Both the position numbers and the translations under genes were made by a program. The notes beneath the pieces were generated by a model that did no database searches, was not told the DNA's origin, and saw nothing but the letters and a program-made list of their open reading frames with translations. Below, in pieces: positions 1 through 56,031 of a DNA stretch of 56,031 nucleotides. Location: positions 1 through 56,031 of the forward strand of contig JAICOJ010000012.1 in NCBI GenBank assembly GCA_025930755.1, read 5' to 3'. Numbering within the stretch: the stretch's first letter is position 1; every line of letters starts with the position of its first letter. Source of the DNA: Gemmatimonadaceae bacterium (GTDB taxonomy: Bacteria > Gemmatimonadota > Gemmatimonadetes > Gemmatimonadales > Gemmatimonadaceae).

Positions 1-545
1 CGATGCGTCCCCTGCTTCGCCAGGTTCGGGCAGCCGAGGTTGCACAACGACGAGCCGACGCACCCGCGAAGGTTGAGCGGGAACTGCTCGGCGTGCAGCC
101 CGATGCGTGCGCATCCACTCACGAACAGCCGGTTGTTCTCGTTGAGGTCGGCGTCCTCGAGCAGGTGCACGCCGTTTTCGTCCATCACGATCTGCGAGCG
201 GCGCGCGATGTCCTCGTGCGTGAGCCCAGGAACGTCCCAGGCGCGAATCACCCGCTCGGGTGCCACGAGTGAAGTTCCGGTGTACACGACGGTGGACCCT
301 CCGTACGCGCGCCCGAACGCGAGCGTCATCGTACCGTCGGCGGTGAGAAACCCGCCTCCGTCTTCGTACAGCGCGTCCGCCATCTCGATTTCGCGCCCGG
401 TGAACTCGTGATCGTCGAGACGTGGCCCCTGCTCGAAGAGCAGGACGCGTAATCCGTCACGCGCGAGCGGCGCGAGGGCGCGCGCGACAGTCCCGCCGCC
501 GGCGCCTGAGCCAACGATGATGATATCGGCGTCGACGCAGATCAT
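1..545 (-). CDS. GMC-family oxidoreductase, N-terminal part (cut by window edge)
   Basis: The gene starts at an ATG at 545-543 and runs off the left edge, leaving about 181 N-terminal residues. The first residues read MICVDADIIIVGSGAGGGTV, a classic Rossmann FAD-binding motif (GxGxxGG) near residues 11-17, followed by a beta strand ending in FEQG, where the acidic residue binds the FAD ribose. A later stretch (AFGRAYGGSTVVYTG) matches the second GMC signature that cradles the flavin. The family oxidises alcohols or sugars with FAD. The ATG overlaps the TGA of the upstream small-subunit gene (542-545), so the two are translationally coupled. This gene order is typical of membrane or periplasmic GMC dehydrogenases with a subunit 3-like partner. 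No signal peptide is visible on this subunit, and the substrate cannot be inferred. Confidence 0.85.
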   Translation of the reverse strand, partial: MICVDADIIIVGSGAGGGTVARALAPLARDGLRVLLFEQGPRLDDHEFTGREIEMADALYEDGGGFLTADGTMTLAFGRAYGGSTVVYTGTSLVAPERVIRAWDVPGLTHEDIARRSQIVMDENGVHLLEDADLNENNRLFVSGCARIGLHAEQFPLNLRGCVGSSLCNLGCPNLAKQGTH

Positions 546-955
546 CGGCGTGCCGCCCATCCTCGAGCGCTGGCGCGGTAGCCGAGCGTCGTCTGGACCT
601 CGACCCGGGCGTAGTAGCCGAGGAAGATGAGCGTGCGCAGTCCCCAGACGCCTCGCCGCACCAGCGGAATCGGCGAGTACTGCATGGCGTCGAGAAAGCG
701 AGCGCGGCGTGCTGCGCCGAGCGCGTGAAAGCGCCGCCCCCAGCGAAACAGTGGCAGCGTGTCGAGGACGCGGACGAGCATCGCCAACTGACGCCGAGCC
801 GCCGGTGGTCGCTTTGCGAGAGCCTGGGCGATCGCTGCGTCGACGTCGCGCCACGCCGTTTCGTCGAGCGTGGCGGCGTCTGGCACCATCGTTATGGCGA
901 GGGCTCGAAAGGGCGCTTGAAGGGAGCTCGGGAGGGCCGTGTCCACGTGCGCCAA
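542..955 (-). CDS. gluconate 2-dehydrogenase subunit 3-like small subunit
   Basis: A 137-residue mostly helical protein directly upstream of, and overlapping by four bases with, the GMC oxidoreductase. The middle reads LDTLPLFRWGRRFHALGAARRARFLDAM in two blocks, the pattern of the small subunits that accompany GMC dehydrogenases (gluconate 2-dehydrogenase subunit 3 family and its relatives). Such subunits support assembly, export or electron transfer of the large flavoprotein. Unlike many relatives it shows no twin-arginine signal. The assignment rests on operon position plus the length and pattern, and it could be a lineage-specific accessory protein instead. Confidence 0.6.
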   Translation of the reverse strand: MAHVDTALPSSLQAPFRALAITMVPDAATLDETAWRDVDAAIAQALAKRPPAARRQLAMLVRVLDTLPLFRWGRRFHALGAARRARFLDAMQYSPIPLVRRGVWGLRTLIFLGYYARVEVQTTLGYRASARGWAARR

Positions 956-1021
956 GGTAGCCCCATGCTTCGAGTGACGCGAGATCGCTTATGCGTTTCT
1001 CGGCCACAACATTCTCACCGA

Positions 1022-1211
1022 CATCCAGGTTTAAAGGGAGACACGGATTTCGCGGAAACGGGCGGATTATTCCTGGCCTCGGGAACTCTCCTCGCGCAGC
1101 CCAAAGACTTGTCCTTTTGGTTGCGGTAGAGCAGGGATCAATGCGACAGGAGCGATGCGGCCGTTTTCTGCCGCATCCGCGAAATCCGCGTCTCCCCTTT
1201 GAACCTGGATG
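1022..1211. repeat. long intergenic inverted repeat, 35-bp arms, with nested small hairpin
   Basis: The left arm (1022-1056, from catccaggtttaaag to cacggatttcgcgga) is matched by a near-perfect inverted copy at 1176-1211, with about two or three mismatches or gaps. The spacer of about 120 bp holds a smaller hairpin: gatgcggc at 1154-1161 pairs with gccgcatc at 1170-1177 around a T-rich loop. It occupies the gap between the end of the metallophosphoesterase gene and the start of the GMC small subunit. It is non-coding and belongs to the set of intergenic palindromes in this window, although its arms are not obviously tandem. Confidence 0.75.
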
Positions 1212-1222
1212 CCAGCCCTAAG

Positions 1223-1241
1223 ATTAGGCTCGGGGCCTAAT
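1223..1241 (-). terminator. short stem-loop overlapping the stop codon of the metallophosphoesterase gene
   Basis: ATTAGGC, loop TCGGG, GCCTAAT forms a clean 7-bp stem that contains the TAG stop of the minus-strand gene (complement of 1237-1239). No long U-tract follows, so a role in termination or RNA 3' end protection is an inference. Confidence 0.45.
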
Positions 1242-2286
1242 GACACCTTCCACTGCCAGCATCCCGCACCGTACCGCCCTGAACCGGGATGAACGCCCAG
1301 GCGAAGCGGTTGCTACCAAGCGCGAGCGCGAGGACTCCGTGCGTGTCGTTGATGCGCGCTTCACTGTTGGGAAGAATGGTCGCGAATTCGTAGAGCCCGG
1401 CACCCCCGGTGCCCACGGTGAACTGCCGAATCCCACGTCGCGCGTCGAGGCGACCGTCAGGATCCTGCGGCGCGAAGCGCTCGTACAGATGATCGTGCGC
1501 CGAGACGACGACGTCGACGCCCTTGGCGTACAGGATGTCCCAGAACTGCTGCATCTCGTACTGGCTTCCATGCCGCCCGGAGCTGAAGCGCGGGTGGTGG
1601 AAGTACGCGATCGTGCACCGGTTTCGGTGGCGCTCGAGATCGGCGATGAGCCAGAGGCGCTGCGCGACATCCCCCGCGCAGGTACGGCCGTCTTCCGGTG
1701 ATGTCCTGGGCGGAGGGCATGCGCTCCACTGCGGCATGCTGTTCAGGACCACCACGTGCCAGCGGCCCAGGTCGTAGCTGTAGTAGCCAGCGGGAGGCGC
1801 GCTCACCGGGAGGAAGTACGTGAAGTACCCGGCAGCGCCCGGCGTGAGATATTCGTGGTTTCCGGCCGCCGGCCGCGTGCGTGCCTTGTGTCGTCCCCAC
1901 GTGGGCTCGTAGCACAACAGGTAATCCGATGGCGATCCGAACTCATAAGCGTTGTCGCCGAGCGCCATCACGGTGCCCGGAATTCGATCGAGTATCATCG
2001 CCGTGGATTCGGCGGCCGTTAGGTGCGGCGGGGTAATCTCCGCTGGGCGATCCGGCTGATAGCACCGGGCGATGTCCCCGGCACCGACGAGAACCGGCGG
2101 TCCGGCTGGAGCCGTCCACGGATTTCGCGGCAGGCCGGCGAGCCAGCGTGCCAGGTCGACGTCCGGCGTTTCTTCGAGCGCGGCCGGTGGGGCGGACGGA
2201 GGATCGCCACAGGCCGTGACGGTGACCGCCAGAAACAAGGCGGCCAGGGGAACGTAGGTCGAGCGTACGGCGGCATCTGCTCGCAT
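1237..2286 (-). CDS. lipoprotein metallophosphoesterase (purple acid phosphatase-like)
   Basis: A 349-residue exported protein. The N-terminus has a hydrophobic stretch followed by a lipobox (VTVTAC, then GDPP), so it is probably anchored as a lipoprotein. All calcineurin-type metal-binding blocks can be read in order: GAGDIARC near residue 68, ALGDNAYE near 108, AAGNHEYLT near 140, YFHHPRFSSG near 229 and VVSAHDHLYERF near 260. HDHLYER is typical of purple acid phosphatase-like enzymes. It likely removes phosphate from esters outside the cytoplasm. The gene is transcribed away from the DUF4097 gene, sharing the 2287-2443 gap, and ends in a stem-loop. The substrate is not predictable. Confidence 0.85.
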   Translation of the reverse strand: MRADAAVRSTYVPLAALFLAVTVTACGDPPSAPPAALEETPDVDLARWLAGLPRNPWTAPAGPPVLVGAGDIARCYQPDRPAEITPPHLTAAESTAMILDRIPGTVMALGDNAYEFGSPSDYLLCYEPTWGRHKARTRPAAGNHEYLTPGAAGYFTYFLPVSAPPAGYYSYDLGRWHVVVLNSMPQWSACPPPRTSPEDGRTCAGDVAQRLWLIADLERHRNRCTIAYFHHPRFSSGRHGSQYEMQQFWDILYAKGVDVVVSAHDHLYERFAPQDPDGRLDARRGIRQFTVGTGGAGLYEFATILPNSEARINDTHGVLALALGSNRFAWAFIPVQGGTVRDAGSGRCH

Positions 2287-2443
2287 GGGACCAGGCTCGA
2301 GGGTGGCCGGCGCAAAGCGGGCAAAACGCCTGCCGCAGACGAGTTGACCCGCGGTGTTTTCCGGTCAAACCCTTCGTTCGCCGCCGATGTCCCATCCCGC
2401 GCGAGCCGAACCCGGCCCGCGCAAACCGTCGCTCGGGGGAACC

Positions 2444-3475
2444 ATGCTCAGGTTACGCTACGTCGCCGCGCTCGCCATCGCGGCGCCACTCATCGCGCAG
2501 ACGCCGGAGCGTCACACGCTGCGCGGCACGCGGGTCGCCGTGTACGATCTCGTCGGTGACGTCCGCATCGTCGAAGGCACCGGACGCGATGTCGTGGTCG
2601 AGGTGACTCGCCAGGGCTCCGACGCAGATGAGCTGCGCGTGGAGACGGGCGACATCGGCGGCGTGCCGACGTTTCGCGTCATCTTTCCCTTCGACCGCAT
2701 CAACTACAGCGACGAGCACGGGAATTACACCATCTCTGACCTTCGTGTGCGGGACGACGGCACCTTCGGCCACGGAGCTGGCGGCCGACGGATCTCGATC
2801 TCCTCGCGCTCTGGCGCTGAGGCGGCAGCCGACCTCGTCGTGCGCGTGCCCCCCGGGACGACGCTCGATCTGAAAGTAGGCGCCGGAAGCGTGTCCGCTC
2901 AGGGAACGCGTTCCGATCTTTCCCTCGACGTCATCGCCGCCAGCGTCTCCCTCAACGGCACGCGCGGCAACGTACGCGTCGAAACCGCATCCGGAAGCGT
3001 CGAAGCGCAGGATACCGACGGGAATCTCGACATCGATACTGGATCGGGAAGCGTCGAGCTCAGTCGCGTGAGCGCGACCAGCTTGCGCGTCGACACTGGC
3101 TCCGGGTCGGTGCGATGCCAGAACGTGACCGCCGACGAGATCGACATCGACACCGGCTCCGGCGCCGTCGACATCGCGACCGCGACAGCCAGAACCGTTC
3201 GCGTCGATGTCGGCAGCGGCTCCGTCGACGTCGCGCTGTCTCGTGAGGCGCGGGACGTCTACGTCGACACCGGCTCGGGCAGCGTGACGCTGCGCGTTCC
3301 GGAATCCGTCGGTGCCGACGTCGACCTCGACACGGGGAGCGGTGACATCGACAGCGAGCTCCCGATCACGATTCAGGGACGCGGGCGCGGCTCGCTCAAG
3401 GGCCGCATTGGAGACGGCGCCGCGCACATCACGGTGTCGACAGGCTCGGGCGGGATCCGGATTCGGCGTGCGTAG
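2444..3475 (+). CDS. exported DUF4097-family repeat protein (beta-structured adhesin-like)
   Basis: A longer open frame exists upstream, but the ATG at 2444 is chosen because it follows a GGGGGA ribosome site and begins a signal peptide (MLRLRYVAALAIAAPLIAQ). The mature protein of about 325 residues carries at least seven repeats of a D-T-G-S-G-S-V motif spaced about 20 residues apart in its C-terminal half, with valine-rich strands between them. This is the signature of DUF4097 proteins, which are predicted to fold as a stacked beta-solenoid. Function is unknown; members are usually periplasmic or surface exposed. It is followed by a 38-bp-arm palindrome shared with the convergent kinase gene. 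Confidence 0.8.
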   Translation: MLRLRYVAALAIAAPLIAQTPERHTLRGTRVAVYDLVGDVRIVEGTGRDVVVEVTRQGSDADELRVETGDIGGVPTFRVIFPFDRINYSDEHGNYTISDLRVRDDGTFGHGAGGRRISISSRSGAEAAADLVVRVPPGTTLDLKVGAGSVSAQGTRSDLSLDVIAASVSLNGTRGNVRVETASGSVEAQDTDGNLDIDTGSGSVELSRVSATSLRVDTGSGSVRCQNVTADEIDIDTGSGAVDIATATARTVRVDVGSGSVDVALSREARDVYVDTGSGSVTLRVPESVGADVDLDTGSGDIDSELPITIQGRGRGSLKGRIGDGAAHITVSTGSGGIRIRRA

Positions 3476-3493
3476 AACTTAGTAAGAGGCAGA

Positions 3494-3598
3494 CTGCCTC
3501 AACCACAGAGGCACAGAGGGCACAGAGGAAACCCGGAATTGCAGGCCCGCAGTTCCGGGTTTCCTTTGTGCCCTCTGTGCCTCTGTGGTTACGGCAGT
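3494..3598. repeat. palindrome with 38-bp arms made of ACAGAGG-type words; likely bidirectional terminator
   Basis: The left arm at 3501-3538 (aaccacagaggcacagaggg and on) pairs with 3553-3590 with one mismatch over 38 bp. The pairing continues outward a little (actgcc with ggcagt). The loop of 14 bases is 3539-3552. The arm contains three tandem-like CACAGAG words. It sits between convergent genes, 18 bp after one stop codon and about 16-24 bp from the other. Confidence 0.85.
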
Positions 3599-3613
3599 TT
3601 CGAGATGGGGTCC

Positions 3614-5008
3614 CTACGCCGACCTACTGGAACGACTCCCGGTGACCGCCCGCGCGACGGCCGGCGTTGCGATCGGAAGAATGAGCCGCGCCTCGGCGCC
3701 CCGAGCATCGGTGCGATTGTGCAGCGTGAGCGTGCCACCGTGCGCTTCCGCGATCTGCCGGCTCAGGACGAGACCGATACCCGTCCCGTCGGCCTTCGTC
3801 GTGTAGAACGGTACGAACAGGTTGGCGCTGTGCGCGATCCCGTGGCCGTCGTCGGTCACACGCAGCTCGAGCACATCGTCACTGCGTTGCCACTCCACGC
3901 GAACGGCGCCTCCCGTCTCCAAGGTCGCCTCGACCGCGTTGCGCACCAGGTTGATCAAGAGCTGCTCGAGCTGATCGGCGTCGGCCTGAATGCGCAGCGC
4001 CGGACCTTCGCGGATGTCGATCCGCGCGCGCTTCTCGAGCTCGGCGACGCGGTGCACCCATTCCGAGACGTCGACGGTACCGATGCGAGGGTGCGGAAGC
4101 CGCGCGAGTCGCGTGTACGAGGTCATGAATCGGCCGAGCGATTCCGAGCGCGCACCGATGATGGACAGTCCGCGCTCGACGTCCTGGAGCCAGTCGTCGG
4201 GGCGTGGCGAGCGGCGAAGCAGCTGTTGGATGCTCCCCACGATCGACCGAATGGGCGCGAGCGAATTGTTGATCTCGTGACCGAGCACGCGCACCAGCCG
4301 TTGCCACGCCTGGCGTTCTTCGTCGCGCAGCGCGCGGCTGAGGTCGGAGACGACGACCAGCTGATGCGGGAGCCCGCCCTGACGGAATACGCTTCGCCGA
4401 ATCTCGACGCGGCCCGACGGGCGCGTGCGATCGCCGCCAGGCAGGAACGAGTCGACGACGCGACGCGGCTCGCCGTCGAGAAAGGCCTGCAGCCCAAGGT
4501 CCGATGCCTGACGACCGTAGAGTCGCTCGGCCGACTGGCCGACGAGTCGCTCACCGGCTCGATTGACGAGACGCAGCGCGTTCTGCTCGTCGAACGCGAA
4601 GATGGCGACGTCGATTTCCTCCATGATCCGGCGAAGCAGGGCCGTTGCCTCGAGCGCCCCGAGCCGCTGGTCGCGGAGCGGATCGCGGAGCGCGTTGACC
4701 TCGTGCATCGCCTGGCCCAGCGCGTCATCGAGCCGCCCGCCGCGCGCGCGAATGGAATAGTCGCCTTCGCGTAAGGCAGCGATGAGATTCGCGAGCGTCT
4801 GCAGCGGACGCACGACACGCTCCCGCAGCGCGATCGCGAACAGCCACCAGCACAACAGCACCAGCAGCGACAGCGTCCACGAAAGCTTGAGCGAATAGTC
4901 ACCCGTCCAGAGCAGCGCCAGCGAGACGATGACCGCCGGAAGGCCGCCCGCGAGCGCGAGCCGCTGGACGTATTGATCGTGATCGATGCGCCGGCGGCGC
5001 TGCGTCAC
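3614..5008 (-). CDS. membrane sensor histidine kinase, NtrY-like
   Basis: 464 residues starting with GTG. Two membrane segments lie near residues 18-60. They are followed by a HAMP-like region, a PAS-like segment near 125-225 and the phospho-acceptor box VLGHEINNSLAPI with His244. The ATPase domain has N box NLVRNAVEA, G1 DDGHGIA and G2 GTGIGLVLSRQIAEAHGG. The GTG overlaps the stop of the sigma54 regulator gene (GTGA at 5005-5008), so regulator and kinase are co-translated as a dedicated two-component pair of the NtrX/NtrY type. The signal sensed is unknown. The very short periplasmic part suggests membrane or cytoplasmic sensing through the PAS domain. Confidence 0.9.
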   Translation of the reverse strand: MTQRRRRIDHDQYVQRLALAGGLPAVIVSLALLWTGDYSLKLSWTLSLLVLLCWWLFAIALRERVVRPLQTLANLIAALREGDYSIRARGGRLDDALGQAMHEVNALRDPLRDQRLGALEATALLRRIMEEIDVAIFAFDEQNALRLVNRAGERLVGQSAERLYGRQASDLGLQAFLDGEPRRVVDSFLPGGDRTRPSGRVEIRRSVFRQGGLPHQLVVVSDLSRALRDEERQAWQRLVRVLGHEINNSLAPIRSIVGSIQQLLRRSPRPDDWLQDVERGLSIIGARSESLGRFMTSYTRLARLPHPRIGTVDVSEWVHRVAELEKRARIDIREGPALRIQADADQLEQLLINLVRNAVEATLETGGAVRVEWQRSDDVLELRVTDDGHGIAHSANLFVPFYTTKADGTGIGLVLSRQIAEAHGGTLTLHNRTDARGAEARLILPIATPAVARAVTGSRSSRSA

Positions 5009-6375
5009 GAGATGCCGAAGTGTTGGAGACGACGGTAGAGCGCGCTTCGGCTCACGCCGAGCGCCTCGGCGGCGCGGCTGACGTTGCCATCATGACGCTG
5101 CAGGGCGCGGGTGATGAGCCAGCGCTCCGCATCCTCGAGCGTCATCTCCTCCAGCGCCGGCCCGGCGGCCGGCTTGGCGCGAAGCTCGAGGTCATCGGCG
5201 GTCACCGTGCTCCCCGGAGCCAGCAGGACGGCGCGCTCGACGACGTGGCGCAGCTCGCGAACGTTGCCGGGCCACGGGTGCTCGAGCAGCGCCCGCATGG
5301 CGTCGGGAGCGAACTCGCGAACGAGCCTGCCGTAGCGTCCGGCCTGCTGGCGCAGGAAGTGATTGGCGAGGAGGGGGACGTCGTCCTTCCGGTCGCGCAG
5401 CGGCGGGATGCGGATCTCGACGGTATTCAGGCGATACAGCAGATCTTCGCGAAAGCGCTTTTCGGCGACGAGCTGGCTGACGTCGGCGTTCGTCGCGGCG
5501 ATCACGCGAACGTCCACGTGACGCGTCTTGGATGAGCCGACCCGTTGCACCTCACCGTTCTCGAGCGCGCGCAGCAGCTTGGCCTGCTGCGACAGCGGCA
5601 CGTTGGCGATCTCGTCGAGAAACAGCGTCCCGCCGTCGGCGAGCTCGAAGCAGCCGACACGATCGGTCTTCGCATCGGTGAAGGCCCCGCGCACGTGACC
5701 GAACATTTCGCTCTCGAAGACGCCCTCGGACAACCCGCCGGCGTTGACGGTGACGAGCGGCCTGCCGGCCCGGGGCGAAGCCGCGTGGAGCCAGCGCGCG
5801 ACGACCTCCTTCCCCGTCCCATGCTCGCCAGTGACGAGCACGTTCGCGTCAGAGGGTGCGATCTTCTCGAGCAGCCGGCGGACGGGCAGCATCGCGCGCG
5901 CCTCGCCGAGCATGATGGGCAGCCCGTCGCGTCGCAGGCGGCTGTTCTCGGTCTCCAGGCGCTGGGTGGCCCGAATCGCGCGCCCGAGCTCGATCTGGGT
6001 ACGCAGCGTCGTTAGGATGCGCGCGTTATCCCACGGCTTCTCGACGTAGTCGCGTGCCCCGCGTCGCATGGCTTCGACCGCGGACTCGATGCTGCCCCAC
6101 GCCGTCATGACGATGACGGGAAGCGTGGGGTCGACCGCCTGGACTTTCGCCAGCAGGTCGAAGCCCTCGGTGCCCGACGTCGTGTCGCGAGCGTAGTTGA
6201 GGTCCATCAGGAGCGCGTCGAAGTCACGCTCCTGAAGAGCCGCCAGAGCGCCCGCCGGGCTCGTGACCGTCTCGGTGTGGAACCCCTCGGGCTTGAGGAG
6301 GAGACGCAGGGCCTCGAGAACGTCGGACTGATCGTCGGAGATCAGGATCCGCGGAGACGCCGGGGCGCGGGGCAT
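5005..6375 (-). CDS. sigma54-dependent response regulator (NtrC/NtrX family)
   Basis: The ATG at 6375 gives 456 residues. An open frame extends further upstream but lies under the HAD gene and has no family similarity. Domains are a receiver (phospho-acceptor Asp58 in LLMDLNY, acidic pair DD14-15, conserved T in VIVMTAWGS), an AAA+ domain (Walker A GEHGTGKE, Walker [11 protein letters not shown], arginine-rich sensor regions and [10 protein letters not shown]) and a C-terminal Fis-type helix-turn-helix ([20 protein letters not shown]). The sigma54 contact loop reads GAFTDA rather than the usual GAFTGA. It activates RNA polymerase containing RpoN when phosphorylated by the overlapping kinase. 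No sigma54 promoter was identified in the window. Confidence 0.93.
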
Positions 6376-6525
6376 ACCCGGGAAAGTATGGCGGGGGTGC
6401 GGGCGGGGCGAGACGACACTGGTGCTGCGCGGCATCCCAGGCGGTCCCCGACGGTTGCACAAGGAACGCTGGCCGCGCAGTGTTTCCCGACGGTGTACGT
6501 TTCGCCGTCTCGCCGGAAAGGCATT

Positions 6526-7287
6526 GTGCCGACCACGGAGACCGATACGCGTCAGCTCGCGATCTTCGACATCGATGGCACGTTGACGGCGACGAACGCC
6601 GTCGACGACGAGTGCTACGCCCGCGCCGTTGGGGAGACACTCGGCGTCCCTCCCGAGGCCATCGACTGGTCCGACGCGCCTCACGTGACCGACGCCGGGA
6701 TCGCGCGCCACCTCTGGATCCGTTACCGCGCCCGTGCCGTCGAGGCACAGGAGCTGGCGGAGCTCCGCCGGCGGTTTCTCGCCCTTCTCAGCGCGGAGGT
6801 CGCGCGCGCTCCGGACCGGTTCGTCGCCATCGCGGGTGCTGCGACACTCCTGGCGAGTCTCCGCGTCGCAGGGTGGCAGGTCGCGCTCGCCACGGGAGGC
6901 TGGGTTGCGTCCGCCGCGATGAAGCTGCGAGCCGCCGGGCTTCCGGCGGATGATCTTCCAATGGCGTGCGCCGATGACGCCGAGTCGCGCGAGGACATTG
7001 TGAGGCTCGCCAGACACCGGGCCGAGCTGCAGACAGGAGTCGCGTTCGCCCGCGTCGTCAGCGTCGGAGACGCGCCCTGGGACGTCCGCACGGCGCGCTC
7101 GTTAGGCCTCCCGTTCGTCGGCATTGCGACCGGCGTCCAGGCCGACCGACTGCGGGCCGAGGGGGCGGAGACCATCCTCCCGGATCTGCGCGACGTGGCG
7201 GAGGCCCTCGCGGCGCTGAGCGCCGCCGCGCCGCCACACGATTGGCCGCGCGACGTGCGAAGGGAGATTGCACCGACCGCCACGTAG
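6526..7287 (+). CDS. HAD-superfamily hydrolase / phosphatase
   Basis: 253 residues from a GTG at 6526, chosen because GGAAAGG lies eight bases upstream and the family motif follows at once: IFDIDGTLT with nucleophile Asp15 and acid Asp17. Motif II (ALATGGW) and motif IV (VSVGDAPWDVRTA) are present, and a helical cap lies between. The family transfers phosphate through an aspartyl-phosphate; the likely substrate is a small phosphorylated metabolite. The gene ends six bases before an APC permease gene, so the three genes 6526-9590 look like one transcript. The codon pair at 7105 is the rare TTA followed by GGC. Confidence 0.85.
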   Translation: MPTTETDTRQLAIFDIDGTLTATNAVDDECYARAVGETLGVPPEAIDWSDAPHVTDAGIARHLWIRYRARAVEAQELAELRRRFLALLSAEVARAPDRFVAIAGAATLLASLRVAGWQVALATGGWVASAAMKLRAAGLPADDLPMACADDAESREDIVRLARHRAELQTGVAFARVVSVGDAPWDVRTARSLGLPFVGIATGVQADRLRAEGAETILPDLRDVAEALAALSAAAPPHDWPRDVRREIAPTAT

Positions 7288-7293
7288 GCGTTC

Positions 7294-8613
7294 ATGACCG
7301 AGCTCCGACGCACGATGCGTCTCCCCGATGCCACCGCGATGGTCGTGGGGATCATCATTGGCGCATCGATCTTCGTGCAGCCGTCGGAGATCACGCGTCT
7401 CGTCCCCGATGCCGGCGGGATCGCCCTCGTCTGGGCGCTCGCGGGCGTCCTCACGCTCATCGGTGCCTTGATCTGTGCCGAGCTCTCGTCGGCGTTCCCG
7501 CGCACCGGTGGCGTGTACGTCTTCCTGCGCGACATCTTCGGCGCGCCGATCGGCTTTCTGTGGGGCTGGGCGATGTTCTGGAGCATGCACACCGGCATCA
7601 TCGCGGCGATCGCCGTGGTCTTCGCGCGCTACGTCGGCTACTTCGTCCCGCTCGGCCCAGCGGGAATCCGGGTCGTGGCCGCGGCCGCGGTCCTCGGCCT
7701 GTCTGCGTTCAACTGTCTCGGCATCCGACACGGCAGCCGGCTTCAGACCATCGTTACGGGTGCGAAGCTCGCCGCGATCGCCGTGCTGATCGTCGCCGGC
7801 CTAACGGTGGGCCCGGGCAGTGCGGCGGCCGGCAGCGCACCGGCGGATGTCGGGACATCCGACGTCCTGCTCGGCCTGGTCGCCGGACTCTTTGCGTTCG
7901 GCGGCTGGCACATGGTGAGCTATACTGCCGGGGAGACGGTGAATCCCGAGCGCACGATCCCGCGCGCGCTCGTGCTCGGCGTCCTCATCGTGACGGCCTG
8001 CTACATCGCGCTGAACGCGATCTATCTGCGCGTCCTTCCGATCGACCGCGTGACGGCGTCGACGCGGATCGCGGCGGATGTCGCCGAAGCGCTCGTCGGT
8101 CCTCTCGGCGCGACACTGGTGGCGATTCTGGTCATCCTCTCCACGTTCGGCGCAGTCAACGGCATCATCCTGGCCGGGCCGCGGGTGTACTTCTCGATGG
8201 CCACCGACGGGCTTTTCCTGAAATGGGCCGCCACGCTACACCCGCGGTTCGGCACGCCGGCTCGCGCCATCATGCTCCAGGGGGTGTGGGCCTGCGTATT
8301 GGTGATGACCGATACCTACCGCGGACTGTTCACGCGCGTCGTCTACACCGAGTGGATCTTCTTTGGCCTGCTCGCCGTGGGCGTCATCCTGCTGCGACGG
8401 CGCCCCGCCTACGCGCCACCGTTTCGCATGCCGTGGGCGCCGATGCTCACGTTAGGCTTCGCGGCGGCATGTATCGCCATCGTCGTCAATCAGGTCCTCT
8501 CGGATCCCCTGAACAGCGTCATCGGCCTGGCCGCGGTCGCCGCGGGGCTGCCGGTGTACCACTTCTGGCTCGCGCCGCGAGCGCGGAACACCCGAGGAGT
8601 CATCGCGACGTGA
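7294..8613 (+). CDS. APC-superfamily amino acid / amine permease
   Basis: 439 residues with about twelve hydrophobic segments. The first segment contains the substrate-binding glycine motif GIIIGASIF of the amino acid-polyamine-organocation superfamily, after a short N-terminal tail (RRTMRLPDATAMVV). Segment 3 has the GGVYVFLRDIFG motif typical of LAT/APC transporters. It is probably a proton- or exchange-driven importer of an amino acid or amine. Its TGA overlaps the GTG of the next gene (8610-8613), linking it to an amidohydrolase of the ACMSD type, so the cluster may import and degrade an aromatic or carboxylated amine. That link is inferred from position only. Confidence 0.88.
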   Translation: MTELRRTMRLPDATAMVVGIIIGASIFVQPSEITRLVPDAGGIALVWALAGVLTLIGALICAELSSAFPRTGGVYVFLRDIFGAPIGFLWGWAMFWSMHTGIIAAIAVVFARYVGYFVPLGPAGIRVVAAAAVLGLSAFNCLGIRHGSRLQTIVTGAKLAAIAVLIVAGLTVGPGSAAAGSAPADVGTSDVLLGLVAGLFAFGGWHMVSYTAGETVNPERTIPRALVLGVLIVTACYIALNAIYLRVLPIDRVTASTRIAADVAEALVGPLGATLVAILVILSTFGAVNGIILAGPRVYFSMATDGLFLKWAATLHPRFGTPARAIMLQGVWACVLVMTDTYRGLFTRVVYTEWIFFGLLAVGVILLRRRPAYAPPFRMPWAPMLTLGFAAACIAIVVNQVLSDPLNSVIGLAAVAAGLPVYHFWLAPRARNTRGVIAT

Positions 8614-9590
8614 TCGTCGATTTTCACAACCACTACTACCCCCCGCCCTACCTCGACGCCATCAAGGCCGGCGGGCTCAAGGTGCAGATGGACTACGACG
8701 CCCGGGGGAACCCGAGGCTCCATTACCCCGGCGACTACAACGTTCTCGTCCCGGGACACCGGGACCTCGACTTTCGCGAAGGGGTTCTCGACGAGCACGG
8801 GGTGACACACCAGATCCTGACGTTCACCACGCCTGGCGTGCATTACGAGGAACCGGCAACGGCCGTCCGCCTGGCTCGCATCGTCAATGATGCGTTCGCG
8901 GGTGAGATCTCCCGACGAAAGCATTTCTCGGCCCTCGCGACGCTGCCGCTGAACGACCCGCGCGCCTCGGTCGCGGAGCTCGAGCGAGCCATGCGCGAGC
9001 TGGGACTTCGCGGCGCGATGGTGTTCAGCAACGTGAATGGCGTTGGCCTCGACGAACCGGCCTACATGCCGCTCTGGGAAAGAGCCAACGAGCTCGGCGC
9101 GGTCATCTACATCCACCCCGCCCATCCGGTGGGCGTCGAGGCGATGGAGAAGTACTGGCTCATGCCGCTGGTGGGATTTCTCATGGACACCACCCTGGCG
9201 GCGGGAAAGCTCGTGTTCAGCGGAATCGTCGAGCGCTTCCCGCGGATCACGTGGGTGCTCACACACATGGGAGGTGCGGTGCCGTACCTCGCCGAGCGCA
9301 TGGACCGGGGCTACGAGGCGTTCGCCGAGTGCCGCGCCAACATCACGCGGAAGCCGAGCGAGTACTTGAAGCGCTTCTACTACGACACCGTCAACTTCGA
9401 CCCCGCCGCACAGCGGCTCGCGATCGAGTTTGCCGGCGTCGACCACATCGTGGCCGGCAGCGACTACCCGCACCAGATTGGAAGCATCCCGAAGATGCTG
9501 TCGAGCATCCGCGGTCTTCCAATCACCGATGCCGAGCGTGCGAAGATCCTCGGCGGGAACGCCGCTCGGCTCCTCCGCCTCAGCGCATAG
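8610..9590 (+). CDS. amidohydrolase-superfamily decarboxylase-like enzyme (ACMSD family)
   Basis: 326 residues from a GTG overlapping the permease stop. The start VIVDFHNHYYPPPYLDAI carries the metal-binding HxH of strand 1. Later metal and catalytic blocks are VIYIHPAHPVG, WVLTHMGGAVPYL and AGSDYPHQIGS, the order expected of the aminocarboxymuconate-semialdehyde decarboxylase and amidohydrolase-2 family. These enzymes catalyse non-oxidative decarboxylation or hydrolysis of ring-derived acids with a zinc or manganese ion in a TIM barrel. The closest named function is decarboxylation in tryptophan or nitroaromatic breakdown, but no other gene of those pathways is nearby. The end overlaps the convergent gene by 11 bp. 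Confidence 0.85.
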   Translation: MIVDFHNHYYPPPYLDAIKAGGLKVQMDYDARGNPRLHYPGDYNVLVPGHRDLDFREGVLDEHGVTHQILTFTTPGVHYEEPATAVRLARIVNDAFAGEISRRKHFSALATLPLNDPRASVAELERAMRELGLRGAMVFSNVNGVGLDEPAYMPLWERANELGAVIYIHPAHPVGVEAMEKYWLMPLVGFLMDTTLAAGKLVFSGIVERFPRITWVLTHMGGAVPYLAERMDRGYEAFAECRANITRKPSEYLKRFYYDTVNFDPAAQRLAIEFAGVDHIVAGSDYPHQIGSIPKMLSSIRGLPITDAERAKILGGNAARLLRLSA

Positions 9591-11718
9591 CGCGAGACGC
9601 CGCCTGCAGCTGCTCCGAGGGCGAAGGCGGAATTACGCCGAGCATGATGCCGAAGCCGGAATGACCCGGACTCGGTCCATACGACTGGAGGTTCTCGACG
9701 CGGAGGAGCACGCGGCCGGTGACATTGCCGGTGGTGACCTCCTCATGCCTCGTGATGACGGTCGACACGATGACGCCGATGAGCTCACCGAGCTCGTCAG
9801 GCGGCCGGGTGGAGTTTCCGCCCCCGGCGATCCATGCATCGTCGATCACCGTATGGGCGTATCCCTTGAAGCTGGCGTTGGCGGTGAAGTCGCCGCCCGT
9901 CACCTGCTTGTGCCACTGACTACCCCAGAAGTTGTAGCGGCCGCCGACCGCCACGCCGCCGGCGTTGCCGCCCCAGATGACGAACGTCGTCGGAAGGTAG
10001 ACGAATACGTGCTGTGTCGCCGACGACGGGAGGTACACCGGGCTCCCCGCGTATTCGACGAGCACATCATGCTCGCCGTTCGGCAGGATCGTTTCGGCGA
10101 TGCCGCTGCCGTCGGTGGTGTCGAACGCCACCAGCACCGCGCCGCCGCTGCTCGTGGCGGTGAAGCGAATCTCGGCGTCCGCGATTCGACTCCCGTCGAA
10201 GCTTTCCGTCAACCGCACCTGCACCGGCATGCCCTGCTCGAGCACCGGCGGCGAGATGACGGTCAGTGTCGTGGGAGCGGGCGCCACCTCGAAAACCGCG
10301 ACCGTGTCGAGGGTCGGCTGGTGCAGGAATGCGGCGAGATTTTCCGGGTCGGTCGCCAGCGTGAAGCCGAACTCGTTCGGGTACGGCGTGCTGACTGGCG
10401 CGAAGGGGCCGGTGCTGATGGGAATGGTCGGGGAGGTCCAGAGGTTGATTCCCCCGACGAGGTCGATCTTGAAGTAGATGCCGACGGTCAACGTCGGCGT
10501 CCACGAGAATTCCCTGTACGTAACGACGACGAAGGTGGAGTCGGGCCTGATGGTCCGCGTATCATCGGGTCCCTCGAAATCGAAGATGGATCCGATGCCG
10601 CCGATTTGCCCGCTGGCGCCATGCGCCTGCACGACCGCCTGGAAGGGCTCGCCGAGCAGCGCCAGATCCTCGCAAATCCCCAGCGACACCGGGTCCACCG
10701 GCAGGTCGACGGGGATGATTCCGATACTCGGGCAGGCGACCTCACCGATCTGAAGCTCCTGATCGGGCCGCAGCGGCCCGGCTCCGGTGGTCTGATGGGC
10801 CGTGGTGAGGATGTTGAGATGCTGCGTCCCGGCGTCGAAGCATCCGAAGGGATTGCACAGCTCGAGGTCCACCCCGACGTCGACGCCGAGGCCGCCGGTA
10901 AAGGTGAACGCCGTTCCCAGCGCGGAGAGCGCCGTGAGACTGAACGCCACGGGGCCGGGAATGTGGTACGTGAGGCCGGGCGTGGAGGCCCCGAAGCGGA
11001 AGGGCCAGTCGAAGATCCAGCCCCCGAGCGCGACCGTATACGACACCTCGTCCACGAACCAGCAGCCGATAACCCCGCAGCCGATCGGGATATCGGGTAC
11101 GGCGATCCGGTCGGACACCGACGGCCCGCCATAGCATCCGTGGAACTCGTGGATGCGCGGGTGGGTGTAGTCCATGTTCTGACCGATGCATAACGACACG
11201 ACCTGGGCAGGCTCGATGGGTGCGTCGACCGCGCTCGCCGCTTCCAGCTCGCCGCGCGAGGGAGGGGAGACGGTCGCCGCCACCGTCGATGAACGCGTGC
11301 TGGCGAGATCGCTGATCACCGCCGCCTTGATGCTCCCATCCCGCGTCGGTCCAGCGACGACGAGCTTGGTGCCGAGGGGCACACCCCCGAGCGAGGAGGC
11401 GCGCCGTCCGTTCAGGTAGATCTCCGTCGACCCATCGACAACGATGGCCAGGTCATCGCCGATGCGGCCGATGGATGGCTGGTACCGCGCGGAGCGAACG
11501 CGTGGGTCGGCCGCCCCTTCGAACTCGAACCCCTGCTGCATGAGCACCAGGCCCGATTCCGTTCGGCGGGTGAGGGTTCCGAGAACGGCGACCCCCGCGT
11601 CGCGCCCCGCGGTCGGCGCGATCTCCCGGCTGGTGTCATCCCGGGGCGCAGCCGGATTGTCGGCGCACGCGGCGAGGGAGACTACCCCCGCCATCACCAG
11701 CAGTGTGCGGCAGCTCAT
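9580..11718 (-). CDS. large exported lipoprotein with an Ig-like domain, function unknown
   Basis: The ATG at 11718 is preferred over upstream in-frame starts because it opens a signal peptide ending in a lipobox (GVVSLAACADN). This gives 712 residues. After a low-complexity linker there is a small beta-rich region (VLGTLTRRTESGLVLMQQGF), then a central region with paired cysteines (GCGVIGCWF, CNPFGCF) suggesting disulphides. Residues about 520-610 (LTVISPPVLEQGMPVQVRLT) have the pattern of a bacterial Ig-like fold. I do not recognise the whole protein. The cysteine pairs and secretion point to a periplasmic or surface location. It is transcribed divergently from the cyclophilin gene. Confidence 0.7.
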   Translation of the reverse strand: MSCRTLLVMAGVVSLAACADNPAAPRDDTSREIAPTAGRDAGVAVLGTLTRRTESGLVLMQQGFEFEGAADPRVRSARYQPSIGRIGDDLAIVVDGSTEIYLNGRRASSLGGVPLGTKLVVAGPTRDGSIKAAVISDLASTRSSTVAATVSPPSRGELEAASAVDAPIEPAQVVSLCIGQNMDYTHPRIHEFHGCYGGPSVSDRIAVPDIPIGCGVIGCWFVDEVSYTVALGGWIFDWPFRFGASTPGLTYHIPGPVAFSLTALSALGTAFTFTGGLGVDVGVDLELCNPFGCFDAGTQHLNILTTAHQTTGAGPLRPDQELQIGEVACPSIGIIPVDLPVDPVSLGICEDLALLGEPFQAVVQAHGASGQIGGIGSIFDFEGPDDTRTIRPDSTFVVVTYREFSWTPTLTVGIYFKIDLVGGINLWTSPTIPISTGPFAPVSTPYPNEFGFTLATDPENLAAFLHQPTLDTVAVFEVAPAPTTLTVISPPVLEQGMPVQVRLTESFDGSRIADAEIRFTATSSGGAVLVAFDTTDGSGIAETILPNGEHDVLVEYAGSPVYLPSSATQHVFVYLPTTFVIWGGNAGGVAVGGRYNFWGSQWHKQVTGGDFTANASFKGYAHTVIDDAWIAGGGNSTRPPDELGELIGVIVSTVITRHEEVTTGNVTGRVLLRVENLQSYGPSPGHSGFGIMLGVIPPSPSEQLQAASRAMR

Positions 11719-11897
11719 GCGGCGCGTCTCCCTCGTCGGAGTCCTGGCGTGGCGGCCTCTTCGCATCGGGGCGGCCGGGCACCTACTATAGCGCTCGAGG
11801 CGCGTGCGTGAAATAGATTCGGCAGGTTCTCGGGCCTCGCGCGTGAGGGTCCTCATTTCCACCACGTTGTCATCCCGCCAGACAGGGAGCTCACGTC

Positions 11898-12578
11898 ATG
11901 TCAGAACGTCCTGGGCGAGTACTGACCGCGCTGTCCCTCTGCCTGATCGCGGTCGGCTGCTCGAGGGAGTCCGCACCGCAGCGAGGCGATTCCGCCGATG
12001 CTGCTCCCCCGGCGGCGGGACCCGCGGCGCCCGACTCTTTCCGCGTCGCCTTCGAGACGACGCGCGGCGATTTTGTCGTCGACGTCTACCGGGCGTGGTC
12101 CCCTCGCGGAGCCGACCGCTTTCACGAGCTCGTCAACGCCGGGTACTTCACGGACGTCGCGTTCATCCGGGTCCTGCCGGGGTTCGTCGCGCAGTTCGGG
12201 ATGCACGGCGACCCGGAAGTGAATCGAAGGTGGGAGCGCCAGACCATCCTCGATGACCCGGTGGTGCAGAGCAACAAGCGGGGGACGATCGTCTTCGCGA
12301 CGAGCGGCCCGAACACGCGCGGCAACCAGTTCTTCATCAACTACGCCGACAACGCGCGCCTCGACGGGATGGGGTTCTCCCCGTTCGGGCGCGTGGCCCA
12401 GGGGATGAGCGTCGTCGACTCGATCTATGCCGGGTATGGTGAGACGCCCGATCAGGCGCGCATTGGGGCCGAGGGCAATGATTACCTGAAGCGACAGTTT
12501 CCGCGGCTCGACTACATCAAGGCCGCAAGGATCGTCGCCTCGGCGCAGCCAGGCACGAGCACCTCGGGGGCCCCATGA
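11898..12578 (+). CDS. peptidyl-prolyl cis-trans isomerase, cyclophilin type, lipoprotein
   Basis: 226 residues. A signal peptide with lipobox (CLIAVGCSRE) is followed by a linker and a cyclophilin domain: FHELVNAGYFTDVAFIRVLPGFVAQFG carries the active-site arginine and phenylalanine block, and GNQFFINYADNARLDG the second. It lacks the longer loops of eukaryotic cyclophilins, as is usual in bacteria. It catalyses proline isomerisation during folding of exported proteins, anchored to a membrane on the periplasmic side. Its TGA overlaps the ATG of the acylase gene (12575-12578), so the foldase may be made together with the exported acylase. Confidence 0.9.
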   Translation: MSERPGRVLTALSLCLIAVGCSRESAPQRGDSADAAPPAAGPAAPDSFRVAFETTRGDFVVDVYRAWSPRGADRFHELVNAGYFTDVAFIRVLPGFVAQFGMHGDPEVNRRWERQTILDDPVVQSNKRGTIVFATSGPNTRGNQFFINYADNARLDGMGFSPFGRVAQGMSVVDSIYAGYGETPDQARIGAEGNDYLKRQFPRLDYIKAARIVASAQPGTSTSGAP

Positions 12579-14665
12579 CTCGTTTTCATGCTCTCGGCAT
12601 CGCTGTAGGGCTGCTGTGCTGTGCTCCTCAGCGCGTCTCGCAATCGCCGACGAACGATCTCGCGGATCGCGTCACGATCTATCGCGACAAGTATGGCATC
12701 CCGCACGTGTTCGGCGAGACCGACGTCAGCACGATGTTCGGCTTCGCCTACGCCCAGGCGGAAGACAATTTCTGGCGCCTCGAGGAGAACTACATCCGCT
12801 CGCTCGGGCGTCGCGCCGAGGTCGAGGGTGAAGATGGGCTGGTCAACGATCGCCGGAACCGGACGCTGGAGATTCCGCGCCTCGCTCGGAACGAGTACGC
12901 ACGGATGTCGCCGCAGATGCGCGCGCTGCTCGATGGGTTCGCCGCGGGGCTGAACGCGTATCTCGCCGATCATCCCGAGGTGCGTCCGCGGCTCCTCACT
13001 CGCTTCGAGCCCTGGTATCCGCTCGCCTTCATTCGTTACAACTACTATCAAAACGGCTTCTTCTGGGCCGCCGGGCTTCGCCCCAGCGAGCTCGAGGTCG
13101 CCGTCGACGATGTAACGCTCGGCTCGAAGGATCTTGGATCGAACGGATGGGTCATCGGGCCAGGCAAGAGCGCGACCGGCCACGCGATGCTGTTCATCAA
13201 TCCACACCTGCCGTTCTTCGGCTCCGGTCAGGTGTACGAGGGGCACATCAGGAGCGATGAAGGGTGGAACTTCACCGGCTACACGCGCCTCGGGTTTCCC
13301 TTTCCATACGTCGGACATAACGAGTCGCTCGGCTGGGTGAGTACCGACAACGCCGCCGATCAGACCGATCTCTATCTCGAGACGTTCGATGACCCCGCGC
13401 GCCCGCTCGCGTACCGGTATGGAACTGGCTATCGCGAGGCCACGGCCTGGGTCGACACGATTGTCGTCAGGACCGCAGCCGGTCTCGAGCCGCGGGCGTT
13501 CACATTCCGGAAGACGCACCACGGGCCCATCCTCGGGATGCGCGACGGCAAGGCGCTCGCGCTGCGAATGGCGAAGCTCGAGAGCGACGGCTGGTTAGGC
13601 GAATGGTACGCCATGACCCGCGCGCGCCGAGTGGCCGAGCTCGAGGAGGCGATGCGGCCGTTGGACATGCTGTTCGGCAACGTCATGGCCGCCGACACGG
13701 AGGGGAACACCTTCTACCTCTATAACGCCGCCGTCCCGGTGCGCGATCCGCGCTTCGACTGGTCCACGGCCGTCGACGGCAGCGATCCGGCGACGGAATG
13801 GCGGGGCTACCACGCGATGGAGGACTTGCCGCGGCTCAGCAATCCATCAACCGGGTGGATGCAGAACTGCAACACGACGCCGTTCCTTCTCACCAGCACC
13901 GGCAACCCCGATTCCTCGAAGTTTCCACGGTACATGGTGCAGGAGGGCGACAATTGGCGCGGCCTCGTGTCGCGCCGGATTCTCGCCTCCACGCCGCGCT
14001 TCACGTGGGACGAGTGGGTTCGCGCCGCCTTCGACAACTACGTGATCGCCGCGGACTCCCTCCTGCCCGGGCTGGTGCGCGAGTTCACCAGTGACTCCGC
14101 GCGCTATACCCGGCTGGCACCGGTAATCGAGACGCTCGTGCGCTGGAACCGGCGAAGCGATACGACATCGGTGGCCATGACGCTGTTCGATCGTTGGCAG
14201 GAGGCGCATCGGCCCGGCATGACGAGGCTCGCAGCGCTGGACAGCGCGGTGGCGCGTGTGGAACGCGATTGGGGCACCTGGCGTGTGCGTTGGGGCGAGG
14301 TCAATCGGCTCCAGCGCATCGACGAGCGCGCCAGGGAGCGGTTCTCCGACGAGCGGCCGAGCATTCCGGTCATCGGCGTGGGCGGCCAGCACGGCGCCGT
14401 GTTTACCTACGTCGCGCAGCCAATGCCCGGCCAGAAGCGCCGCTACGGGGTCGCGGGTGGATCATACGTCAGCGTGGTGGAGTTCGGCCCCACGGTGCGA
14501 CGGCTTGCTGTGCACACCATGGGCGCGAGTGGCGACCCTCAGTCGCCGCACTACTTCGATCAGGCGCCGCTGTATGCGCGCGGTGAGTTCCGCCCCGCGT
14601 GGTTCACGCTCGAGGAAATCAAGGCGAACCTGGAACGGGAGTACAAGCCGAAGCGGGAGCCGTGA
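12575..14665 (+). CDS. penicillin acylase family N-terminal nucleophile hydrolase
   Basis: 696 residues with a hydrophobic export signal (LGIAVGLLCCAPQ). The alpha part contains VTIYRDKYGIPHVFGET and FGFAYAQAEDNFWRLE, both typical of the family. The autocatalytic cleavage site is LGSNGW, making Ser189 the new N-terminal nucleophile of the beta chain. Conserved GHNESLGWVSTDN and the HGP motif (KTHHGPI) follow. The class includes penicillin G acylases, cephalosporin acylases and acyl-homoserine-lactone acylases, all cleaving amides in the periplasm. Which amide is used here cannot be told. It is coupled to the upstream cyclophilin. Confidence 0.9.
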   Translation: MTRFHALGIAVGLLCCAPQRVSQSPTNDLADRVTIYRDKYGIPHVFGETDVSTMFGFAYAQAEDNFWRLEENYIRSLGRRAEVEGEDGLVNDRRNRTLEIPRLARNEYARMSPQMRALLDGFAAGLNAYLADHPEVRPRLLTRFEPWYPLAFIRYNYYQNGFFWAAGLRPSELEVAVDDVTLGSKDLGSNGWVIGPGKSATGHAMLFINPHLPFFGSGQVYEGHIRSDEGWNFTGYTRLGFPFPYVGHNESLGWVSTDNAADQTDLYLETFDDPARPLAYRYGTGYREATAWVDTIVVRTAAGLEPRAFTFRKTHHGPILGMRDGKALALRMAKLESDGWLGEWYAMTRARRVAELEEAMRPLDMLFGNVMAADTEGNTFYLYNAAVPVRDPRFDWSTAVDGSDPATEWRGYHAMEDLPRLSNPSTGWMQNCNTTPFLLTSTGNPDSSKFPRYMVQEGDNWRGLVSRRILASTPRFTWDEWVRAAFDNYVIAADSLLPGLVREFTSDSARYTRLAPVIETLVRWNRRSDTTSVAMTLFDRWQEAHRPGMTRLAALDSAVARVERDWGTWRVRWGEVNRLQRIDERARERFSDERPSIPVIGVGGQHGAVFTYVAQPMPGQKRRYGVAGGSYVSVVEFGPTVRRLAVHTMGASGDPQSPHYFDQAPLYARGEFRPAWFTLEEIKANLEREYKPKREP

Positions 14666-14791
14666 TGGCGCGGGACTACGCATCTGGCCAGCTCGGCTGG
14701 CCCGCGCAACGCTCGGCGTTGCCACCGCACACGCCCCAGTGAAGGCTGGAGCTACGCAGTCGTAGTCACACATCGACGCAAGGAGCTGCGC

Positions 14792-15268
14792 GTGCGAACT
14801 GTCACCGGTGCTGCGATCCTGCTCCTCGTTCTGGAGATGGGCTGTTCGCACGCGGCCCGCGAATCGGACGGTGAAATCATCGCCGGCCTCGACTCGCTGA
14901 ATACCCGCCTCGTCGAGGCGTATCGCACTCGCGACCCTCGGGCGTACGGAGCGTTGTACACCGACACCGCCGTGTTCGAATGGCCCGCCTTCAATACCGT
15001 TCGCGGACGCGCCGGGATGGAGGCGATGGCGCGCACCAACTGGCCCTCCCTCGACGACATGCGTCTCGAGGTTGCGGTAGCGTCTCGACGCGTCGCGCAG
15101 AACCATGCGACCGAGGTTGGGGCCTTCCGCCAATCCTGGCGCGACTCCGCTGGCGTGCGTATGACTGAGTTCGGTCGATACGTCACGATCCTGGCCCGCG
15201 ATGGAGATGGCACCTGGCGAATCGATCGGTTTTTCGGGTTCGCGGATTCCACACGACCTGCGAGGTAG
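14792..15268 (+). CDS. SnoaL/NTF2-like small exported lipoprotein
   Basis: 158 residues from a GTG preceded by GCAAGGAG. An N-terminal hydrophobic segment ends in a lipobox-like LEMGCSH. The rest reads as a cone-shaped NTF2-like fold: a helix with LNTRLVEAYRTRDPRAYGALYTDTAVF in its usual place, then strand motifs ending TWRIDRFFGFAD. Such proteins bind small ligands or act as ketosteroid-isomerase-like enzymes; the pattern is closest to DUF4440/SnoaL. The preceding gap (14666-14791) shows nothing else. The stop codon lies inside the arm of the palindrome that follows. Confidence 0.7.
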   Translation: MRTVTGAAILLLVLEMGCSHAARESDGEIIAGLDSLNTRLVEAYRTRDPRAYGALYTDTAVFEWPAFNTVRGRAGMEAMARTNWPSLDDMRLEVAVASRRVAQNHATEVGAFRQSWRDSAGVRMTEFGRYVTILARDGDGTWRIDRFFGFADSTRPAR

Positions 15269-15345
15269 TCGAGGATGTCGAGGTCACCGAGCCAACTGCT
15301 TTTCACCTCGACACCCTCGACGCCCGCGCCATCCTCGACGACCTC
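15262..15345. repeat. palindrome with GTCGAGG-word arms
   Basis: The left arm at 15262-15286 (gaggtagtcgaggatgtcga) pairs with 15304-15345. The outer 16 bp of the stem match with one difference; the inner part pairs after an insertion of about 16 bases in the right arm. It contains the TAG of the SnoaL-like gene, apparently from GAGGTCGTCGAGG with C changed to A, and precedes the GAGGAG ribosome site of the next gene. It uses the same vocabulary as the elements at 20649 and 25467. Confidence 0.7.
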
Positions 15346-15367
15346 TTCCACAACGAGGAGCAGCCAC

Positions 15368-16681
15368 ATGACAGAGGATCTCTCACGCCGTGAATTTCTG
15401 GGAGTCGGCGCCGTCGTTGCCGGCGCGTCGCTCGTCGGCACGCCGATCATTCCGAGCTCCTCGCCAGCGCGGCGAGCCCCGCAGGTTGCTCCCAGCAATC
15501 GAGTTCGATTCGGCATCATCGGGGTCGGCATGCAGGGATCGTCCCTGTTGGCCGAGTCGATCAAGTTCGCCGATGTCGAGTGTGTAGCCGCGTGTGATGT
15601 CTACGACGGGCGCCACACGCTCGCGCGGGAGATCGTTCGACCCGACTTGCCGGTCACGCGCCGCTACCAGCAGCTCCTCGAGGACAGAACGATCGACTGC
15701 CTCATCGTCGCCGTACCGGATCACTGGCACAAACAGATCGTGCTGGATGCGGTGAGCGCGGGAAAGGACGTCTACATCGAGAAGCCGATGTCTCACAATC
15801 CGGCCGATGGCGTCGCGATGGTCGAGGCGGCCAAAAGGAGCGGACGCATCGTTCAAGTCGGATCGCAGCGCGTCAGCTCGCAGATCTGCGCGAAGGCCAG
15901 GGAGCTCATCTCGAAAGGCACGCTCGGCGACCTGATGATGGTCGAGGCGTGGCTTGGCCGGAACAGCCCGAGTGGTGCGTGGCAATACCCGCCGCCGCCC
16001 GACCTCTCACCGCAGAACCTCGACTGGAACACCTGGCTCGGGACGGCCCCGAAGCGCCCCTTCGACCCCATCCTCTTTGCGCGGTGGCGTGCGTGGAAGG
16101 AATACGGCACGGGGGTCGCCGGCGACCTGCTCGTCCATCTGGTGAGCGGCTTCATCGTCATGACGGGGCTGAACCAGCCGCCGACGCAAACGATGACGGT
16201 CGGAGGGATTCGACGGTGGAAGGACGGGCGCAACACGCCTGATGTCCAGCTGGTCCAGTACTACTACGGTGACCTACCCGTCTCGATGCGTCTCAACCTG
16301 GGTACCTCGATCGAGGAGACCTATCGATTCCACGGATCGAAGGGCCTGCTCGAGGTAACGGCATCGTCGGTGACCTTCTCACCTCAGGTCGGGACGGATC
16401 AATCCCCCAGCTACTACGCCAGCAGCTTTCCGCGAGCGTTGCGCGAGGCCTACTTCGCCAAATGGCATGCGGAGAACGATCCCAGGCCGGGCCAGGCGCC
16501 GCTGTCCGAAGTGATCTCGTTCCGTGGCCCCGGCTACAACGACATCCGGCCGCACCTCTGGAATTTCTTCGACGCGGTCCGCACGCGGAAACCGGTGGTG
16601 GAGGACGCGGTGTTCGGTCACAACGCGGCACTCGCCTGTCACATGGCGAATGATTCGTACTACAAGCGGAGTGCGGTGTGA
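15368..16681 (+). CDS. Tat-exported Gfo/Idh/MocA-family oxidoreductase
   Basis: 437 residues from an ATG eight bases after GAGGAG. An upstream in-frame extension would run through the palindrome and is rejected. A twin-arginine signal (LSRREFLGVGAVVAGAS) precedes the dinucleotide-binding fold (RFGIIGVGMQGSSLLAES). The conserved IEKPMSHNPADG lysine motif near residue 140 is present, as is the C-terminal substrate-domain segment around HLWNFFDAVRTRKPVVED. The family oxidises or rearranges sugars and inositols with NAD(P) carried through export. The lysine motif supports catalysis. It is a single gene between two palindromes. Confidence 0.9.
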   Translation: MTEDLSRREFLGVGAVVAGASLVGTPIIPSSSPARRAPQVAPSNRVRFGIIGVGMQGSSLLAESIKFADVECVAACDVYDGRHTLAREIVRPDLPVTRRYQQLLEDRTIDCLIVAVPDHWHKQIVLDAVSAGKDVYIEKPMSHNPADGVAMVEAAKRSGRIVQVGSQRVSSQICAKARELISKGTLGDLMMVEAWLGRNSPSGAWQYPPPPDLSPQNLDWNTWLGTAPKRPFDPILFARWRAWKEYGTGVAGDLLVHLVSGFIVMTGLNQPPTQTMTVGGIRRWKDGRNTPDVQLVQYYYGDLPVSMRLNLGTSIEETYRFHGSKGLLEVTASSVTFSPQVGTDQSPSYYASSFPRALREAYFAKWHAENDPRPGQAPLSEVISFRGPGYNDIRPHLWNFFDAVRTRKPVVEDAVFGHNAALACHMANDSYYKRSAV

Positions 16682-16689
16682 AGGAACCA

Positions 16690-16786
16690 GGGCGCTGGGA
16701 AGGCGCTGGAGAAGGGCTGGAAGAGCGCTGGAAAAGCGCTGACGTCTGGCGCTATTCCAGCGTCCTTGGCGCTTCTCCAGCGCCTC
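16690..16786. repeat. palindrome with GCGCTGG-word arms between convergent genes
   Basis: The left arm 16701-16740 (aaggcgctggagaagggctg and on) pairs imperfectly with 16747-16786. The arms contain three or four repeats of GCGCTGG spaced about 10 bases. The right arm ends exactly before the TAA of the kinase gene (complement of 16787-16789). It is a likely two-way terminator. Confidence 0.75.
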
Positions 16787-19126
16787 TTACCCCGCCACCG
16801 GCAAGGTGAAGAGAAAGCTGCTTCCGGCGCCGGGCGCGCTCTCGACCCAGATCTTCCCGCCGTGCGCCTCGACGATTCCTTTCGCGATCGCCAGACCAAG
16901 ACCGATCCCGCGGTTATCGCGCCGGTTCGCCTGCCAAAACTGCCCAAAGATGTGCGGCAAATGCTCGGCGGGAATGCCGGGGCCGGTATCGCGCACCTCG
17001 AATTGCACGACGTTCTGACCACTCCTGCAGCGCACGATGACACGCCCTCCCTTGGGCGTGAACTTGATCGCGTTGCCGATCAGGTTCGAGAACACCTGCT
17101 GGATGCGATGTGGATCGGCCAGCACCGCCGGCGGCTCGTCGCCCGCCGAGTCCATCACGAGATCCACCGAGGTCGACGAGGCGAGCGATCGCAGCGTCTC
17201 GACCGCTTCGAGAACGAGCGACTGAGAGGACATACGTCGCGGCTCGATGGCGAGCCGTCCGCTCTCCATGCGCTTCACATCCAGCAAGTCCTGCACGAGG
17301 CGGTTCATCCGTTCGCCGGCGCGTTGGACGATCGTTGCGTGACGGTGCGTCTGCGAGTCGGGGGGAGCTGACTCGGCGAGGAGCTCCGCCGCCATGAGCA
17401 TGGTGTTGAGCGGATTGCGCAGGTCATGCGCGACGACGCCGAGCATCTGATCGCGTGACCGCGTCGCCTGCTCGCTCTCGTGATAGAGACGCGCATTCTC
17501 GACCGCGAGGGCGGCGCGCCGTGCGAGCTCCTCGGCCAGCTCCAGATCCCGCTGGTCGTACCGCCGCGTGTCGTCCGTCGTATACCACACCAGCGCGCCA
17601 ATGATCTTCTCCGCCAACTTCAACGGCACGCAGACGACCGACGTCGGCGCCAGTGCGAGGATGACCGCTTCGTGCTCCGCATCCAGAGCGTGCTGCGCGA
17701 TGAGGCTCTGGTCGATCTCGGGGATGAGCGTCGGCTCTCCCTCGACGAGGGCACGGTGTAAATGCGGAACGAGCGGTGAGCCGGCGCGCACCCACTTCAT
17801 GATACGGTGCAGCAGCTGCTCCTTCTCCGGATCTGCGTGCGCGATGCCCAGTCGCTGGATGGCGCCATTCCGGTCCAGGATGTCCACCGTGCAGAAGTCC
17901 GCGACTGCCGGCACGGCGAGCTGGGCCAGCTTGGCGAGCGTCGTGTGATAATCGAACGACGCGCCGAGCACCCGACTGGCGTCAGCGAGAAATGCCGCGC
18001 GACGCTGCTCGGCCTCGGCGGCAGAGCGCCGAGTCTGCTCCTCGATGAGCTTGCGCGCGGTGATCTCCGCCTCGTGCTGCTCGGTGATGTCCTGCCCTGC
18101 GCCGATGATCTGCGCCGGCGCGCCCGCCTCATCCAGGACGACGCGTCCCTCGACGCTGAAGACTCGAATCTCGGCCGGCGGACGAACGATGCGATGCTTG
18201 ACCTTGAAGCTTCGCCCCTCCGTCACGGCCGTGTCGATCGTCTCCCGGACGAGATCGAAGTCCTCCGGGTGGACACGCTGGAGAATCGCTCCCGGTGTGA
18301 GAGTGGAGCTGGGCTCGAATCCGTAAATGCGATACAGCTCGTCCGATCCACGAAGCTCGTTCGTGCCGATGTCCCACACGAAGCTGCCGACGTGTGCGAT
18401 GGATTGCGCTTCCGCCAGCTGCGCTTCGCGACTGCGGAGCTCCGCCTCGACCAGCTGCCGCTGGCGGACGTCCTCGCGAAGCGCCTCTTCCACGCGGTTG
18501 CGGTAGATCGCTGCGCCCAGCGTCGCGGCGGCGGCCCGCAGCGCCGAGATCGTGGCGCGGGCCCACTCACGGTCGCTGGCATCGTGCGCGAAGCCAAGAA
18601 ACCCCCACCAGGCTTCACCCACGAACACGGGCACGACGGCCACGGAGCGAAGCCCGAGCGATTCGAAGTAGGGGCGCTCGGACGGAGGGAAGGAGGACAC
18701 CGGACCGTCGAAGACATCGCCGTGCTCCAGACCGGCCCACCGCGCGAGGCCTCGGGACACGGGGGCGAACTCACGCCGCTCGGGATGGTCGGCGAAAGGC
18801 TCCAATCCCGGCGCGACCCACTCATGCTGCAGGCGCATCCACAGCGTGCCGTCCTGGTCCCGGTCCCCGGCGAAGAGGTAGACGCGGCTGACCTCAGCCG
18901 CGCCTCCCAATCGGGCGAGCACGTCGCGGATGTCGCGATCCCAGTTAGCAGTACCGAGGAATCGCGCGGCTGCGTAGGAGACCGCGTTGAGGATTGCCTC
19001 GCGCCGGCGAATCGCCGCCTCGAGACCGAGCACACGCGGATCGTCCAGCGCGGCAAGGTTCGGCACCATGAACTCGGCGGTAACCGATCCCACGCCGCGC
19101 TCGATACTTTCATTCATGCGAGCCAC
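16787..19126 (-). CDS. soluble multi-sensor histidine kinase (GAF-PAS-GAF-HisKA-ATPase)
   Basis: 779 residues from GTG; an ATG three codons inside (19117) is an alternative. No membrane segment is seen. An N-terminal GAF-like domain (residues about 30-220, with VYLFAGDRDQDG and VVPVFVGEAWWGFLGFAH) is followed by a coiled linker and a PAS/PAC region (about 240-375; HVGSFVWDIGTNELRGS and a PAC end IIGAGQDITEQHEAE). A second GAF follows (about 390-545), then HisKA (MLGVVAHDLRNPLNTM) and an ATPase (NLIGNAIKFTPKGG, DTGPGIP, GIGLGLAIAKGIVEAHGG). The PAS start matches the type found in many soil-bacterial cytoplasmic kinases. No cognate regulator is adjacent, so it is an orphan kinase. Confidence 0.88.
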   Translation of the reverse strand: MARMNESIERGVGSVTAEFMVPNLAALDDPRVLGLEAAIRRREAILNAVSYAAARFLGTANWDRDIRDVLARLGGAAEVSRVYLFAGDRDQDGTLWMRLQHEWVAPGLEPFADHPERREFAPVSRGLARWAGLEHGDVFDGPVSSFPPSERPYFESLGLRSVAVVPVFVGEAWWGFLGFAHDASDREWARATISALRAAAATLGAAIYRNRVEEALREDVRQRQLVEAELRSREAQLAEAQSIAHVGSFVWDIGTNELRGSDELYRIYGFEPSSTLTPGAILQRVHPEDFDLVRETIDTAVTEGRSFKVKHRIVRPPAEIRVFSVEGRVVLDEAGAPAQIIGAGQDITEQHEAEITARKLIEEQTRRSAAEAEQRRAAFLADASRVLGASFDYHTTLAKLAQLAVPAVADFCTVDILDRNGAIQRLGIAHADPEKEQLLHRIMKWVRAGSPLVPHLHRALVEGEPTLIPEIDQSLIAQHALDAEHEAVILALAPTSVVCVPLKLAEKIIGALVWYTTDDTRRYDQRDLELAEELARRAALAVENARLYHESEQATRSRDQMLGVVAHDLRNPLNTMLMAAELLAESAPPDSQTHRHATIVQRAGERMNRLVQDLLDVKRMESGRLAIEPRRMSSQSLVLEAVETLRSLASSTSVDLVMDSAGDEPPAVLADPHRIQQVFSNLIGNAIKFTPKGGRVIVRCRSGQNVVQFEVRDTGPGIPAEHLPHIFGQFWQANRRDNRGIGLGLAIAKGIVEAHGGKIWVESAPGAGSSFLFTLPVAG

Positions 19127-19266
19127 CCGCGCGCGATGACGTGGCGTATCGCGGCCGCGAGCCTCGGTGAAGGAATCGTGCGCTGGGCGTACGCCATAGT
19201 GTAGCGCTTATCGAGCTTCGGCGCACGCACGGAGATGTTGGCAAAGGCACCTTCCCCCCTCAGCCG

Positions 19267-20073
19267 TCAGGACTCGATGAAGGCGTCGGTAATCGTGCGC
19301 TCGCGCGCGGCGAAGGCCGACGGGGTGACCCCGACGATATCGCGGAAGTCACGGACGAGGTGGGACTGATCGAAGTAGCCGGCGTCGGCGGCGATGAATG
19401 ACCACGTCCTGGCGGGGTGGGCGGTGGCGAGCCGCATCGCGCGCTGCACCCTCCGGATCCGCGAGAGCATCTTCGGTGTGAGGCCGACCGTATCGCGAAA
19501 CGTCCTTTGAACCCAACGCGTGCTCCGGCCCAACTGCCCGCTCACCGAGCGTACGGACGGGAGACCGCGATTGCGAGTGATCAACTCGACCGCGGCCCGC
19601 ACCCCATGATCGGGAGGAGGGCGACGACCGAGCCACCGCTCGAGGGCTGCGGTCAGCACCGCGGCCCCGCCATCGTGCGGGCCAGCGTGCAGCTCGCTGG
19701 CGAGGCTAGCTCCCAGCACCGCATCGAGCGGTACGATCGCCTCCCGAAGCTCGTCGAGGGAAATCCCCAGACAGGCCCCGGCGCTCCACGGGTGTAGCCG
19801 CACGCCCCACACGTCGACCGCGCCGGTCGGGACGACCACCACCGGTCCCGTGAGCTGACCGACGAGCATCGCCCTGGGCTGATGGTGCGTCTCTCCATTC
19901 ACGCGCGCGAACGGGTCGGCACAGTTGAGCACGATCTCGACGCACCCATCGGGAACGATGGGTTGTGGCTCTCGCGCGGGGTCGGCGGGACCGCGCAAGT
20001 GCCATACGCAGCGGACGAACGGCGCGAGCGTGGGCGACGGCGCGATCTCGCGATACGCCGTGTGGTCAGTCAT
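19267..20073 (-). CDS. AraC-family transcriptional regulator with DUF6597-like sensor
   Basis: 268 residues. The N-terminal half (REIAPSPTLAPFVRCVWHLRG, VPDGCVEIVLN, GQLTGPVVVVPTGAVDVWGV) has the pattern of the DUF6597 cupin-like domain. The C-terminal 100 residues are an AraC double helix-turn-helix with the family end signature (AADAGYFDQSHLVRDFRDIVGVTPSAF). It probably binds a small ligand and switches an adjacent or distant promoter. The neighbouring gene 20166-20639 is transcribed divergently from a 92-bp gap, making it a candidate target. Confidence 0.85.
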   Translation of the reverse strand: MTDHTAYREIAPSPTLAPFVRCVWHLRGPADPAREPQPIVPDGCVEIVLNCADPFARVNGETHHQPRAMLVGQLTGPVVVVPTGAVDVWGVRLHPWSAGACLGISLDELREAIVPLDAVLGASLASELHAGPHDGGAAVLTAALERWLGRRPPPDHGVRAAVELITRNRGLPSVRSVSGQLGRSTRWVQRTFRDTVGLTPKMLSRIRRVQRAMRLATAHPARTWSFIAADAGYFDQSHLVRDFRDIVGVTPSAFAARERTITDAFIES

Positions 20074-20165
20074 CGCCTGTCGCGTTTTTCCAAGACGGGT
20101 AGCGCACGGTGGGATATGCTGCCTTCGACCCTGCCAAACAACGTGACCCTAGCCTCGACCTGACA

Positions 20166-20639
20166 ATGTTTCTCGCTCGTATCGCCCTCGTGATCGCGGG
20201 AGCTGTCGTGACAGCCCCTTCCTCGTCACGGATTCAGCAGCTTCGATGGATGTCCGGATGTTGGGAACAGCGGGACCGGCAGTCGACGGTACAGGAGATC
20301 TGGACGACGCCCGACGGTGGAATGCTTTTCGGCGTTGGTCGGACGATTGCGCGCCGCGAGAATCGCGACAGCACGGTGAGCTTCGAAAGTATGCGCATTT
20401 TCGAGCGCGATGGAAAGCTCGTGTTCGCGGCTCAGCCGTCGGGCCAGCCGTCAGCCGAGTTCACCGAGCGCGAGCTGACGGACAGCACGGTCGTCTTCGC
20501 AAACCCAACGCATGACTTCCCCCAGTTCGTTCGCTATTTCCGCCGCGGTCCGAACGGGCTTCACGCGCGTGTGGACGGAAAGATGGACGGGAGGGATCAG
20601 GGCTTCGACTCGCGGTACCGCCGGGTGGAGTGTCCTTGA
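20166..20639 (+). CDS. small exported protein, DUF6265-like
   Basis: 157 residues from the ATG at 20166, chosen because a signal-like hydrophobic segment follows at once (MFLARIALVIAGAVVTAPSS); an in-frame ATG at 20109 would place charged residues first. The mature part contains LRWMSGCWE, EIWTTPDGGMLFGVGRTI, FAAQPSGQPSAEF and VFANPTHDFPQFVRYFRR, the recognisable order of DUF6265 proteins (a small beta-barrel of unknown role). It is divergent from the AraC gene and ends at a degenerate palindrome. Confidence 0.75.
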   Translation: MFLARIALVIAGAVVTAPSSSRIQQLRWMSGCWEQRDRQSTVQEIWTTPDGGMLFGVGRTIARRENRDSTVSFESMRIFERDGKLVFAAQPSGQPSAEFTERELTDSTVVFANPTHDFPQFVRYFRRGPNGLHARVDGKMDGRDQGFDSRYRRVECP

Positions 20640-20648
20640 CGGGAGAGG

Positions 20649-20720
20649 CGGTCGAGGGCGTCGAGGTCGTCGAGGTGATCCGGGTACACCTTGACCACCT
20701 GACGACTCGATCACCGCCGG
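20649..20720. repeat. degenerate palindrome with GTCGAGG words
   Basis: The left half ggcggtcgagggcgtcgagg and on (20649-20685) pairs incompletely with the right half ending gactcgatcaccgcc (to 20720). It lies between convergent gene ends, three bases from the cysteine synthase stop. The word GTCGAGGTCGTCGAGGTGATC is shared with the elements at 15262 and 25467, so this looks like an eroded copy. Confidence 0.55.
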
Positions 20721-20722
20721 CT

Positions 20723-21763
20723 TCAGATCGATGCCGCGACGGTGCGAGACGCGATCGCGGCCTCCTCTTCCGTCATCTCGGCCGGAACGTCCGCGAAGAG
20801 CGGCGTGCTGAGATACCGCTCGCCCGTGTCGGGGAGCATGCAGAGGATCCCGGAGCCCTTTGGAGCATCGGCGGCGATCTGGATCGCGCCCGCGAACGTG
20901 GCGCCGCCCGAAACCCCGACGAAGATGCCTTCCTGTTGGGCGAGCTGACGGCTCCACTTCATCGCGTCGGGCGCCGGAATCGTGAGCACCCGATCCACGA
21001 GTCCCATGTCCACCGCATCGGCGGCCAGCTTGGGGATGAAGTCGGGGCTCCACCCCTGAATGGGATGCGGCTTCCAGGAGGGATGCCTCGACGCGGGTGA
21101 TCCGTCATGTTTGCGCTCCTGCTGCGTCCCGCTGGTCAGCATCGGGGCATCAGCCGGTTCGCACACGATGACCTTCGTCTCGGGGCGCTCCCTGTCCAGC
21201 ACGCGCGCGACTCCCTTGAGCGTGCCGCCCGTTCCGATGCCGGTGACCCAATAGTCGAGCCGCTCGCCGGCGAAATCGGTGACGATCTCGCGAGCCGTCG
21301 TGCGCGAATGGAACTCCGCGTTCGCCTCGTTCTCGAACTGGCGCGTGAGGAACCAGCCGTTCGCCTCGGCGAGCTCGACCGCTTTCCGCACCATTCCGGT
21401 ACCGCCCTCGGGTGCCGGCGTGAGGATGACCTTGGCGCCCAGAAACCGCATCAGTCGGCGGCGCTCGACGCTGAAGCTCTCGGCCATCGTGACGACGAGC
21501 GGGTAGCCCTTCTGCGCGCACACCATCGCCAGGCCAATGCCGGTGTTGCCGCTCGTTGCCTCGATCACCGTTTGCCCCGGCTTGAGCGCCCCCGAGCGCT
21601 CCGCGTCCTCGATCACGCCCAGGGCGAGGCGATCCTTGACCGAGCCGAGTGGGTTGAACGCCTCGATTTTGACGTAGAGCGTGACGTGCTTCGGGGCGAG
21701 CTTGTTGATGCGGACGACGGGGGTGTTCCCGACGGTTTCGAGGATGTTCGTGAATCGCGCCAT
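20723..21763 (-). CDS. cysK: cysteine synthase A-like (O-acetylserine sulfhydrylase)
   Basis: 346 residues. The PLP lysine sits in NPLGSVKDRLA near residue 44, with the substrate loop TSGNTGIGLA near 70 and the phosphate-binding GIGTGGTLKG near 177. The end GVSGGATFAGA and DTGERYLST is typical of CysK/CysM. It forms cysteine from O-acetylserine and sulphide. Relative to the usual length of about 310 it carries an extra loop (LTSGTQQERKHDGSPASRH) before the HPIQGW segment, plus a C-terminal extension. It is transcribed alone between two palindromes. Confidence 0.9.
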   Translation of the reverse strand: MARFTNILETVGNTPVVRINKLAPKHVTLYVKIEAFNPLGSVKDRLALGVIEDAERSGALKPGQTVIEATSGNTGIGLAMVCAQKGYPLVVTMAESFSVERRRLMRFLGAKVILTPAPEGGTGMVRKAVELAEANGWFLTRQFENEANAEFHSRTTAREIVTDFAGERLDYWVTGIGTGGTLKGVARVLDRERPETKVIVCEPADAPMLTSGTQQERKHDGSPASRHPSWKPHPIQGWSPDFIPKLAADAVDMGLVDRVLTIPAPDAMKWSRQLAQQEGIFVGVSGGATFAGAIQIAADAPKGSGILCMLPDTGERYLSTPLFADVPAEMTEEEAAIASRTVAASI

Positions 21764-21842
21764 GTGAGGACTCGATGGGTACGGTTGGAAATGAACGATA
21801 TCGCCGGAAGCCGTGTTCCTGCGTGAAAAAGTCGTAAAGTCG

Positions 21843-22034
21843 AAAAGCGGAACCGCAGATGAACACAGAGGGGACGAGGAGACCGGGTTCGCCGACCCTC
21901 AATGCCCTCGTCCAAAACAACCGCAGATACTTCAACTAGCCATAGGGTCAAATCTGCGGTTATCTGGACGAGGGGTAAAAGCCCCGCCTATCCAGCTCCT
22001 CGTCCCCTCTGTGTTGATCTGCGGTTCCGCTTTT
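21843..22034. repeat. double palindrome, 39-bp outer arms plus nested inner palindrome
   Basis: The outer arm 21843-21881 (aaaagcggaaccgcagatga and on) pairs with 21996-22034 with one mismatch in 39. Inside, ccctcgtcc and aaccgcagat (21905-21928) pair with atctgcggtt and ggacgaggg (21952-21974). The inner arms reuse the words of the outer arms (ACCGCAGAT, GACGAGG), as if one element had inserted into another or been duplicated. It shares ACACAGAGG with the element at 3494. It lies between the start of the cysteine synthase gene and the end of the beta-lactamase-like gene. Confidence 0.85.
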
Positions 22035-22047
22035 TCACCCCGCGGCG

Positions 22048-23280
22048 TCAGCGAGCTTTCACGGCGCCGAGAACTCGCCTGACGAGCTCGTCGGTCGCGC
22101 TTCGCTCGATCCATCGCGCCACGATCACGAGGTCGTGCTCCGGATCGACGTACACCATGTTGGTACCGGAGCCCATGTGGGCAAACGCCGAGGCGGGGGC
22201 GCTTGGCAGGAACTTGCGATCGGTATTCACGAACCAGTTCATGAACCCGTAGGTCGGCTGCACCGGCGTCGGGGTGAGCGCCATGCGCACCCACGCTTCC
22301 GACAGCAGCTGCCGGTCCTTCCACTTCCCGCGGCGGAGCGTCAGGTAGCCGAAGCGGGCCTGGTCGCGAGCACTGATGAACATCCCGCCCCCCCAATGAC
22401 CGCCACCGCTCACCGACTGCACGCCGACGCCGTCGAGGAGGACCCACGAGTTCTCGTACCCGAACCAGCGCCAGGTCTGTGAGGCCCCGATGGGATCCAT
22501 CACGAGCTCCTTCAGCACTTGCGGGAGCGGGCGGCGCCAGACGTTGAGTGCCGCGAGCGCGAGCACGTTGACGCGCACGTCGTTGTACTCGTATGCGCTT
22601 CCCGGCTCGTGCCGCGCCCGGGTACGCCACTGCGATGGTTCGCCCGTCGGCCGGTCGGCCCACTCTGGCTTCCCCCAGAGCGTGCCCTCCCAGTCGCTCG
22701 TCTGCCGGAGCAGGTGATCCCAGGTGATCTTGCGGTTGTGCGGCGTGTCGAAGGGGAGGAGCGCCGACTCCCCAACGCTCTCGGAAGTGCGGGCTCCGTT
22801 TTCGGCGTGCCTCACGAGTACCAGGGGCGCCATGTAGTCGGCCACGCGATCCTGAACGCTGCGAATGAGGCCCCGGTCGAGCGCGAGACCAACCGTGGTC
22901 GAGAGAAAGCTCTTCGTCACACTGAAGGTCATGTCGACACGGTGCGGATCGCCCCACTCGCCGACGATGTAGCCGTGCCGCAGGATGATGCCCGTCGCGT
23001 CGCCACGCGTCTTGAACGGCCCGATTCCCTCACCGAATGGCTCGCGGCCGAAGCTCTGGTAGTGCGCGGCCTCGAGGTCACGCGGCGCCTTGGTCTCCTG
23101 TGCCTTCGCGAACGCGATCGCCTCCTCGAGCTGCCGCGCATCGAGGCCAACCTGGGCAGGCGCGCGACGTTCCCAGTCGTCGCCGGCGCCGGGGTAGTAG
23201 GCGGCTTGCGAGGCGACGGCGGACGCCATCACCAGCGAAGCCACGCACGTCGCGCCGAGCATGCGAATCGTCTCCCGCAC
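22048..23280 (-). CDS. exported serine hydrolase, beta-lactamase / class C fold
   Basis: 410 residues from a GTG at 23280 directly after AGGAGGAATC, the best ribosome site in the region; eight further upstream codons are open but have no such site. A signal peptide is followed by the class C catalytic motif SVTK (in DMTFSVTKSFLS) and the tyrosine motif YNDVRVN (Y-x-N). The third motif region is GHWGGGMFISARD. It likely hydrolyses or transfers small amides or esters, or acts on peptidoglycan peptides; a true beta-lactam role is not supported. It lies between two palindromes. Confidence 0.87.
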   Translation of the reverse strand: MRETIRMLGATCVASLVMASAVASQAAYYPGAGDDWERRAPAQVGLDARQLEEAIAFAKAQETKAPRDLEAAHYQSFGREPFGEGIGPFKTRGDATGIILRHGYIVGEWGDPHRVDMTFSVTKSFLSTTVGLALDRGLIRSVQDRVADYMAPLVLVRHAENGARTSESVGESALLPFDTPHNRKITWDHLLRQTSDWEGTLWGKPEWADRPTGEPSQWRTRARHEPGSAYEYNDVRVNVLALAALNVWRRPLPQVLKELVMDPIGASQTWRWFGYENSWVLLDGVGVQSVSGGGHWGGGMFISARDQARFGYLTLRRGKWKDRQLLSEAWVRMALTPTPVQPTYGFMNWFVNTDRKFLPSAPASAFAHMGSGTNMVYVDPEHDLVIVARWIERSATDELVRRVLGAVKAR

Positions 23281-23295
23281 GATTCCTCCTGTTAG

Positions 23296-23397
23296 AAACG
23301 GCAACGATGACAGAATTCAAAATACAGAATTCGGAATTCAGTAACGCCTGCTGAATTCTGAACTCTGTATTCTGAATTCTGTCATCGTTGCCGTTTT
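23296..23397. repeat. palindrome with 46-bp arms of AGAATTC words
   Basis: The left arm 23296-23341 (aaacggcaacgatgacagaa and on) pairs with 23351-23397 with about three mismatches around a 9-base loop. The arms contain repeats of CAGAATTC. The right end runs into a TTTT run, so for plus-strand RNA it looks like an intrinsic terminator. For the minus-strand S9 gene it lies just after the stop. Confidence 0.85.
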
Positions 23398-23403
23398 GTC
23401 CCC

Positions 23404-25425
23404 TTACGGCGCCTCAGCGACAGCCTCCTTGGGCGTGTACCTCTCGAACCATGAGCGCAAATACAGCTGCGTTCTCATGAAGTTCGAGGGCTTCGACGAC
23501 GTGCCGTGGTACTCCTCGTTGAAGCGCACCATCGCCGTCGGGACCTTCCGGTATTTCAGCGCCTGGTAGTACTCCTCGGTCTGCGAGATCGGCGTGCGCA
23601 GGTCGAGGACGCCCGTCATCAGCATCGTCGGCGTCTTCACGTTGCCGACGTACATGAGGGGGGAGAGCTTGAGGTAGAGCGACGGATCTTCCCAGGGCGG
23701 ATTCGGGAACCGGTTGTAGCCCCAGAGGTTGATGTCCGTCGTGCCGGCGAAGCTGAGCCAGTTCGTGACCGGGCAATTGGCCGACGCCGCCGCGAAGCGG
23801 TCGGTGTGGCCAACGATCCACGACGTGAGCACGCCGCCGCCGCTGCAGCCGTAGACGAACATCTTCTTCGGGTCGACGTAGCCGCGGGCCAGGACGCTGT
23901 CGACCGCCACCATGAGGTCGTCGTAGTCCTTGCTGGGATAGGCATGTTTGATCGCGTTGCCGAACGCGCTTCCGTACCCAGTGCTGCCGCGCGGGTTCGT
24001 GTAGAGCACGACGTACCCATTGGCGGCGTGCTCCTGCCATCCGAAGTTGAACCCGACGTTGTACATGGCGTGCGGGCCGCCGTGAATCACCAGCATCATC
24101 GGGTACTTGCGACGCGGGTCGAAGTCCGGGGGCTTCACGATCCAGCCCTGGATGCGGAAGTCATCCACCGACTTCACCCACAGCTCCTCGACCGCGCCTA
24201 ACGTCCTGCCGGCGAGGACGTCCTCGTTGACGCTCGTCAGGCGTCGGATCGTGCCGGGCGTCCTGAGCGCGAACGTCACCACGTCGGTCGGCGCCTGGAA
24301 GGTACTCTGCAGCCCGACCGCGGTCGCCCCGCGGATGTCGGTGACCGAGAGCATGTGCGTTCCGCTCGTGACCGCGCGCGGCTCGCCGCGCAGCGGCGCG
24401 AACCACAGATTGCGCGAGCCCTTGTCGTCGACGGTGAAGTAAATCCCCGATCCGTCGGCCGCCCACTCGAGCTGCATGGGGGAGCGATCGAGCGACGCCG
24501 TGAGTGCGCGCGGGCTCGAGCCGTCGGCGTTCATGACGTAGAGCGTCGCGTCGCGCCAGGTGTCGTCCGTCCAGTCGAATCCGGTGTACGCGATCAGCCG
24601 ACCGTCCGGCGAGACGACGGGATTGCCGTCGGGACCCTTCCGGGTGGTGAGCTGCTTCACCTCGCCCGATGTCACGTCCACCGCGTACACTTCGCTCTCG
24701 TTGTACTTGTAGTCGGCATCGGGATCTCGCAGCGCGCCGAACACCAGGCGTCGCCCGTCGGGGCTCCATCGCGCCGGACCGTGCTCGAAGTCGCCACTCG
24801 TCAGCTGCCGAGGGGTTCCGCCGTCGGCGGGAACGACGAAGAGGTGTCGATAGCCGTCGTCGACGTAGCCCTGCCTGTCGAGGCGATAGCGGAAGCGGGT
24901 GACGACGCGGGGCGCCTCGGTCCACTTGGCGCCCTTGGGCGCCGCTGGCATCCCGATGTCCCACTTCTCCTTGCTGACCACCAGCATGCGAAAGGCGAGG
25001 GACTTGCCATCGGGTGACCACTCCAGGTCCGCGGGCGACTCCGTGACTCGCGTCAACTGCGTCGTCCCGCCCTCGGCATCCATCCACCGGACGAAGAGCT
25101 GCGTCCCTGTGGGCTCGCCCTTGGCGAGGTACGCGAGACGCGTCCCGTCCGGGGACCACTTCGGGCTGGAGCCGTTGACGAGGAAGCGGTTCCTCGAGCC
25201 GTCGGCATTCATGATCCACAGCGATGCTTCCCATCGGTCGTTGAGCTTGTCGACCCAACGGCGCGTGTAGACGACGTGACGCCCGTCTGGAGAGAGCTGA
25301 GGATCGGCAACGTCCTCCCATTCCAGATAGTCGGCGAGCGCGAGCCGCTTGGCCGGCGCTTGCGCCGCGAGGGAGGTGGCAACGACGAGGGACGCGAGCA
25401 GTGCGGTGAGACGGAGGGCGGGCAT
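23404..25425 (-). CDS. S9 family peptidase (prolyl oligopeptidase / acylaminoacyl peptidase type), exported
   Basis: 673 residues with a signal peptide ([19 protein letters not shown]). The N-terminal two-thirds is a WD40-like propeller with repeated SPDG turns ([35 protein letters not shown]). The C-terminal alpha/beta hydrolase has [12 protein letters not shown], the nucleophile in [12 protein letters not shown] (Ser528), the acid in [11 protein letters not shown] and the histidine in [12 protein letters not shown]. It degrades oligopeptides in the periplasm. The gene starts inside the 25426-25544 divergent region. Confidence 0.92.
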
Positions 25426-25466
25426 GGGACCCTCGGGGAAGGGAGGGCTCTATTCTGGCGTCTGGA

Positions 25467-25576
25467 GCCGAGGATGTCGAGGTCGTCGAGGGTGTCGGGG
25501 TGATCGAGGTGCGCACGACACTCCCTTCGAACAGATTGAGAAACGTGATCACCTCGACGACCTCGACACCCTCGGC
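25467..25576. repeat. palindrome with GTCGAGG-word arms lying between two gene starts
   Basis: The left arm 25467-25506 (gccgaggatgtcgaggtcgt and on) pairs with 25547-25576 (gatcacctcgacgacctcga and on) after allowing an 8-base insertion. Unlike most other members it lies between the 5' ends of divergent genes. Its right arm overlaps the first codons of the amine oxidase frame, which then encode serine- and threonine-rich residues (ITSTTSTPS). Confidence 0.75.
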
Positions 25577-26906
25577 CGCGTCCGCCGATGTCGCGATCGT
25601 CGGCGCGGGCGTCGCCGGCCTCGCCGCGATGCGCGTGCTCGAGGAGCGGGGCGTTCGCACCCGCGTCCTGGAGGCACGCGACCGCATCGGCGGACGCGTT
25701 CACACCGTCCGCGATGCGCGGCTCGCGCACCCCATCGAGCTCGGCGCGGAGTTCGTTCACGGGAGCGCTCCCGAGCTGCTCGAGATCGCTCGTGAGGCGC
25801 GCCTCGTCCTCTATGCCGTCGAAGGCGAGCGGTGGCGCTCTCGCCGCGGCCGACTCACGCGGCTCGACGACTTCTGGGAACAGCTTCAACGGGTCAGCGA
25901 GCATCTCGACGCGCGGGACGCCGACCGCTCGTTCGCAGAATTCCTCGGCGGTGCTCCAGGTGGCCGCGGCGCCGCGGAGGCTCGGACGCTGACCCGAGCC
26001 TTCATCGAAGGGTTTCACGCCGCCGATGCTCGACGGATCAGCACCAGGGCGCTGGCCGACGGCGGCATACCGAGCGATGAAGAGGAACAGCGGCAGCTTC
26101 GCATCGGCGACGGCTACGATCGGGTTCCGGAGTGGCTCGCTCGGGGGTTTGGCGACCGCATCTCCCTCCGGGCGGCCGTCGAGCGGATCGACTGGGAGGA
26201 GGGCGGCGTCCAGCTCACCGTTCGTGAACGTGACGAGCGGTCGCCTGCGCGCATCGCCGCGCGGGCCGCGATCATCACCGTCCCTCTCGGAGTTCTGCTG
26301 GCGCCGCCGGATGAGCCCGGGGCAATCGCGTTCTCACCGTCTCCCGCCATCTTCGATCGCATTCGCGACTGCCTCACGATGGGCAGCGTCACGCGCATCG
26401 CCTTCCTCTTTCGCGAGCGATGGTGGACCGATCGGCCGCGCCGCGACTCACTGGAGTCCATGAGCTTCCTGCACGGCGATTCAGGAGACGTTCAGGTCTG
26501 GTGGTCGCTGCACCCCGCCCAGGTGCCGGTCATGGTGGGATGGGCCGGGGGACCGCCGGCTTTGCGACTGGCGGGGCTGGATTCGGAGGAGATCGAGGAT
26601 CGCGCCGTCGCCGCGCTGGCGATGAACCTAGGCGTGCCCAGACGGCGAGTCTCTGCACAGGTGGAAGCATGCTGGACGCACGACTGGCAGAGCGATCCCT
26701 TCTCGCGCGGAGCGTATAGTTACGCCCTCGTCGGCGGCGCCGAATCGGGCCAGCGGCTCGCGCGTCCCATCAAGGGCACGCTGTGGTTCGCCGGTGAGGC
26801 CGCGGACCCGGAGGGGCGGAATGGCACCGTGCACGGCGCCATCGGCAGCGGACGCCGCGCCGCCCAGTCGGTCGTGCGCGCGCTCGAGCGCGCAGGGGCC
26901 CGCTAG
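25545..26906 (+). CDS. flavin monoamine oxidase family protein
   Basis: From the GTG at 25545 the product is 453 residues; an ATG at 25500 adds 15 more encoded by the palindrome. The FAD site reads [23 protein letters not shown] with the ADP-ribose-binding acidic end [14 protein letters not shown]. The C-terminal FAD motif is [21 protein letters not shown]. The central [10 protein letters not shown] and the substrate-domain aromatic cluster are as expected for monoamine or polyamine oxidases. It oxidises an amine and produces hydrogen peroxide. No signal peptide is visible. The N-terminal boundary is uncertain because the repeat arm intrudes on it. Confidence 0.88.
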
Positions 26907-26936
26907 CAGTCACGTGCGTCTGATTATCATCCAGCC

Positions 26937-27932
26937 ATGCGTTTTCCATCGATTCTGCTCATCCCCGCAGTGGCAGTCTTTTCCGGCGCCGCCGCGGCGC
27001 AGGACACGACTCGCGCGGCGCGTCCCGACAGCACCGCCGACACTGCGACCGGGGCCGCCACCACGTCGGCCACGGTCAAAAAGCCAGTCGCGACCCGGCC
27101 CCCGAAGCCGGCCCCAGTCTGGCCGGTCAGGGGCCCCATTCCGCTCCCGGGATCGATCCTCCCGCACTCGCGGATCGTCGCGTTCTACGGCAACCCGCTC
27201 TCGAAGCGAATGGGGATCCTCGGCGCCCTTCCGCCGGAACGCATGCTCGCCAAGCTCGACACGGTGGTCGCGGAGTGGCGTGCGGCGGATTCCCTCACCG
27301 TGGTGCAGCCGGCGCTGCACCTGATCGCCGTGGTCGCGCAGGCGGCCCCCGGCCGCGACGGGAAGTATCGCGCCCGTATGGCCGATACGCTGATCGATCG
27401 CGTGCTGAGCTGGGCGGAAACGCGGAACGCGATCGTCTTCCTCGATCTTCAGGTAGGAAAGAGCACCTTGCGGGACGAGCTCCCTCGCCTCGCGAAGTAC
27501 CTCTCGCTGCCGAACGTCCATCTCGGCATCGACCCCGAATTCTCGATGAAGCGCGGCGGACGCCCCGGCGAGCGCGTCGGCACGTACGACGCCACCGACA
27601 TCAACTACGCGACGTCATTCCTCGCGGATCTCGTGACGCAGCACAACCTGCCGCCGAAAGTGTTCGTCGTGCACCGGTTCACGCGGCCGATGGTCACCAA
27701 CACGAGCAAGATCACGCTCGACCCGCGCGTGCAGATCGTGATGCACATGGATGGATGGGGGTGGCCATCGTTGAAGAAGGAATCCTACCGGCGCTACATC
27801 TATCAGGAGCCGGTGCAGTTCACGGGATTCAAGCTCTTCTATCGCAACGATACGAAGGCCGGGCATCCGTTGATGACGCCGTCGGAGGTGCTCGAGCTCG
27901 AGCCCAAGCCGGTGTACATCCAGTATCAGTAA
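26937..27932 (+). CDS. exported protein of unknown function, TIM-barrel-like
   Basis: 331 residues with a signal peptide (ILLIPAVAVFSGAAAAQ) and a threonine/proline-rich linker to about residue 75. The globular part starts HSRIVAFYGNPLSKRMGILG. It contains barrel-like strand ends with charged residues (IVFLDLQVGKS, VHLGIDPEFSMKRG, KVFVVHRFTRPMV, VQIVMHMDGWG). The spacing of about 40 residues between these strand ends suggests an (alpha/beta) barrel resembling glycoside hydrolases, with the D and E of IDPEF as possible catalytic residues. I do not recognise a named family. The next gene follows closely. Confidence 0.7.
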   Translation: MRFPSILLIPAVAVFSGAAAAQDTTRAARPDSTADTATGAATTSATVKKPVATRPPKPAPVWPVRGPIPLPGSILPHSRIVAFYGNPLSKRMGILGALPPERMLAKLDTVVAEWRAADSLTVVQPALHLIAVVAQAAPGRDGKYRARMADTLIDRVLSWAETRNAIVFLDLQVGKSTLRDELPRLAKYLSLPNVHLGIDPEFSMKRGGRPGERVGTYDATDINYATSFLADLVTQHNLPPKVFVVHRFTRPMVTNTSKITLDPRVQIVMHMDGWGWPSLKKESYRRYIYQEPVQFTGFKLFYRNDTKAGHPLMTPSEVLELEPKPVYIQYQ

Positions 27933-27954
27933 CCGGGCGTCGTTGGAGCGACGA

Positions 27955-28449
27955 GTGCTCGTTCTGCTCCGCCACCTGTTCGCCATTCTGGTGCTTCCCG
28001 TCGTGATGGCCCTCGTCGTTCCGAGCTGGCTCCTGACGCGGTATGCCCCAGTCGACTCCCGGTGGGACCCAGGCTCGGCGCTCGCGTGGCCAATGCGAGG
28101 GCTCGGCGCGACCCTGCTGCTGGGCGGTTTCGTGCTCTTCGCGTGGTGCGTCGCACTGTTCGCGCGCGTGGGGCAGGGCACGCTCGCACCCTGGGATCCC
28201 ACGCAGCGCCTCGTCGCGGTCGGTCCTTACCGGTACGTTCGGAACCCGATGATCAGCGGTGTCGCGACCGTCCTGGCAGGATGGGCCGTGTTCACCGGAT
28301 CATGGGTGCTGGCGCTGTGGCTGGCGGTGTTCGTCGCCTTCAACTCGCTGTACTTCGTGCTGGTGGAAGAGCCGGGGCTCGAGCAGCGGTTCGGCGCGCC
28401 GTACCGTGAGTACAAGGCGCACGTCCCGCGGTGGATCCCTCGACGTTAG
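27955..28449 (+). CDS. isoprenylcysteine carboxyl methyltransferase-like membrane protein
   Basis: 164 residues from a GTG six bases after GGAG (27945-27948), preferred to the earlier TTG. Four to five membrane segments are present. The C-terminal half carries the family signature: GPYRYVRNPMISGVA, then FNSLYFVLVEEPGLEQRFG and YREYKAHVPRWIP, which bind S-adenosylmethionine in ICMT and related phospholipid methyltransferases. The bacterial substrate is unknown. Its TAG (28447-28449) is the reverse overlap of the TAA of the convergent kinase gene, both within CGTTAGGC. Confidence 0.8.
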   Translation: MLVLLRHLFAILVLPVVMALVVPSWLLTRYAPVDSRWDPGSALAWPMRGLGATLLLGGFVLFAWCVALFARVGQGTLAPWDPTQRLVAVGPYRYVRNPMISGVATVLAGWAVFTGSWVLALWLAVFVAFNSLYFVLVEEPGLEQRFGAPYREYKAHVPRWIPRR

Positions 28450-29873
28450 GCTGACAGCCGCGCCTTTGGCTCGATGGCGATCGGGAACCGGAGGCGAAAG
28501 CGAGCACCTCCTTCCTCCCGGTTCTCGGCGGTGACGGTGCCGCCATGCTCGGTGATGATCTCGCGCGCGATCCACAGCCCAAGCCCTGTGCCCTTGCCGA
28601 CGGGTTTCGTCGTGAAGAAACGATCGAACACGCGCTCCGCGACGCCGGGCGCGAACCCCGGCCCCGTATCCTCGACGCAGAGCCACACTTGCGTCGGATC
28701 GCCGCCGGTCGTTACGCGCACGACACGAGGCCCGCTGCGACCCTCCATCGCCTGCACCGCGTTGATCACGAGATTGAGCACGATCTGCTCGAGCCTGCTC
28801 GCGAATCCCCGGATCGTGGGCAATCCCTCGGGCAGCTCGGCCTGAATGGATACCCGCTGCTCGCGCAGCAGCGGCCGGAGCACCGCCAGCGCCTGCGTCG
28901 CCACTTGGGAGAGTGAGATGCCGTCGTCCCGCGCCTCGCGCGGGTGCGACACGCGCAGAAGATCGCGGACCACCGCCGCGGTCCGCCGGGACTCCTTGAT
29001 GATCCCATCGACGTCCTCGCGCTGCGATGCCGTGAGCGGCGTCGTCTTCAGCATTTCGGCGAGCATCGAGATGGAGGCCAGCGGGTTGTTCACCTCGTGC
29101 ACGACGGTCGCCGCGAGAGTGCCGACCGCGGCCAGCTTGTCCGCCTCCTGCAGCCGAACCGCGAGAGCGCGCTCCTCGGCGTCGCGCTGGACCTGGGCCG
29201 TCAGCCCGCGCCGAAGCGTTTGTGCCTGCCGCGCGGTGGCGTAAGTTGCGGCGCCGCCGGCAACGGCGAGAAAGAAGATCCGCGCGCCTTCATCGAACAG
29301 CGACGACCCGGCCATGATGGGCGTGTCGAGCGGATTGCCCATCAGGACCAGCTGCCCGGTCAACACGAGAAGGGCGACGAGAGCCCCGTACTGCCCGATT
29401 GCGAGCGCTGACACGCCAGCGGCGCGCCGCCACGAATTGGTGAGCGTTTGCGCGGCGATCACCACCGTGTACGCGAGAAACATCGGCGACTTCACCGCCA
29501 GCTCCGCTCGGCCGAATACGCCGTACCCGGCGAGCAGGAGGGTGAGCGCTGTCGTATCGACGATGGCGTTCAGTGTCGACAACCAGCGCGGCGCGTGACC
29601 GGTTCGGTGAAACATCACCTGCTGGCCCACCGTCCACAGCAGCATCGGGAGGAGAACCGCGACGTTGACGCGATTCAGCTCCGGCGTCAGCCGTGGGGAG
29701 TACAGCGCGCTGGCGAGCGTGAGCAGGACCAGAACCACCGCGCGCACGCCATTGAGCACTCGCTCGCTGCGCACTCGCTCCACATCGAGGAGCTGAGTGG
29801 TGACCTGCGCGATGAGTGACGCGGGGGTGTCGGCAGCGTGAGGCTGCGGCGCGGGTCCGGGCGGAGGGAGCAT
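28446..29873 (-). CDS. membrane histidine kinase with multi-span sensor region
   Basis: 475 residues with five or six membrane spans between about residues 43 and 215. A coiled linker (RDAEERALAVRLQEADKLAAVGTLA) follows, then HisKA (TVVHEVNNPLASISMLAE) and the ATPase (NLVINAVQAMEG, EDTGPGFAPG, GKGTGLGLWIAREIITEHGG). The NtrB-like catalytic domain suggests a sigma54 partner, but no regulator is adjacent. The membrane-embedded sensor resembles those reading membrane or quinone state; that is an inference. Confidence 0.88.
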   Translation of the reverse strand: MLPPPGPAPQPHAADTPASLIAQVTTQLLDVERVRSERVLNGVRAVVLVLLTLASALYSPRLTPELNRVNVAVLLPMLLWTVGQQVMFHRTGHAPRWLSTLNAIVDTTALTLLLAGYGVFGRAELAVKSPMFLAYTVVIAAQTLTNSWRRAAGVSALAIGQYGALVALLVLTGQLVLMGNPLDTPIMAGSSLFDEGARIFFLAVAGGAATYATARQAQTLRRGLTAQVQRDAEERALAVRLQEADKLAAVGTLAATVVHEVNNPLASISMLAEMLKTTPLTASQREDVDGIIKESRRTAAVVRDLLRVSHPREARDDGISLSQVATQALAVLRPLLREQRVSIQAELPEGLPTIRGFASRLEQIVLNLVINAVQAMEGRSGPRVVRVTTGGDPTQVWLCVEDTGPGFAPGVAERVFDRFFTTKPVGKGTGLGLWIAREIITEHGGTVTAENREEGGARFRLRFPIAIEPKARLSA

Positions 29874-29956
29874 CTCGACGGATGGACTGATGATTGCGAG
29901 CGAGCGTCACGCACCGCATTGCGATTCGCGGCGCCGCGGAGCATCGTCAGCACATC

Positions 29957-30169
29957 ATGCGAGGCCTGGCCACGGAGCGTTTGAAATGCGAGCGATGCAG
30001 CGCGCGACTCGGGCTGTCCGGAGGGACGGTCTGCTCCGGATGCCGCGAGCTGTTGTGCGGGCGACACTTTGGTCCGGGGACGGGGTCGCTGTGCGACGCA
30101 TGCCGTAACCCGCTTCGGCGCCGCCGAAGCCTGCTCCGCCCCTGGATCCGTACCCGCGGCGCCGGCTAG
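29957..30169 (+). CDS. small AN1/B-box-like zinc-finger protein
   Basis: 70 residues from an ATG at 29957; no strong ribosome site is seen. It lies in an otherwise empty 325-bp gap (29874-30198). The cysteine pattern is C11-x2-C14, C26-x2-C29, C34-x2-H37 and C46-x2-C49. It begins LKCERCSARLGLSGG, and the middle block is CRELLCGRHFG. The spacing C-x2-C-x11-C-x2-C-x4-C-x2-H is that of AN1-like zinc fingers. The C-terminal tail is arginine-rich (LRRRRSLLRPWIRTRG), which could bind nucleic acid. That so many ligands line up in a random GC-rich frame is unlikely, so it is probably a real gene. Confidence 0.55.
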   Translation: MRGLATERLKCERCSARLGLSGGTVCSGCRELLCGRHFGPGTGSLCDACRNPLRRRRSLLRPWIRTRGAG

Positions 30170-30198
30170 CGCTCCACGCCGCGGGTCCTCCCCACCGA

Positions 30199-30615
30199 TC
30201 AGCGCCTGGCCGGGCGGAGCACGTGGAGTGTGTCCTGTTGCCGGGGCTCCAGCAGATTCTTGATGCGCACGAGCAGCGCCATGTGCGCGCGCTTGATCTC
30301 GCGCTCGAGTCCCAGCACGCGATCCACCTGCGCCAGCGTCTGCACCTCATCCACCCTCGGGCCTTGCACGAGCTCCGTCAGCTTCTGCGCCTCGTCCTGC
30401 ATCTTCCACTGGAGATCGACGACCTTGAGCTGCAAGTCCCGAATCCCCTGCGTGATCGACGTGCGCTGCTCCGGCGTGAGGCGGAGCGCGTGCTGGTGTT
30501 GCATCACCAGCTCCGGTGGAAAGAGATGTCTCGCGAAGTCCGGCTCCGGTTCCTGCGCAGCCAATGGCGCCGCGATGAGCAGCAGAAGAATCGCGTATCG
30601 GCATGAATGCATCAT
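30199..30615 (-). CDS. Spy/CpxP-like periplasmic protein
   Basis: 138 residues. A signal peptide (RYAILLLLIAAPLAAQ) precedes an all-helical mature part with the LTPEQRTSI motif characteristic of LTxxQ periplasmic chaperone and metal-stress proteins, then a long heptad-rich region (LQWKMQDEAQKLTELV and on). It probably binds unfolded proteins or metals in the periplasm. Its ATG overlaps the stop of the putative anti-sigma gene (30612-30615), the last of a three-gene coupled operon with an ECF sigma factor. Confidence 0.75.
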   Translation of the reverse strand: MMHSCRYAILLLLIAAPLAAQEPEPDFARHLFPPELVMQHQHALRLTPEQRTSITQGIRDLQLKVVDLQWKMQDEAQKLTELVQGPRVDEVQTLAQVDRVLGLEREIKRAHMALLVRIKNLLEPRQQDTLHVLRPARR

Positions 30616-30995
30616 GAGGGAGTCCTTTGAGTACGTGTGGATTCCGACGCGGGCGAACGGCCCCGCAGGTCGCTCGGCGTCCAGTCGTCAGGCGATCCCA
30701 CCGCCGGCACCGAGCGCAGCAGCTCGCTTCCCGGCGTGATCAGGAGAAAGTCCGTGGGCGACTCCCAGCTCGCGACTCCGAGATCGACGAGCTGACGAGC
30801 CAGGTTCGGCGGAGTTCGATCCGGCCGACCGAGCACGAGCGCGATCAGGACGATGGCAGCCGCCACAGCGAGCCGCGCCGCCGGTCTCCAGCGTGGCACC
30901 ACCGTCGCAACCGGCGTCCGATACGACGGAACGCGAGCGCGATCTTCCCGTTTCAGTCGTGAGAACAGTTCCCGGAGCTCGCGATCGTCGGTCAT
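30612..30995 (-). CDS. single-span membrane protein, putative anti-sigma factor
   Basis: 127 residues with an N-terminal charged region (DRELRELFSRLKREDRARVP) that resembles the sigma-binding helix of anti-sigma factors, one membrane span near residue 45-60 (LAVAAAIVLIALVLG) and a short periplasmic part. It is coupled by four-base overlaps to the ECF sigma upstream and the Spy-like protein downstream, which is the expected place for its anti-sigma. No zinc-binding HxxxCxxC motif is present, so it is a non-ZAS type. The assignment rests mainly on context. Confidence 0.65.
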   Translation of the reverse strand: MTDDRELRELFSRLKREDRARVPSYRTPVATVVPRWRPAARLAVAAAIVLIALVLGRPDRTPPNLARQLVDLGVASWESPTDFLLITPGSELLRSVPAVGSPDDWTPSDLRGRSPASESTRTQRTPS

Positions 30996-31504
30996 CGATC
31001 GTCCTCCATCGTCAGCAGCTCGCGAAGGCGCTGCTTCCCGCGCTCGTAATGCGTGCGTGCCGCGCCGATCGAGATGCCAAGCACACCGGCGGCTTCACCG
31101 ATCGTCAGGTCCTGATAGAAGACCAGGTGCAGCAGCTGCCGTTGGCGTGCCGATAACGTCGCGAGTGCGCCGACGAGGCGTGCCGCGGATTCCGAGTGGC
31201 CGACGACCGCCGCCGGGTCGGGCGACGGGTCAGCGCGCTCGGTCAGCGATACAGATCGGAAGCGTCGCAACGCTCGCCATCGGCGATGCTCGGCGGCCGT
31301 TCGCCGTATGACCCCGAACAGCCAGGTCTTGAGGGCGGAGCGCGACGAAAAGACCGCACGCCCATCCAGCACTTTGAGATAGCTCGTCTGCAACACGTCC
31401 TCCGCCTCGGTACGATCTCGGCCGCAGCACGCCATCGCCCAGGCGAAGCAGTCGGCATGGTATCGCTCGAGCTCGGCTTCGACGTTTGCCCGCGCGATCT
31501 CCAA
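30992..31504 (-). CDS. RNA polymerase ECF sigma factor
   Basis: 170 residues from TTG, with GGAG eight bases upstream. Region 2 contains AEDVLQTSYLKVLDGRA and ALKTWLFGVIRRTAAEH; region 4 contains LSARQRQLLHLVFYQDLTIGEAAGVLGISIGAARTHYERGKQRL in two halves, the helix-turn-helix that reads the -35 element. It starts an operon with a putative anti-sigma and a Spy-like protein, so it likely answers envelope stress. Its own promoter would lie in 31505-31652 but I could not pick one with confidence. Confidence 0.9.
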   Translation of the reverse strand: MEIARANVEAELERYHADCFAWAMACCGRDRTEAEDVLQTSYLKVLDGRAVFSSRSALKTWLFGVIRRTAAEHRRWRALRRFRSVSLTERADPSPDPAAVVGHSESAARLVGALATLSARQRQLLHLVFYQDLTIGEAAGVLGISIGAARTHYERGKQRLRELLTMEDDR

Positions 31505-31652
31505 ATTCGTTTCTCCGGGAGCCGATGGCGTCCTGGGAATGTGTGCGCGGAGGTCCCGCCCTATATGACGGAGGGAATCCCGAAGCGCTATCTCTGGCGA
31601 GCGGGGCGCGCTCCGTTAATTATTCCCGGCAGCCCGAACCGGAGACGCCGAG

Positions 31653-31832
31653 ATGAAGCGCAAACACCGCCCAGTAATTCCGAAGTTCGGACGCACGCCG
31701 ACCGCAAAGCCAGATCGACCGCGACCGGACGGTGAGGTTCAGTCCCAGCCGGTGAAGCCGGTGGCGCCGGCGCGCGTGCAGGTCATCAAGCCGCACTCCA
31801 CCTCGATGAAGTCGGGACGCCGAGGCTCGTAG
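31653..31832 (+). CDS. short basic protein of 59 residues
   Basis: An ATG nine bases after GGAG opens a frame of 59 codons starting MKRKHRPVIPKFGRTPTAK and ending STSMKSGRRGS. It is highly basic (about fifteen K/R) and proline-rich without hydrophobic segments, like small nucleic-acid- or ribosome-binding proteins. It diverges from the ECF operon and ends four bases before a palindrome. The family is unknown to me. It could be chance, but the start site, the stop position next to a terminator-like element and the composition favour a real gene. Confidence 0.5.
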   Translation: MKRKHRPVIPKFGRTPTAKPDRPRPDGEVQSQPVKPVAPARVQVIKPHSTSMKSGRRGS

Positions 31833-31835
31833 GTT

Positions 31836-31930
31836 AGGGGTGCTCAGGGTACTCAGGGTGCTCGGGGTGCTCAGGTGCGATAGTCGGGTTCGCCAGGCAC
31901 CCTGAGGCCCCTGAGCCCCCTGAGCACCCT
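31836..31930. repeat. palindrome with GCTCAGGGT-word arms
   Basis: The left arm 31836-31875 (aggggtgctcagggtactca and on) pairs imperfectly with 31898-31930 (caccctgaggcccctgagcc and on). Units of about 9 bp (GCTCAGGGT, GCTCGGGGT) repeat in tandem. It ends three bases before the ATG of the DUF6624 gene. Confidence 0.7.
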
Positions 31931-31933
31931 TCC

Positions 31934-32515
31934 ATGGATTCCGCCCTTCGCGACGAGCTCCTTCGCATGGATGCGCGCGATCAGACGGTGCGCACGGAGC
32001 TCGCCGCCGACGGCTCACTCTTCAAGGGCTACCACCCGAAGATGGAGGCGGTGCATCGCGAGCACGCGGCGCGACTGCGCGAGATCATCCTCCACGTGGG
32101 ATGGCCGGGAGAGAAGCTCGTCGGAAAGGACGGGGCGCACGCAGCGTGGCGCATCGCACAGCACGCCATCGGCGAGCCGGCCTTCATGCGCGCGTGCCGC
32201 AAGTTGCTGGACGAAGCGTCCCGCCGTGGCGACGCGCCGCGCTGGCAGTTCGCGATGATGGATGACCGGATCAAGGCTTTCGAAGGCCTTCCGCAGCGCT
32301 ACGGCTCGCAGCTGCGCGACACGGTCAACGGGCTCGCCCCCTATCCGCTGGAGGATGTCGAGAAGGTCGAGCAGTGGCGCGCCGAAGTCGGCCTGCCTCG
32401 GCTCGGCGAGCTCCTCTCCGGGTTGCGGGAGGAGCCGCCGCCCACGGCCGACGAGATCGCCGAGCGCGATGCGGCCGAGCTCGAGTGGCGTCGCCGGGTG
32501 GGCTGGATCGGCTGA
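31934..32515 (+). CDS. DUF6624-like cytoplasmic protein
   Basis: 193 residues, mostly helical, without signal or membrane segment. Order of blocks: LRDELLRMDARDQTVR, a central HVGWPGEKLVGKDGAHAAWRIAQHA, ARWQFAMMDDRIKAFEGLPQRYGSQ (as APRWQ...) and PLEDVEKVEQWRAEVGLPRL. This order matches DUF6624 proteins, whose function is not known. The WPG motif and the following AWxIAQHA are the strongest signature. It is transcribed alone between a palindrome and the convergent SRPBCC gene. Confidence 0.7.
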   Translation: MDSALRDELLRMDARDQTVRTELAADGSLFKGYHPKMEAVHREHAARLREIILHVGWPGEKLVGKDGAHAAWRIAQHAIGEPAFMRACRKLLDEASRRGDAPRWQFAMMDDRIKAFEGLPQRYGSQLRDTVNGLAPYPLEDVEKVEQWRAEVGLPRLGELLSGLREEPPPTADEIAERDAAELEWRRRVGWIG

Positions 32516-32518
32516 CGC

Positions 32519-33073
32519 CTACCAGCCTTGCTTGTCGACGTGCTCGGTGGTCGTGCTCTTCGGCATCATGAACATGAAGGCGCCGTACATGGCGTACATG
32601 ATCTTCGTCCTGGTCGGCAGATCGCCCGTCTCGAGCTCGTGCTTGAGCAGTCCCAGGATCTCCCTCCAGCCCGCGGCGACCTTCTCCGGCGCCTTGTGCG
32701 CGGTCGTCCAGCCGGAGTGCGTGATGGTGACACGACAGCCGCCGGCCTCTTCCTGAAGCTCCCAGGTCACGAGCGTGAAGGGTGACACGCTCGTGGTGAA
32801 CATGTACGTGTGCGAGAACTTGCGCGGCGGCTCGACGGCGACCACCTCGCCGACGATGAACACCCGCTTCCTGTCGGGACTGTAGTAGCGAAGCCGGCTG
32901 CCCGGCTTGAGCTCGCTCTCGAGCACCGTGTTGTAGAGCGCGCGCTGGATCTTTCCCGTCTTCGTGATTTCGTCCCACACGCGCTGCACCGGGACGGCGA
33001 TGTGAATGGAAACGACGTGATCCGGCAGCGGAGTGGCAGGCGTCGCGGGCTTCGATCCGGTGGGACTGTTCAT
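32519..33073 (-). CDS. SRPBCC (Aha1/START-like) ligand-binding protein
   Basis: 184 residues. The domain starts VSIHIAVPVQRVWDEITKTG and contains LRYYSPDRKRVFIVGEVV and the C-terminal helix segment GWREILGLLKHELETGD, the usual three landmarks of the activator of Hsp90-type SRPBCC fold. It is overlapped at its ATG by the stop of an ArsR regulator (33070-33073). Regulator plus SRPBCC pairs are common and usually act as a self-regulated binding or detoxification unit. A longer frame upstream lies in the ArsR gene and is rejected. Confidence 0.85.
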   Translation of the reverse strand: MNSPTGSKPATPATPLPDHVVSIHIAVPVQRVWDEITKTGKIQRALYNTVLESELKPGSRLRYYSPDRKRVFIVGEVVAVEPPRKFSHTYMFTTSVSPFTLVTWELQEEAGGCRVTITHSGWTTAHKAPEKVAAGWREILGLLKHELETGDLPTRTKIMYAMYGAFMFMMPKSTTTEHVDKQGW

Positions 33074-33417
33074 GCGTGCTCCTTGCGGTCGTCGGTCTCG
33101 AGCTCGTCCCGCAGACTGACCAGCGCCTCGGTCCACGGTCTCGTGTATCGTGACACCCAGCGGTCGAAGACGTGCTGGATCGGAACCGGATTCAGGTAAT
33201 TGTACCGCTCACGCCCCTCCCGCCGTGGGATGACGAGCTCTGCAGTCTCGAGCACACGCAGATGTTGCATCACCGCGAACCGCGTGAGCCTCGGAAAGCG
33301 CTCGGCGATCGCTCCGGTCGTGAGCGGCCCTTCGCGCAGATGATCGAGGATCGCGCGGCGAATCGGGCTCGAGAGCGCTTTCCAGACTGGAGCGAGGGGA
33401 TCGGGGCGTCGGGGCAC
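33070..33417 (-). CDS. ArsR-family winged-helix repressor
   Basis: 115 residues from GTG. The core reads LSSPIRRAILDHLREGPLTTGAIAERF, then TRFAVMQHLRVLETAELVIPRREGRERYNYLNPVP, a typical winged helix-turn-helix with the recognition helix starting at TRFAVMQHL. No conserved cysteine metal site is visible, so it is not likely to be a classical arsenic or zinc sensor. It is co-translated with the SRPBCC protein. The AT-rich operator at 33541-33560 sits 124 bp upstream, in the gap before the divergent membrane gene. Confidence 0.88.
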   Translation of the reverse strand: MPRRPDPLAPVWKALSSPIRRAILDHLREGPLTTGAIAERFPRLTRFAVMQHLRVLETAELVIPRREGRERYNYLNPVPIQHVFDRWVSRYTRPWTEALVSLRDELETDDRKEHA

Positions 33418-33540
33418 GGGAGACGGCAGGGATGACGGAGCTCAGAACGATCTCGTGTGAGGTGGCGGCTCGCCTCCACCACGGATGAAGCGGATTCGCT
33501 CCCGGGCCGCGGAGGCGCCTCGGCGATGGAGTCCTTGCAT

Positions 33541-33560
33541 ATGTGATAATAATATCACAT
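33541..33560. promoter_or_regulatory. AT-rich palindromic operator, probably for the ArsR-like repressor
   Basis: ATGTGATA, four bases ATAA, TATCACAT forms a perfect 8-bp inverted repeat that stands out in GC-rich DNA. It is extended outward with GCAT on the left and AATGC on the right. It lies in the divergent region between the ArsR gene and the membrane protein gene at 33609. The size and symmetry suit a dimeric winged-helix repressor; a CRP-like site is a less likely alternative. Confidence 0.6.
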
Positions 33561-33608
33561 AATGCTCCCGTCAACGGGATCAGGACACACCACGCGCGGA
33601 GGTGCCTC

Positions 33609-34019
33609 ATGGAGAAGACTGGGCGGACGATCCTCGCCGTGTTGGCGGGGGCCGTCGTATGGGCGGTGCTGTGGGTCGGCGGAACGCAGGCGGCGCAGGC
33701 GGCACTGCCCTCGGTGCTCGCGGTGGGACAGCCGGTGACCGATACCGGTGCGCTGGTGGGGTTGATCATCTACAGCGTCGTGTTATCGACGCTCGCCGGC
33801 TACGTGACGGCCGCCGTCGCGGCCAAGGAACCCATGCGGGCCGTCTGGGCGCTCGCCGTCCTCCAGCTCCTCCTCGGCATCGGGTTCGAGGCCTCGGCGT
33901 GGCGCCTCACACCGGTGTGGTATCACATCGTGTTCCTGGCGCTGATCATCCCGGCGACGATCCATGGCGGGCGCCTGCGCGTTAGGCGGCGCGGCGGGGC
34001 CGTGGCGGTCTCCGCATGA
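33609..34019 (+). CDS. four-span membrane protein of unknown function
   Basis: 136 residues from an ATG six bases after GGAGG. Four hydrophobic segments (LAVLAGAVVWAVLWVGG, GALVGLIIYSVVLSTLAGYV, VWALAVLQLLLGIGFEA, WYHIVFLALIIPATI) with a basic C-terminus (GGRLRVRRRGG). It resembles small DoxX/DUF-type inner-membrane proteins. It is divergent from the ArsR-SRPBCC operon and downstream of the AT-rich operator, so it may be a target of that repressor. The family is not recognised. Confidence 0.7.
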   Translation: MEKTGRTILAVLAGAVVWAVLWVGGTQAAQAALPSVLAVGQPVTDTGALVGLIIYSVVLSTLAGYVTAAVAAKEPMRAVWALAVLQLLLGIGFEASAWRLTPVWYHIVFLALIIPATIHGGRLRVRRRGGAVAVSA

Positions 34020-34266
34020 CGCCAGGGCCAGGGCGAGCGATGCCACCCTCGTCGTCGGCAGCGAACAGTTCCCGGCACCCTGGGGGCCGACGACTCCGAG
34101 CAAAGCCCGAATCCGTTTCGACGACGCCCGGCAAATCGTCTGAACAGGAGATCGAACACGTCCATTCTGTGACATGCGGCCGGGGTCCCCCGGTCGCCGA
34201 GCGCTTCCCGTCCTGCGTCGAGTCATGCTGCATCGCGGTCGTCGATCCCCTGTGCATGCACTCGCC
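34020..34266. other. non-coding gap before the surface-protein operon
   Basis: I see no gene or palindrome here; the open frames are arginine-rich and lack family patterns. It should contain the promoter of the 34267-40656 operon, but no convincing -35/-10 pair was found. Confidence 0.4.
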
Positions 34267-37200
34267 ATGGCGCTCACGCGTCTCACGGCGGCGATGGCCA
34301 CTGTGGCGGCCACGGCAACCTGCGATGGGGCGAACGTCCTCGGTCCCGTCGGCGTGGAGCAGCTCGAGCTGGAATGGCTCAGCGACACCCTCCTCTTCGT
34401 CGAGAGCCACGTCGCGCCCGTCGTCCGCATAACGAGTGGCGGTGTCCCGGTGACCGGCTCCCGGGTGACCTTCGCCAGCGGCAATCCCGAGATCGTCGTC
34501 GTGTCCAGTGCCGGCGACTCGATCCACGCGCGGCGCCTTGGCAGCGCCGACCTGACCATCCGCGTGCTCGGGTCGCTCTTCCCCGAAGACGGGAGATCCT
34601 GGCGCCGCACCCTGCGCGTCGTCCTGAAGGATCTCCAGCTGGACCGGTCCGTCGTGGGTCTCACCAGCGTCGGCGACACGGCGACGATTCACGCGATGCC
34701 GTTAGGCGCGGACGACCGCATCATCGACGTTCCCGTGGAATGGACGTCGCTCGACACGAACAAGGTCGCGGTGGCCGACGGACGACTGACCGCCCGTGGC
34801 ACCGGCGCGACCGAGGTACTCGCCATCGTCGCGGCCGACACGGCGCGTGCGACGGTCACGGTCGAACAGCGCCTGGCGAGCTTCGTGCTCTCGCCGGAGG
34901 CCGTTACCCTGAGAAGCATCGGCGAGGAAGTGACCATCACGGCGACCGCGGTCGATAACAGCGGAGCCCCGGTGCCAGGGGTAACGCCGTTCTGGGAGAG
35001 CGGGGATGCCTCCGTGGCGCGCGTCGATGATGCCGGCCGCGTCACCGCGATCGGCGCCGGCTTGACGATGATCTATGCCTTCAAGGGCCCGGTCCGCTCC
35101 GGCGCGCGAGTCCAGGTCACGAACGACCCGGCCACGATCGCGATCGACCCGTCGGCTGACACCCTCACGCGGGCGGGTCAGCAGCTCGCCTACACGGCGG
35201 ACGTTCGCAACGCCCAGGGTGTGCCGATCGCCAGCTATCCAACGACGTGGCGGTCCGACAACACCGCGGTCGCGATCGTCTCGCCCGGCGGAACGGTGAC
35301 GGCGGTCGCGCCCGGCGCCGCGCGCATCATCGGCGAAGCGGGCACCATTGCGGATACGGTCGCCCTGGTCGTGCGCGACCTCACGACGCTCCACGTCGAC
35401 AACGCCTCCAATGCGGTGCCTCGCATCGGAACGCACGCCCGACCGTTCGCGACCGTTCAGGCCGCGCTCGCCGAGGCGACTTCCGGCGACACAATCGCAC
35501 TGCAGCCCGGCAATCGCCCCTACGCCGAGTCACCCACGCTGGTCGGACAGATCTCGGTGATCGGGAACGATTCCGCCTATCGAGCCAACGGGAACGACGC
35601 GGCCTTCCTGCCGACCCTCTCACACGAGACGGGAGCGGCGGCGATCGCGGTCTCCGCGGGGTCGTCGGTGTTACTCCGCAACGTCGCGGTCCGCCACATG
35701 GTGGATGGACCTGCCGTCGACGCCGACGGCGCCGGTGTGCGCATTGAGAACGTTCACGTGAACCCCGGTCAGACGTTCAGGGTTGGGCGCGGCTTCCGGA
35801 TCGCCAACGCCACGGGGCCGGTGATCTCCGATAGCCGAGTCGACGCCGTGGTCGGCTTTGGTATTCTGCTGTCGAACGTGAGCAGCGGTCTGGTCTCGCG
35901 CGTGCAGGTCGCCGGCGTCGACTCCGTCCCCGGCGCGAACGGCGAGGGCATTCGCGTCCTCGGCGGCTTCGGCAACGTCATCGAGAGGAGCGCGTTCCGC
36001 TCGACCATTGGACCGCGCATTCTGCTCGATTCGACGTCGGGCGCTCGCGTCGCCGCCGACACGCTGGCGGGCCGTCATCGCCTTCTGCGCATTCGCGCGG
36101 CGACCGGCGCGACGGTGATCACCGACAACGTGTTCTCCCTCAACCAGCAGTCGACCGATCCCCCGTCCGGGGGCAGCGCGATGGACGGACGTGCCGCGCT
36201 GGAGATTCTGGAATCCGGCGGCGTAACCGTGAGCGGCAACTCGTTCACCGAGACGGGCAGTACGGCGATGGACGCGATTCGCCTCTCCGATGCGCGCGGT
36301 GCCGGCGTCACCATCTCCGCCAGTCGCTTCAGCGGCGGCCGATACCACATTCGCTCGGCGCGTTCCACCTGGTCGCTCAGCGGCTCGATGCTCGAAAATG
36401 CCGTGCGCGCCATTGTCGCCGAGGAGGCCGACACCATCGCGATGACGTCGGACACGCTCCGCAACGGCCAGGGTCGAGGGTGCGTCGACGTCCGCGGGCA
36501 GTCGTCGCTCGCGGTCGTCAATGGGTCGCTGGCCAACTGTACGAGCGCAACGGCCGACACCGGAATGGCGGCGATCACGGTGGAGGGGTCGGGCGCGATC
36601 CTCACCGTGCGCGGCACGCGCTTCACCGGCGCGAACGAGACCGCGATCGCCTTCACCGGCGGCGCGCTCACCGTGCAGAACGTGGCTCTGTCCGGCGCGG
36701 GGACGCGCAGCGTTCCGACGATTCGGTGGCCGGCGGCCATCACGGCGACGGCGGCCTCCGTCGAGGTCACGGGATCGAGCATCGTCGAGTACCGCACGCT
36801 CGATGGGGCGTCGCTGCGCGGCGGCGGCATTCGCTTCGAGGGAAACCGTGTGTGGCGCCAGCGGCGCGGCCTCGAGCTCGCCCAGTGGACCACCGCGAGC
36901 ATTGCGAACAACGACTTCGCCGACCACGACGTGGCGGCGTTGGTGAACACCGAGCCCACGGTGGTCACGGCGCAGCCGAACTGGTGGGGTGATGCGCGGG
37001 GCCCGCGCCGGGCGACAGCGCTGGACGCCGTCGGTGACAGCGTGATTGGCGCGATCGATTTCGGCACACCGGCCGCGGCGGCGCACTTCGCTGGCGCGGC
37101 GCTCTCCGAGGATTCGCTGCGAATTCTGCGCGGCAACAACCAGTCGGCGCTGCGCGGGACGCCCCTGCCACAGCGGTTCACCGTACGGGTGACGGACGCG

Positions 37201-37415
37201 CAGGGGCGTCCGGTCGCCGGCGTGTCGGTGCGCTTCAGACTACTCTCGGGGGGCGGCACGCTCGAAGGCTCCAACCAGATCGACCGGCTCTCGAACGCCA
37301 GCGGCCTGTCGGAGGCGCAGATGACGTTAGGCTCCTCCGCCGGGACCGCGACGGTGGAGGCCGCGTTCGGCAACGGCAACAAGCGACGGGTCGTCATCTT
37401 CACCGTGACGAGCCA

Positions 37416-37419
<4 letters not shown>
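34267..37419 (+). CDS. secreted surface protein: three Big_2-type domains, right-handed beta-helix, C-terminal Big_1-like domain
   Basis: The ATG at 34267 gives 1050 residues and a signal (MALTRLTAAMATVAATATCD); upstream ATGs at 34174 and 34225 would put a long basic stretch first. Residues about 120-400 hold three Ig-like repeats ending in VTAIGAG, VTAVAPG and the like. After a PFATVQAALAEATSGDTIALQPG start signature, a long right-handed beta-helix follows (many turns of VSGNSFTETGS-like rungs) ending at the typical NWWGDARGPR. The last 90 residues are a Big_1-like domain (RFTVRVTDAQGRPVAGVSVRF). Beta-helix proteins bind or cleave polysaccharides, and this one has no obvious catalytic acid cluster. 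Its stop overlaps the kinase ATG. Confidence 0.85.
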
Positions 37420-38965
<1,546 letters not shown>

Positions 38966-38966
<1 letters not shown>

Positions 38967-40012
38967 TGACCCTCCGTCGACTCGTCGTCGTCATGATCTC
39001 GCTGGTGGCGCTCGCCCGAGCGGGCGCGGCACAGCGTGCCCCGGGCGAGGTCCTGAGCCGGGGAGTGATCCTGTACGAGGAGCTTCAGCTCGAGCGCGCG
39101 GCCGTGCTGCTGCGTGAAGTGACCTCGCCAAGCAACACGGCCGCGACCATGGCCGAGCGCGTGCAGGCGATGAAGTATCTCGGCGCAACCTTTTCGCTGT
39201 TGGGTCAGCGCGATTCCGCGCTCGCGTACTTTCGCCGGATGCTGGAGCGTGACCCTTTCATGGACCTCGATCCCGCGGTATTCACTCCGCAGGAACGACA
39301 GCTCTTCGCGCACGCACGGCGGCACACGTTCGTGGTCGGGGTGAGAACGCTGTCCGATACCGGTTTCGTCCCCGGGCAGGGCGGCGTCTCGCTCCGCTTC
39401 GTCACGACGCAGCACGCGCGTGTGCAGGCGGTCGTGCGGCGCCCCGGCGAGGCCGAGCCGGTGGCCGCGTTCCGGTGGACCGCGGAGGGCGCGTCCGAAT
39501 CCCCGTGGGACGGACTCGATCAGCGGGGGGCGCGCCTGCCGGCCGGCCGCTATCAGCTCGACGTCAGCGCAACGGCGACGAGCGACTCCGCCAGCGACAC
39601 GGTCACCCTGCGCTTCGACGTGAACTACGATCACGAGCCGCTCGAGGACTCGATCGTCTTCGACGGGCGCTCCCTTCTTCCCGAGCGACGCCCCCCTTCG
39701 ATCGCGCGCTCGCAGCTCGCCGCCGGGTTGGTCCTCGCCTCGTTCGCCGTCGCGGTCCCCAACGTCATCGGCCATGGCGAGCTGAATGGCACGCGGAAGC
39801 ATGCCGTGGTGATGGCGAGCGTGACCGCGTCGGGCGGAATCGCATCGTTCTTCCTGCTGCGGCGCGGCTCCGGAATTCCCGCGAACGTGCTCGAGAACGC
39901 GCGCCGGCGTGAGCAGCACGTGCGCCAGAACCGGGAGATCCGGGAGCGCAATGCCGCGCGCCTGGCGGCGGCCCGGATGATCATTACGCCCACGATCGGA
40001 GAGTCGCGATGA
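38966..40012 (+). CDS. exported tetratricopeptide-like protein of the kinase operon
   Basis: 348 residues; the ATG at 38966 overlaps the kinase stop by one base. A signal peptide (LVVVMISLVALARAGAAQ) is followed by TPR-like helices (ERAAVLLREVTSP, LGATFSLLGQRDSALAYFRRMLERDP with the classical A-x3-F). After these comes a beta-rich region (VRTLSDTGFVPGQGG, YQLDVSATATSDSASDTVTLRFDVNY). Two further hydrophobic segments (SQLAAGLVLASFAVAVPNVIG, AVVMASVTASGGIASFFLL) may insert in a membrane. The role is unknown; position suggests assembly or sensing with the kinase. Confidence 0.75.
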
Positions 40013-40656
40013 TCATGCGCACCCTGGCGTGGGTCGCCGCGTGCATCGTGGGCGCTGCACCACTTCGCGCTCAGCTCCCGGTGACGACGGGGGTGTCGGT
40101 CTCCCTCGCCGAGCATCGCGTGACCGCCGGCGCAGGGCTCGAGCGGTCGTCAGGCACGATGTTCGGGCTCTGGGCGACGACCAACCTGCCATGGCAGGCG
40201 CTCGAAGCGCGTCTGTCGCTTCGAGCCGGCTCGTTAGGGGCCAACGAGAGCTCGGCGTTCGATCGCGATGTCGGCGAGGCCACCGTTGGCGCCAGCCTGC
40301 CGCTCAGCGATTGGTGGGGGCTCGACGCCGGTGTCGTCGTGCGGCGCTACGAGTCCGCCCTCGCCGCGCAGCGCTGGGTATGGGGTGAGGTCGGCATTCA
40401 CGCCCGTCGCTCCATGCTCGAGGACGCCCTCAAGCTCTCGGCGGGGCTCTCGATCATCCCGTGGGTGAGCGTGAGCGGAATTTCGAGACCCGATCTCGCG
40501 GTGGCCGCCCACAGCGCCGTTGGTTATACCGCCGGGCGCCTGACGGCGACTATCCGGTACGGGCTGGAGCGGTTCGACTTTCCGGCGCGCAACGGGGTGC
40601 GGCGCCTGGAGGAGCTCTCGTCGCTCGAGCTCGGCGTCGCCTGGAAGATTCGCTGA
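40009..40656 (+). CDS. exported outer-membrane-barrel-like protein
   Basis: 215 residues with a signal peptide (TLAWVAACIVGAAPLRAQ) and alternating amphipathic strands ending in aromatic residues (VSVSLAEHRVTAGAGLE, MFGLWATTNLPW, EARLSLRAGS, LDAGVVVRRYES, LTATIRYGLERFDF, SLELGVAWKIR). The pattern and length fit an eight- to ten-strand beta-barrel. The last residue is R rather than the usual F. Overlap of its start with the preceding stop (40009-40012) places it as the fourth gene of the kinase operon. Identity is not known. Confidence 0.65.
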   Translation: MIMRTLAWVAACIVGAAPLRAQLPVTTGVSVSLAEHRVTAGAGLERSSGTMFGLWATTNLPWQALEARLSLRAGSLGANESSAFDRDVGEATVGASLPLSDWWGLDAGVVVRRYESALAAQRWVWGEVGIHARRSMLEDALKLSAGLSIIPWVSVSGISRPDLAVAAHSAVGYTAGRLTATIRYGLERFDFPARNGVRRLEELSSLELGVAWKIR

Positions 40657-40694
40657 GCCTGTCGCGATAGCGCGCCAGGCCCCACCTTTCCGGG

Positions 40695-43640
40695 ATGGCG
40701 ACCGTCTTTCACGCCGTCCACGAGACACGCTCGTTGACTCGCGCGCCCTCCCCATCGCCGTCACAATCCGAGGCCATCGAGGCCGCGCCCGGGCCTCTGC
40801 TGGTGCTTGCCGGCCCCGGCGCGGGAAAGACGTACTGTCTCATCGAGCGAATTCGCTTCCTGATCGAACAGTGCGGCGTTCCGCCATCGCGCGTCTGCGC
40901 GTTCACCTTCACCAACAAGGCCGCCGACGAGATCACGCATCGCCTCGAGCGCACGTTAGGCGACGGCGGGGGCGCCGTGAAGTCGGGAACCATCCACGCC
41001 TTTTGTGCCGAGCTGCTGCGCGAGCATGCGGCACGGGTGGGGCTGCCGCCCGGATTCGGCATCGCCGACGAGGACTATCAGCTCCACGTGCTGCGGCGGC
41101 TCGAAGGCCCCAAACCGTGGCATCGCGGGCTGCTCACGCAGTTCAGCGCGAACCGCTTCCGAAACACGGCGTTCGCGCATCATGAGAGCTACGAGCTCTT
41201 CGACCGCTACGAGCGTTTCCTCGCGCAGCGGAAGATGGTGGACTTCGACATGCTCGTCCTCAAGGCCGCCGAGCTGCTCGAGCACACGTCCGAGGCGAAG
41301 TCGATTCGGGCCCAGTGGGATGTGGTGCTCGTCGACGAATTCCAGGATCTGAACCCGGTCCAGTACCGCGTGATTCGCGAGCTGGCGCGCGATCACGAGC
41401 ATCTGTTCGCGGTGGGGGACCACGAGCAGTCGATCTACTCGTTCGCCGGCGCGGATCCGGCCGTCTTTCAGCGGATGCTCAACGACTTCCGGCTCGCGCG
41501 GAAGATTCGCCTCGAGGAAAACCGCCGCTGTCCCCGCGATGTCTTTGCCCTGGCGCGGCGGCTCGTGTCGATGAACACGCAGATGTTCGAGGACCTGCCG
41601 CCGCCACAGGCGAACCGCGCCTCGCGTTTTCAACCCACCGCGCTCTCCTTTCCGACCGACGACGCCGAACGCGAATGGATCGTCGAGGACATTCGCCGCG
41701 ATCGCTCGGAATGGGGACACGCCTGGGGTGAGATCGCGCTGCTCTACCGCACGAACGAGATGGGTGAAGCGCTCGAGGGCGCGTTTCTCAACGCCGGCAT
41801 CCCCTGTCGTCTCGCCCGTGGACGTGCCCTGGCCGAGGATCCGGTGGTCGGCTACGTGCTCGCCGCGCTGCGCGTGATCGCGTACCCCCACGACAGCGTG
41901 CACTGCGAGGCGTTCTTCGAGGCGGTACTCTCGAGGGTCCTCTTCGATCAGGCGCGTGTGCGCGCCGAGGAGACACGGCAGGACCTGCTGCGGCAGCTCT
42001 ACCATATTGCCGCGCAGGTGTCCCGCGCGGGCGAGGACGGCCGGCAGGTGCATCGCGCGCTCTCGCAGTGGCGGAATCTGCAAGCCATCGGGTGCCGCCA
42101 CACGTCGCTCGGCCCCCTGATCAACGACCTGCTGTCGCAGCGAGTCGGCCATCGCCGTTCCGTCCTCGAGGAGCGGCACGATGAGTTGAGCGATCCGCTC
42201 GACATGCCCGACGTCGTCGCGCTCAGCGACCGGCTGCGCGAGGCGCGTGCGCGCCGCGCGGCGATCTGTCTTCCGTTCATGGGCGGCGCGGAGATTCCAC
42301 TCAAAGGGATGCTCGTCGGCCTCGGCTTCGGCGAAATCCACGTCGGGAACGTGGTGATGCCGTGGTCGGAGCGCATCTCATCGCACGAGTGCAGGTCGGT
42401 CGGTCTCCCCATGGGATTGTTCAAGGCGGCCCAGCTCCTCGAGAGCCGCGACTTCGGCGTCCCCTTCGTCGACTTCACCGCGATCGATCTCGAGACCACC
42501 AGCGACGACGCGGAGACCGCGGAGATCGTCGAGATCGCGGCGGTGCGGGTTCGCGGGGGGAAGCCCTGCGAGGTCTTCAATGCTCTGGTGAAGCCGCGGG
42601 GCCGGATTCCCGCGCGATCCACCGAGATTCACGGGCTGCGCGATGCCGACGTCGAGGGGGCGTCGCGGTTCGAGGATGTCTGGCCCCACTTCCGCCGCTT
42701 TTGTGGCACCGATGTCGTCGCCGCGCATAACGGGTACGACTACGACTTCCGGATCCTGCGGCGCATGGTCAAGGCACTGGGCGCGCGCTTCGATCTCTGC
42801 ACGTACGACACCTTGCCGCTCGCCTGCGACCTGTACTCCACGAGCCACACGCTGCTCAATCTGGCGCGCACCTTCGGGATCGACCCGGGACGCTCGCACC
42901 GCGCCCTGGATGACGCGCGCGCGCTGGCGCACATCGTCGTGAAGCTCGACGAGGCCAAGCTCGCCCGGGCGCGCAAGAGCGCCCTGCTTCAGCTCCTCGG
43001 TCACCTCGGCGTCGCGCTGGCCCTGTGCGACGAGCGGACGCTCTGCCCGGAGGCCCTGCTGTTCCGCGACTTCTCCCGGCCCTTCGCGCTGGGCCGGTAC
43101 AGCGGCAGCCTGGAGTTCTACGAGGCTGAAGCGTCAGGCAACGAGGCGGTGCCCAGCGTCGATGAAGTGATCGAGGCACTGGGCGGCGCCAGGCTCATGA
43201 CGAGGATCCGGGCCGAGAAGACGGCGGACGAGCTCCATCCGACTGCGCTGCCGCGGCTGCGGCGCCTCGTCGAGCGCATTCCGGATGGGTCGCTCGGCGC
43301 GCAGATCACCGCGTTCCTCGAGTGTGCAGTGCTGTCGAAGTACGATGGCCCCGAGCCGGAGCGTGGCCGGGTGAACCTCCTGACGCTGCATTCGACGAAG
43401 GGGCTGGAGTTCTCTCGCGTGTACATCGTGGGCTCGGAGGACGCGCACCTCCCCGGGCGCACGGCGAACCGCGAGGCCTCGCCCGAGGAAGTCGAGGAAG
43501 CGCGGCGGCTGCTGTACGTTGGCATGACGCGCGTGAAGGACCGCCTTGTCCTGACGCACACGCGCTCGCGCGCCGGCCGGCCCGGTGGCGGCCATCGCTT
43601 TCTCGACGAGATGGGGTTGGCGCCGACCACGATGGCGTGA
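40695..43640 (+). CDS. UvrD/Rep-type superfamily 1 helicase with an inserted DEDDh exonuclease domain
   Basis: 981 residues. Helicase motifs: Walker A VLAGPGAGKTYCLIERI at about residue 36, motif Ia FTFTNKAADEI, motif II VLVDEFQDLNPVQ, motif III VGDHEQSIYSFAGAD, motif IV LEENRRCPRD, then after the insertion LTLHSTKGLEFSRVYIVG (motif V) and VGMTRVKDRL (motif VI). The insertion, residues about 590-765, is a DnaQ-like exonuclease with AIDLETTSDDAE (Asp598, Glu600), HNGYDYDFRIL (near 678) and GRSHRALDDARA (His735 region). It is probably a repair or recombination nuclease-helicase. It begins 39 bp after the kinase operon. Confidence 0.9.
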   Translation: MATVFHAVHETRSLTRAPSPSPSQSEAIEAAPGPLLVLAGPGAGKTYCLIERIRFLIEQCGVPPSRVCAFTFTNKAADEITHRLERTLGDGGGAVKSGTIHAFCAELLREHAARVGLPPGFGIADEDYQLHVLRRLEGPKPWHRGLLTQFSANRFRNTAFAHHESYELFDRYERFLAQRKMVDFDMLVLKAAELLEHTSEAKSIRAQWDVVLVDEFQDLNPVQYRVIRELARDHEHLFAVGDHEQSIYSFAGADPAVFQRMLNDFRLARKIRLEENRRCPRDVFALARRLVSMNTQMFEDLPPPQANRASRFQPTALSFPTDDAEREWIVEDIRRDRSEWGHAWGEIALLYRTNEMGEALEGAFLNAGIPCRLARGRALAEDPVVGYVLAALRVIAYPHDSVHCEAFFEAVLSRVLFDQARVRAEETRQDLLRQLYHIAAQVSRAGEDGRQVHRALSQWRNLQAIGCRHTSLGPLINDLLSQRVGHRRSVLEERHDELSDPLDMPDVVALSDRLREARARRAAICLPFMGGAEIPLKGMLVGLGFGEIHVGNVVMPWSERISSHECRSVGLPMGLFKAAQLLESRDFGVPFVDFTAIDLETTSDDAETAEIVEIAAVRVRGGKPCEVFNALVKPRGRIPARSTEIHGLRDADVEGASRFEDVWPHFRRFCGTDVVAAHNGYDYDFRILRRMVKALGARFDLCTYDTLPLACDLYSTSHTLLNLARTFGIDPGRSHRALDDARALAHIVVKLDEAKLARARKSALLQLLGHLGVALALCDERTLCPEALLFRDFSRPFALGRYSGSLEFYEAEASGNEAVPSVDEVIEALGGARLMTRIRAEKTADELHPTALPRLRRLVERIPDGSLGAQITAFLECAVLSKYDGPEPERGRVNLLTLHSTKGLEFSRVYIVGSEDAHLPGRTANREASPEEVEEARRLLYVGMTRVKDRLVLTHTRSRAGRPGGGHRFLDEMGLAPTTMA

Positions 43641-44299
43641 TGTGGCGCGTTCGCGTCGGCGATGAGGCGGTGACCGCCGAGCACGACTCGGCGGGCTCAT
43701 CGATCGCTTTCGTCTGCGCGCACGGCGCTGGCGGCCACATGGCCGATCGCGGCGTCCTCGCGGTGTCGCAGGCCATGCGGGCGCAGGGTGTGGACGTCGT
43801 TCGCTTCAACTTTCTCTACAAGGAGAAGCGGAGTGGCCGTCCCGATCCGATGCCGCTTCTCAGGAAGACCATCGAAGCAGTCGTCGCGCGAGCTCGCGAG
43901 GAGCTTCGCCCGGACGTCGTCATAATCGGTGGTCGCTCGATGGGTGGCCGTGCGGCCTCCATGCTCGCCGCCGATGGCTTCGCGTGCGATGGACTGCTCC
44001 TGCTCGCGTATCCTCTGCACCCGGCAGGCAAGCCCGATCAGCTCCGCGATGCACACCTGCCGAAGATCGAGACTCCTGTGCTCTGTCTGAACGGCACCCG
44101 CGATGCGCTCTGCAGACGCGACCTGATGGACGCCGTGCTCCAGCGTGTCGGCCCGAACTGGACGATGCACTGGCTCGACGGCGCCGACCACAGCTTTCAC
44201 GTGCTCAAGTCATCGGGGAGAACGGACGCCGAGGTGCTCTCGGAGATAGGGGAGACGAGCCGGGGGTGGGTGGAGCGACTCGCGCGGGTGCCCCGTTAG
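43640..44299 (+). CDS. alpha/beta hydrolase of the KANL3/Tex30 or dienelactone type
   Basis: 219 residues from an ATG overlapping the helicase stop by one base (TGATG). Triad: nucleophile in IIGGRSMGGRAAS, acid in LNGTRDALC, histidine in LDGADHSFHVL. The N-terminal HGAGGHMADR lies at the oxyanion position. The set is that of the Tex30/KANL3-like small serine hydrolases. The substrate is unknown. Its last 90 bp overlap the convergent protease gene. Confidence 0.87.
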   Translation: MWRVRVGDEAVTAEHDSAGSSIAFVCAHGAGGHMADRGVLAVSQAMRAQGVDVVRFNFLYKEKRSGRPDPMPLLRKTIEAVVARAREELRPDVVIIGGRSMGGRAASMLAADGFACDGLLLLAYPLHPAGKPDQLRDAHLPKIETPVLCLNGTRDALCRRDLMDAVLQRVGPNWTMHWLDGADHSFHVLKSSGRTDAEVLSEIGETSRGWVERLARVPR

Positions 44300-44683
44300 G
44301 CCCAGTGCGGCCGCGGGGACGGGACCGGCGGGGACGAGCGTTCGGCTCGTGAGGTCGATGCGAAGGTTGAGGCCATCGAGGGAACGGGCGCCCAGCAGGA
44401 CAAGGTCTCCTCGCGCCGCAAAGACGACGATGTCGGGCGTCGACGTTCCCGCGGCATAGATGTTCGCGAACCCGACGCCGCGCTCGATCTGGCGCCCGTC
44501 GGCGGTCACGAAGTCGACGATACGCTCCGGCGTGAGCCCGATCGACTCGAGCACGGGCTGGGGCACCCACGTGTACTCGCTGCCCGTGTCGACGATGACA
44601 TCCGAGAGCTCGACCACGGTGCCACGCCGGGCCGGATGCTCGATCGCGATGGTCGTGCGCAGGATTCCCATCGCCTCGAGCAT
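44210..44683 (-). CDS. retropepsin-like aspartyl protease, single domain
   Basis: 157 residues; an ATG four codons inside (44671) is an alternative start. The active site reads VIVDTGSEYTWVP, and the second family landmark is VLLGARSLDGLNLRID; the spacing suits a bacterial retropepsin-like (gag-asp_protease_2 / PF13650-type) dimer. The last 30 residues (LGLTGHPRESLHPPPAR and on) are encoded antisense to the hydrolase gene and look unconstrained; the family normally ends about there. There is no retrotransposon context. Confidence 0.75.
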   Translation of the reverse strand: MLEAMGILRTTIAIEHPARRGTVVELSDVIVDTGSEYTWVPQPVLESIGLTPERIVDFVTADGRQIERGVGFANIYAAGTSTPDIVVFAARGDLVLLGARSLDGLNLRIDLTSRTLVPAGPVPAAALGLTGHPRESLHPPPARLPYLREHLGVRSPR

Positions 44684-44729
44684 ACGGCCTTCGCCGCCGA
44701 TCGCGGCATCGAATCACCGCGTCCCGACG

Positions 44730-45683
44730 CTAGTGCCCGCTTGGCGTTCGCGTCGACATCCAGAGGTCCTGCCCACCGAACCCGCCCGGCCGATTCGTCG
44801 AGAAGTACAACGCTCGGCCATCGTGTGACAGCTCTGGGTGCAGGTCGTTGACCGGCGAGTTCAGCGGCACGCCGAGATTCTGCGGCGGCGACCAGGACTC
44901 GTGAGGGTTCTGGCGCGTGGACACCCACATGTCCGCCGTGACTCCGCTAGCGCGTCCGGACCAGAACAGGATTTCCTTTCCGTCCGTGCGGACTGTCGGT
45001 GCCGCGTCGTTGAACGCTGGATCGTTGAGCTCGGTGATTGCCACGGCGGGGCCCCCGGTGTCTCCATCACGGCCGACCTCCGCGTAATACAAATCGGATC
45101 TGGCCAACGCCTGATTTCCGCGATTGAAGTAGACGGCACCACCGCCCGCGCTGACGGTGTAATCCGGGCCCTGCTCGTCATCGGCGGTGTTGACGCCCGG
45201 CCCGAGAGGAATGGGCACGTCCCAATCGTCTTCGCCGGTGGAGCCCGATCGACGCGCGACCCAAATGTCATTTCCGCCGGCAGTTCCCGTTCGATTGCTG
45301 TGGAAGAACAGCAGGTGGCCGTCGCTCGAGAGTGCCGGCGCACCGTCGATGAAGGGTGAGTTGACGGGCGCACCGAGGTTGATGGGCGTCTCCCAGGGAC
45401 TGTCGAGGGATGCACGCCTGGTCACCCAGATGTCGACGAGACCCATTCCGCCGGGGCGATCCGAGGCGAAGTACATCGTGAGCTCGTCCGACGAGAGTGT
45501 CGGGTTGTTGTCGGCGAACGGCGAGTTGATCTCCGGCCCGAGGTTCATGGGCGCCGACCACTCCGACCTGGCGAATGCGCTGGCGCTGGGCGCGAGGATG
45601 GAGACGTCGGGCTGCGTGTCACATGCGATGAGCACCATTACAGCAGCGAGGGGGGCTCGATGCTGCCTCGAGAACGTTTTCAT
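44730..45683 (-). CDS. PD40/WD40-like beta-propeller lipoprotein (TolB-like repeats)
   Basis: 317 residues with a lipobox (MVLIACDTQ). Five propeller repeats of the PD40 type are visible: PTLSSDELTMYFASDRPG, PALSSDGHLLFFHSNRTG, DYTVSAGGGAVYFNRG, PTVRTDGKEILFWSGRAS and PELSHDGRALYFSTNRPG, each followed by DIW or similar. They form a periplasmic propeller that probably binds proteins or glycans. Its ATG overlaps the stop of the arylsulfotransferase remnant. Confidence 0.85.
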   Translation of the reverse strand: MKTFSRQHRAPLAAVMVLIACDTQPDVSILAPSASAFARSEWSAPMNLGPEINSPFADNNPTLSSDELTMYFASDRPGGMGLVDIWVTRRASLDSPWETPINLGAPVNSPFIDGAPALSSDGHLLFFHSNRTGTAGGNDIWVARRSGSTGEDDWDVPIPLGPGVNTADDEQGPDYTVSAGGGAVYFNRGNQALARSDLYYAEVGRDGDTGGPAVAITELNDPAFNDAAPTVRTDGKEILFWSGRASGVTADMWVSTRQNPHESWSPPQNLGVPLNSPVNDLHPELSHDGRALYFSTNRPGGFGGQDLWMSTRTPSGH

Positions 45684-46156
45684 GGGGCCTCCCGGTGACT
45701 TCCGATTGGCAACAATGAAGTGCCTCTCTTACCGTGCCGTCCCACCCCGGGAGCGTAGAGCGAGCGGATGCGCTGCGCACGAAAGACGTATCCGGCATTG
45801 CCCTGAATGCTCCACGTCAGCCGACCCTGCGCGTCGTACTCCTCCACTCGGCCCTCCGTACCGAAGGAAACGAGAGTGCGCCCGCCCGCGAGCGGCTGAA
45901 CACTTCCACCTATGCGCGTCGTGACGCCGGGGTTCGACCCGTACGAGTGGATCAGCCGGGCCGTACGCGCCATTTCGTTCACCAGATGGCGCTCGGCTCG
46001 CGACTCCGACGCGTTCCCGATGTTGTCGAGAATCACGAACGTACCGGCGCCCATGTCCCCCACCCCGTGCTGACGCGCGAGAGCCGGTGCAGGGGTGTCG
46101 ACGAAGGCGAGCTGGCCGTCGCCGCAACCAATGAGAATGCCGAGCAGCCCCCCCAA
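45680..46156 (-). pseudogene. C-terminal remnant of an arylsulfotransferase (ASST)-like protein
   Basis: The open frame begins with a TTG and encodes 158 residues. The mature region reads ARQHGVGDMGAGTFVILDNI, then ERHLVNEMARTARLIHSYGS, RIGGSVQPLAGGRTLVSFGT and WSIQGNAGYVFRAQRI, in the order seen in the last third of ASST-type proteins. The N-terminal propeller blades that normally precede this are absent. The upstream DNA (46157-46400) does not encode them in any frame. A run of seven C at 46148-46154 lies at the start; a one-base change there would join an ATG-initiated signal peptide (MHAPRSGFSVAWG) to a lipobox (GLLGILIGC) in this frame. It is either a truncated but expressed lipoprotein or a decayed gene. 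Confidence 0.6.
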
Positions 46157-46400
46157 GCGACGGAGAAGCCACTGCGCGGGGCATGCATAACGACCGCCTC
46201 TGGAACGGGGATGATGCTACGTCCGGGAAGAGGCGTCGCGCAGCGCGGGACATCGGCGGGAATGACGCGCCGGTGGGAGCAGCGAGCGGGGTCCCGTACC
46301 CACGCGGAGTCGCACCAGCGCAACCCCATCATCCAGTCATCCGTGGCCGCCTCCGGCCAAAGGATGACTGGGATATACGGGCTAGGGGCCGCCTGTCAAG

Positions 46401-46910
46401 TTACGGCGCGTGCCGGTGCGCGATGGTCGGTCCCGCGGCGTGGTCCTTCGTTAGGGTTCCGCACGCAACGGGGGACGAGCTCAGAACCTCGGACTGGAGA
46501 ACGGTCACGGAGTACTCCCCGGCCGTCGGAACGGTGAACGGGAGCGCGACGCTCGCGGCGGCGGTCCCCTGTTCGTCGGCGGTGATCGGGGCGTAGGGGT
46601 GCAGCCCCCCGAGAATCCCGCGCTCGTGGCCGCACACGCCTAACTGGACGAACCACGCGTGGACCGCACGCGGGGTCGCTCCGGTGACGGTGATCGTCGC
46701 CAGCGTCTCTCGATAGGTGACGCCGGGCGAGAGTGTCACGGTACCATGCAGCGCACCCGAGAGCGTCGCCGTCCACGTCTCGAGCGGAATGATGGCGCCG
46801 GTCGAGGTCTCGATCACCATCGCCGGCGGCTGCACGCACGCGGGCAGCGCCAGCACCAACAGTCCGGTTGTGGCCGCCATGGCCAGGGCACGCAGGGCGA
46901 TGCGCTGCAT
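46401..46910 (-). CDS. exported lipoprotein with CHRD/superoxide-dismutase-like beta pattern
   Basis: 169 residues from an ATG eight bases after AGGAGG. A signal peptide ends at a lipobox (LVLALPACVQPP). The mature region has a repeated strand pattern ending in VTGATPRAVHAWFVQLGVCGHERG and PITADEQGTAAASVALPF, similar to CHRD or SodC-like small beta-sandwich proteins. The paired cysteine (CGHERG, later VACGTL) could form a disulphide. It is not a confident SOD: the metal-binding histidine set is incomplete. Confidence 0.55.
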   Translation of the reverse strand: MQRIALRALAMAATTGLLVLALPACVQPPAMVIETSTGAIIPLETWTATLSGALHGTVTLSPGVTYRETLATITVTGATPRAVHAWFVQLGVCGHERGILGGLHPYAPITADEQGTAAASVALPFTVPTAGEYSVTVLQSEVLSSSPVACGTLTKDHAAGPTIAHRHAP

Positions 46911-47191
46911 GGGTTCAGCCTCCTTCATCCGAGCTCCAAGGGTGACGTGCGCCAGCCACGACGGAACGTTGCGCGGTGGTCGGGTTCCCGCGACCGCGAA
47001 CAATTCGGCAGACCTCGATGACGGCCGCGATGGTCACAGCGGCATCGAAGGATGCGCGGGTCGGGTGACGTCGCCACTTTTGTGCGGTGATGCGCTGCCG
47101 ATTTGCGGCGGCGGACTCCACGGACCTCGGTGGACGGTTGCGCGCTCCTCGGTCAGCCCCGTCATCGGAAGTCGGCCTGCGGCGCAACCGC
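46911..47191. other. non-coding gap upstream of the exported lipoprotein gene
   Basis: 281 bp between the start of the lipoprotein gene and the end of the DUF72 gene, with no recognisable gene or palindrome. An arginine-rich open frame at 46915-47187 shows no family pattern. Confidence 0.4.
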
Positions 47192-47902
47192 TTACGTCGA
47201 GCAGGCCCTCACGAACGCGGTGACCGCGCTGGGCCCGGAGCCACCGCCCGCGTCCTCGTCATGCTTGAAGAACACGTAGGCTTCGCTCCAGGTCTGGCTG
47301 TTCACGCACCTGGCCCACTCGCCTAACGCCCCATCATTGTAGTCGGGGCGGTGCAAGCGCAAGTACCCCCACGAGGCCGTCGCGTGGACCGGACACGTGA
47401 AGTCCTCCTGCTCGGCGAGACAGAGGGCAACGTCATGCTCCCGCAGCGCGGTGAAGACGTCGTCGTCGAACCAGCTCTCGTGGCGGAACTCGATCGTGAA
47501 TTTCCGATCCCGGGGCAGCAGGCCAAGGAAGCCTTTGAGGCGCGGCGTGTCCTTCTTCATGTTCGGCGGCAGCTGGAACAGGATCGGCCCCAGCCGGGTG
47601 CCGAGCGTCGAGGTGTTCTTCAGCAGGAAATCGACGCTGTCCGCGCACTCGGGCTTGAGCCGCGCGTAGTGCGTGATGCGCTGGCTCGCCTTGATCGAAA
47701 AGGTGAACTGATCGGGGACCTGCGCGGCCCAGTCCCGCAACACGTTCTCCTTCGGCAGCCGGTAGAACGTGTTGTTGATCTCGACGGTCGGAAACTTCGA
47801 GGCGTAGTACCCCAGCCAGCCGTCACTCTTCAGGTCGTCCGGATAGAACGACCCCTTCCACTCCTTGAACGCATAGCCACTCGTCCCCGCGAGCAGCCTC
47901 AT
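47192..47902 (-). CDS. DUF72 TIM-barrel protein
   Basis: 236 residues. The family opening GTSGYAFKEWKGSFYPDDL is clear, followed by FPTVEINNTFYRLP, FTFSIKASQRITHYARL, LGPILFQLPPNMKKD, FTIEFRHESWFD and YLRLHRPDYNDG. DUF72 proteins are TIM barrels of unknown enzymology found in many bacteria; they often lie next to Ku or DNA repair genes. Here the start overlaps the Ku stop (47899-47902), so DUF72 is made from the Ku transcript. Confidence 0.92.
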   Translation of the reverse strand: MRLLAGTSGYAFKEWKGSFYPDDLKSDGWLGYYASKFPTVEINNTFYRLPKENVLRDWAAQVPDQFTFSIKASQRITHYARLKPECADSVDFLLKNTSTLGTRLGPILFQLPPNMKKDTPRLKGFLGLLPRDRKFTIEFRHESWFDDDVFTALREHDVALCLAEQEDFTCPVHATASWGYLRLHRPDYNDGALGEWARCVNSQTWSEAYVFFKHDEDAGGGSGPSAVTAFVRACST

Positions 47903-48711
47903 GACACCATGCGCCCCGCTTTGGCCTCTTCGGTCTTGGTGGTCTTGGCCAGGCTCGCCTTCAGCGCTTCCATGAGGTCGAGGATCTTGCCGCTCGAGTC
48001 CGGCTGGACGTCCGAGGTGATGTCCTGACCTTCCACCTTCCGCTGGATCGCCTCGAGGACCCGCTCACGAACGGTGTCCTTGTACTTCTGCGGCTCGAAC
48101 GTCTCGTTCACGAGCTGCTCGATGAGCTGCTTGGCCAGCGCGAGCTCCGCCGGCTTCACCTCACCGGGCGGGACCGTAACCTCATGCGGGGGGCGCACCT
48201 CGTCAGCGTACTTGAGCTGCTCCATCGCGAGGATGCCGTTGAGCGGACGCAGCAGCACGAGGGTCTGCCCACCGCGCGCGGCGTATTGTCCGAGCGCCGC
48301 GCGACCGGTCTCCCGAAGAGCCTCGCACAGCAGGCGATATGCGCGGTCTCCTCCCTTATCCGGTCCCAGATAGTACACTTTGTCGACGTACTCCCGATCG
48401 ACCTTCTCGAGCGGGACGAACTCGACGACCTCGATCATCCCCGTCGCCTTTTCGTCCAGCGCCTTCAGCTCCTCGGCCGTGAAGACCACGTACTGGTCTT
48501 TCGCGAACTCGTATCCCTTGACGGTCTCGTCCCGTCCGACGATTTCGTTGTCCTTGGGACAGGTGTATTGCTGCTTGAGCCGCGTATTGCATTTCCTGTG
48601 GAGCATGTTGAACGACACGCTGCTCTTCGATTCCGATGACGAATAGAGGTTCACCGGAACGGAGACGAGGCCGAACGAGATCGTGGCGTTGGCGATGGAA
48701 CGAGGGGGCAT
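47899..48711 (-). CDS. ku: Ku protein (non-homologous end joining)
   Basis: 270 residues. The protein starts MPPRSIANATISFGLVSVPV, then has HRKCNTRLKQQYTCPKDNEIVG, VEFVPLEKVDREYVDKVYYLG and GKILDLMEALKASLAKT, the usual order of bacterial Ku. It forms a homodimeric ring on DNA ends and recruits LigD through its C-terminus. It is transcribed divergently from the LigD gene and continues into DUF72. Confidence 0.95.
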   Translation of the reverse strand: MPPRSIANATISFGLVSVPVNLYSSSESKSSVSFNMLHRKCNTRLKQQYTCPKDNEIVGRDETVKGYEFAKDQYVVFTAEELKALDEKATGMIEVVEFVPLEKVDREYVDKVYYLGPDKGGDRAYRLLCEALRETGRAALGQYAARGGQTLVLLRPLNGILAMEQLKYADEVRPPHEVTVPPGEVKPAELALAKQLIEQLVNETFEPQKYKDTVRERVLEAIQRKVEGQDITSDVQPDSSGKILDLMEALKASLAKTTKTEEAKAGRMVS

Positions 48712-48882
48712 AGTCGGCAGCCTGGAAGGGGGCGCGAAGACGACGAGCAGAACGCGCTCAAGGAAACTCTTACCTCGTACGCGTTTGGATGCAAGAGGTG
48801 ACTAATTACTAACACCCCGCCCCCGGATGACAGCCTTGGCACCTACCGCGCGAAGCGCTCGCCGGACAGCACCACGGAGCCG

Positions 48883-51366
48883 ATGGGCACGGTTTCGCCC
48901 GTCCTCGGCCGCCTGTTCGTCGTGCACAAACACGCCGCCCGGCAGCTCCATTTCGACCTTCGCCTCGAGATGGAGGGCGTTCTGCGCTCGTGGGCCGTGC
49001 CGAAGGGCCCATCGTACGATCAGAACGACAAGCGCCTGGCGGTGCGGGTGGAGGATCACCCGATCGAGTACGGTGACTTCGAGGGGATGATCCCCAAGGG
49101 GAACTACGGAGCGGGCGCCGTCATCGTCTGGGACCGCGGCGAATGGGTGCCACTGGAGGATTGGCGCGAGGGTCTGGAGAAGGGGAAGCTCCTCTTCGAG
49201 CTCAAGGGCTATAAGCTCAAGGGGAAGTGGACGCTGGTGAAGATCAAGAAGAGCGAGCGCGACTGGCTGCTGATCAAGGAGCGCGACGCTTTCATGAAGT
49301 CCCCCGGCGACCAGTTCCCCGAGCAGTCGGTGCTATCCGGCGTCACCGTCGAGGAAATGTTGGCGGGCGACACGCCGGGCTCGCGGCTGCGCACAGCGGC
49401 GGAAAAGGCGGGCGCCGCGAAGTCCCGCGTCGACCCGCGCGTCGCGCAACCGATGCTCGCCGAAACGGCCGAGAAGGCATTCACGCGCGATGACTGGGTG
49501 TTCGAGCTCAAGCTCGACGGCTATCGCCTCATTGCGAGCAAGTCGAAGGGCGAGGCGCTCCTTCTCACGCGCAACGGCAACGACTACACGGCGGTCTTTC
49601 CAGAAATCGCGCGCGCGATCAAGGCGCTCCCGATCGATGAGTTCATCATCGACGGCGAGGTCGTGTGTCTGGATGGCGACGGGAAGCCGAGCTTTGCCCG
49701 TCTCCAGCGGCGTGGACGCCTGCAGTCCGACATCGACATTCGGCGCGCGGCGGTCGAGCTGCCCGCGACGTTCTACGCCTTCGATTTGCTCGCGGTCGAT
49801 GATCTCGATGTTCGTCCGCTGCCTCTCGTCACCCGGAAGGAGCTCCTGGCGCAAGCGGTGCCGAGCCTCGGCCCGGTGCGACTGCTCGAGCATATCGACC
49901 GGGAAGGGGAAGCGTTTCTCGACCAGGTGGAGAAGCTCGGCCTGGAGGGGATCATTGCCAAGAAGGCGGACGCGCCGTACCGGCCGGGCCGCACGTCGCA
50001 CTGGCTCAAGATCAAGGCGGAAGCGACCGGTGACTTCGTGATCGTCGGCTTCACGCAGCCCAAGGGCTCACGTAGCCACCTCGGCGCACTGCAGCTCGGG
50101 GACTACGTGAATGGCGAGCTGGTGTATGCCGGTCGTGTGGGCACGGGCTTCAACGACCAGCTGCTGCGCGAGCTTGGTGATCTGCTGGCGCCGATCGTCC
50201 GGGCCACGCCGCCGTGCCGGGGACCGGTGATCGAAGGCCTCGCGACCGACACGATTCCGGAGATCAGGACGACGACGTGGGTGGAGCCGATGTACGTCTG
50301 CGAGGTGCGCTTCCGGGAATGGACGCCCGATGGGCTGCTCCGCCATGCGGCCTATCTGCGCGCCCGCTCCGACAAGCGCCCGCAGGACTGCGTGCGTCAG
50401 GGCGTGGTGCGCGAAGCGGAGGTGGCACCGACCGTGGTGAGTGAGCCACCGCCGTCGGCGCCGAAGGAGCCGGTCAGGAAGACGATCAGCTTCTCGAATC
50501 TCAAGAAGGTGTACTGGCCGGCCGAGCGGTATACGAAGGGCGACATGATCGACTACTACCGGGCGGTGTCGCGGTGGATTCTGCCATATCTCCGCAATCG
50601 TCCGGTGGTGATGACGCGTTTTCCCGATGGGATCGATGGAAAGTCCTTTTATCAGAAGGATGCGCCCGAGTTCGCGCCCGAGTGGATGCGGACCGTGCGC
50701 ATCTGGAGTGAGGACACGCAGCGCGAGATTCGGTACTTCGTGTGCGACGATGAGGAGTCCTTGCTGTACGTCGCCAATCTCGGGACGATTCCGCTGCACA
50801 TCTGGGCGAGCCGGGTGGGCTCGCTCGAGCTGTGCGATTGGTGCGTGCTCGATCTGGATCCCAAGGAGGCGCCGTTCTCGGATGTCATCCGGTGTGCGCG
50901 GGCGCTTCATCAGTTATGTCAAGCGGTGGGACTGTCGAGCTACATCAAGACGACGGGGAAGACGGGACTGCACATCATGCTTCCGCTCGGGCGGCAATGC
51001 ACTTATGCCCAGTCGCGCACGTTAGGCGAGCTGCTCGCGCGTGTGGTGCTCCGCGAGCTCACGGACATTGCGACGATCACCCGTCACGTCACGAAGCGCG
51101 GCGACAAGGTGTATCTCGACTATCTGCAGAACCGGCACGGTCAGACGATCGTCGCGCCGTTCAGCGTGAGACCGTTGCCCGGCGCGACGGTGTCGATGCC
51201 GTTGCTCTGGGACGAGGTCAATGATTCACTCGATCCACGCGCGTTCACGATCAAGACGGCGATCGAGCGCCTGGAGAGCCTCGCGGGCGATCCGGTGGCG
51301 CCGGTGCTCGAGGAAAAGCCCGACCTGGGGCAAGTTCTCGAAAGGCTCGCGGATCTGATGGAATAG
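48883..51366 (+). CDS. ligD: multifunctional DNA ligase D (phosphoesterase-ligase-polymerase)
   Basis: 827 residues from the ATG at 48883, but see the finding on the start. Domains: phosphoesterase (FVVHKHAARQLHFDLRLEME, AVRVEDHPIEYGDFEGMIP), ATP-dependent ligase with adenylated Lys210 (FELKLDGYRL) and motifs IDGEVV and LEGIIAKKADAPY, then a primase-polymerase (FSNLKKVYWPAERYTKGDMI, CVLDLDPKE, TTGKTGLHIMLPL). With the divergent Ku it forms the minimal end-joining set: end processing, gap filling and sealing. Its TAG lies in the arm of the following palindrome. Confidence 0.95.
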   Translation: MGTVSPVLGRLFVVHKHAARQLHFDLRLEMEGVLRSWAVPKGPSYDQNDKRLAVRVEDHPIEYGDFEGMIPKGNYGAGAVIVWDRGEWVPLEDWREGLEKGKLLFELKGYKLKGKWTLVKIKKSERDWLLIKERDAFMKSPGDQFPEQSVLSGVTVEEMLAGDTPGSRLRTAAEKAGAAKSRVDPRVAQPMLAETAEKAFTRDDWVFELKLDGYRLIASKSKGEALLLTRNGNDYTAVFPEIARAIKALPIDEFIIDGEVVCLDGDGKPSFARLQRRGRLQSDIDIRRAAVELPATFYAFDLLAVDDLDVRPLPLVTRKELLAQAVPSLGPVRLLEHIDREGEAFLDQVEKLGLEGIIAKKADAPYRPGRTSHWLKIKAEATGDFVIVGFTQPKGSRSHLGALQLGDYVNGELVYAGRVGTGFNDQLLRELGDLLAPIVRATPPCRGPVIEGLATDTIPEIRTTTWVEPMYVCEVRFREWTPDGLLRHAAYLRARSDKRPQDCVRQGVVREAEVAPTVVSEPPPSAPKEPVRKTISFSNLKKVYWPAERYTKGDMIDYYRAVSRWILPYLRNRPVVMTRFPDGIDGKSFYQKDAPEFAPEWMRTVRIWSEDTQREIRYFVCDDEESLLYVANLGTIPLHIWASRVGSLELCDWCVLDLDPKEAPFSDVIRCARALHQLCQAVGLSSYIKTTGKTGLHIMLPLGRQCTYAQSRTLGELLARVVLRELTDIATITRHVTKRGDKVYLDYLQNRHGQTIVAPFSVRPLPGATVSMPLLWDEVNDSLDPRAFTIKTAIERLESLAGDPVAPVLEEKPDLGQVLERLADLME

Positions 51367-51491
51367 GGGTCAGGGGTCAGGAGTCAGGGATCAGGGGGTG
51401 TCGGGGAATGGGTTCGAGGAGAGAACGGCAACGAAGTCCTATCCCTTCACCTGACACCCCCTGATCCCTGACTCCTGACTCCTGACCCCTA
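51364..51491. repeat. palindrome with GTCAGG-word arms supplying both flanking stop codons
   Basis: The left arm 51364-51410 (taggggtcaggggtcaggag and on) pairs with 51443-51491 (ending ctcctgacccctag) with few mismatches. The first three bases are the TAG of ligD and the last three are the complement of the TAG of the convergent TPR gene. Repeats of GTCAGG and ATCAGG form the arms. It shares arm vocabulary and part of the loop (gttc-aggag-aacggc) with the element at 55937. Confidence 0.85.
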
Positions 51492-52436
51492 GGGTTTCGG
51501 GCTCCTCATTCGCGCGAGATCGACCTCCGCGGCAATGAACCCGAACGCCGGCCACTGATCCCCGCCCACGATGCGCTCGAACAGGGCGCGGGCGCGGGTC
51601 GTGTCGCCTTCCATGAAATGCCAGTTGGCGACGCCGTACGCACCCGTCACGAACGAGAGCTCGCCGCTCGCAGACAGTGAATCGAGCGTCGAGGTCTCAT
51701 CGCGAATACCGCGATAGAACAGCAGCGCGCGGTAGTATGGCGCGTTCTCGCGCACGGTCCAGCCTTCGCGCACCGCTCGCGCCAGTCGGCGCGCGTCGGC
51801 GTGCTTCCCGGCGCGACGCAGCGAGCGGTACTGCCAATCGAGCATCGCGACGCGCCCATCGTCGTCGGTCTTGAGCGACATGCAGCTGCGGTACCAGATG
51901 GGATTGACCCGCGCCTCCTCGACCGCCTGCCATTTGGCATTCTCGGCGAACCCCATGCACTTGTCGATCGCCGCCGCCGCGTCGGCATATCGTTGCGTCA
52001 GGTAGTAGGCGAGAGCGAGCTGATAGGTGATGTCGTAGTTCGTCGAATCGAGCGAGGCGGCCCGCTCGAGATCGCGTACGGCGTCGTCGAACCGCCGAAG
52101 CGACAGGTACCGATGGCCGCGGAAGCGATACAGACGCGCCTCGTCCGGATACTTCTCGATGCCGCGCGTGAACATCTCGATCGCCGAGTTGAATCGCCGC
52201 GCCGCGGCGCGCGCGATCCCCGCATTGATGATTCGCGTGACGTTGTTCGGGTCGGCGGCGAGCTCGGCGTCCGCTCGTGCCATGAGACCGGCCGTGTCAC
52301 GGATGGCATGGAGCGGCACCCCGAGGAGCGAGATGGCCTCGGGGCCCGCCGGCGCGTCGACGGATGGGGAGCGCCGCCCTCCGCAGGCGAGCGCGAGTGC
52401 GGCAACGATGACGAACGGGGTTCGGGCCAAGCGCAA
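51489..52436 (-). CDS. tetratricopeptide-repeat lipoprotein
   Basis: 315 residues from a TTG with GGAG eight bases upstream. A lipobox ALALACGG ends the signal. TPR-like helical pairs: ARRFNSAIEMFTRGIEKYPDEARLY, RRFDDAVRDLERAASLDSTNYDITY, QRYADAAAAIDKCMGF, with the Y-P-x-x spacing typical of TPR. The C-terminal part has another pair near RRAGKHADARRLARA. It is probably a periplasmic scaffold of unknown partner. Confidence 0.8.
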   Translation of the reverse strand: MRLARTPFVIVAALALACGGRRSPSVDAPAGPEAISLLGVPLHAIRDTAGLMARADAELAADPNNVTRIINAGIARAAARRFNSAIEMFTRGIEKYPDEARLYRFRGHRYLSLRRFDDAVRDLERAASLDSTNYDITYQLALAYYLTQRYADAAAAIDKCMGFAENAKWQAVEEARVNPIWYRSCMSLKTDDDGRVAMLDWQYRSLRRAGKHADARRLARAVREGWTVRENAPYYRALLFYRGIRDETSTLDSLSASGELSFVTGAYGVANWHFMEGDTTRARALFERIVGGDQWPAFGFIAAEVDLARMRSPKP

Positions 52437-52506
52437 CGAGCGACTCCGGTGGAAACGCGGTCTAGCGTGTAAGCTCGTCAGAGGGCCGTGAAAACGGCAA
52501 GCGGCG

Positions 52507-52944
52507 TCAGCGCTTCGAGACGGCCTCGAAGCCGCTCATCAGCGCACCCGAATACAGCATCGGACTTTGCTGCGCCGCGAGCTTCTTGAGGCGCCGCCCG
52601 CGCTTGGGCGCGGGTGTGCGATTGGGCAGCCACGCGGCGTAGGCGAGGGCGCTCGCGACGAGCCCCTCCGCCGGGCGCGATAGCTCGCCGCGATTCCTGA
52701 TCACGCCGTACGCCGCACCGAGAAGGGCCGAGTAGGCGAGGTGCGTGGCCCAGCCGACCGCTGTGGCCCGCCTCGACCGTCCTTGACCGAGCCGCGACGC
52801 CCAGCGACGGCCAACGGTCGGCCCGCGCGCGAGATCGGTCCTCTCCCCGATGTGCTCGGCCACGAGCATTGCCGCCCCGGCGAGCGCCCCGGAGAGGGCT
52901 CCGCGCAGCGCCGCTTCCGGCGCCCCCATGCGTTTGCGCTTCAT
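52507..52944 (-). CDS. small two-to-three-span membrane protein, function unknown
   Basis: 145 residues. Hydrophobic glycine/alanine stretches (GALSGALAGAAMLVAEHIG, YSALLGAAYGVI, GLVASALAYAAWLP) suggest a family resembling DUF1440/DUF6789-like small membrane proteins; its tail is strongly basic (APKRGRRLKKLAA). It lies between a palindrome and the TPR lipoprotein, transcribed in the same direction. Confidence 0.6.
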   Translation of the reverse strand: MKRKRMGAPEAALRGALSGALAGAAMLVAEHIGERTDLARGPTVGRRWASRLGQGRSRRATAVGWATHLAYSALLGAAYGVIRNRGELSRPAEGLVASALAYAAWLPNRTPAPKRGRRLKKLAAQQSPMLYSGALMSGFEAVSKR

Positions 52945-52983
52945 GCGAGGGAAGACAATGGAAGGTGCATGCCACTACCCCGA

Positions 52984-53103
52984 AACTGCGAACTGCGAAC
53001 TGCGAACTGCGAACTGCGAACTGCGAGCTAAAGACCCTCGGGACGCTACCATGGCACCGGTAGTGTCCCGAGGGTTTTCGTTCGCAGTTCGCAGTTCGCA
53101 GTG
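52984..53103. repeat. composite palindrome: AACTGCG tandem arms flanking a strong stem-loop
   Basis: Six exact tandem copies of AACTGCG (52984-53025) on the left face three inverted copies (CGCAGTT) at 53080-53102 on the right. Between them is a separate hairpin (see 53034-53079). It sits between the BlaR1 stop and the start of the small membrane protein. Confidence 0.85.
53034..53079. terminator. intrinsic-terminator-like stem-loop inside the AACTGCG palindrome
   Basis: accctcgggacgctacc (53034-53050) pairs with ggtagtgtcccgagggt (53059-53075), 17 bp with one mismatch around an 8-base loop. A TTTT run follows on the plus strand. For the minus-strand BlaR1 transcript the next bases are TCTTTA. 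It likely ends the blaI-blaR1 mRNA. Confidence 0.75.
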
Positions 53104-53106
53104 CTT

Positions 53107-55452
53107 TCAGAACATTCCGCTCGTTCGCCGCGCGGTCCCACGGACCGACTGCATCACTCGGCCGTACTCATGCTCCGACTCTATACTGTCGGCGGCCTTC
53201 ATGAAGCTCTCGCGCGTCGCCTGGCTCATCTCGGGATACTTCTTGGCGAACGAGACGAGGAACGAGGCGAGCTCGAAGTCGGACTCGATTTCGGAGGCCG
53301 ACTGAAGCAGGCGCGCCTGGACTTCCTCGGAGTTGTCGGCCCGTTTCAGCAGCGAGGACAGCACGCGCCGGCGCTCGAAATTCGACTCGATCGTCCCCAC
53401 GGCCTTGAAGAAGGCATCGCGTGCCTTGTTCGAGCCTAACCCGCGAGAGGACACGGCCAGCAGCAGCTCGGCCAGCTCGAAGTCGGACTCGATGTTGTCG
53501 GCGACGTTGAGCAGCAGCGTCATCGCCTCCTCGTCCATCGTCGCCGACTTCACCAACGTCGTGAGCACACGGCGTGTCTCGAAATCCGACTCGATGTTCC
53601 GCACAGCCTGGAGGTACGCCGTCGAGCCGCCGCCGATCTTTCCGGTCTTCGCGATCGCGATGAGCGTCTGCGCGACCTCGAAATCGGAATCCATCTGGCC
53701 GGCGATCTCGAGTGCACGCCGCGTCTCGCTTTCGCTGAGCGATGGCGTGGCCTTGAAGAGCGCCTCGAAGTAACGGCGACGGGCATGATCGCCCGACAGA
53801 AGCGAGACCTCTCGCAGCACGGCATCGACGCCCCCTTCCCGGTAGAGCGCCGGAACACGGGTGTCGGCCGTGAACGCGGTCCGCCGCTCGAAGGCGAGGA
53901 GCACGCTCGCGAGCCAGCGGCGACCTTCGTCATCCCATGGGCGCTCGTCGCCATCGACCGTGAACTTGCGTGTCATGCGGCCGCTGGCATCGGAGCGGAT
54001 CTCGATCCGGCGCGTGGTCAACGCATCGCTCTCGGTGAGCAGGAACGACCCGTTCGCCGGAACGCTCTCCACATCGGAAAGATCGCTTGCGAACCGTACC
54101 TTACCGATCGTCCGAATCGTGAGGTCGCAGTCACCGGCGGAGATATGCGCGCGCCACGTGTCGTTCTCGTCGTCGCTGTTCCGCGAGATGCTCGTGTTGC
54201 CCTTCCCGGTGTAGTCACACTGCGTCGGCTCACCGAGCAGATCGTTGGCGGTGAAGACACGCATCGGTCTGGCCGCCACACTCTTGCCGCGCGCCACCGC
54301 CTTTCGCTCGGCGACGATCGCCTCGGATGGCACGATCGCCGAAACGATCACCGGGAATGTTCCGAGCGCCCGCGACGGAACGAACGCCGCCGCTGGAATC
54401 AGAATGAGGAGCGCAACCAGCCATGTCGGAACGGCGAAACGGCGCGACACGGTGCGGCGGTTCCTGCGCTCGTCGAGGATCGCCAGAAGGCGATCGGACA
54501 GCTGCGAGCGACGGGCCATGCAAACGGTCGCGAGCGCCGTCGTGCTCGGGACGCGAAGGTCGCGCGCAACCTGGAGGAGATGCGTCGCGTACTCGGATGG
54601 CCGCGCTCCCGCACGAACGACCGCGTCATCACAGGCGCGCTCGCGCTCACCGCGGAGTGCGCGGGACGCGAGCCACACCAGCGGATCGAACCAGTACATG
54701 GCGCAGGCGGCCTGCGCGATCAGCTGGGTCAGGCAATCGCGACGGGCCACGTGCGCCAGCTCGTGCAGCATGACGTCGCGGCGCCGCTCGGCGGGCCACT
54801 GCTCGGCATTTGCCGGGAGCAGGACCGTCGGGTTCACGATGCCGAACGCCATCGGCATCGTCGCGCGCTCACTCGTCATGATGCGAACGCGACCTGCCAG
54901 TCCGAGCTGCGCCGGCAGCACTGAGGCGAGCGCGCCCCATGCTCCGCCGGTCGCTGGCCTGGCGGTCTTCGACAGGCGCCACACCCGCACGTGACCGAGC
55001 ACCATCGGCAGGGCGACGAGCGAGGCGCCCAGGCACCAGATCAGGAATGCGATCTTCCCCCAGTCTCGCGGGCCGCCTGCCCCCTGGGCAGCGGACTCCT
55101 CGAGCGCAAGCGCGGTCAGCGCCGCCTCGGCGTCGTGCGGTGCATGGGTCGTCGCGAGACTGGCGACCGAGGAGGAGATGGCTGCGGGGAGCGTCACGAC
55201 CTCCTGCTCGGGGACCGGTGCGCCCGCGTTGGTCGGCGGCAGTACCGCCACCCGCCATGCCGGGAGTGACGCCGAGAGGAGCGGGAGTGCGAGCGTACAG
55301 GCGATCGCCACCAGCCACACGAGGTGACGCGCCGCGGCGGACGAGCGGCGCCAGCCAATCGCCGCCGCACCCGCGAGAAGCAACAGAGGCGCGCCGCGGA
55401 GCGCCGCGGCGAGGATGGCCTCGATCCAGGGATCCGACCACAGCTGACTCAT
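53107..55452 (-). CDS. BlaR1-type M56 membrane metalloprotease with C-terminal 34-residue repeats
   Basis: 781 residues. Four membrane spans in the first 370 residues surround the zinc metalloprotease motif LHELAHVARRD (His230, His234) and the downstream RERACDDAVV glutamate region. A linker follows. The C-terminal 200 residues (53107 to about 53700) are six repeats of about 34 residues starting IESDFE or MDSDFE. In BlaR1-family sensors the region after the last span senses the stimulus and the protease then cleaves BlaI-type repressors. Here it has no penicillin-binding domain. The ATG overlaps the blaI stop. Confidence 0.9.
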   Translation of the reverse strand: MSQLWSDPWIEAILAAALRGAPLLLLAGAAAIGWRRSSAAARHLVWLVAIACTLALPLLSASLPAWRVAVLPPTNAGAPVPEQEVVTLPAAISSSVASLATTHAPHDAEAALTALALEESAAQGAGGPRDWGKIAFLIWCLGASLVALPMVLGHVRVWRLSKTARPATGGAWGALASVLPAQLGLAGRVRIMTSERATMPMAFGIVNPTVLLPANAEQWPAERRRDVMLHELAHVARRDCLTQLIAQAACAMYWFDPLVWLASRALRGERERACDDAVVRAGARPSEYATHLLQVARDLRVPSTTALATVCMARRSQLSDRLLAILDERRNRRTVSRRFAVPTWLVALLILIPAAAFVPSRALGTFPVIVSAIVPSEAIVAERKAVARGKSVAARPMRVFTANDLLGEPTQCDYTGKGNTSISRNSDDENDTWRAHISAGDCDLTIRTIGKVRFASDLSDVESVPANGSFLLTESDALTTRRIEIRSDASGRMTRKFTVDGDERPWDDEGRRWLASVLLAFERRTAFTADTRVPALYREGGVDAVLREVSLLSGDHARRRYFEALFKATPSLSESETRRALEIAGQMDSDFEVAQTLIAIAKTGKIGGGSTAYLQAVRNIESDFETRRVLTTLVKSATMDEEAMTLLLNVADNIESDFELAELLLAVSSRGLGSNKARDAFFKAVGTIESNFERRRVLSSLLKRADNSEEVQARLLQSASEIESDFELASFLVSFAKKYPEMSQATRESFMKAADSIESEHEYGRVMQSVRGTARRTSGMF

Positions 55453-55838
55453 CGTCCCTCCACCTTCGCCTGGTCGATCAGGCGTTGAAGCTGGTCCAGC
55501 TCCTCGTCGGTCATCTTCGACGCGGACATGTCGAGGAGCGCCGCGACGGCCTCGGATGCCGAGCCGTCGAAGAACGTACGAAGTACCTGCCGCAGCGCCG
55601 ACTGCCGGGCGGTGTTGCGCGGGACGGTGGGCAGGTACACATAGCGCGGGCCGTCGTGCTCGAAACGCAGGTGGCCTTTCTCGAGCAGCACGCGCAGGAG
55701 AGCCCGCACGGCGGAATACGTGGGCGGATCGGGGAGCGCTTCCATCACCTCGGCGGCCGTCGCTCGGCCACTCGCGTAGATGACGTCCATGATCTGCCGC
55801 TCTCGTCGGGAGAGGGGAGGGGTCTGGGCAGGTGTCAC
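55449..55838 (-). CDS. BlaI/MecI/CopY-family transcriptional repressor
   Basis: 129 residues from a GTG after AGGAGCGACC; a longer frame starting ten codons earlier is less likely. The winged helix is clear: LSRRERQIMDVIYASGRATAAEVMEALPDPPTYSAVRALLRVLLEKGHL. Then FEHDGPRYVYLP, where the family has YEPDGRRY..Y, and a dimerisation end FFDGSASEAVAALLDM, the usual family end. It represses its own operon with BlaR1. Promoter and operator are listed separately. Confidence 0.92.
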   Translation of the reverse strand: MTPAQTPPLSRRERQIMDVIYASGRATAAEVMEALPDPPTYSAVRALLRVLLEKGHLRFEHDGPRYVYLPTVPRNTARQSALRQVLRTFFDGSASEAVAALLDMSASKMTDEELDQLQRLIDQAKVEGR

Positions 55839-55863
55839 GGTCGCTCCTGGATGTTGAAAATGC

Positions 55864-55905
55864 AGCACTGTGCTAGAGAATTAGCATTGCCCTGAATTTC
55901 GTCAA
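55864..55905 (-). promoter_or_regulatory. blaI promoter with overlapping palindromic operator
   Basis: On the minus strand TTGACG (complement of 55900-55905), a spacer of 16 bases and TAATTC (55878-55883) form a good housekeeping promoter. The start point would lie near 55870, inside the palindrome AGCACAGTGCT (minus strand, 55864-55874). A repressor bound there would block initiation, as expected for BlaI autoregulation. Confidence 0.6.
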
Positions 55906-55936
55906 TAGTGCGGTGTGTAAGGATTGTGAGAAGACG

Positions 55937-56031
55937 GGGGATCAGGAGTCAGGAGTCAGGGATCAGGGGGTGCCAGGGTGAAGGTTCAGGAGAACGGCTC
56001 GCGCAGCTCCTCACACCTTCACCCTGACACC
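55937..56031. repeat. GTCAGG-word palindrome, right arm cut by window end
   Basis: The left arm 55937-55984 (gggggatcaggagtcaggag and on) begins to pair with the right arm at 56014-56031 (caccttcaccctgacacc), which is truncated by the window. The arm and loop words match the element at 51364, so these two are copies of one family. Confidence 0.7.

Follow-up and report, generated by a model that had tools for sequence, protein, structure and literature searches.

A UvrD-type helicase with a DEDDh exonuclease nested in its 2B region, encoded near Ku and LigD in Gemmatimonadota

End joining in bacteria is usually attributed to Ku and LigD alone, and the opening and trimming of the ends is unsettled. 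A motor and a nuclease are combined in a single chain in AddA, RecB and AdnA, proteins of the double-strand break context that carry a PD-(D/E)xK nuclease at the C-terminus of a UvrD-type motor. In ExoDinG, an SF2 (XPD-like) motor with FeS and Arch domains follows an N-terminal exonuclease (PMC11981726). Among helicases of the UvrD type, unwinding by mycobacterial UvrD1 is described as dependent on Ku (Sinha 2007, according to PMC3656841). Here we examine a gene in a stretch of 56,031 nucleotides from a Gemmatimonadaceae bacterium (the window), whose predicted product carries a DEDDh exonuclease inside a UvrD-type helicase.

The gene is a single open reading frame with an ATG start (Table 1). 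An earlier note, made from the sequence alone, had placed a complete DnaQ-like domain between the helicase motifs, inside the second RecA-like half and not as an end fusion. The order of the Pfam matches and the alignments with UvrD proteins confirmed this arrangement. The profile searches that the note had proposed gave three matches, all far above cut-off: UvrD-helicase at residues 22-265 (E 2.7e-61), RNase_T (PF00929) at residues 596-747 (E 8.8e-25) and the end part of UvrD_C, with its best stretch at residues 869-957 (E 3.3e-30). The alignment with E. coli UvrD covers residues 21-420 and 870-959 of the protein, and that with the UvrD of the same genome covers residues 19-411 and 871-960. 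The unaligned gap of about 460 residues between these blocks corresponds to the 2B region, usually about 175 residues long, with the exonuclease inside. Motifs I-IV, with what remains of the first 2A segment, are situated N-terminal of the gap, and motifs V and VI C-terminal. These alignments place the exonuclease as an insertion in 2B, 2B being itself inserted in the second RecA-like domain (2A).

Table 1. Features of the nested helicase-exonuclease gene and its neighbours, in positions of the window.
Feature	Position	Strand	Evidence
Whole gene, UvrD-type SF1 helicase with nested DEDDh exonuclease	40695..43640	+	ORF of 981 aa, Pfam
Helicase 1A/1B and first part of 2A, residues 19-403	40749..41903	+	Pfam, UvrD alignments, invariant columns
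First part of 2B region, residues 404-592	41904..42470	+	Alignment to own UvrD, AlphaFold2, profile search
DEDDh (RNase_T / PolC-type) exonuclease, residues 593-760	42471..42974	+	Pfam, 2p1j alignment, invariant columns, AlphaFold2
Remainder of 2B region, helices back to 2A, residues 761-870	42975..43304	+	Alignment to own UvrD, AlphaFold2
End of 2A with motifs V and VI, residues 871-960	43305..43574	+	Pfam, UvrD alignments
Abhydrolase_11 gene, directly downstream of helicase gene	43652..44299 (start codon approximate)	+	Domain match
DUF72 gene, conserved neighbourhood member	47192..47902	-	Domain match, locus comparison
Ku (PF02735, E 7e-49), convergent with helicase gene	47899..48711	-	Domain match
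LigD: phosphoesterase 15-120, ligase 190-498, primase-polymerase 551-804	48883..51366	+	Domain match

The first helicase segment contains the Walker A sequence GPGAGKT, DEFQD, GDHEQSIY and EENRR, and the last contains motif V (LLTLHSTKGLEF) and motif VI (EARRLLYVGMTR). Walker A, a DEAD-like motif II and motifs III-VI in the order of UvrD place the motor with the UvrD/Rep helicases of SF1A. The first part of the 2B region is helical, with a small strand/helix element at its end; it has no Pfam match, and the GIG motif of the UvrD 2B was not recognisable there. Within the strand/helix element before the exonuclease (residues 523-592, 42261-42470), likewise unmatched in Pfam, F576-K577 and Q580 are invariant. 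Searches of Pfam and profile searches against the PDB found no known domain in the 2B flanks, and we rejected the idea of duplicated 2B elements flanking the exonuclease, the profile comparison giving a probability of 9%. In an AlphaFold2 model based on 40 sequences (pLDDT 85.5, pTM 0.70), helices are present on both flanks of the exonuclease, which itself scores mostly pLDDT 85-97 per 10-residue block with one dip to 77.

In an alignment of the exonuclease with that of PolC (2p1j, E 5e-27), residues D598, E600, D684, H735 and D740 are in register. These five make up the DEDDh set, are located within the RNase_T fold and are invariant in 40 aligned Gemmatimonadota homologues, in agreement with the prior assignment of Asp598, Glu600 and His735 as catalytic residues. 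Invariant residues of the helicase in the same 40 homologues are G44-K45-T46, D214-E215-F-Q217-D218, Q245, R278, T897, K902, T945 and R946. When the window protein was compared with its nearest homologue (L009, 82% identical), amino-acid differences amounted to 13.7% in the exonuclease and 16.6% in the helicase, with 52 synonymous changes. Constraint on the exonuclease is thus no weaker than that on the helicase, and the exonuclease is under purifying selection. Taking into account this constraint and the invariance of the motifs, we consider the nested helicase-exonuclease to be real and maintained. The same data bear on the possibility that the protein is an ordinary motor with a merely proofreading or regulatory exonuclease, the nesting having arisen neutrally when a domain was inserted long ago into a tolerant 2B. 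The 2B of Rep and UvrD is dispensable or autoinhibitory, and this region has also taken an exonuclease in a form found in Clostridia and Bacteroidota, possibly independently, both of which would fit a neutral insertion. The invariant catalytic residues and the constraint on the exonuclease domain, however, argue against it, and we regard it as highly unlikely.

In order to survey the phylogenetic range, as the earlier note had suggested, 249 Gemmatimonadota genomes from 112 genera were searched with a profile of the middle region of the protein. The family was found in 59 of the genomes and 33 of the genera, all in one class and with a single copy per genome. A contig search gave ten full-length relatives, every one from Gemmatimonadota, and the protein tree mostly follows the bacterial families. 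The range proved wider than had been assumed, as the architecture also occurs in Clostridia and Bacteroidota.

The most informative clue is one that the earlier note had missed: Ku and LigD are situated 4 kb downstream of the helicase gene, and this linkage is conserved in many genera. The order in the window is helicase, Abhydrolase_11, other genes, DUF72, Ku and LigD, and the usual order of the locus is helicase >, (abhydrolase >), DUF72 <, Ku <, LigD >. When 35 loci were compared, only LigD, Ku, DUF72 and an ORF cluster at the Abhydrolase_11 position were neighbours in at least 13. In 15 of the 59 carriers (the window and 14 genomes), the helicase is linked to the bacterial NHEJ machinery (Ku/LigD), with Ku on the same contig at a distance, measured from the 2B segment, of 1.3-10.3 kb. 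In one further carrier Ku is found at 18.8 kb, and each of these 16 Ku genes lies downstream of the helicase gene in convergent orientation. Linkage to Ku is usually accompanied by DUF72 and LigD, extends over two bacterial families and is seen in each of the two major clades of the protein tree. In many carriers, including the complete genomes G157 and G165, Ku is far from the helicase.

Several further observations concern these neighbours. The abhydrolase of the window was missed by a simple gene caller, and a separate search matched Abhydrolase_11 in 16 loci; the gene follows the helicase in many loci, some not near Ku, and has no known link to DNA repair. In the LigD of the window, the phosphoesterase comes first, followed by the ligase and then by the primase/polymerase. 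The same genome has a second Ku gene on another contig (G000:C78:42725-43258). In the carrier G132 (L126), where Ku was not matched, a DUF72 gene is still found two genes from the helicase, apparently left over from the Ku/LigD locus.

We also compared the contents of the genomes, in phylogenetic profiles of Ku and AddAB that do not constitute independent data. Ku was found in 151 of the 249 genomes, in 55 of the 59 carriers and 96 of the 190 non-carriers; many genomes encode Ku without the fusion, and four carriers (G016, G015, G132 and G178) gave no Ku match. PDDEXK_1, the nuclease of AddAB, RecB and AdnAB, gave strong matches (E below 1e-20) in 2 of the 59 carriers versus 110 of the 190 non-carriers, and PDDEXK_1 (PF12705) had no match in the genome of the window. 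Much of this exclusion reflects phylogeny, since the other families of the class are generally AddAB-positive and fusion-negative. Within mixed genera, among those listed, the AddAB contrasts were 6 to 0 in the direction of replacement (p 0.03) and the Ku contrasts were 4 to 1, which is not significant. The near-exclusion with AddAB suggests that the nested protein is the main break-processing motor-nuclease in its carriers.

These profiles raised the possibility of a general replacement of AddAB, in which the protein would resect breaks for recombination and degrade foreign DNA, its neighbourhood with Ku and LigD being a loose 'repair island'. The strong exclusion with AddAB-type nucleases and the single copy per genome are consistent with this. 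On the other hand, close relatives of many carriers have neither the fusion nor AddAB, the linkage to Ku and LigD is specific, and the polarity of the exonuclease is unfavourable. A 3'-5' exonuclease leaves no 3' tails for RecA and is suited to trimming 3' ends that are damaged or carry flaps. As it would trim the very strand needed by RecA, it is doubtful that the protein fully takes the part of AddAB in recombination, and we consider this replacement unlikely.

Our preferred interpretation is a single-chain helicase-exonuclease for DNA double-strand ends, most likely acting in or beside Ku-LigD end joining and serving as the break-processing motor-nuclease where AddAB, RecBCD and AdnAB are absent. 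We estimate its probability at rather below even odds, about 0.45. By analogy with its family, the UvrD-type motor would move 3'-5' along one strand and open the duplex. The DEDDh exonuclease, carried on 2B, which faces the duplex in UvrD, would then remove 3' nucleotides from the freed strand. Ku may load the helicase-exonuclease at the end, as for mycobacterial UvrD1, and the 3' trimming would ready the ends for filling and sealing by LigD. In genomes without AddAB, RecBCD or AdnAB, the nested protein would be the motor-nuclease that processes breaks. A role in or beside Ku-LigD joining is the best supported, because 3' trimming suits filling and sealing, Ku and LigD are neighbours, and UvrD1 provides a precedent. 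Against it stands the convergent orientation of the helicase gene and Ku, which are therefore not co-transcribed. The carriers with a distant or unmatched Ku, the Ku-encoding genomes that have no fusion and the non-significant Ku contrasts within genera also speak against it.

The domain content would also suit a one-protein excision machine for mismatch- or nick-directed repair, with a motor that peels a strand from a nick and a DEDDh domain that digests it. In E. coli mismatch repair, UvrD works with the DEDDh exonucleases ExoI and ExoX, and a protein combining these jobs would be an exact fit to the domains observed. However, the genome of the window retains two ordinary UvrD-like helicases, and also a separate DnaQ-like protein. 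The conserved neighbours are Ku and LigD and not mut genes, and mismatch repair offers no reason for the near-exclusion with AddAB. We therefore find an excision machine improbable.

A more far-reaching version of the end-joining role would make the protein a third dedicated component of the pathway, a motor-exonuclease loaded by Ku. It would unwind and trim 3' ends ahead of sealing by LigD and, throughout a bacterial group, would stand in for AddAB and RecBCD as the main motor of break processing. This we propose only tentatively, and hold it to be rather unlikely. A conserved helicase-exonuclease beside Ku and LigD is nevertheless a concrete candidate for the step of end opening and trimming, and, if true, the proposal would account for the many Gemmatimonadota that live without AddAB, RecBCD or AdnAB. 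Since 2B is the subdomain that gates unwinding in UvrD, an exonuclease placed on it would be a natural design to couple unwinding with trimming.

A tblastn hit beyond the Gemmatimonadota pointed to a protein of 828 residues in Acetoanaerobium (Clostridia), whose domains follow one another in the same order. Similar proteins are found in Phocaeicola, Chryseobacterium and Prevotella, and a copy in Bacteroides fragilis is split over two overlapping ORFs. In RefSeq the Clostridia/Bacteroidota forms are labelled "3'-5' exonuclease" or "ATP-dependent helicase", and their DEDDh residues are intact. Between 2A and the exonuclease they have about 130-140 aa fewer, and the end of the first 2A segment is separated from the first catalytic Asp by about 62-67 residues, versus 203 in the window protein. 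They form a separate clade in the tree of the helicase core and in that of the exonuclease, and a topology uniting both nested forms in one clade is not rejected (p-AU 0.245). The nested architecture is thus present in databases and apparently undescribed; no paper describing a UvrD with an internal DnaQ domain was found in the open literature, most subscription journals being outside the search.

The Bacteroidota forms are plasmid-borne, and two of them have Fic/RhuM genes and recombinases as neighbours. In Phocaeicola (L106:3009-6595) and B. fragilis (L110:3012-6587), the nested helicase is part of a plasmid cassette with Fic and RhuM, with recombinase genes nearby. In Prevotella sp. E2-28 (L109:66-10392), the nested helicase shares a run of genes with an FtsK-like translocase, a protein phosphatase 2C and a member of the formylglycine-generating-enzyme family, and the group may represent a multi-gene system not yet described. 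The clostridial form (L105:2857-5343) matches the PADLOC model of RTasHel, a reverse-transcriptase-associated helicase, over its full length (436 bits), with the exonuclease as an extra insertion. A viral origin or spread of the nested protein was considered and rejected, as a tblastn search on phages gave no record covering 80% of the protein. The long inserts in UvrDs on the viral contigs L089, L097, L098 and L103 are intein-like, situated near motif III, and are not exonucleases; some have a GIY-YIG-like stretch. These four contigs were the ones read; L099-L101 gave matches of the same length.

The protein might be one of defence or plasmid maintenance, like the GajB-type or reverse-transcriptase-associated UvrD helicases. 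The best PADLOC matches are indeed the GajB and RTasHel helicases, and the plasmid settings of the Bacteroidota forms point the same way. The PADLOC matches, however, cover the helicase alone, as expected for any UvrD, and the Gemmatimonadota gene has a conserved repair neighbourhood without defence genes. We consider such a function very improbable.

Compared with known systems, the window protein shares all helicase motifs and the order 1A-1B-2A-2B-2A with UvrD/PcrA/Rep and UvrD1. It differs from these helicases in the exonuclease within an enlarged 2B, in the absence of a recognisable GIG motif and in the absence of a UvrD-type C-terminal extension; its best score against the PcrA/UvrD/Rep equivalogs was 288 bits (TIGR01073), versus NCBIfam cut-offs of 911-1168. 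Among solved structures, Foldseek matched UvrD/PcrA/Rep/UvrD1 and AdnAB/AddAB/RecB, with no nested exonuclease named among the best 50. AddA, RecB and AdnA likewise combine a nuclease with a UvrD-type motor in a single polypeptide, share the double-strand break context and are nearly mutually exclusive with the window protein in genomes. In contrast to their C-terminal nuclease, that of the window protein is an internal DEDDh domain. PF12705 has no match in the protein, the NCBIfam equivalogs of AddA and RecB gave 132 bits versus 708 and 103 versus 696, and no AddB- or RecC-like partner gene was seen beside the helicase. ExoDinG likewise joins a helicase and a DnaQ-like exonuclease, but TIGR01407 matches solely the exonuclease of the window protein (residues 594-768). 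The differences from AddA/RecB and DinG-type proteins drawn in the earlier note are thus borne out, and its 'unwind-and-trim' activity is plausible from the domains present. Its view of a distinct enzyme stands with respect to AddA, RecB and ExoDinG, but the protein is not unique. The unnamed Clostridia/Bacteroidota proteins (L105-L109) have the same UvrD-helicase, RNase_T nested in the 2B region and UvrD_C, and, unlike the window gene, are not near Ku in the loci read. The nested protein would thus be a helicase-nuclease in kind, distinct from AddA/RecB/AdnA and from ExoDinG.
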